In this document: piece by piece, positions 1 to 26,058 of the stretch
Numbering within the stretch: the stretch's first letter is position 1
How the letters are laid out: each line of letters starts with the position of its first letter
Virus record (IMG/VR): IMGVR_UViG_3300012978_000002
Span: 1-26,058 of that record
From: a virus
DNA: 26,058 nt
Reading direction: 5' to 3' (one strand)
Notes under the pieces: generated by a model
Database searches by the model: none
Told to the model about the DNA's origin: nothing
What the model saw: the letters and a program-made list of their open reading frames with translations, nothing else
Program-made: the position numbers and the translations under genes

Positions 1-1425
1 GATATAGATAACAGAGTCTTGGCCTTCCCTCCTAACTCAAATCCTATTGCTGTTACAGTTCCATCGTTCAATACTTCTTCAGGCTACGTTTGGATGATAG
101 TCAAATACGTAGTCACTTATAACTGGCTGGAGCGGGACGTAAACAGAGCAGTCTTCAATCAAAACACAGGAGGCTTTGATCCTGCTTATACAGGCTCGAA
201 AGTGTTTCAGTATCGAATAGATCCTTCAGTCATTGCAGGCTCCCCTGGGATCCCTCTGAGCTCCCTTCTTGCAACAGTTACGCTGCAATCGAACGAAGGA
301 TTTCTTGCCTTCATTTATATTCCTCAAGGAGTAACGAGCCTAGCGAATGCAACGATCTTCGATGCTAGAACACTGCCTAGAATCGACACTCCTAATAGAT
401 GTTGGGCGCAAGGAGTCATAGGAGACTCAGGATGGGGAGTCTATAACTCCTTTCCTTCGTATCAAAAGCTAACAGCCTCTAGCAACTTCTTCAAAGGAAG
501 TGCTTGGGGCTTCATAAACGGCCAATACGTTCATTATAAGAACGTTGGGGCTCTGAAAGTTTCAGATGTCAGCCAGCCTGGAGCTGTTTGGGATTCAACA
601 GCCTCTGACTCGAATCCTAAGATGGCGTTTCTATATCTCTGCAGCCTGCCTGCAAGAAAGAACGCTATCGGAGCAATGCCTGTTACAGGAAATAATGATG
701 CTCTAGCAACTGAAGGAGCTCTAGTGCTATCTCCTACTCCTCCAAGGCTGCAGCTAGACGCTTCTGGATATACTTACGGAGACGGCCCTAGAGTTGATTT
801 GAGGCCGAATGGAACTTTGAGTATAGGAAACATAAACGGCTTCAACGGCATCAACGTTTCTCTCAACGATGCGCTCTGCATTGCTATCGTTCCTTACGTT
901 GGCATCGATAGCAGCTTCAACTGTCCTATCGTTGCAGGGCCAATCTTTTTGAATGCAGATGGCTGGCATAATATAGGACTTACGATGAGTGCTTCTCCAA
1001 CGACGAGGCACATTGGCAACGGAGGAGGGATTCTATATACGCTCAGCTTCAATCAAGTATCAGGCTTGCAGCATAGATATAACTTCAGCGTTTCATTGAA
1101 ATATATAACAATAGCAGGAGTCAACTATGCTCTGCCTTACACAGCATTCAGAGGCTACGCTAGAGTTACGTATCCTTCATCAGGAGCCTCTAGCACTCGA
1201 TTTTATCAAGTATCTCCTGGAGCTGGCTCTCCAACGCAGACGATACTAGATTCTGCTAACAACGTCTATATTGGACATATAAACGTTGAAGGAGACATAA
1301 CAGTAAACTTCGGGAATCCTGCAGTTGAAATATTTCCTGGAGACTATATTCCTACGTCTCCAACGACAACGCATACTTTTATCAACGCTCTCAAATGGCC
1401 TTATGGCGAAGCTCTTGCAGGCTAA
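1..1425 (+). CDS. Fibre-like or baseplate appendage structural protein (5' end outside window)
   Basis: The frame is open from the first base of the window. A TTG at 19 is possible but has no ribosome site before it, and the residues ahead of it (DIDNRV) read like normal protein, so I treat the gene as running in from the left. The 474 visible residues are rich in beta-prone, Gly, Ser, Asn and aromatic residues. There is no signal peptide, no membrane segment and almost no charge clustering, as in phage fibres and receptor-binding proteins. I recognise no named domain. It is the only clear plus-strand protein gene and lies beside the spike and hub genes, a usual place for host-recognition appendages. 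Its stop (TAA, 1423-1425) overlaps the stop of the spike gene. Codon choice resembles the minus-strand genes, so recent transfer is not suggested. The function is an inference from position and composition. Confidence 0.6.
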   Translation, partial: DIDNRVLAFPPNSNPIAVTVPSFNTSSGYVWMIVKYVVTYNWLERDVNRAVFNQNTGGFDPAYTGSKVFQYRIDPSVIAGSPGIPLSSLLATVTLQSNEGFLAFIYIPQGVTSLANATIFDARTLPRIDTPNRCWAQGVIGDSGWGVYNSFPSYQKLTASSNFFKGSAWGFINGQYVHYKNVGALKVSDVSQPGAVWDSTASDSNPKMAFLYLCSLPARKNAIGAMPVTGNNDALATEGALVLSPTPPRLQLDASGYTYGDGPRVDLRPNGTLSIGNINGFNGINVSLNDALCIAIVPYVGIDSSFNCPIVAGPIFLNADGWHNIGLTMSASPTTRHIGNGGGILYTLSFNQVSGLQHRYNFSVSLKYITIAGVNYALPYTAFRGYARVTYPSSGASSTRFYQVSPGAGSPTQTILDSANNVYIGHINVEGDITVNFGNPAVEIFPGDYIPTSPTTTHTFINALKWPYGEALAG

Positions 1426-2399
1426 GGCTTAGAGTCTTCTGGAGGCTCTGGAGCTGAGCCTGTATGAGCCAGCAACGAGCAATCAGGCAGAGGAATCCAG
1501 AGCTTTAGATTGAGATTCGGAAACGGAGGGGGCAAAGGCAGATTCAGCGCTGGAAAAGGCAGATTCTGCTTGACTGTGACGTCTCCGCAAGGAGTTGGCA
1601 GAGTGATTTGAACAGATGCCATAGCTAATGATCCTATGAAGACTGAGAGACTAGGGATGCCTGTTTGTCCTGAAGTGCCTCGAATAGCAGGCTGAGCAGA
1701 TAGAGGATCCGTAGCGTTCATATAGATGCCTCCTTGCAAGCTCAGAGTATTCGAAGCTGAGATGCCTATATCAGTGCCGCTCAAGAAGATGCCATCATCT
1801 CCGACTCGAATAGCATTCTCTCCGTTTGGACTCTGCAGAACGATGATGCCATCGAGAATCGTTATAGAAGCTCCAGTTGCATCTCTAAGCTTTATGGCAA
1901 ACTTGCCTGTCGTTGGATCTCGAACGATTCGAATGAAGGAGCCATTCTTGCCATCAGGCGAGTCAGCTTGATCATCAGTCTCAATATAGAGCTCTCCGCA
2001 ATAGCCTTCTTGAGTTCCTTTGAGCCTGATGACATAAGGAGCGCCTCGAATATAGTTTCTGATGCCTACGCCTTTAGGAGGCTCAATGACTTGCGTTGTT
2101 GATAGCGCATCGAGAGTCGTTGCAACGCCTGCTGCAGACTTCGGAATAGGATTATCTTCTCCTCCTGGAATCCTGCCTAGAATATAGCCTACTCCTGAGT
2201 CATCGATATCAACGAAGACTGTTGAGCCTACGACAGGCAAGACGATAGCTTCGTTTCTCAAATCCTGCACAACGTTGCAAACGATATCCTCTCCAGTAAA
2301 CGGGCCCGTTCGAACGAGAACGAGTGCTCTGACTCCTAGGATAACTCCTTCATCATCTGCAATATCAACAGATTTTACAGTAGCAATAGCTCCTGCCAT
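1422..2399 (-). CDS. Baseplate spike protein, gpV-like
   Basis: A 325-residue protein directly after the hub gene, with a 25-base overlap. Residues 1-90 look like an OB-fold of the gpV/gp5 type: alternating beta strands with GVILGVRALVLVRTGPF and a run of hydrophobic and acidic strands. Residues about 150-230 are repetitive Gly- and Asp-rich strands (ITILDGIIVL, NAIRVGDDGIFLSG), which suits the trimeric beta-helix of a membrane-piercing spike. The last 60 residues are proline-rich with paired Cys-containing turns (LPTPCGDV, PLPDCSL) and could form the tip or bind a tip protein. The role inferred from family and position is to cap the tail tube and pierce the host envelope on sheath contraction. 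No lysozyme domain is visible. The ATG at 2399 is supported by the overlap with the upstream gene. Confidence 0.72.
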   Translation of the reverse strand: MAGAIATVKSVDIADDEGVILGVRALVLVRTGPFTGEDIVCNVVQDLRNEAIVLPVVGSTVFVDIDDSGVGYILGRIPGGEDNPIPKSAAGVATTLDALSTTQVIEPPKGVGIRNYIRGAPYVIRLKGTQEGYCGELYIETDDQADSPDGKNGSFIRIVRDPTTGKFAIKLRDATGASITILDGIIVLQSPNGENAIRVGDDGIFLSGTDIGISASNTLSLQGGIYMNATDPLSAQPAIRGTSGQTGIPSLSVFIGSLAMASVQITLPTPCGDVTVKQNLPFPALNLPLPPPFPNLNLKLWIPLPDCSLLAHTGSAPEPPEDSKP

Positions 2400-4120
2400 G
2401 ATAACCTCAGCATAGATTTCTCAAGTGCAGCTATCTTAGCCAAATCAGGATTAGGATCTTGAGAGCTCTTGAGGATCTCCTTTCGAAGCTCGTCGAAAAA
2501 CTTCCTTATCTCTGATTTAGCCATTGTAGCCAAACTGCTTGCTTTATCATAAACGCTCTTCAGCGCTTCGTCAACAGATCTATTATCAGCCTTTGCTTGC
2601 AAGTCTGAAGTAATCACAGTGTAGTTGACGAGATGAATCTCTATTTCAGGCTCGCTGTCTTCACTGCATTCGACGACAAGGCTATCGACTCTAAAAGCGT
2701 CAGTATGAGGCACTAGAGAGACTGCAGCTGCAATCTTAGCAGCGTTCTCAAAGCCTTGGCTCTCAAAGATTTTCTGCAGCAGAGATTGCCCTAGCGCTCC
2801 TGTTAGCGCTCGAACTTCAGGGCCTAGTCCTGCTAGCTCTTCAACATAGCCGAAGCGAACAGTGTCTCCTGCTCTTAGCTTCAGAATATCAGGATATTCG
2901 TTATCAAAAGGCTTGCTGAAAGGCGAATGAGTCTTGACAACAATCTTCGAACGCTGACGATTTCTTTCAAAGAAGATAGCTTCTGCGACTTTAGGCAATA
3001 GCTCAGGATTTGAGACTGGCTCAACAGGCACAATGAGAACAGAGTCATCAAGAGTCTCTCTGCCAGGACGGCCTAGCATAACTTTGACAAGATCCCCCAT
3101 AGGCCTCTCATTCTTATCAAGCTTCTTAGCCTGCTTATTCTTAGGATTCGGAGGCCATTGAGCGCTATATTGAACGTGCTTGTCAGGATCCCAACTCGTA
3201 ACGAGCACTGTCTGATACTTAGGGCCAACATATTCATGCTCAACTTGAATCGATTCGACGACAGAGCCAACGATGATCGTGCACTGAGTCTCTCCTCTAT
3301 CGAGGCCTTGATACATAGTGCCAGCATAAGAGAGCTCTATTCTAGGGCCAGTTACTCTAGGAACGACTCCAACCATAGAGCAAGCCTTCTCGATCGCCTG
3401 CAAATACGTATCTTGACTCGATTTAGGAGCCTTAGCTTTAGGAGTCTTAGGCTTCCTATGAAGCTTAGGCTTATATTTGCCAAGAGTAGGAGCCTTCTCA
3501 TTAGGCTCTTTCCAAACGACTGGAATCTCTTGAGCCATCGTATTCTGCAGAAACTTAGCAATGGCTTTATCGAGAGGCAGATTAGGATCGATTTCGATGC
3601 CAGGCTCAACTTTCTTATTGGAGAGCGCTCCAACGAAGTCTATGCACTTGAGAGTAACAACTGGAATGTTATCCTTCGTTACGCTCTGAGTTGCTTCTTG
3701 AACGATGCCAACGAAGTCAGCATCCTGCTGATCTTTTGTTACAACAGGACGCACTCCTGCTGCCCAATCAACGTCAGAGATATGCTGGATAGAAGCATAT
3801 AGAGTAGCGTTTCGAATGGCTGCTAGAGGCACAGGCAAAGCGCTCAGAGGCAACTTGCATTCGAACGTATCGGCTTCTCGAAAGGAGTTAGCACAGAAGC
3901 TGAATGAGAGAGGCAGCAAGTTTCTGATAACATAGAGCGGCCTAGAGACGATGCTATTATCTATGTTTGCATCAATAGGCTTGTCTGCTGCAGCCTGCTT
4001 ATTTCTCTCATTTGCTTTCTGAAGCCTAGCAGCCTCTTCAGCTAGCCTTGCATCAGGCCCATCGAGCAAGCTATAGAGCTCGATATCTAGAGTGACAGCG
4101 CAGCATATTCGAATCGTCAT
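2375..4120 (-). CDS. Baseplate hub protein, gpD/gp27-like
   Basis: A 581-residue protein between the LysM baseplate gene and the spike gene, where contractile-tail hubs are found. After a short N-terminal strand there is a Lys/Glu/Gln-rich helical segment (about residues 25-48). A beta-rich body with hub-like features follows, including FVGIVQEATQSV and VTLKCIDFVGAL. A Lys/Pro-rich linker (about 215-240) precedes a second beta domain containing IEKACSMVGVVPRV, which fits the late-control-D pattern. The C-terminal 60 residues are helical and charged. The ATG at 4120 overlaps the upstream stop as ATGA, so translation is probably coupled. In known phages this protein forms the trimeric adapter between tube and spike. 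Assignment rests on fold-like patterns and gene order and has no catalytic signature. Confidence 0.7.
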   Translation of the reverse strand: MTIRICCAVTLDIELYSLLDGPDARLAEEAARLQKANERNKQAAADKPIDANIDNSIVSRPLYVIRNLLPLSFSFCANSFREADTFECKLPLSALPVPLAAIRNATLYASIQHISDVDWAAGVRPVVTKDQQDADFVGIVQEATQSVTKDNIPVVTLKCIDFVGALSNKKVEPGIEIDPNLPLDKAIAKFLQNTMAQEIPVVWKEPNEKAPTLGKYKPKLHRKPKTPKAKAPKSSQDTYLQAIEKACSMVGVVPRVTGPRIELSYAGTMYQGLDRGETQCTIIVGSVVESIQVEHEYVGPKYQTVLVTSWDPDKHVQYSAQWPPNPKNKQAKKLDKNERPMGDLVKVMLGRPGRETLDDSVLIVPVEPVSNPELLPKVAEAIFFERNRQRSKIVVKTHSPFSKPFDNEYPDILKLRAGDTVRFGYVEELAGLGPEVRALTGALGQSLLQKIFESQGFENAAKIAAAVSLVPHTDAFRVDSLVVECSEDSEPEIEIHLVNYTVITSDLQAKADNRSVDEALKSVYDKASSLATMAKSEIRKFFDELRKEILKSSQDPNPDLAKIAALEKSMLRLSWQELLLL

Positions 4121-5160
4121 GGCCCAACTGTTAGCTGGAACGTAGCCTCAGGAACGAACTTGCCGTTGATGCCGTTTCGATCTGCAATATCAATCCAACG
4201 CCTTGGATCTCCTAGAGCTCTCCTTGCAACATCTTCTAGAGGCTCTCCAGGCTTGACGCCAACAACTCTAACTTGAGCTGCAAGCAGAGCGTTAGCAATA
4301 TCGTTCAAATCAGCAAGCGTCAGGCTAGCAGCCTTGCTAGCTTCGCCCTTCGATTTATTCGAAGCAAATATAGAACGCAGAGTCTGATCTATGGAGCTAT
4401 ATTGATTCGCAATGCCTGTCAGCATATCGTCTATATCTTTGCCAAACTTCTGGCAGTTCTTCACTGTCGCCATCATATCCTGCAGAGTCTTTATAGGAGC
4501 TGTGCTCAGAGAAGATATAGCATCGAGCTGATTTCTCAATCGAGTGACGCTAGCATTGAAGTTGCTCAGAGCTCCTTGCAGATTATTCAGCAAGCCAGGA
4601 TTGAAGGCAGCATTGTTGATGGCTCCATTCAAAGCTGCTGCATTCGAAATCAGAGACTCCTTCATCTCGCTAGGAGTCTTGCTAGGATTAGGAGGAATGC
4701 CTAGCGTCTTGCCAGTCCATTCCCATTTGAGAGTTACGTTCAGATTATATGTGCCGCTGCTAGCAGAGCCTCTCGTAGGCTCAGTTTTGATCTCTCTAAG
4801 AATGCCTGTTCTGCCAAAGCCTCCCATGCGAACAGAGCACTCTCTCGTTCTCGATTGAATGAGCTCTAGAATCTCAAGCAAGTCTTCAGGAGTGTTATAA
4901 GGCAAAGGAGCATTCGTTTGAATATAGTCTTTATAGAAGTAAGGCTCGTTGAACGAGAACTGCATCTCTGTCTCGCCATACGTAATGCAAGTTGCAACAG
5001 GATAGCCTCTAAGAGAGCCTAGAGGCGTCGCAACTTTGCCTCCAACAGTGCTCGTCCAAGAAGCTCCTACTTTGGCAACGAGATTGCCTGAAAGAGTCAA
5101 CTTTATAGGATTATCTCCGCTTAGCTCTCGAATCTCAAGATCTGCAACAGGAATCGTCAT
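4117..5160 (-). CDS. LysM-containing baseplate/hub-adaptor protein
   Basis: A 347-residue protein just downstream of the tape measure gene. The C-terminal part (about 300-345) is a LysM-like module: VKPGEPLEDVARRALGDPRR followed by WIDIADRNGI, ending in a final beta strand. Myoviral baseplate proteins of the gp53/gpX type carry such a domain between the tape measure and hub genes. Residues 1-150 are beta-rich. Residues about 165-285 are helical with a heptad-like run, suggesting a coiled-coil or bundle that could contact the tape measure end. Both ends of the gene overlap their neighbours by ATGA (5157-5160 and 4117-4120). LysM domains can bind peptidoglycan, but in baseplates the fold usually serves a structural role, and I infer that here. 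There is no signal peptide. Confidence 0.7.
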   Translation of the reverse strand: MTIPVADLEIRELSGDNPIKLTLSGNLVAKVGASWTSTVGGKVATPLGSLRGYPVATCITYGETEMQFSFNEPYFYKDYIQTNAPLPYNTPEDLLEILELIQSRTRECSVRMGGFGRTGILREIKTEPTRGSASSGTYNLNVTLKWEWTGKTLGIPPNPSKTPSEMKESLISNAAALNGAINNAAFNPGLLNNLQGALSNFNASVTRLRNQLDAISSLSTAPIKTLQDMMATVKNCQKFGKDIDDMLTGIANQYSSIDQTLRSIFASNKSKGEASKAASLTLADLNDIANALLAAQVRVVGVKPGEPLEDVARRALGDPRRWIDIADRNGINGKFVPEATFQLTVGP

Positions 5161-7148
5161 AGCCTAGTCCCTCTTGGCTCTTGCCTCATCATACGAGACG
5201 TTATCTCTGCTCGCTCAATCGCCTCTCTGAGATGCCTGCCTGAACGAACGAAGATAGCATCTTCATTAGGGCCTGTATCAAGTTTGATTTTGACTTCGAC
5301 TTGCTGCTTGCCTCCTGATTGAGGGCCCTTCTGAGAGGCTTTAGGCTTCTCAATCACTTTCTGAGGCTCTAGATTGAGGCTTGAAACATCCATAAAGATC
5401 TGCTCTGCTTTTCTCTCAGGAACAATAGCAGTCTCTTTGAGGCCAGTGATTCCTAGCTTTGCAGAGATAGCGTTGATGACATATTCTATCGCATCAGGAA
5501 TCTTGCTGAGAGCAGAGACGAGCAAAGTGATTTGATCAATAACAAAGCTCATTTGCTCCAGCCAAAGCGCTAGTGCTCCTAGCAAGACTCCTCCTATGAC
5601 GTCTGTCACTGGCCTTAGAATCTGAAGCAGCTTTCCTCCTGCATCCCAAAGCTGGCCTAGAGCTGTCCAGAGTCCTCCTAGACTATCTGTGACTTTGTTC
5701 CAAGCTGAGCTCAGATAATCAGCAACGCCCCAAATGTTGGATTCGAAGGCTCCTATCATGCTATAGATAGCAGCTCCTATTGCTGCGATGATAGGCAAAG
5801 CTCCTGTTAGCGTTGCAAGGATGCCTCCGCCTCCTGCAGCTGCAGCAGCAGTTGCTCCAGTTGCTGCAGTCGCTGCTGTTGCAGCAGATGCGCCTCCAAA
5901 GAAGCTTGAGATGCCTCCTATAACTGTTGGAGCTAGAGTCAGAGCTCTTGCAGCAAGAAGACTTCCTCCTAGCGCTCCTCCTATAGCTTTCATAGAGACG
6001 CCAGACTCTTCAGACTCTTGAAAGAGTTTAGGGCTCTTTATAGCTTGAAGCTTATCAGAGATTGCAGAGACTCTGCCATAAACGAAGTCCCAAGCGTCTT
6101 TGATTCTGCTCGATATATTGGCAGCCATCTCCATGCCTGATGCTACGAGATCAGGCAGCTTATCAATAATATTGTTCAGAGTCAGATCTAGACTTGCGAA
6201 TGATTTCGTCCAAGGATAGAGAATAGCTCTGAGGCCCTTCTGAAAATATTCTCCAGTCAAAGCTAGCTTGCTCTTCAGCTGCTCATTCGAAATGATATTG
6301 ACGAGCGTCTGAGCAATCGATTGAGCTCCTCGTTTGACTGTTTCGAAGAGAGGGCCTCCAAGCTGCGAGCCTATGAACTTTATAGCATCGAGAATCGTTG
6401 ACTTGACTCCTTGAAAAGAGTCTCCGTAAGCTTTAGCTGCAGCCTGAAATGCTGGATTCGTAAGAGCTGCCTGAATCTTTTTGATTCGCTGCTCAACAGG
6501 CAACTTGTTCCAAACTGCTGCGCTTTGAATGCCTAGAGTAGGAATCGACATCATAGCTCTGAAGAAAGGCAGCTCTACGCCAGCATTGCCTTGGAGCATT
6601 CGCATGACGTCAGCTCCTGCTTGCTCAAAAGAAGTGCCTAGAGCTGGAGCTGTTGCAATAACTCCTTTCGTAATCTGAAAGAGATCTTCAGCGCTCTTGC
6701 CTGCTCCATAGAGCGGCCCTGCAATGAGAGAGGCGACTTGAATAAAGTCTTTCGTCTCTCCTGCTGATTCAACTGCAGCGATACGAAATCTTTCAACGAG
6801 CTTCTGAACTGACGAAACAGCAGTTGAGAAACTAACTTGCGTTGCAGCTGCAGTGACAGCTGCCATCTGAATCGTCTTGCTCTCTAGCTCAGATAGAACA
6901 GATCCTACTCCTAGAGCTGCAGCTCCAAAGCCTGTCGCAACAGCTCCTCCTAGCAGAGCTCCAGTCTTAGCAATGCCTGAGACTGCAGAAGCTGCAAAGC
7001 CGAAGATGCCTCCTCCTAGCCTCGTTAGTCCTGTTGAGATCTTATCGTAGGCCATATCAGAGGCTGAGACAGCTTCTCTCATGCCTCTGATGAAGCGGCT
7101 TGGATCTGCCTCCAGAACAGTGCTAACGAGATATTCAACTTCAGCCAT
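5157..7148 (-). CDS. Tail tape measure protein
   Basis: A 663-residue protein that follows the two chaperone-type genes, the conserved position of the tape measure. It has long Ala/Gly-rich hydrophobic helices: about residues 44-84, about 390-465 with an Ala/Thr/Gly low-complexity stretch, and about 505-540. Polar helices lie between them, and the C-terminus is charged. The start reads MAEVEYLVSTVLEADPSRF, like many tape measures. Using the known rule of about 1.5 angstroms per residue, the tail would be near 100 nm. There is no peptidase or lytic domain visible. The gene starts 8 bases inside the preceding small gene. The protein is expected to sit inside the tail tube, set its length and enter the host membrane during DNA ejection. 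Confidence 0.88.
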   Translation of the reverse strand: MAEVEYLVSTVLEADPSRFIRGMREAVSASDMAYDKISTGLTRLGGGIFGFAASAVSGIAKTGALLGGAVATGFGAAALGVGSVLSELESKTIQMAAVTAAATQVSFSTAVSSVQKLVERFRIAAVESAGETKDFIQVASLIAGPLYGAGKSAEDLFQITKGVIATAPALGTSFEQAGADVMRMLQGNAGVELPFFRAMMSIPTLGIQSAAVWNKLPVEQRIKKIQAALTNPAFQAAAKAYGDSFQGVKSTILDAIKFIGSQLGGPLFETVKRGAQSIAQTLVNIISNEQLKSKLALTGEYFQKGLRAILYPWTKSFASLDLTLNNIIDKLPDLVASGMEMAANISSRIKDAWDFVYGRVSAISDKLQAIKSPKLFQESEESGVSMKAIGGALGGSLLAARALTLAPTVIGGISSFFGGASAATAATAATGATAAAAAGGGGILATLTGALPIIAAIGAAIYSMIGAFESNIWGVADYLSSAWNKVTDSLGGLWTALGQLWDAGGKLLQILRPVTDVIGGVLLGALALWLEQMSFVIDQITLLVSALSKIPDAIEYVINAISAKLGITGLKETAIVPERKAEQIFMDVSSLNLEPQKVIEKPKASQKGPQSGGKQQVEVKIKLDTGPNEDAIFVRSGRHLREAIERAEITSRMMRQEPRGTRL

Positions 7149-7368
7149 GATTCTTGCTTCTGCTTAGAACTCGTTGAATGGCAGCATAATAGCGTTCCAT
7201 CTCTCTTTCTGTTGAGGCCCAATAGCGATCGAAGGACATGCCATAATCTGCTGCCATAATAATAGCATTATCATAGAGTCGATCTAGCTGAGCCTGAGGC
7301 CAGTTATCAGGATCTCTCGCAAGAATGCATGCTCTTTTGAAGAGATAGTCTTCATCAAGCCACGCCAA
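7141..7368 (-). CDS. Second tail assembly chaperone, possibly a frameshift extension
   Basis: An open frame of 75 residues between the first chaperone gene and the tape measure gene. It is acidic and Tyr/Arg-rich (WASTEREMERYYAAIQRVL), like the small T-domain partners of lambda gpG. The only start is a TTG at 7368 with no good ribosome site. The frame stays open upstream as far as 7383, just past a TGA at 7384-7386, and lies in the +1 (equally -2) frame relative to the upstream gene. It may therefore be made mainly as a gpGT-like fusion by programmed frameshift. Coupled re-initiation at the TTG is the alternative. I favour a frameshift but cannot prove the slip site. Confidence 0.6.
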   Translation of the reverse strand: MAWLDEDYLFKRACILARDPDNWPQAQLDRLYDNAIIMAADYGMSFDRYWASTEREMERYYAAIQRVLSRSKNHG

Positions 7369-7759
7369 CGGTGATCGATCTTTTCATGGCCTCAACGGCC
7401 TCAATCCTCTCTTTCTCACTAGCATGAGATTCTTTAGCTAGTGCGTACATCTGAACGACGATCGTCCTGCCATTAGAGCCTAGAGCGCTCCAAAAGCTCT
7501 GTTTGTGCTGAGGCTCAATGACTCGCCCGTTGCAAGAAACAAGAGCCTCAAGCGTCTTATGCTCCTGCAGAGAGACAAGAGCGATCCTAGGATTCTCAAT
7601 CAAAGGAGAGACTCTTAGCAGAGCGTTCTGCTCTTGCTCCAGCGTTAGCTCAGAGAACTTCAGAGTCAATCCTTCTTGGCGATCTTCATCTGTCCAGAAC
7701 TCATCAGCTGTATTGAAGAGAACTGGAGGAACTTTGAACGAATAGAACGTCTTAGCCAT
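7355..7759 (-). CDS. Tail assembly chaperone (gpG-like)
   Basis: Located between the tail tube and tape measure genes, the standard place for tail assembly chaperones that coat the tape measure protein during tail assembly. I start it at ATG 7759 (MAKTFYSFKVPP, 134 residues). The longer frame starts at a TTG at 7765, only two codons upstream, which has no support. The protein is acidic and helical with an ordered N-terminal beta segment. It ends in tandem TGA codons (7352-7357), the second being in the same frame. The last eight codons overlap the next frame, and an AAA AGA codon pair lies exactly where the +1 frame becomes open. Confidence 0.68.
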   Translation of the reverse strand: MAKTFYSFKVPPVLFNTADEFWTDEDRQEGLTLKFSELTLEQEQNALLRVSPLIENPRIALVSLQEHKTLEALVSCNGRVIEPQHKQSFWSALGSNGRTIVVQMYALAKESHASEKERIEAVEAMKRSITVGVA

Positions 7760-7761
7760 CT

Positions 7762-8199
7762 TCAAGCAACCTGAATGATAGGATCAGAACAGTTGAACGT
7801 CCAATCAGACTTAGCAAAGCCTGCTCGCTTCTCCATATTCACAGGGCTCGATGCAACTTGCATATCCTGCAAGACGATTCGCACTCGGCCTCCTGTTGCT
7901 GACTCCATAAAGAGAGTTGCAGCAATCTTCGTATTGACTGAGCCTTGCCCTTTAGCCTTGGCAAGATTATAGAGCGTTGCAAAGCTAGCGGCTTGGCCAG
8001 GCTGAAACTTGATGTTATATTGGCCTCCTTTGAAGAAGCTCTGATACTCCGTCGCAGTTGCTCCAATAAAGTCAGATTCGACGACTTCATATTGAGGCTC
8101 ATAACTCCAAGATTCTACTTTGAAGTCTGGCCCAATCTGCTCTCCTGTATCGCTATTGACTAGAAATACAGTTGAGCCAATGCCTGGAAATCTCTCCAT
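7762..8199 (-). CDS. Tail tube protein
   Basis: A 145-residue protein lying between the sheath and chaperone genes, as in contractile-tailed phages. It has the look of a single beta-barrel tube protein: beta-rich, no membrane segment, a central GATATEYQSFFKGGQYNIKF and a final strand GFAKSDWTFNCSDPIIQV. The length is typical of tube subunits (about 140-180 residues). A strong ribosome site (CTAGGAGG) lies at the end of the sheath gene, about 6 bases before the ATG at 8199, in keeping with a highly made structural protein. It is expected to form stacked hexameric rings inside the sheath. The assignment depends on size, fold-like composition and gene order. Confidence 0.78.
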   Translation of the reverse strand: MERFPGIGSTVFLVNSDTGEQIGPDFKVESWSYEPQYEVVESDFIGATATEYQSFFKGGQYNIKFQPGQAASFATLYNLAKAKGQGSVNTKIAATLFMESATGGRVRIVLQDMQVASSPVNMEKRAGFAKSDWTFNCSDPIIQVA

Positions 8200-8200
8200 A

Positions 8201-10351
8201 TTAGCCTCCTAGTTTGACAGTGCCATCTGTTACGTTGAGCATGAAGACAAGAGGATTTGCATCATTCTGACGCTTTGCTGTGATCGAGAAGATCTCTGCT
8301 GTGCCTTGCTGCCCTACGTATTTCTGATCGAAGCTGCCAGGCTCAACAGTCTTCTCTTGCACTCTAGCCATCTGAAAGGCTTCGATTGCAGTGAGAATCA
8401 AGTTTCGTCGAATAGGATCTAGCTGACGCTTCGATTGAGTCTTGAAGCCTGCTAGAAAGTTTCCATAGAAGCCTGCAAGCGTTTGACGTGCAATGCTCGT
8501 CTTAGCAGAGTCAACTGCAGGATCAACGCTCGTTACTCCTTGCTCATAAGTCAAGCCATTCTCATCATAGAAGCTTGCAGAGATGCCGCTCGTCTTGAAC
8601 GATGCATAAGTGCTCACGTCCCAAGACTTGCATTCATCTCCTAGTCCTGTGCAGACGCTAGGAGGATATCTTAGAGCAGGATCTTCAGGCAACTGAGCAG
8701 GATTGAATCCTGGAGTCAAACAGGACCAACGAGCTGCTAGTCCTACGTCAGGATGACATACTACGTTGCCATCTTTATCAGCATAGCCTGCTTCGATGAG
8801 CTCAGGCAGCTGCCAATCTTGAGAGCCTAGGCAATAAACGACGAGCTCGCTTCTATAGGCTCCTACGCCTGGAGCTGCATTGCCTTGCGCTTGAGCTGCA
8901 GTTGTGCCGTTAGGAGGACAGATGAATGCCATCCTTGCATTATGGCCTAGAGAAGTTGCATCAATCGCATTCTGCCTGAGAGCTGTTCGAATCGCATTCG
9001 ATTGCCTGGCCGATACGATGCCGTCAATAGACTTCTTGACTGGATCTGTATAGCCAAGCGTTGCATTGATCGCAGTTCGATAGCGATCGTCAATCTGAGC
9101 AGCTGTTAGAGCTGCAGAGAGAGCATTAGGATTCGAAACAGACCATTCGAAGTCTCCTGCTCGATCCTCTAGCGTATCAATAGCGTTTGCAGATACTCCT
9201 GCATACGAGCCATCATCTACTGCAGGACGAACTTTGATCGAGACTGGATTCGTAGTGCCTGCAGCAACATCAGTGCTAATCATAGTCACAACTCTCGTTG
9301 CTAGATTAGAGCCGCTGCGCACTCGAGTTCCTGCAGGAATCGTTGTTGCCTTAGACAAGGCAGCTGTTGATGGAGAAGACTGAGCAACGAAGCCTAGAGC
9401 AGCGTTTGCAGTGCCATTCTTGACTTGAATCGTTCCGCTGCCTGCAGTCTTCGAAACAAGCCTGACGAAGCCATCGCTCGATTGCGTCAGCTGAACTGCA
9501 GGATTTGCTTCAATCTTAGTCTTGAGCTCTGCAAACGTCATCTGAGCAATATTATAAGCGTCTCCAGTGCCATAAACTGTAACGTTAGAGCCGCTCGTCA
9601 GGCCGAAGGCAGCGCTCGTTGAGTTATGAACAACTGTTACTGAAGAGCCTGTTCCTTGAGTCGTGCTCGTCAGCTTCAGTTGCGTTCCAGAGACAGAGGC
9701 AACGCTCAAGCCTAGAGTTGCATTGATCCTGCTAACGACAGCGTTGACGTTATTATCTCCAGATTGAAAGATAACTGTCACAGGATTCGCTCCATCAAGG
9801 CCAATCTGCAGAGTCTCTCCTCCAACAATATTGCTGAAGACTCCTCCTGTGCCTGTTAGGCTAGCTGCAGTAGCGCTAAACGTTACAGTTACATCTGAGG
9901 CTCCGTTTGCGCTATAGATGAACGTCAAGCCGTTAGCTAGCACGAACGGAGGCTTCAGAGTCGATTGAGTGAACGCTCTTGGAGTGAACGTTACTTCTCC
10001 GATGCTCGTATCGACTCGACAGAAGACAAGCCCTCCAAAAGTCTTGTTTGCGATTTGAACGAATGCATTGCCGTTGAAGTATTCAGAGCCTCCGCTCCTT
10101 AGAGCGCAAGGATATTGATATTTGCTTGAGCCATACGTATAGCCAAAGCCTCCGAATCCTGAACGGCTTGCAGCACTGCTGATTCTCGTTGGAGTGTTGA
10201 ACGGCCCATCTTCGAACTCTCCTACAACGCAGATCGTGCCGAAAGGAGGAGTTGCTTGAGAAGATGCTGCAGGACTGTCAACAATAACAACTCCTGAGAC
10301 TGAGCTTAGAACAGATAGAGATGGAAGTGCAGAGTAGCGTCTTACGAACAT
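8201..10351 (-). CDS. Tail sheath protein with inserted beta domains
   Basis: A 716-residue protein with the contractile sheath layout. The N-terminus contains GTICVVGEFEDGPFNTPTRI and a glycine-rich GFGGFGYTYG. The C-terminal half contains a KSIDGIVSARQSNAIRTAL-type helix and the ending VFMLNVTDGTVKLGG, with an FYGNFLAGFKTQSKRQLDPI segment typical of the conserved C-terminal domain. Residues about 177-253 and 267-325 form two tandem insertions with a repeated pattern of beta strands, an Ile-Asn helix end and an LKLTST or VRLVSK strand. Related insertions occur in sheath proteins of other large phages and probably decorate the tail surface. The protein contracts around the tube to drive injection. 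The ATG at 10351 overlaps the upstream gene by 10 bases. Confidence 0.9.
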   Translation of the reverse strand: MFVRRYSALPSLSVLSSVSGVVIVDSPAASSQATPPFGTICVVGEFEDGPFNTPTRISSAASRSGFGGFGYTYGSSKYQYPCALRSGGSEYFNGNAFVQIANKTFGGLVFCRVDTSIGEVTFTPRAFTQSTLKPPFVLANGLTFIYSANGASDVTVTFSATAASLTGTGGVFSNIVGGETLQIGLDGANPVTVIFQSGDNNVNAVVSRINATLGLSVASVSGTQLKLTSTTQGTGSSVTVVHNSTSAAFGLTSGSNVTVYGTGDAYNIAQMTFAELKTKIEANPAVQLTQSSDGFVRLVSKTAGSGTIQVKNGTANAALGFVAQSSPSTAALSKATTIPAGTRVRSGSNLATRVVTMISTDVAAGTTNPVSIKVRPAVDDGSYAGVSANAIDTLEDRAGDFEWSVSNPNALSAALTAAQIDDRYRTAINATLGYTDPVKKSIDGIVSARQSNAIRTALRQNAIDATSLGHNARMAFICPPNGTTAAQAQGNAAPGVGAYRSELVVYCLGSQDWQLPELIEAGYADKDGNVVCHPDVGLAARWSCLTPGFNPAQLPEDPALRYPPSVCTGLGDECKSWDVSTYASFKTSGISASFYDENGLTYEQGVTSVDPAVDSAKTSIARQTLAGFYGNFLAGFKTQSKRQLDPIRRNLILTAIEAFQMARVQEKTVEPGSFDQKYVGQQGTAEIFSITAKRQNDANPLVFMLNVTDGTVKLGG

Positions 10352-11055
10352 GTTTCGATCCTTACATCAAAGTCTTGGAAAACAGGTTTATAAGGCTTGC
10401 AATGGAATCGTTGGCACTGCCAGCTGATTCGCAAGCCTGCTCGATAGATTGAAGTCTGGCCGCCTTCATCATTGATAGATTCTACACTATCTTCAAGCCA
10501 AACTGAACAATAAGGCCCTATTCTTGATGAATCTGCAGAAGGCAGCCTTCGCCATTGATCTCTTATCACAGGAGGCAGTATAGCAAGAGGAACAGGCAAG
10601 AACAACAGATTTTTATGTTCTATGTCTCCTAGAAAGACTTGCTTGACTGCATTATAGAGCGCTCTGCATTCATAAAGCATCTGCGCCCAAATCGTCAACG
10701 AAAGCGTTCCTATATCTTCTTCAGTGCCATAAAGAACCCAAGATTTTGTTTTGTCTGTTATATCATTGCCTTCTTTATCAACGAGAGCAATAGGATCAGC
10801 TGCGTTTCTCTCTAGCAGAGAAACTCTAGAGATTTGCAAAGCTGGCAGCCTCAAGCCTTCGAATGACATAACTGGATCGCTATATATTTTAGCAAACTTT
10901 ATGAGCTGTCCGTTCTCAACTCTTGCTTCAAGTTGGCTGCATATTTGAGCAAGAACTTCAATGACTGCTCGCTCAGGAGAGCACTCAGCAACAGCCTCAG
11001 CAGGCAACTTGCTTATCTCTAGCCTTTGATCGTCTTCTGCAGTCCAGTAACTCAT
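10342..11055 (-). CDS. Probable tail completion/terminator protein
   Basis: A 237-residue soluble protein directly upstream of the sheath gene. I recognise no named family by sequence. The gene lies where many phages encode the tail terminator or tail-to-head joining protein. Features are a mixed alpha/beta composition, a helix PERAVIEVLAQICSQLEARV near residues 27-46, a strand-rich centre (LPALQISRVSLLE) and a C-terminal strand set with several Cys and Trp residues (RISWQCQRFHCKP). The start ATG at 11055 overlaps the upstream stop as ATGA. The role is inferred from gene order only. An alternative is a minor tail protein of unknown place. Confidence 0.5.
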   Translation of the reverse strand: MSYWTAEDDQRLEISKLPAEAVAECSPERAVIEVLAQICSQLEARVENGQLIKFAKIYSDPVMSFEGLRLPALQISRVSLLERNAADPIALVDKEGNDITDKTKSWVLYGTEEDIGTLSLTIWAQMLYECRALYNAVKQVFLGDIEHKNLLFLPVPLAILPPVIRDQWRRLPSADSSRIGPYCSVWLEDSVESINDEGGQTSIYRAGLRISWQCQRFHCKPYKPVFQDFDVRIETCS

Positions 11056-11510
11056 AGATTCCTCAAACGAGCCTTGAGCCAGGCAAGGCTTGCTAGAGTA
11101 GCGTTTCTAAGAATATATTTGGCAGGAACGCCTCTGCTAGCAATCTTCCTTGCAATGGCTCTGGCTGCCTGATAAACGCCTCTGTTGCTAATGATTCCTT
11201 TTCTTAGAGCCCATTCTCGAATGACTCTTAGAGGAACAGGGCCTGGCCTACGGCCTACTTCGATCCAAAGAGAATGCTTAGCAACGTTGCCAACGATAGC
11301 GCCTCTTCTAGTTGGCTTTGCTTCAAACGCTGCTCGATATTGGCCTTTATCAACAGGAGGATAAGGCTGAGCAGAGTTGATCGCTGAAGGAATCGAGACG
11401 CCTTGCATATGCAGCGCAGTCTCATAGAGAGCAGCTCTCGCTTTCATTGGATGCTCTCTAGAAATCTTAGCAAGTTCTTTAGGCAGATCTTTCAATGAAA
11501 TGCTAGCCAT
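11052..11510 (-). CDS. HK97 gp10-like tail-completion protein
   Basis: A 152-residue basic protein whose pattern fits the HK97 gp10 or neck-type families: an N-terminal helix, then residues 42-75 with YPPVDKGQYRAAFEAKPTRR and GAIVGNVAKHSLWIEVGRRP, and a C-terminal basic helix (YILRNATLASLAWLKARLRN). The sequence of a DKGxLR-like turn, a short strand and the W-x-E-x-G-R-R-P block is characteristic of this family. These proteins sit at the head-tail junction. The gene starts 8 bases inside the upstream gene and overlaps the next by ATGA. The family match is moderate and the position is right. Confidence 0.62.
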   Translation of the reverse strand: MASISLKDLPKELAKISREHPMKARAALYETALHMQGVSIPSAINSAQPYPPVDKGQYRAAFEAKPTRRGAIVGNVAKHSLWIEVGRRPGPVPLRVIREWALRKGIISNRGVYQAARAIARKIASRGVPAKYILRNATLASLAWLKARLRNL

Positions 11511-11991
11511 AAGGAGCCCCCATTCCTGGCAACGGCCTCAAGATAATATGCCATGAGCAACTAGCTGCTTTATGAAATGGAGCGCCTTGAAGCTGATATC
11601 TTCGAACAGGCCCTCCATCTTCTTGAATCTCATAATGAGAAGATTCGTTCTGAGCCAACTGGCCGAACGTTGAGAGCGTCTCCTCATCTAGAATCAGCGA
11701 GTCGCTTATATCTCGAACAAGAACAGTTCCTTGTTCATAAGTTCCTGCTTCTGAGACGAGATACGTTGAGAGCAAGGCTTCATCTTCTTGAACGTCAGGA
11801 GGCACAATCTTATTGCCTACTTTGCCGCAGCCTAGCTCAAATCGCTTCTCAACGAAGCCTCCTCTGCCTGGCTCCTCTGAATATTTTCTAAGAACAAGAA
11901 AAACTCTATATGTTCTATCTCCAACTCTGGAGTGAGCTCGAGCTCTTGCACAAGCTACTCTTGCGCTGATGCACTCCAGGAGAGATTTCAT
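11503..11991 (-). CDS. Neck-region protein of unknown family
   Basis: I place the start at ATG 11991 (MKSLLECISARVAC, 162 residues). It overlaps the upstream stop as ATGA and has ACGAGG about 5-6 bases before it. The longest open frame begins at a TTG at 12042, inside the upstream gene by 55 bases and without a ribosome site. The protein begins with a Cys/Arg/Ala helix, continues with beta strands (TYRVFLVLRKYSEE), an acidic middle and a Trp-containing strand near the end (CSWHIILRPL). It lies between two neck-type genes, so a head-completion or connector role is likely. No family is recognised. Confidence 0.5.
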   Translation of the reverse strand: MKSLLECISARVACARARAHSRVGDRTYRVFLVLRKYSEEPGRGGFVEKRFELGCGKVGNKIVPPDVQEDEALLSTYLVSEAGTYEQGTVLVRDISDSLILDEETLSTFGQLAQNESSHYEIQEDGGPVRRYQLQGAPFHKAASCSWHIILRPLPGMGAPYG

Positions 11992-12419
11992 AAGAGCCTC
12001 GTTCCAAAGATAGTGCCAGAACTGTTGCTGATCATCTGCCAAGCTTCTGAGCGCCAGTTGACAGGATGATCAATATAACTTGATAGCATGCAGATAGCTA
12101 GCTTGATTCGTTTGAGAGAAATCTTATCGCCAGCCTCAGGATCGAATCGAAGCTTATCGACTTGAACAATATCAGGAGGCATGCTGCACTCGCCGCAGCC
12201 TGCATTCAAATACGCTCTGATCATGGCCAAGATTTGATCAGCCATAGCTAGAATCTCAGCCTTCTGAGCTTCAGTCATCCTTTTTAGCTTGATGTCGAGT
12301 ACAGTCGAGAGCTCATCTGTTGCAGTAATATAGCCTGCAACAGTTACGCTCTTCCTATTCGCTTGCCAGAAGAGCGCTCTGCTTACTCGACTGTACTCGT
12401 CATCACTCCAACTCGTCAT
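11988..12419 (-). CDS. Head-tail connector-like protein
   Basis: A 143-residue, mostly helical protein immediately after the major capsid gene, the usual place of the gp6-like head-tail adaptor. A first helix (SDDEYSRVSRALFW), a middle helix (MTEAQKAEILAMADQILAMI) and a Cys pair (AGCGEC, near residue 75) are visible. A fourth helix near 105-118 precedes a Trp-containing end. Its ATG overlaps the stop of the capsid gene by one base (TGATG), so translation is probably coupled. The assignment is from gene order and helical content. The CGEC pair could bind a metal or form a disulphide, but there is no second pair. Confidence 0.52.
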   Translation of the reverse strand: MTSWSDDEYSRVSRALFWQANRKSVTVAGYITATDELSTVLDIKLKRMTEAQKAEILAMADQILAMIRAYLNAGCGECSMPPDIVQVDKLRFDPEAGDKISLKRIKLAICMLSSYIDHPVNWRSEAWQMISNSSGTIFGTRLL

Positions 12420-13876
12420 CAGATTGGACTCGCATATTGCAAGACGACTGCTCGCTTCAGAGGAGAGTTATCTGCAGTGTTTGAGAGCGAGTAGACGTCC
12501 GTTGGCAGAGTAATATCGAACGTCTTTGCTACAGACACTGTGCAGACTCTAGCTAGAGGATCCAAAGGAGGCCGAATCAGCATAACCCAGCCATCAGCCT
12601 CAACGGCTACTGTTGGAGCTCCTTGATAGGAGAAGATAGAGACTTGATTAGAGATTTGATGCATCGTTGGAAAATAAGACTTATAGCGCATCAAATCGAC
12701 TCGAGTCTCTCGCATTACTGCAGCTCCAGTCATGACTGCGTAGCGAATGTTTACTCCTGAAGAGTTTCGAACTGGCAGGCCGCAATCTTTCATCGTTAGG
12801 CTCTGGCCTGAGTTTACTCCAATATTGCCAACGAGAGAAGGAGAAGTCTTGCCTGGCGCAGGACTATCGTTGTTCTCAATCAGAGTAATGCCCAAGCTTG
12901 GAACGAATGCAGAGCCTGCTTGAAACACTGGAGAGAGCTCTTTCGTCTGAAATGCTTGCCTCCAAGCCGTATCATTATTGATGAGCATGCCAAACTCTGG
13001 CCCTACATGCAGATGATACGTATTCGTTGAAGGATGAGGAGGAACTCCTAGATCTACGAGTCGAGTCTTCATTCGAAGAATCGATTGCAGCGTAGGATAA
13101 TCTTCAGCTCCTGATGCAAGCGATAGCGCCTCAGAGCTAGGCTTATTGTTTGGCCGCACGATGAACGGAGGCGTTGTGCCAACGTAGCAATAGGAGTTGA
13201 CAGTGACGTTGTTTGCTAGATTCGCACTCAGAGTCAACGTTCCTGGCCCGTTAGGAAACTTAGGATCGTCAGGAGTCACTCCTGTAACGTTAGCAGTGAA
13301 CGTTGTTGAGCTGACAATCGTAATCAAAATAGGATTTGTGCTCGAGACTGGAGTAGGCCTGCCATTGATATATTGCTCAGAGAAGCCAGCCAACGAGTCA
13401 ACATAGAGAACGTTATCGCTCGTTGTTTGAGCTCGTCGAATAATGCTCTGGCCTTGAGCATATCGAAAGATAGCATTCCTTGCTACTCGATTGTCAGTCA
13501 TGCCGCACCAAGTTGCAAGGGCTCGAAGCGTATCAACGACTCCGTCTCCAATCCTTGCATAGAGAGCGTCAGCACTAATATCCATTGCGTTTGCATAGGG
13601 CCTAGGATTCGCTGTCCAGACTTCTGAAACGAACTGAGCTCGATTGATATCGCTGACGCTAGGATCAATAGGCTTCAGATCTACATCTAGGCCTGAGATG
13701 CGATTCCAAGTCAGAGTCTGGCCGCTATGCTCTGCAAGAATATCTTGAACTGCATCCTTACGATATTGTGAAGTAGCCATAAGAGGCCCTTCGACGACTT
13801 GAGCAAGCATGTTCGTCTGAATCAGATTCGTCAATGCTGGCCCAAGAACAGAATCAACATTAGGAACGAAAGCCAT
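12419..13876 (-). CDS. Major capsid protein
   Basis: A 485-residue protein just downstream of the scaffold gene, with an HK97-fold coat-like plan. The N-terminus is MAFVPNVDSVLGPALTNLIQ. An early DILAEHSGQTLTWNRISGL strand is followed by a long region (residues about 150-240) rich in Thr, Val, Asn and Pro that looks like an inserted surface domain. The later part has capsid-like patterns such as NTYHLHVGPEFGMLINND and VNIRYAVMTGAAVMRETRVD. There is no visible prohead protease site or protease gene nearby, so maturation may proceed without cleavage, as in P22-type systems. A GAGG ribosome site lies 9 bases before the ATG at 13876. Position next to the scaffold supports the call strongly; the exact family is less certain. 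Confidence 0.8.
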   Translation of the reverse strand: MAFVPNVDSVLGPALTNLIQTNMLAQVVEGPLMATSQYRKDAVQDILAEHSGQTLTWNRISGLDVDLKPIDPSVSDINRAQFVSEVWTANPRPYANAMDISADALYARIGDGVVDTLRALATWCGMTDNRVARNAIFRYAQGQSIIRRAQTTSDNVLYVDSLAGFSEQYINGRPTPVSSTNPILITIVSSTTFTANVTGVTPDDPKFPNGPGTLTLSANLANNVTVNSYCYVGTTPPFIVRPNNKPSSEALSLASGAEDYPTLQSILRMKTRLVDLGVPPHPSTNTYHLHVGPEFGMLINNDTAWRQAFQTKELSPVFQAGSAFVPSLGITLIENNDSPAPGKTSPSLVGNIGVNSGQSLTMKDCGLPVRNSSGVNIRYAVMTGAAVMRETRVDLMRYKSYFPTMHQISNQVSIFSYQGAPTVAVEADGWVMLIRPPLDPLARVCTVSVAKTFDITLPTDVYSLSNTADNSPLKRAVVLQYASPI

Positions 13877-13887
13877 GATTTATATCC

Positions 13888-14472
13888 TCAATAGACGTTG
13901 TTGAACCCCAAAGATTGCATGATCCTTCTGCGCTCTTCAGGAGAGACTTTAGTCAAATCCTGTTTGATCGAAAGCTTATCAGGCTTCAAATCATTAGCCT
14001 GAAGTTGATGTTGCCCTAGAGGAGGAGGCGCTGCTGTCGAAGTCGCTTCAGCAGAGCCTTTGAACAGAAATGGAAGCTTCTTCTTTAGATCTGAGATGAA
14101 CGCCTCCATCTTATCAGGATCTACGTTCTGTGCGTTTGCATAGGCAAGAACAATAGGCACAGCATCCTTGATAACGTCAGCCTCTGCAAGAGCTGCTCGC
14201 CGAAGCGAAGTCTGAATCGCCAGATTCGCAGCCTCAAGCTTAGCCTCTGCCTTTGAAAGACGCTTCTGAGCCTCTTCATATTCAGCTCGAAGCTTATCAG
14301 TCTCTGAAGGCTCCTCTTTCTTCTTCGCTTCAGGCTCCTTAGCCTTAGCAAGAGCCTCCTTGAGCTCGTCTAGACTCGATACGCCAAGCTTAGCAAGAAC
14401 TGCCTGCGCAATCTTATCTGCATTCAGTTCCTGCTTAGCTGACTCCTGTTGCTGCTGAACTTCTGACTCCAT
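13888..14472 (-). CDS. Capsid scaffolding protein
   Basis: A 194-residue, highly charged, helical protein directly upstream of the capsid gene. Residues about 20-110 carry Lys/Glu/Ala heptads (EEPSETDKLRAEYEEAQKRL continuing to about residue 95) that predict a long coiled coil. The C-terminal part has a Pro-rich hinge (about 150) and then a basic helix (VSPEERRRIMQSLGF), like the coat-binding ends of scaffold proteins. Composition and position are typical of scaffolds. Its ATG overlaps the upstream stop by one base (TAATG). No protease domain is fused to it. Confidence 0.8.
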   Translation of the reverse strand: MESEVQQQQESAKQELNADKIAQAVLAKLGVSSLDELKEALAKAKEPEAKKKEEPSETDKLRAEYEEAQKRLSKAEAKLEAANLAIQTSLRRAALAEADVIKDAVPIVLAYANAQNVDPDKMEAFISDLKKKLPFLFKGSAEATSTAAPPPLGQHQLQANDLKPDKLSIKQDLTKVSPEERRRIMQSLGFNNVY

Positions 14473-15626
14473 TAGACAATCCCTGAAGTGTTATCAGTCA
14501 AGAGAGCAGGAATAGCATTCGAAATCGAATGCCTTCGAGGCTCCTTGCTTCGAGTCCAATAGACTAGTTCAACAGTTGCTCCTGCTCCTGTTACTTCGCC
14601 AGCAGCAAAGGCTACGCTTGTGCCAGCACTATTAGGAGCAGCACTATTTGCAGCAGCTGCAGAGCCTCGACGAAGAGGAGTCTTCTCTCCGAGTCCTGTG
14701 CTGCCAGTTAGAACTTCTGCAAAGAGAAGCTTTGCAATAGGATACGTTGGAGTAGCTGCGTCGCTAGCAACTGCAACAACTTCTCGCACAGGAGTTAGAG
14801 CTCCTTGCAAATCCAAGTTGTTCAGCATTGTGCCAATCGCACAGCTTGCAAAGAAGCGACTCATCTGATTGAGATCGCCAGTATCTAGAACTTTTCGACC
14901 GTTAGCCATGTTGCACCATAATAAATATTTTTTGCCAGAGATCCAGAAGACGACGCTAGGAGCAGTGCCTGAAACTTCTAGCTTCTTAGGCAGATCTGTT
15001 GCAGCAAATCGTAGAACATGAGGCCCTACTCCTAGATGATAATCAAAGCCTGAGCCATAAAGATCTTGTTGCGTTAGGCCAAGAAGAGAAAGGGCATTGC
15101 CTGAAATAGAGAGCAATCCAAAGGATCGCCCTGAAGCTTTCGCATCAGCTCCTCCTGTGTTCGAAGAGCTAAGAACAAGATGATTCGAAGCATTCACTGA
15201 AGCTATTGGAGCGTTCATATTATAGTTGATTTTTCTAGCAACGAGATCAAGAGTCGTATCTGTTGCAGCGAATGTCGTTGTGACTGCTGGATTGCTATCA
15301 AGAACAATCGTTATGCTTTTGCCATCGAGGCTAGCAGTTGGAGCTGAAACGTTGCCTTCGATGCTTGGAGCTACGCCTCCAACTCTGAGAATCAAATCTG
15401 CGCTTGCTCCAGTTTGAACAATAAGTCTTTCAATCTGAACGACGCTCGTAGGCACTGCAATGAACTTAGCTCCTGGAGCGCCTTGCGTTGCAATAGACAT
15501 AGGCGTTGGATCTGAGAAATCATGCACTGAAGCGTTAGCCTCTGCAATAGAAAGGCCGTTCGCTTGCGTAGGCGAATCTAGATCCTGAACGATCAGATCC
15601 AACGTTAGTTTCCAGCTTACTGCCAT
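14472..15626 (-). CDS. Structural protein, possible head decoration, with FlgK-like beta domain
   Basis: A 384-residue protein between the Mu F-like head gene and the scaffold. I do not recognise a named family. Residues about 100-185 form a module closely like those inserted in the tail sheath: KSITIVLDSNPAVTTTF, then LDLVARKIN, then NHLVLSSSNTGG, then a LLGLT ending. This strand-helix-strand pattern is also seen in flagellar hook proteins and other surface-exposed structural proteins. The rest is beta-rich with Ala/Ser-rich loops near 320-345. The gene has its own strong promoter, with the -10 box ending 9 bases before the ATG, and no convincing ribosome site. Its product may therefore be needed in large amounts. 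A decoration or minor capsid role is inferred. Confidence 0.5.
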   Translation of the reverse strand: MAVSWKLTLDLIVQDLDSPTQANGLSIAEANASVHDFSDPTPMSIATQGAPGAKFIAVPTSVVQIERLIVQTGASADLILRVGGVAPSIEGNVSAPTASLDGKSITIVLDSNPAVTTTFAATDTTLDLVARKINYNMNAPIASVNASNHLVLSSSNTGGADAKASGRSFGLLSISGNALSLLGLTQQDLYGSGFDYHLGVGPHVLRFAATDLPKKLEVSGTAPSVVFWISGKKYLLWCNMANGRKVLDTGDLNQMSRFFASCAIGTMLNNLDLQGALTPVREVVAVASDAATPTYPIAKLLFAEVLTGSTGLGEKTPLRRGSAAAANSAAPNSAGTSVAFAAGEVTGAGATVELVYWTRSKEPRRHSISNAIPALLTDNTSGIV

Positions 15627-15634
15627 TGCCTATT

Positions 15635-15662
15635 ATTATAGCACAAAATAAAAATATTTCAA
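15635..15662 (-). promoter_or_regulatory. Promoter of the decoration-like/scaffold/capsid operon
   Basis: TTGAAA (15657-15662), a 16-base A/T-rich spacer and TATAAT (15635-15640), with GTGC before the -10, lie on the minus strand. The -35 box overlaps the stop of the Mu F-like gene. The last base of the -10 is only 9 bases from the ATG at 15626, so the mRNA would have a leader of about 1-3 bases. It shares GTGCTATAATA with the packaging-operon promoter and the plus-strand promoter. Confidence 0.7.
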
Positions 15663-16522
15663 GCGATCCAGGAGTCTCTCCAAGGAATAACAACTTCTCG
15701 ATCGTTCGGCCTAGCAGGAGGCCTCAAATAAGTTCTGCCTTTGCCATCGATAAACTCTTCTTCGAGCTCTCTAACTTGGCCATGAACGCCTCTAGAGTCA
15801 TAAGCCGTTCGAGCATCGAACGTCGCTAGAATCTTCTTCTTCAAATCAGGAAAGTTCTGCTTTCTCTGCTCCTGCATCTCTTGCATATGGCCCTCATTAT
15901 AAGCGTTCATAATCTCCGTTCGGACAAGCCTCTCAAGCCTCCAAGATTCAGCTGTTACGAGGCCTTCTTGCTCAATCGCTCTTCGAACTTCGCCAATGGA
16001 TTTGCCTTGAAGCACATCAGTATTTAGACGTTTCTCAATGCTATTCAATGCACTCCTAGTCCAGTTTTTGACACTCGATTCGAACTGATAAGCTAGCAGC
16101 CTCGTTGCTGCAGCATATTCAAGAGAAAGAGGCTTCAGCACTCCAGGCTTGAGCTGCTCAAAGAAAGCTAGCAACTGCACTGTATCCTTCGCTCCTAGAG
16201 CCTTCATAAGATTTGCATTCTTAGCAAGCATGGCTGCAAAGTGAGGCTCTAGATGCTGCAGAACGTCTCGAATCTGAATCAGAGCTGCGATCGTCTCTGC
16301 ATGCGTCCAAGTTAGCTCCTCTCTGCCGAAAGAAAAAGCTTTCAAGCGCTTCAAAAGCACTTCTTCTGCATGCCTGAGAACTCGAAGCATCTCTCTTCGG
16401 CCTGCTCTCAACGCTGCATCTCTGTTCCTTTGAACAATCTGCTGCGCTAGAGCATTGCTGTTGCCTCCTGAACGCCCCCAAGCCTTAGGAACTGTTGGCT
16501 TGCTCTTGCTCTTGCTCTTCAT
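15659..16522 (-). CDS. Mu F-like minor head (head morphogenesis) protein
   Basis: A 287-residue protein after the portal gene, the conserved place for this family. The C-terminal half has the family pattern: a helix with GKSIGEVRRAIEQ, then WRLERLVRTEIMNAYNEGHM, a strand with ATFDARTAYDSRGVHGQV, and PPARPNDREVVIPWRDSW at the end. In many members the last motif reads PxHPNCR; here the Cys is replaced by Asp. The N-terminal 20 residues are a basic Lys/Ser repeat that overlaps the portal gene in another frame. The protein is packaged in small numbers in the head and may be ejected with DNA. The start ATG at 16522 lies 38 bases inside the portal gene. Confidence 0.82.
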   Translation of the reverse strand: MKSKSKSKPTVPKAWGRSGGNSNALAQQIVQRNRDAALRAGRREMLRVLRHAEEVLLKRLKAFSFGREELTWTHAETIAALIQIRDVLQHLEPHFAAMLAKNANLMKALGAKDTVQLLAFFEQLKPGVLKPLSLEYAAATRLLAYQFESSVKNWTRSALNSIEKRLNTDVLQGKSIGEVRRAIEQEGLVTAESWRLERLVRTEIMNAYNEGHMQEMQEQRKQNFPDLKKKILATFDARTAYDSRGVHGQVRELEEEFIDGKGRTYLRPPARPNDREVVIPWRDSWIA

Positions 16523-18032
16523 CTTCTAGCTCTTGCTCATATACACTCGACTCTGCAAGCCCTAGAGAAACTGCTTGAAGCTTAGCTGAAGCGCTGCGCT
16601 CCTTGTCGATTTGAACAATCTCGCTCGCTATATCAGCATAAGGAATGCCTCTAGACTGCAAGTACTTCATCGCAGTCTCTCTGCTCATCAAGCCTTTATC
16701 AAGCGCTGCTGAAACTGTCTGCACTGCAACAAGCCTGTCTTGATCTGTTGGAGGCAGAGGATCAGGCCATTGCAGAACGACGTCCATTGATTTGCCTGGA
16801 ACGTTATCAACAACAATATCAACTCCTAGAGCAGGATCATGCTTGACAATCTTTGGCAAATCAATGCGCTTCTGCTGATTGATTGCATGCAGCATCCTGC
16901 AAAGAGGCACAATGACGTGCCTGCCGAAGAGATCTTGAATCGTATCGACTCGAACAAGCATAGGCTGATAGATTCTTCTCAAAAGCTCTGCACTTGCAGC
17001 TCTAGCTTTCTCTTCAGGACTCAGCAGAACGACTCCTATCATGTTATTATATTGCGCTGCTCGCTTATCTCCTACTTCCATGCATATGCGAGCACTAGAG
17101 CCATCTTGAGACAAATAAGAAGCTCCTCCGCTAGCCTGAATATAGTTGAAGCCTCCTGTTCGAATCTGCCCTGGATTGATTCTAGGATCCTCATGCACAA
17201 CGAGCGTATCGTCTGCATTTCTAAGAGTCGTCGCAGTTGCTCCTCCATACGTATAGTTGATCTCATCAACGAGATCGAGAGCTCCTTCTGGAGCGTCAGG
17301 CACTCCGTCAAAGTCTCCTTCTTTTGCTCCTGGAGCGTACCAGAGGATAGGGCAAAATCCTAGCTTATGATCGCTCCTTGAGACTTCTTCCCATTCATAA
17401 GAGCCAAAGTTATTTTTTACTCTCCTATAATAAACTTCTGAGACGCTGTCCCAGCATCGAGCCCAAAGCACTGGCTCCTTAGAGACTCCGAACTGATCTA
17501 GCGTCTCATAGAGCTTGACGGCTTGATAAATCTCCTTCGTATAAGGATCAAAGCTCAGAGGCCAAATATCTTTTCCGTTGATAACATCGATGACGAGCTT
17601 GCCTCTATAAACGCTGACTGCGATCGCTACAGTGCCAATCGCTCCAACCATGTTGCGAGCTTCAATCATAGCAGCCTGAAGATTATATTCTTCTGCTACG
17701 GCTTGAATCCAAGTCTCTGAAGCCTTATCGTTAGGAACTGTTATCAAGCACCAGCCGCTGCCTCCTAGAGCCCATTCTGTTAGCGTTCGAGTCGCAAGAA
17801 AGTTGATATTATAAACAGCTCCTGGATCTCTCTTGTCCCATGAAGGAGATGCCGTCATCGAGCCTGGCATCATAGGATTCGCTTTGAAGTAGCCTCGAAC
17901 ATCATAAGGCCTGTCTTGAGACTTATATTGCACTGCAGTGCGATATTGATCCAGCCTATCAAGCCTTCTATATCGAGGCGTATCCTTATATTGAGGAGCA
18001 ATCTTATTCAAGAACTCTTCTAGCGTCGGCAT
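16485..18032 (-). CDS. Portal protein
   Basis: A 515-residue protein between TerL and the Mu F-like head protein. The C-terminal region has the portal-like helix pattern SPEEKARAASAELLRRIYQP and LVRVDTIQDLFGRHVIVPL (about residues 345-385). The N-terminal half contains IEARNMVGAIGTVAIAVSVY, a hydrophobic core helix and strand typical of the clip-wing region. The last 15 residues are Glu/Gln-rich, in the segment overlapping the next gene. It forms the dodecameric entry vertex to which the terminase docks. The ATG at 18032 lies 29 bases inside terL. Confidence comes mainly from gene order plus the helix pattern. Confidence 0.85.
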   Translation of the reverse strand: MPTLEEFLNKIAPQYKDTPRYRRLDRLDQYRTAVQYKSQDRPYDVRGYFKANPMMPGSMTASPSWDKRDPGAVYNINFLATRTLTEWALGGSGWCLITVPNDKASETWIQAVAEEYNLQAAMIEARNMVGAIGTVAIAVSVYRGKLVIDVINGKDIWPLSFDPYTKEIYQAVKLYETLDQFGVSKEPVLWARCWDSVSEVYYRRVKNNFGSYEWEEVSRSDHKLGFCPILWYAPGAKEGDFDGVPDAPEGALDLVDEINYTYGGATATTLRNADDTLVVHEDPRINPGQIRTGGFNYIQASGGASYLSQDGSSARICMEVGDKRAAQYNNMIGVVLLSPEEKARAASAELLRRIYQPMLVRVDTIQDLFGRHVIVPLCRMLHAINQQKRIDLPKIVKHDPALGVDIVVDNVPGKSMDVVLQWPDPLPPTDQDRLVAVQTVSAALDKGLMSRETAMKYLQSRGIPYADIASEIVQIDKERSASAKLQAVSLGLAESSVYEQELEDEEQEQEQANSS

Positions 18033-19710
18033 GACTATATCCTAGTAGATTCGTCAGAAACTTAGGAATCCCTGGAGTCTCTCTTAGCGGAGCCTCCTCA
18101 GCAGGCTTGATGACGTTCCAAGTCTTTGGCTGCGTATCAATCGTCTTATAAGAGCCTGGCAACACAACTCTCGTTACGCCTCCTGAGAGTCTCGTTGCCC
18201 CTATCTTAGCAAACCAGGAGGCCATAATCTGATCTGCTGTATGGCCTACTCTCGTAAAAGCTTCTAGTTCGTTGCACCAGAGATCAATCTCTCTCTGCGC
18301 CTCAAGCTCCTCTGCACTCAAACTCTCTCTAGGAGCATCAGGCACAATCCAGCCTCCGCTCATAAACTCCGTTGCCATTGATTCGATGCCTAGAACTGGA
18401 TCCCATTTCTCTGAGCCAGTCGTATACTCTTCAATCCTAGCATCGAAGTCGTTGCACATATTTGCAAACTCGATCCAATATCTTTGCTGCGCATTATTCT
18501 CAACAATAAAGACTTCAGGATGATATCGCTCCTGAATCAGCCTCATCTCTGCAACAGATTCAGCCATCGTCCAGCGGCCTCTCCGAATGTTCAGAACTTG
18601 CCTCTGGCCGTTAGGATGAATGCCTAGAATGAAGAACACTGTGAAGTCATTATGCGCTTGCTTCTCTCTCCTTGCTGTTGCTAGATCGACTCCGACAACA
18701 ACTCTCAAGCGCTTCTGCAGAATCGTCAGAGCTTGCGCTGGCGTAACGTTCTGCAGCAGCCTGCCTTGCTTATCAAAGTAACGAGGCAAGCTCAAAATAG
18801 GCTTCGTCTCTCTGCCTAGACTCTTCGCTAGAGCAATATAAGAGCTCCTGAAAATCTTATTCGACTCTTCTGTTAGAACACACTTGATCATCCTATCGAA
18901 CGCTATAGGGCCCATATATTCAAGCATCTTCTGCATCCATTTCTCATCTCGAAAGGATGGCCAGAGAAGCGTTCCATCAGGATAAATGCCTGGATAGCAC
19001 TTGTAGAAGACTCCAGGCCTCCTAGCAAATGTGTTCGCCAAATCGTCTTTATGCCAGACGTTAGCAAGAATCATCATCTGCCCGTTCGTAGTCAGACGAG
19101 AGACTCCTATCGTTGAGACGCAGTGATTGATTCGTTCTCTCTGCTCATGAGTATGAGTATTCTTATCGTTGTTGACGTCATCGAAGACTAGGATGTCAAA
19201 TCGATGCCCTGCAGTAAATGCATTGATGCCGAAGACATGAACAGTGTTCGTCGTCGTATCAAGCCCTGCATTGAGAACTCTTATTGTTAGCCTGCCCCAA
19301 GGATGCCCTGGCTGCAGCTCAGGAAATATTGCTTTTATTCGCTCATTATTCTCAATCTGACGCTTTATTTTATCTAGGAAGTCTTTAGCCTTGTCATCCT
19401 TAGCTGAAACGATGCCGATTCGAATGTCAGGCTTATTGCCTATGCGCCAAATGAGATGAGCGATCATCTGATCTGTCTTGCCAAAGCCTGCAGCGCTATG
19501 AATCACTGAGATCTTCTGCGTTAGCCAGATCTCTTGCCATTCTCGATGAAACCATTGCTGCTGAAATGCAGGAGACCCTGGAGTCTGATCATCGTTGAAG
19601 CAGAACTCAATGAAGAAGTTGACATCAGAGCGAGCCCTATCTCGAAGCGCTAGCCAAGCTTCATAGGCTTGCTCCTGCAACTCCTCATCTAGATCATAGT
19701 CCCATTTCAT
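18004..19710 (-). CDS. terL: Terminase large subunit (packaging ATPase and nuclease)
   Basis: A 568-residue protein. The ATPase half shows a Walker A-like SAAGFGKTDQ (residues 72-81, with K78-T79), a Walker B ILVFDD (173-178) and a coupling motif near 210-225 (GQMMILANVWHKDD). The nuclease half begins near 340 with VVGVDLATARREKQAHNDFT, giving an Asp at the start of an RNase H-like strand. Later acidic residues lie in EVFIVENNAQQ and in the segment before EFMSGGWIVPD. Length and layout match other phage TerL proteins. It drives DNA into the prohead and cuts concatemers. The start ATG at 19710 overlaps the upstream membrane-protein gene by 17 bases, and the end overlaps the portal gene. Confidence 0.93.
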   Translation of the reverse strand: MKWDYDLDEELQEQAYEAWLALRDRARSDVNFFIEFCFNDDQTPGSPAFQQQWFHREWQEIWLTQKISVIHSAAGFGKTDQMIAHLIWRIGNKPDIRIGIVSAKDDKAKDFLDKIKRQIENNERIKAIFPELQPGHPWGRLTIRVLNAGLDTTTNTVHVFGINAFTAGHRFDILVFDDVNNDKNTHTHEQRERINHCVSTIGVSRLTTNGQMMILANVWHKDDLANTFARRPGVFYKCYPGIYPDGTLLWPSFRDEKWMQKMLEYMGPIAFDRMIKCVLTEESNKIFRSSYIALAKSLGRETKPILSLPRYFDKQGRLLQNVTPAQALTILQKRLRVVVGVDLATARREKQAHNDFTVFFILGIHPNGQRQVLNIRRGRWTMAESVAEMRLIQERYHPEVFIVENNAQQRYWIEFANMCNDFDARIEEYTTGSEKWDPVLGIESMATEFMSGGWIVPDAPRESLSAEELEAQREIDLWCNELEAFTRVGHTADQIMASWFAKIGATRLSGGVTRVVLPGSYKTIDTQPKTWNVIKPAEEAPLRETPGIPKFLTNLLGYSHADARRVLE

Positions 19711-19975
19711 CCTTCTGAATGCGCTGCATAGCTAGATTGCAAATCTCATCCATCATTCTTGGAGGCAAGCCTGAACGAAGCACTAGCTCTCTCCTGAGCT
19801 GCATCCAAGCTCGTTGCCTCTCCTCATGCAAAACATGCTTCAGAAGAGACTCGTTATCGATGACAACAGGCTCTGTTGCTTTATCTTCAGGCTCTGGAGC
19901 AACAGCATGCTCTCTAGCTCTAAGCAGAGCCGTTGCAATAAGCAGCGTTAGCAGAAAAAGAATAATCAGCAGCAT
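19694..19975 (-). CDS. Small N-terminally anchored membrane protein
   Basis: A 93-residue protein whose first 18 residues are a single hydrophobic stretch (LLIILFLLTLLIATALL). A short acidic linker and a basic amphipathic helix to the end follow (EERQRAWMQLRRELVLRSG). The form suits a small single-pass membrane protein. Candidates are a holin or spanin-like protein, or a superinfection-related membrane protein. Its place just before terL is unusual for lysis genes, though some phages do have them there. It starts 10 bases inside the upstream gene and ends inside terL, so it belongs to the same transcript. The function is unknown. Confidence 0.55.
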   Translation of the reverse strand: MLLIILFLLTLLIATALLRAREHAVAPEPEDKATEPVVIDNESLLKHVLHEERQRAWMQLRRELVLRSGLPPRMMDEICNLAMQRIQKDEMGL

Positions 19976-20295
19976 AACTTCTTCATCTGCTTCTCAAAGC
20001 AGGCTTGCAGAAACTCTGCAGGCTTCACTTCTTCGTTCGCCGCATTAGCAAGATAGGCTGTGACAATCTGCGAGACAGACTCCGCACTTTGTCGTCGAAA
20101 CCATTTGTCACACTCCTTGTCCCATAGCAAGCCTGTGTTGACTGCAAATGCAATCGCTTCAGCGCAGGCTCGAACAGCAGGATCAGGATGATTCTTCATG
20201 AGCTCCTGAACTGCAGAGAGGCCTACGCCTGATTGCTTCACAACGACGCTAGCATAAGGATTATCCTTAGTTTTCGAAGTCACGTTCTCTGGCAT
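19966..20295 (-). CDS. Small protein of unknown function
   Basis: A 109-residue soluble protein in the packaging operon. It has mixed helices, a Trp-containing segment (LLWDKECDKWFRRQ, about residues 56-69) and a Cys-Cys ending (KKLCC). I recognise no family. It overlaps the preceding gene by 29 bases and the following one by 10 bases, which supports its being translated as part of the operon. A small-terminase or DNA-binding role is possible from position but not seen in the sequence. Confidence 0.5.
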   Translation of the reverse strand: MPENVTSKTKDNPYASVVVKQSGVGLSAVQELMKNHPDPAVRACAEAIAFAVNTGLLWDKECDKWFRRQSAESVSQIVTAYLANAANEEVKPAEFLQACFEKQMKKLCC

Positions 20296-20740
20296 CGAGA
20301 TTCAGATCCTTTCTCTCCTGAGGAGTAGGAGTTCGATTATAAAGTTGAACAAACGCAAGATATCTCCTGTTCTTCGTCAGCTCCTGCATAAACTCAGGAG
20401 TGACTTTATCGCTAGAAACTTCAAAAGTCTTGCTCTCCAAAACTTGCTTAAGAATAGGCAGCAACTTAGCAATCGAGGAGACTCTATTATAGCCTGGACG
20501 CATTCGTTCTAGATCTGCAATCGCTCTGTTCAGCAAGCCAAGCATGTTCGCAACGTTGGCCTCTCTGCTAGCCATAATATCAATGGCTTGCTTGGCAGCT
20601 ATCTTCTTCTCCTCTCGAAACTTAGCAAGAGTTAGCTCTGGATCATCTTGCAAAAAGTCATTGAATAGCGCATCCGTATAGGCGCCTGCAAGAAATGCCT
20701 CTCTCATTCGATCAATGCGCTCTTTTCTCTTTTGACTCAT
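20267..20740 (-). CDS. Candidate small terminase subunit
   Basis: A 157-residue, largely helical protein two genes before terL. The basic N-terminus (SQKRKERIDRMREAFLAGAY) and following helices could form a DNA-binding bundle. A central leucine-rich stretch (ANMLGLLNRAIADLERMRP, residues about 65-83) could drive oligomer formation, as in TerS rings. The C-terminus is charged. The family cannot be named from sequence, and position is the main argument. The ATG at 20740 lies inside the preceding tiny ORF, and the gene end overlaps the next gene by 29 bases. Confidence 0.4.
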   Translation of the reverse strand: MSQKRKERIDRMREAFLAGAYTDALFNDFLQDDPELTLAKFREEKKIAAKQAIDIMASREANVANMLGLLNRAIADLERMRPGYNRVSSIAKLLPILKQVLESKTFEVSSDKVTPEFMQELTKNRRYLAFVQLYNRTPTPQERKDLNLDARERDFEN

Positions 20741-20843
20741 GACTCTTCAAAGACTCCAGCAGCCAATAAAAGGGAATCAGCTTCTTCTGCCGCTTCTTCT
20801 TCGACTTATGAACAATAGGCAAATATACTTCAGGCTGATCCAT
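20712..20843 (-). CDS. 43-residue basic leader protein, likely leaderless start
   Basis: A short open frame at the head of the packaging operon: ATG at 20843, stop TGA at 20712-20714. The 43-residue product is very basic in the middle (HKSKKKRQKKL, residues about 12-22), then hydrophobic-aromatic (IPFYWLLESL), then charged. It resembles no family I know. The start codon lies exactly 7 bases downstream of the -10 box of a strong minus-strand promoter, and there is no ribosome site, so the mRNA would begin at or next to the ATG. The frame overlaps the next gene by 29 bases. It may be a real small protein or only a coupling leader. Confidence 0.45.
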   Translation of the reverse strand: MDQPEVYLPIVHKSKKKRQKKLIPFYWLLESLKSHESKEKRAH

Positions 20844-20849
20844 GAAACT

Positions 20850-20878
20850 ATTATAGCACAGAAAAATCTTGTTAGCAA
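20850..20878 (-). promoter_or_regulatory. Promoter for the packaging/head operon
   Basis: On the minus strand the -35 box is TTGCTA (20873-20878) and the -10 box is TATAAT (20850-20855), with a 17-base spacer ending in GTGC, giving an extended-type element (TGCTATAAT). Transcription should start near 20843, which is the first base of the ATG of the 43-residue gene. The -35 box is only three bases from the -35 box of the divergent plus-strand promoter, so the two polymerases would compete. Confidence 0.7.
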
Positions 20879-20881
20879 GCC

Positions 20882-20909
20882 TTGACGCCTATAGAAATAG
20901 TGCTATAAT
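20882..20909 (+). promoter_or_regulatory. Plus-strand promoter inside the intergenic hub
   Basis: TTGACG (20882-20887), a 16-base spacer and TATAAT (20904-20909), with TGC before the -10 box, give a strong sigma70-like, extended -10 promoter. It points away from the packaging operon and toward the 3' end of the ribonucleotide reductase gene, which lies on the other strand. There is no plus-strand gene of normal size downstream, so it must drive a short RNA. Confidence 0.7.
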
Positions 20910-20915
20910 AGACTC

Positions 20916-20987
20916 TGTGCTGGAGTTGGCTCCTTGCTCCAGTTCCGGAACCCCTGAAGCCTAATAAGCTCAGGGGTTACGCTTTTT
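20916..20987 (+). ncRNA. Predicted short transcript (about 70 nt), possibly an sRNA
   Basis: The transcript is predicted from the promoter at 20882-20909 and a hairpin followed by T residues. It would have a 5' hairpin (CTGGAG at 20920-20925 with CTCCAG at 20937-20942, 11-base loop), a TTCCGGAA palindrome (20943-20950) and a 3' stem (20949-20957 with 20970-20978). It ends near TTTTT at 20983-20987, on the stop codon of the opposing reductase gene. A tiny open frame also begins at GTG 20917, 8 bases after the -10 box: 15 codons ending in tandem TAA TAA inside the 3' loop. It could therefore be a leaderless micropeptide mRNA. No known RNA family is recognised. Confidence 0.5.
20949..20987 (+). 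terminator. Terminator of the short plus-strand transcript
   Basis: A perfect 9-base stem (AACCCCTGA at 20949-20957 with TCAGGGGTT at 20970-20978) encloses a 12-base loop. Five T residues lie at 20983-20987 after a four-base gap. The T-run is on the plus strand only. On the minus strand the hairpin lies just after the reductase stop codon but has no T-run, so it may still protect that mRNA end. The gap before the T-run makes it weaker than ideal. Confidence 0.6.
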
Positions 20988-22888
20988 CATCGAACAGGGC
21001 ATGCGCCACTAGAGCATTCGTTCGTATCGAAGTCTCCTCCTCGAGTCAAAGGATGAGAGAAATCAATCTTGCTTGCTAGCTCCTTGAATCGAGCTTCGTC
21101 AATCACTTCATAAGGAGCCTGCTCATAAGCATGAGAGTTTGCCAGAAACGAAACTGACTTCAGCTTAGGAGCATAACTCTGCAAGCATGCATGCAGCTCA
21201 TCAAGCTTGTCTCTATCAAACGAAATCGTTGCAGAGACAGCGTTATCTGCCCAATAGTTTTGAACTTGCAGCTGACGCTCGAACTGCTCTCGAATCGTCT
21301 GATTCTGAACTGTTACTCTCGTATGCTTGGCCTTCATAGGAAACAAGAAGCATAGAGTATGGCCCGTTGAATCATATTTATCGACTTCATAAGGCACTCC
21401 TGCATCCTTCAGAGCCTGAGTCATAGGATCGTTATCAGCATGCCTCGTTCGACGAATATAATAAGGAGCGAATGGAGCATGAATGCCTGGAGACGAGCCA
21501 CAGAGAAGAGAAATCGTTCCTGAAGGCTTCACTGTCGTCACAGTTATAGGCTTTGCAACTCGCAGAGACTCTGCATATTTGTTCGCTTCGTCTCTGACGA
21601 TTCTATAATATTGAGCGAGCCTATCAACGTCCCAAGCAAAGTCACAGATGCCTCCTAGGCCGACTCCAATACGCATGTTGCGCTTGGCAACTTCGTTCGA
21701 CTTAGGATCTGTTAGAGGCGTCAGCCTTACTCGCAGGCAATATCTAGCAACGAGCCTGAAAATAACTTCTGGCTCAACACTGCCGTCAAAGTTAGCAGGA
21801 AACACTTCTGCTAGATTGCAGGCTTCTCGATCCCAAAGAAGCTGTTCGCCGCAAGGATTGACTCCTTTCGCTCCTGGATCTTGCAGCCTGCCTAGAGCTA
21901 GATTCAGGATGCCTGGCTCGCCGAACTCAATATTATCCTCAATCAAGCTCTGCCAATCGAACGCATCGAACTCGCTGAAGTGTTCGAAGACAATAGAGTT
22001 GTTCGACGTATGCCTATGGCTCAGCAGAGCTTCGAAATCTTTCTTAGCATCTCGAAAGGCTTTGTCAGAAGGATTGCCTAGCACAATCAAAGCTGAACGC
22101 CTGACGTTGCCTGATTTGATGCACTTGCCAACGAGATTCGTTACGTCAAGAGCATCGACGCTCGTTAGCTTTCTGCCTGCAGCTCGTCGAATAACTTGCC
22201 AAATATTTCTCAGCATAGAGACTAGAGGCCCTGGGCCGCAAGCAATGCCTCCAAAAGTTTTTATAAGCGCTCCTCTCGCTCGAATCTTTGAAACATCAAC
22301 AATCAAAGATTTGCCTTCATAGGCATGCTCAATCGTCTTCAGAAGAGCTTGAATCCAGCCCTCTCTGCTATCAGGCACTTCGAACGCTGAAGCCCTTTGA
22401 GAAGCTAGAGCGTCTGGCAATACTTCGTCAACGTCAGGATGATTCTGATCGCAGCTCACTCTAAAAATAGCTTGAGGATTCTCCTGCACTTTTGGCAGCG
22501 CAGCAATCTCTGAGAGCCCTACTCCTACGCCGCCTCCTAGCATGAGCTGATTCGCAATCCAGCCCCAATCTTTATAGTCATAGATCGTTGTGTACCAACA
22601 GTTATAGCGAGCATCTGCAGGAATGCCTTCAACGCCGCTGACCCATAGGCCTCTGCCAGGAGGCAAAGCTTGCATCGTCCAAAATATATGGAAAAGCAAC
22701 TGCTTCTCCTTCAGAGAAACGTTAGGATCGAGCTCACAGTTGCTCTCAACGACTCGTTTGATCGTATCTGTCCAAGTCTCGTTATCTCTGCAGTACTTTG
22801 AGAGATATGTGCTCCTTGCCAGGAGATTAGGAAAAACATCCCCTTTCTTATAATATGGAGAAAGAAAATCCTTCGTGAGATTTTGCAT
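20987..22888 (-). CDS. Class II (B12-dependent) ribonucleotide reductase, monomeric type
   Basis: A 633-residue reductase that makes deoxynucleotides for phage DNA synthesis. It matches the adenosylcobalamin-dependent monomeric family: N-terminal ARSTYLSKYCRDNETWTDTI, first active-site Cys in NCW (C97), LMLGGGVGVGLSE (116-127), and the finger loop NPCGEQLLWDREACNLAE (344-361). That loop holds the thiyl Cys C346, Glu E348 and second redox Cys C357. A KPSGT-type phosphate loop lies near 455, and the C-terminal CSSGACPVR carries the reducing Cys pair. It is about 100 residues shorter than the Lactobacillus enzyme. No small (radical-generating) subunit is present, as expected for class II. An AAGGAGG ribosome site lies before the ATG at 22888. 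The gene shares a transcript with the 171-residue gene. Confidence 0.93.
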   Translation of the reverse strand: MQNLTKDFLSPYYKKGDVFPNLLARSTYLSKYCRDNETWTDTIKRVVESNCELDPNVSLKEKQLLFHIFWTMQALPPGRGLWVSGVEGIPADARYNCWYTTIYDYKDWGWIANQLMLGGGVGVGLSEIAALPKVQENPQAIFRVSCDQNHPDVDEVLPDALASQRASAFEVPDSREGWIQALLKTIEHAYEGKSLIVDVSKIRARGALIKTFGGIACGPGPLVSMLRNIWQVIRRAAGRKLTSVDALDVTNLVGKCIKSGNVRRSALIVLGNPSDKAFRDAKKDFEALLSHRHTSNNSIVFEHFSEFDAFDWQSLIEDNIEFGEPGILNLALGRLQDPGAKGVNPCGEQLLWDREACNLAEVFPANFDGSVEPEVIFRLVARYCLRVRLTPLTDPKSNEVAKRNMRIGVGLGGICDFAWDVDRLAQYYRIVRDEANKYAESLRVAKPITVTTVKPSGTISLLCGSSPGIHAPFAPYYIRRTRHADNDPMTQALKDAGVPYEVDKYDSTGHTLCFLFPMKAKHTRVTVQNQTIREQFERQLQVQNYWADNAVSATISFDRDKLDELHACLQSYAPKLKSVSFLANSHAYEQAPYEVIDEARFKELASKIDFSHPLTRGGDFDTNECSSGACPVR

Positions 22889-22900
22889 AGCAGAGCCTCC

Positions 22901-23416
22901 TTATAAAGCAAAGGCACTATGGCCGTTGACTCGAATCATGCCCCAAGTCTTATAGCCTAGAGCTCCATAGACTTCGTTGGCCCAAGCTAGAAGGCTTTTT
23001 GATGCAGGCCAGAACGCTGGAACATCCTTATCGCAACTGACGACTCCGTCTAGAGCAAAATAAACGTTCAGCAAGAATGCTTGCTCTTGAATAGGAAGCC
23101 CTAGAACGATATCCTTATCTGTCACTCCAAAGTTTCTGAGCACTTCTAGATCGAAGCCCCAAAGCCCTATTTTGCCATCGCTTTGAACAGATTCAGGATT
23201 CCAGTTCGAGATGCGTTCAGCTGCCCAAGTCAGATGAGCCAAATCTGAGATCTCAGATAGCTCAAAGACAGTTCTGCAGAAGTCAACAGGGAACTTCCTT
23301 GCTACTTCGTACATGCCATAGCCTCGAATAGGCTTTAGCACGCCCATAGCCTCATGCTTGATGTAGCCAACTTCTTCAGGCATCGTCGAGAGAAAAGCTG
23401 CTCTTGAGTATATCAT
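22901..23416 (-). CDS. Lytic-transglycosylase-like protein, catalytic Glu uncertain
   Basis: A 171-residue protein. Residues 69-90 read ISNWNPESVQSDGKIGLWGF, followed by a helix and an invariant-looking GLPIQEQAFLLNVYFA (106-121). This is like the E-S-x-W-N-P ... G-x-x-G-L-W core of lysozyme-type transglycosylases. In the usual alignment the catalytic Glu would fall at Ile69. The nearest Glu is E67, two residues earlier, so activity is uncertain. There is no signal peptide. The gene starts after a CTAGGAGG ribosome site placed just past a terminator-like hairpin and lies 12 bases upstream of the reductase gene. A lytic role would be odd in a nucleotide-metabolism cluster; a structural or regulatory use of the fold is possible. 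Confidence 0.45.
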   Translation of the reverse strand: MIYSRAAFLSTMPEEVGYIKHEAMGVLKPIRGYGMYEVARKFPVDFCRTVFELSEISDLAHLTWAAERISNWNPESVQSDGKIGLWGFDLEVLRNFGVTDKDIVLGLPIQEQAFLLNVYFALDGVVSCDKDVPAFWPASKSLLAWANEVYGALGYKTWGMIRVNGHSAFAL

Positions 23417-23440
23417 AACTCCTCCTAGGCCAGAGCAAAG

Positions 23441-23471
23441 AATAAGGCCAGCTCATAAAACTGGCCCTATT
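23441..23471 (-). terminator. Hairpin terminator after the CRISPR-like gene
   Basis: The stem is AATAAGGCCAG (23441-23451) with CTGGCCCTATT (23461-23471), 11 base pairs with one wobble, and a 9-base loop. It begins two bases past the stop codon at 23473. On the minus strand the stem ends in TTATT followed by CTTTG, which is U-rich but not a full U-run, so termination may be partial. The ribosome site of the next gene lies immediately after it. Confidence 0.55.
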
Positions 23472-23472
23472 C

Positions 23473-23853
23473 TCAGAACGACAGCATCAAATACTTTCTG
23501 AACTGGCAGAACTCAAAGCGAGAGACTTTCGTAGTCACTCCGTTCTCGACTCTCTCCTCAGCGATTCGCTTCGTAGTCGCTGCATAGCAATCGATTCCAT
23601 TGCTTTGCAATAGAGCGACAACGTAGCATGCAAGAGTTGGCTCCCCTGCAACATGACAGGCCCTAGGAGCATGCTTCAAGATCTTCTCAACGCAAGCTAG
23701 AGCCAAAACTTCAATGTCTTCAGAGCTTGCGTAAGGATCTACTTCAGGAAAAGCAATATCCTCGATCTCTTCACTCTTGCCTAGAGCTTGAGCTGCCTTG
23801 ATCTGCTTTTCACTCCATTGCGATGAGCTATGATTCGAAAAGTTGACGAACAT
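23473..23853 (-). CDS. Small Rossmann-like protein resembling CRISPR-associated accessory proteins
   Basis: I start it at ATG 23853 (MFVNFSNHSSSQW, 126 residues). An AAGGAG ribosome site lies 8 bases upstream. The longer frame begins at a TTG that is in fact the -35 box of a promoter. The product has an N-terminal strand FVNFSNH, an AFPEVDPYASSED turn, a HVAGEPTLACYVVALLQ helix and ATTKR, then a final FEFCQFRKY strand. This looks like a Rossmann fold with a nucleotide-like pocket. From memory, the pattern (NFSNHxS..W...Q, FPxVDPxAS, GExT, ATTxR) resembles small proteins annotated near type III CRISPR loci. I am not certain of the family. It could be a phage ring nuclease or another cyclic-nucleotide-acting protein. 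Its own promoter and terminator support an accessory role. Confidence 0.5.
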   Translation of the reverse strand: MFVNFSNHSSSQWSEKQIKAAQALGKSEEIEDIAFPEVDPYASSEDIEVLALACVEKILKHAPRACHVAGEPTLACYVVALLQSNGIDCYAATTKRIAEERVENGVTTKVSRFEFCQFRKYLMLSF

Positions 23854-23891
23854 GGCTTGATCTCCTTCAGCAAGCTGAGCTTGCCTCAGCA

Positions 23892-23919
23892 TATATAGCA
23901 GCACAGAGTCAACTGTCAA
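23892..23919 (-). promoter_or_regulatory. Promoter for the CRISPR-like gene, inside the end of thyX
   Basis: The -35 box TTGACA (23914-23919), a 16-base spacer and a TATATA -10 box (23892-23897) overlap the last codons of thyX on the same strand. Transcription would start near 23885, giving a 30-base leader with the AAGGAG site before ATG 23853. The final base of the -10 is A rather than T, so strength is moderate. This promoter makes the next gene independent of thyX. Confidence 0.55.
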
Positions 23920-24787
23920 GCACTGCTTCGTTCTTGAAAGTCTTTCTCAACTGCAGCCAGCCAACAAAGTTGCCTAGCTCCGCAGGATCAAAAAGCTTTC
24001 TCTTGCGCATAGCCTCTGAAACAAGCTCGTTCCATTGCTCCTCAGTTAGAGCCATAGCAATATGCTCAAAAGGAGACATATGAGGAGGATCTGAGCTGCT
24101 GAGCCTCCTAGCTAGCTGCAGATCTTTTTCAGGCTCTCTCTTGCCTTCATGCGTCAAATATGAAACTCTAGCAACTCTGCCTGCAGCAATGAGCTTCATA
24201 TCTTCAAGCGAGTAGCCTTCAGCTTCAAGCTGCGCTCGATCCTGCAGCATAGGCATATGCCAGTCTCCTGAGTGCAACTGCTCAGGAGTGCTCGCTTCAT
24301 ATTTATTTTTCATCTCAGCTGCAAGGCTTCTGATTTCAGGCTGAGCATCTGCATGATTGCGAAGCTTGAAGAAGTTTGAGAAGTTCGTTGCAGAAACAAT
24401 CACTGTTATATGCGAGAATGGCTCTAGAACTCTGTTGACGATCTGCTTATGCAAGCCTAGAGACTCGAGGCTCTTTGCCAAAGAAAGAGCTTGATCTCTG
24501 CCATAGAGCCAAAGAACCTTCGCAGTCTGAATCTCTCCAACAGAGAGCTCCTCATCAGCTTGCATGCCTGCCTTATTCTTGCCCCAAAACGTAGGCATTG
24601 CAGGCTCCAGCCTGACGAGCTCCATGAATCTAGAAATAGGAATCGCTCTTGACGAAGCACTATTTCTAGAAAATAGCCTGTGCGTCATCAGCTCTGCATG
24701 AATAAATCTAGGATACGTCAGCTCGAACGTTGTCAGCCTAGAGCCTGCAGGAGAAACAGAATCCTTCAGGATCTTCACAGAGTACAT
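23909..24787 (-). CDS. thyX: Flavin-dependent thymidylate synthase
   Basis: A 292-residue enzyme that makes dTMP from dUMP with FAD and methylenetetrahydrofolate. The ThyX signature is present as THRLFSRNSASSR (residues 35-47), with H36, R37, S40, N42, S45 and R47 in the family spacing. The Arg before H36 is Thr here. The N-terminal segment (TYPRFIHAELMTHRLFS) and later LARRLSSSDPPHMSPFEHIA are also family-like. The length is a little above the bacterial norm of 220-250. A CTAGGAGG ribosome site lies just before the ATG, directly after a long terminator hairpin, so expression depends on read-through from the upstream transcript. It works with the class II reductase downstream to supply DNA precursors. 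Confidence 0.93.
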   Translation of the reverse strand: MYSVKILKDSVSPAGSRLTTFELTYPRFIHAELMTHRLFSRNSASSRAIPISRFMELVRLEPAMPTFWGKNKAGMQADEELSVGEIQTAKVLWLYGRDQALSLAKSLESLGLHKQIVNRVLEPFSHITVIVSATNFSNFFKLRNHADAQPEIRSLAAEMKNKYEASTPEQLHSGDWHMPMLQDRAQLEAEGYSLEDMKLIAAGRVARVSYLTHEGKREPEKDLQLARRLSSSDPPHMSPFEHIAMALTEEQWNELVSEAMRKRKLFDPAELGNFVGWLQLRKTFKNEAVLDS

Positions 24788-24800
24788 GGATTCCTCCTAG

Positions 24801-24842
24801 AAAAGAAAAGGCTCCGGAGGCGTTGTTAGCGCCCCCGAAGCC
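24801..24842 (-). terminator. Strong Rho-independent terminator between the DUF3987 gene and thyX
   Basis: The stem is 13 base pairs (24810-24822 with 24830-24842) and includes two G-T wobbles, with a 7-base loop (24823-24829). It is followed on the minus strand by TTTTCTTTT (24801-24809). It fills most of the 63-base gap between the two genes. The thyX ribosome site starts within a few bases of the T-run, and no promoter lies between them. Confidence 0.8.
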
Positions 24843-24850
24843 GATAGCAT

Positions 24851-25777
24851 TCATTCAGCCAGATCAATAAATGCATGCAGTTGAGCCTTATAATAGGCTT
24901 GAAGCTCTTGCGCCAGCTCCAAATAAGGCTCAGCAATATAGCTCGTCTCAGGATCATTCAGCAAGGCTAGCACTGCTGCAATCTTAGAGGCGTGCGTCGA
25001 GACTCGCTTATCATACGTTAGCTCTTTAGGAGACTCGCCTCGATTATATCGAGCATGAACGACTCGAAGAGCATCTAGAATCTTAGCATTGAACTCCTCT
25101 TGCGCCTCCTTCGTTGGCTGACAAATAGTTTTAGGCTCCAGCTCGATGTTCAGCAACGAGCATTGAATCAGATCTGAATATTTCTCTGCTCGAAAGTCTC
25201 CATAGAGATGCATAGCGCAGCCATTGCCATAAGGATATCCTGAACGCCAGTTCTGCTCAAGCCATAGCAGCGTTGATTCACTATGCTTTTTTGAACAAGC
25301 GTCCGTTGATAGAATGCATTGCGTCGGCCAGTCTCGAATGAAGCTCTGAATCAAACGCTTCTTGCTGATTGCGTAGAAAATCATATGGCCTGTCAGAGGC
25401 TTCTTAGGCTCCTTGCCTAGATCCTGCAACTGCCAAAGAGCATCCATATCTCCTCTCATGAAGCGCCTCTCTAGAGGAGCCTTCTGAGCATCATAAGAAG
25501 CCTTCTCTTTTTTATATTGCTCCGTTCTAGCTTCGAAACTCTGGCTCATCTCTGCATGAAACTCGAGCAGAGGATCCATAGCAAACGAAGCATATGGAGG
25601 CAGATCTGCCTTCTGATTCGTCTGCGTGATCATATAGAGACTGATAGGATTCGACACTAGGCCTTGAACGACGCTCGATGCTACTGCAAAGTAGCTTGCT
25701 GCAGCAACAGCTTCGTTGCCTTCTGCAGAGGCAACAACTTTCGAGAGAGGGCCCAACGCTTCAACTGGATATCGCAT
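24851..25777 (-). CDS. DUF3987-like protein, shortened, without a visible Walker A
   Basis: A 308-residue protein following the DNA polymerase gene. The N-terminal 50 residues (VEALGPLSKVV, ASYFAVASSVVQGLVS, NPISLYMITQ) match the opening of DUF3987 proteins, which are linked to phage and plasmid primase-helicase systems. Where most members carry a phosphate-binding SGxxKS after this point, here the sequence is TNQKADLPP, so an ATPase loop is not evident. The end (RVSTHASKIAAVLALLND, residues about 261-278) fits the family C-terminus. It is about 100-200 residues shorter than usual. It has its own promoter and a strong terminator after it. A role in replication is inferred from position; it may have lost catalytic function. 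Confidence 0.55.
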   Translation of the reverse strand: MRYPVEALGPLSKVVASAEGNEAVAAASYFAVASSVVQGLVSNPISLYMITQTNQKADLPPYASFAMDPLLEFHAEMSQSFEARTEQYKKEKASYDAQKAPLERRFMRGDMDALWQLQDLGKEPKKPLTGHMIFYAISKKRLIQSFIRDWPTQCILSTDACSKKHSESTLLWLEQNWRSGYPYGNGCAMHLYGDFRAEKYSDLIQCSLLNIELEPKTICQPTKEAQEEFNAKILDALRVVHARYNRGESPKELTYDKRVSTHASKIAAVLALLNDPETSYIAEPYLELAQELQAYYKAQLHAFIDLAE

Positions 25778-25794
25778 CTTCGTTTCTCCTTGGC

Positions 25795-25818
25795 TCGAAG
25801 GCTCTCAACTGCCTTCAA
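25795..25818 (-). promoter_or_regulatory. 5' leader hairpin of the DUF3987 mRNA
   Basis: Just downstream of the predicted start site, the leader RNA can form an 8-base-pair stem (25811-25818 with 25795-25802, one wobble) with an 8-base loop, ending about 8 bases before the AAGGAG ribosome site. A hairpin at the 5' end often protects an mRNA from decay. It may also overlap a regulatory protein site. Confidence 0.4.
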
Positions 25819-25843
25819 CGCTAACTATAAGCAGCCTTGAGAG
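25802..25843. repeat. Imperfect inverted repeat around the DUF3987 promoter (possible operator)
   Basis: CTCTCAACTGC (25802-25812) and GCAG plus TTGAGAG (25831-25834 and 25837-25843) are inverted copies with a 2-base bulge. They flank the -10 box at 25824-25829, so a dimeric repressor could bind there. It overlaps the leader hairpin, which is an alternative reading of one arm. Confidence 0.35.
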
Positions 25844-25851
25844 ACTGTCAA
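25824..25851 (-). promoter_or_regulatory. Promoter for the DUF3987-like gene
   Basis: The minus strand has TTGACA (25846-25851), a 16-base spacer and TATAGT (25824-25829), 10 bases past the stop of the DNA polymerase gene. The start should be near 25817, giving a 40-base leader before the ATG at 25777, with AAGGAG in front of it. It is one of the best consensus promoters in the window. Confidence 0.72.
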
Positions 25852-25860
25852 GTAGATTTT

Positions 25861-26058
25861 TTATTTTTCCCAGCTGTCTGAGATCTTAGCCTCAACTTCA
25901 ACAGGCACTCGCTTGAGAATGTTCTGCATGCCTGCCTTCATGCCCTCCTCAAGCAGAGGCTTGACTGCTTCAGCTTGCTCCTGCGAGTCTGCTTCAACGA
26001 TGATCTCGTCATGCACGCAGTGCACTAGCTTCGCTCCTAGAGGCTTGATGCGCCTATA
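25861..26058 (-). CDS. Family A DNA polymerase, C-terminal fragment (5' part outside window)
   Basis: The frame is open to the right edge and ends in TAA at 25861-25863. The 65 visible residues end in AKISDSWEK. They include motif C of family A polymerases as LVHCVHDEIIVEAD, where the VHDE has the metal-binding Asp, preceded by RRIKPLGAKL. The distance from motif C to the end (about 48 residues) is normal for Pol I-type enzymes. It is the replication polymerase of the phage. Nothing upstream of motif C is inside the window, so an exonuclease domain cannot be judged. Confidence 0.88.
   Translation of the reverse strand, partial: YRRIKPLGAKLVHCVHDEIIVEADSQEQAEAVKPLLEEGMKAGMQNILKRVPVEVEAKISDSWEK

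Follow-up and report, generated by a model that had tools for sequence, protein, structure and literature searches.

We analysed a 26,058-base IMG/VR virus record, the whole of which is hereafter called the window. Nearly all of its genes lie on the minus strand. They include genes for a terminase (phrog_38, 4e-56), an SPP1-like portal and a Mu F-like head protein, as well as tail genes and the last part of a DNA polymerase A gene. On the minus strand at 23473..23853 lies a gene for 126 amino acids (hereafter the csx20-like gene), whose product is predicted to be a ring nuclease for cyclic tetra-adenylate (cA4) on the basis of PADLOC, a profile built from cellular proteins only, invariant residues and a structure model. 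Its upstream neighbour is thyX, for a flavin-dependent thymidylate synthase (23909..24787, minus strand; Pfam Thy1 3e-14, phrog_85 3e-77), and its downstream neighbour, past a hairpin, is a 171-residue gene assigned to no Pfam or PHROGs family (22901..23416, minus strand). A B12-dependent ribonucleoside-triphosphate reductase gene (20987..22888; TIGR02505 3e-118, above the cut-off) and a DUF3987 gene (24851..25777; Pfam 3e-11), both also on the minus strand, flank this group. The csx20-like gene shares its contig with the terminase, the portal, the Mu F-like head protein, thyX and the reductase, which supports its viral origin.

The csx20-like gene begins at the ATG at 23853 and ends at the stop codon at 23475-23473. 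Direct reading shows an AAGGAG ribosome-binding site upstream of the ATG (together 23851..23867, minus strand), and the homologues share the same start methionine. A longer form starting at a TTG codon (148 residues) was ruled out because the homologue starts and the ribosome-binding site both fit the ATG. A sigma-70-type promoter sequence, TTGACA-N16-TATATA, was read directly over the last codons of thyX (23892..23919, minus strand). TTGACA lies at 23919-23914, within the thyX codons ..CTT GAC AGT TGA, and is followed by a 16-base spacer and TATATA. The window holds two copies of TTGACA-N16-TATA, compared with a mean of 0.04 in a first-order Markov control, 0.3% of whose runs reached two copies. 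TATATA agrees with TATAAT at 4/6 positions, and a generic promoter scan of the window did not list the site. For these two reasons we regard the sequence, a consensus match only, as the likely rather than the certain promoter of the csx20-like gene. The second copy, TTGACA-N16-TATAGT at 25851, precedes the DUF3987 gene and is likely to belong to the same phage promoter class. A preliminary description of this locus had placed a promoter inside the end of thyX and a 126-residue gene with a strong ribosome site behind it, and both points agree with the present analysis.

A 17-pair hairpin (23438..23474, minus strand), assessed by folding energy and shuffling, starts inside the stop codon of the csx20-like gene and is a probable intrinsic terminator. 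Its folding energy was -24.5 kcal/mol (z = -5.46), and none of 200 shuffles was equally stable. Since the U-rich stretch TTATTCTTT lies mostly within the 3' arm, the U-tract is paired inside the stem, and the structure departs from a textbook terminator. The stem-loop terminator proposed earlier is retained as a strong hairpin. Hairpins below -20 kcal/mol were found at 3 of the 26 gene ends in the window, after the DUF3987 gene, the csx20-like gene and the reductase gene, and these three divide the region into units. Between thyX and the csx20-like gene there is no strong hairpin or terminator, so read-through is possible and the csx20-like gene may also be transcribed from thyX. The earlier picture of a self-contained cassette thus holds for a likely promoter and a probable terminator of its own, but not necessarily for transcription apart from thyX.

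Sequence comparison confirmed the 126-residue protein as a full-length member of the Csx20 family. The PADLOC Csx20 model (PDLC01397) matched with E=6.2e-29, aligning residues 1-121 of the protein with positions 1-114 of the model. The profile built from cellular Csx20 alone gave 132.7 bits (E=6e-40); of the 261 ORFs in the window this was the single one to match, and 1,000 shuffled copies yielded no match. The NCBIfam Csx20 model (NF040559) covered the C-terminal half only, at 32.8 bits (E=7e-8), and its curated cut-off of 70 bits was missed; it is perhaps a narrow equivalog model. With the same protein, Pfam and PHROGs searches gave no significant match and PDB sequence searches found no relative. 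Membership of the AcrIII-1 family (DUF1874) was ruled out, there being no Pfam match at E<=1. Of the two comparisons drawn in the preliminary description, that with Csx15-, Csx16- and Csx20-type proteins was correct, and that with AcrIII-1 fails at the level of family.

Relatives were collected from one genome per species across 84,980 bacterial and archaeal species; 279 were obtained and 80 kept. A tblastn search of plasmids found four relatives with 36-42% identity; the window protein aligns from end to end with proteins annotated within type III loci, and the best identity to any cellular Csx20 was 51% (L006). The nearest Csx20 proteins are those of Ruminococcus and Bacteroidaceae, in a tree that is poorly resolved. 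Terminase searches for the host in about 300 Bacillota and about 300 Bacteroidota genomes yielded nothing beyond weak matches (22-31%). The window gene adds a divergent phage protein to an established ring-nuclease family; it does not represent a novel type of system.

Eleven residues are invariant in 83 cellular Csx20 proteins (N4, N7, H8, W13, F35, P36, G70, E71, R96, F115 and R119), and all 11 are intact in the window protein, as are the family motifs NxxNH, W, FP, GE, R and FxFxxFRxY. The AlphaFold2 model of the protein had a mean pLDDT of 97.1. In the model, strand 1 (2-6) leads to N7-H8 and strand 4 (65-68) leads to G70-E71; in CARF proteins, the ligand-binding positions lie past strands 1 and 4 (PMC4012209). 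The best matches among solved structures were Cam1 bound to cA4 or cA6, and the first 50 PDB matches also include Cap4 SAVED/CARF and Can2-cA4. Since these matches are modest (E ~1e-3, TM ~0.4), they indicate the fold class alone, and the model supports a Rossmann/CARF-like fold at that level, in line with the fold suggested earlier from sequence patterns. In a viral fold library the best match was an unnamed protein, A0A5Q2WBQ4 (TM 0.7).

The neighbourhood of the relatives points to type III CRISPR. Although many contigs were short, cas genes or cyclic-oligoadenylate (cOA) effectors were found near 72 of the 80 bacterial relatives, bearing out the earlier expectation of homologues near type III loci, and a type III core gene (cas10 or cmr) lay in the available stretch of 51/80. 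Genes of the Csx1/Csm6 type occurred in 48/80 loci and those of the Can2/Card1 type in 32/80. The three plasmid loci that we opened, from Aureispira, Runella and Rhodothermus, are type III-B or III-A regions, and in two of them the csx20 relative directly follows a csx2 gene. Neither cas genes nor cOA effectors were found on the seven other IMG/VR contigs with Csx20 or in the 26-kb window, which is as expected for a phage member; a place in a type III locus is usual for Csx20 without being a requirement.

Several relatives were fused to other domains. In L045, L067, L072 and L083, a Csx1-like CARF-HEPN protein (RxxxNH by eye) carries a Csx20 domain at its C-terminus; this is the layout of a self-limiting effector, for which a PADLOC model exists. 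In L066:6480-8297, L019:8001-9788 and L010:3780-5186, Csx20 is fused to, or directly precedes, a helicase-like ATPase (RecD/Pif1-like by eye), and in L028:8001-9464 its fusion partners are an apparent membrane segment and one more domain.

For the window gene, the analysis establishes the family, the conserved residues, the class of fold, the expression signals and a phage setting that lacks cas genes. We consider it likely that the phage uses its Csx20-family ring nuclease as a type III anti-CRISPR. What we infer concerns the activity of this copy, the roles of its residues, the timing of its expression and its effect on immunity. In an infected cell, phage transcripts would be detected by the host Cas10 complex, which would respond by producing cA4. 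Expression of the phage Csx20 would be driven by the gene's own promoter and perhaps, in addition, by transcription running on from thyX. By analogy with the cellular enzyme, the protein would bind cA4 as a dimer, in a pocket where strands 1 and 4 end (N7/H8 and G70/E71), R96 and R119 would help the binding, and cA4 would be cut without metal into short linear products. Removal of cA4 would keep Csx1, Can2/Card1 or Cam1 effectors off. The phage-borne antagonist of CRISPR signalling put forward in the preliminary description is thus plausible by this analogy. It should be noted that the native anti-CRISPR role of AcrIII-1 is disputed, according to a paper cited in PMC12751052 and as represented there, so that a ring nuclease carried by a phage need not be an anti-CRISPR.

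On a quite different interpretation, the phage carries the gene as a passenger or has turned it to a task that has nothing to do with CRISPR, such as nucleotide metabolism. The neighbours of the gene, thyX and the ribonucleotide reductase gene, would fit such a function, and its GC content and codon use do not stand out from those of the window, as for a settled gene. The composition thus gives no sign of a recent transfer. However, Csx20 was found within 8 kb of a related thyX in none of 70 viral loci, so that the csx20-like gene does not belong to a thyX module; its own promoter and hairpin set it apart from its neighbours, and all the conserved residues are kept. We therefore consider a passenger very unlikely. 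The term moron, used for the gene earlier, is only partly apt: the composition of the gene is that of the phage, the contig is no more than a piece of its genome, and no empty-site relative, with the same site lacking the csx20-like gene, was found. Megablast of the window against phage records found no close phage relatives, and terminase and reductase scans of IMG/VR found no related phages.

Eight further viral copies of Csx20 were found, on seven IMG/VR contigs. Phage genes accompany them: terminase and DnaB on L086, terminase and portal on L088, RecT on L087, an exonuclease on L090, SSB on L091 and a terminase small subunit on L092; L089 had a single, weak phage family match. L086 carries two Csx20 genes (10001-10363 and 14188-14538) 3.8 kb apart, near the terminase and DnaB; an ORF on the same contig (6874-7530) is RAMP/Cas6-like by eye and matches phrog_34599 (6e-30). 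The second L086 copy has H8 changed to Q, and the L089 copy (635-1063), with E71 changed to H and R119 to T, is possibly inactive or a binder only. With the window protein as query, tblastn detected no Csx20 in 50,697 phage records. By way of the L091 copy, we reached an unannotated, divergent Csx20-like ORF starting at 5611 of MT835676.1 (L169, a human faecal phage record; profile 8.9e-15), which is possibly one of the published phage Csx20 proteins; in that survey, Csx20 was reported in 4/28,114 phage genomes (PMC12409355). Since very few phage contigs carry Csx20, this strategy is a rare one.

One residue distinguishes some of the viral copies. Position 69, which adjoins the invariant Gly-Glu (G70-E71) of the predicted ligand loop, is Ala in the window protein, both L086 copies and L090, whereas the 83 cellular proteins have Met or Gln only. 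In further cellular sequences, no Ala precedes the GE motif where the motif is readable, and one has Ser. The comparison rests on nine viral sequences, some of them related, and Ala69 as a phage-specific residue is a lead and not a result. A single origin of the Ala69 copies was neither rejected nor established (p-AU 0.85). A separate phage Csx20 lineage tuned for counter-defence, comprising these four copies, is a tentative and rather doubtful proposal. If true, these proteins would stand beside AcrIII-1 and AcrIII-2 as one more class of viral anti-CRISPR that degrades cA4, and their rate or ligand range would be altered.

These observations bear on two other readings. The protein might bind cyclic oligoadenylates and cut them slowly or never, acting as a sponge that sequesters cA4. 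The structurally related Csx15 is a strong cA4 binder and a slow nuclease (PMC13148439), H8, or both E71 and R119, are missing from some of the viral copies, and the Ala69 of the window protein and two other viral contigs would also fit. The window copy, however, keeps every invariant residue, as expected of an active enzyme; no Csx15 was found in phages, and it has been argued that type III systems make so much cOA that sponging would be futile (PMC13148439). We therefore regard a sponge as unlikely. Alternatively, the main target might be cA3, from CBASS or from a cA3-using type III system with NucC, or another cyclic nucleotide, and the protein would then counter CBASS or such signalling in general. 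One cellular Csx20 degraded cA3 completely at 10 uM, and a phage enzyme unlike all cellular proteins at position 69 could have shifted in specificity. Cellular Csx20, however, prefers cA4 (PMC12409355), and the relatives adjoin effectors of the Csx1 and Can2 types, which makes this target quite improbable. A cA4-degrading anti-CRISPR is the reading that we favour.

Type III CRISPR signalling is common, yet the named viral anti-CRISPRs that degrade cA4 number just two, AcrIII-1 and AcrIII-2. The window gene is a rare, candidate type III anti-CRISPR. Intact and equipped with expression signals of its own, this phage Csx20 would be an independent case of a bacterial off-switch turned on the bacterium, and the eight further viral copies add rare sequences for comparing the phage and cellular versions of one enzyme.

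Hoikkala et al. 2025 (PMC12409355) found Csx20 to be the commonest ring nuclease of type III loci and showed that one cellular member breaks down cA4 in the presence of EDTA and, when the enzyme is abundant, cA3 too. The window protein resembles the cellular Csx20 family (PDLC01397, NF040559) over its whole length, in its start methionine, its invariant residues and its CARF-like fold; it differs in being phage-encoded without cas genes, in being at most 51% identical and in having Ala69 in place of Met or Gln. It belongs to the same family as the four published phage Csx20 proteins (PMC12409355). AcrIII-1/Crn2 (DUF1874) is likewise a small virus-borne cA4 ring nuclease with the same proposed role, but of a different sequence family. 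AcrIII-2, a viral SAVED ring nuclease (PMC12751052), is also a bacterial cA4-degrading domain carried by a virus and likely to be an anti-CRISPR; it consists of two SAVED-type CARF-like domains in 230 residues, whereas the window Csx20 is a single domain. Crn4b (PMC12830947) is a ring nuclease found in phages and plasmids too, but it differs from Csx20 in its fold and in accepting several cOA species as substrates.
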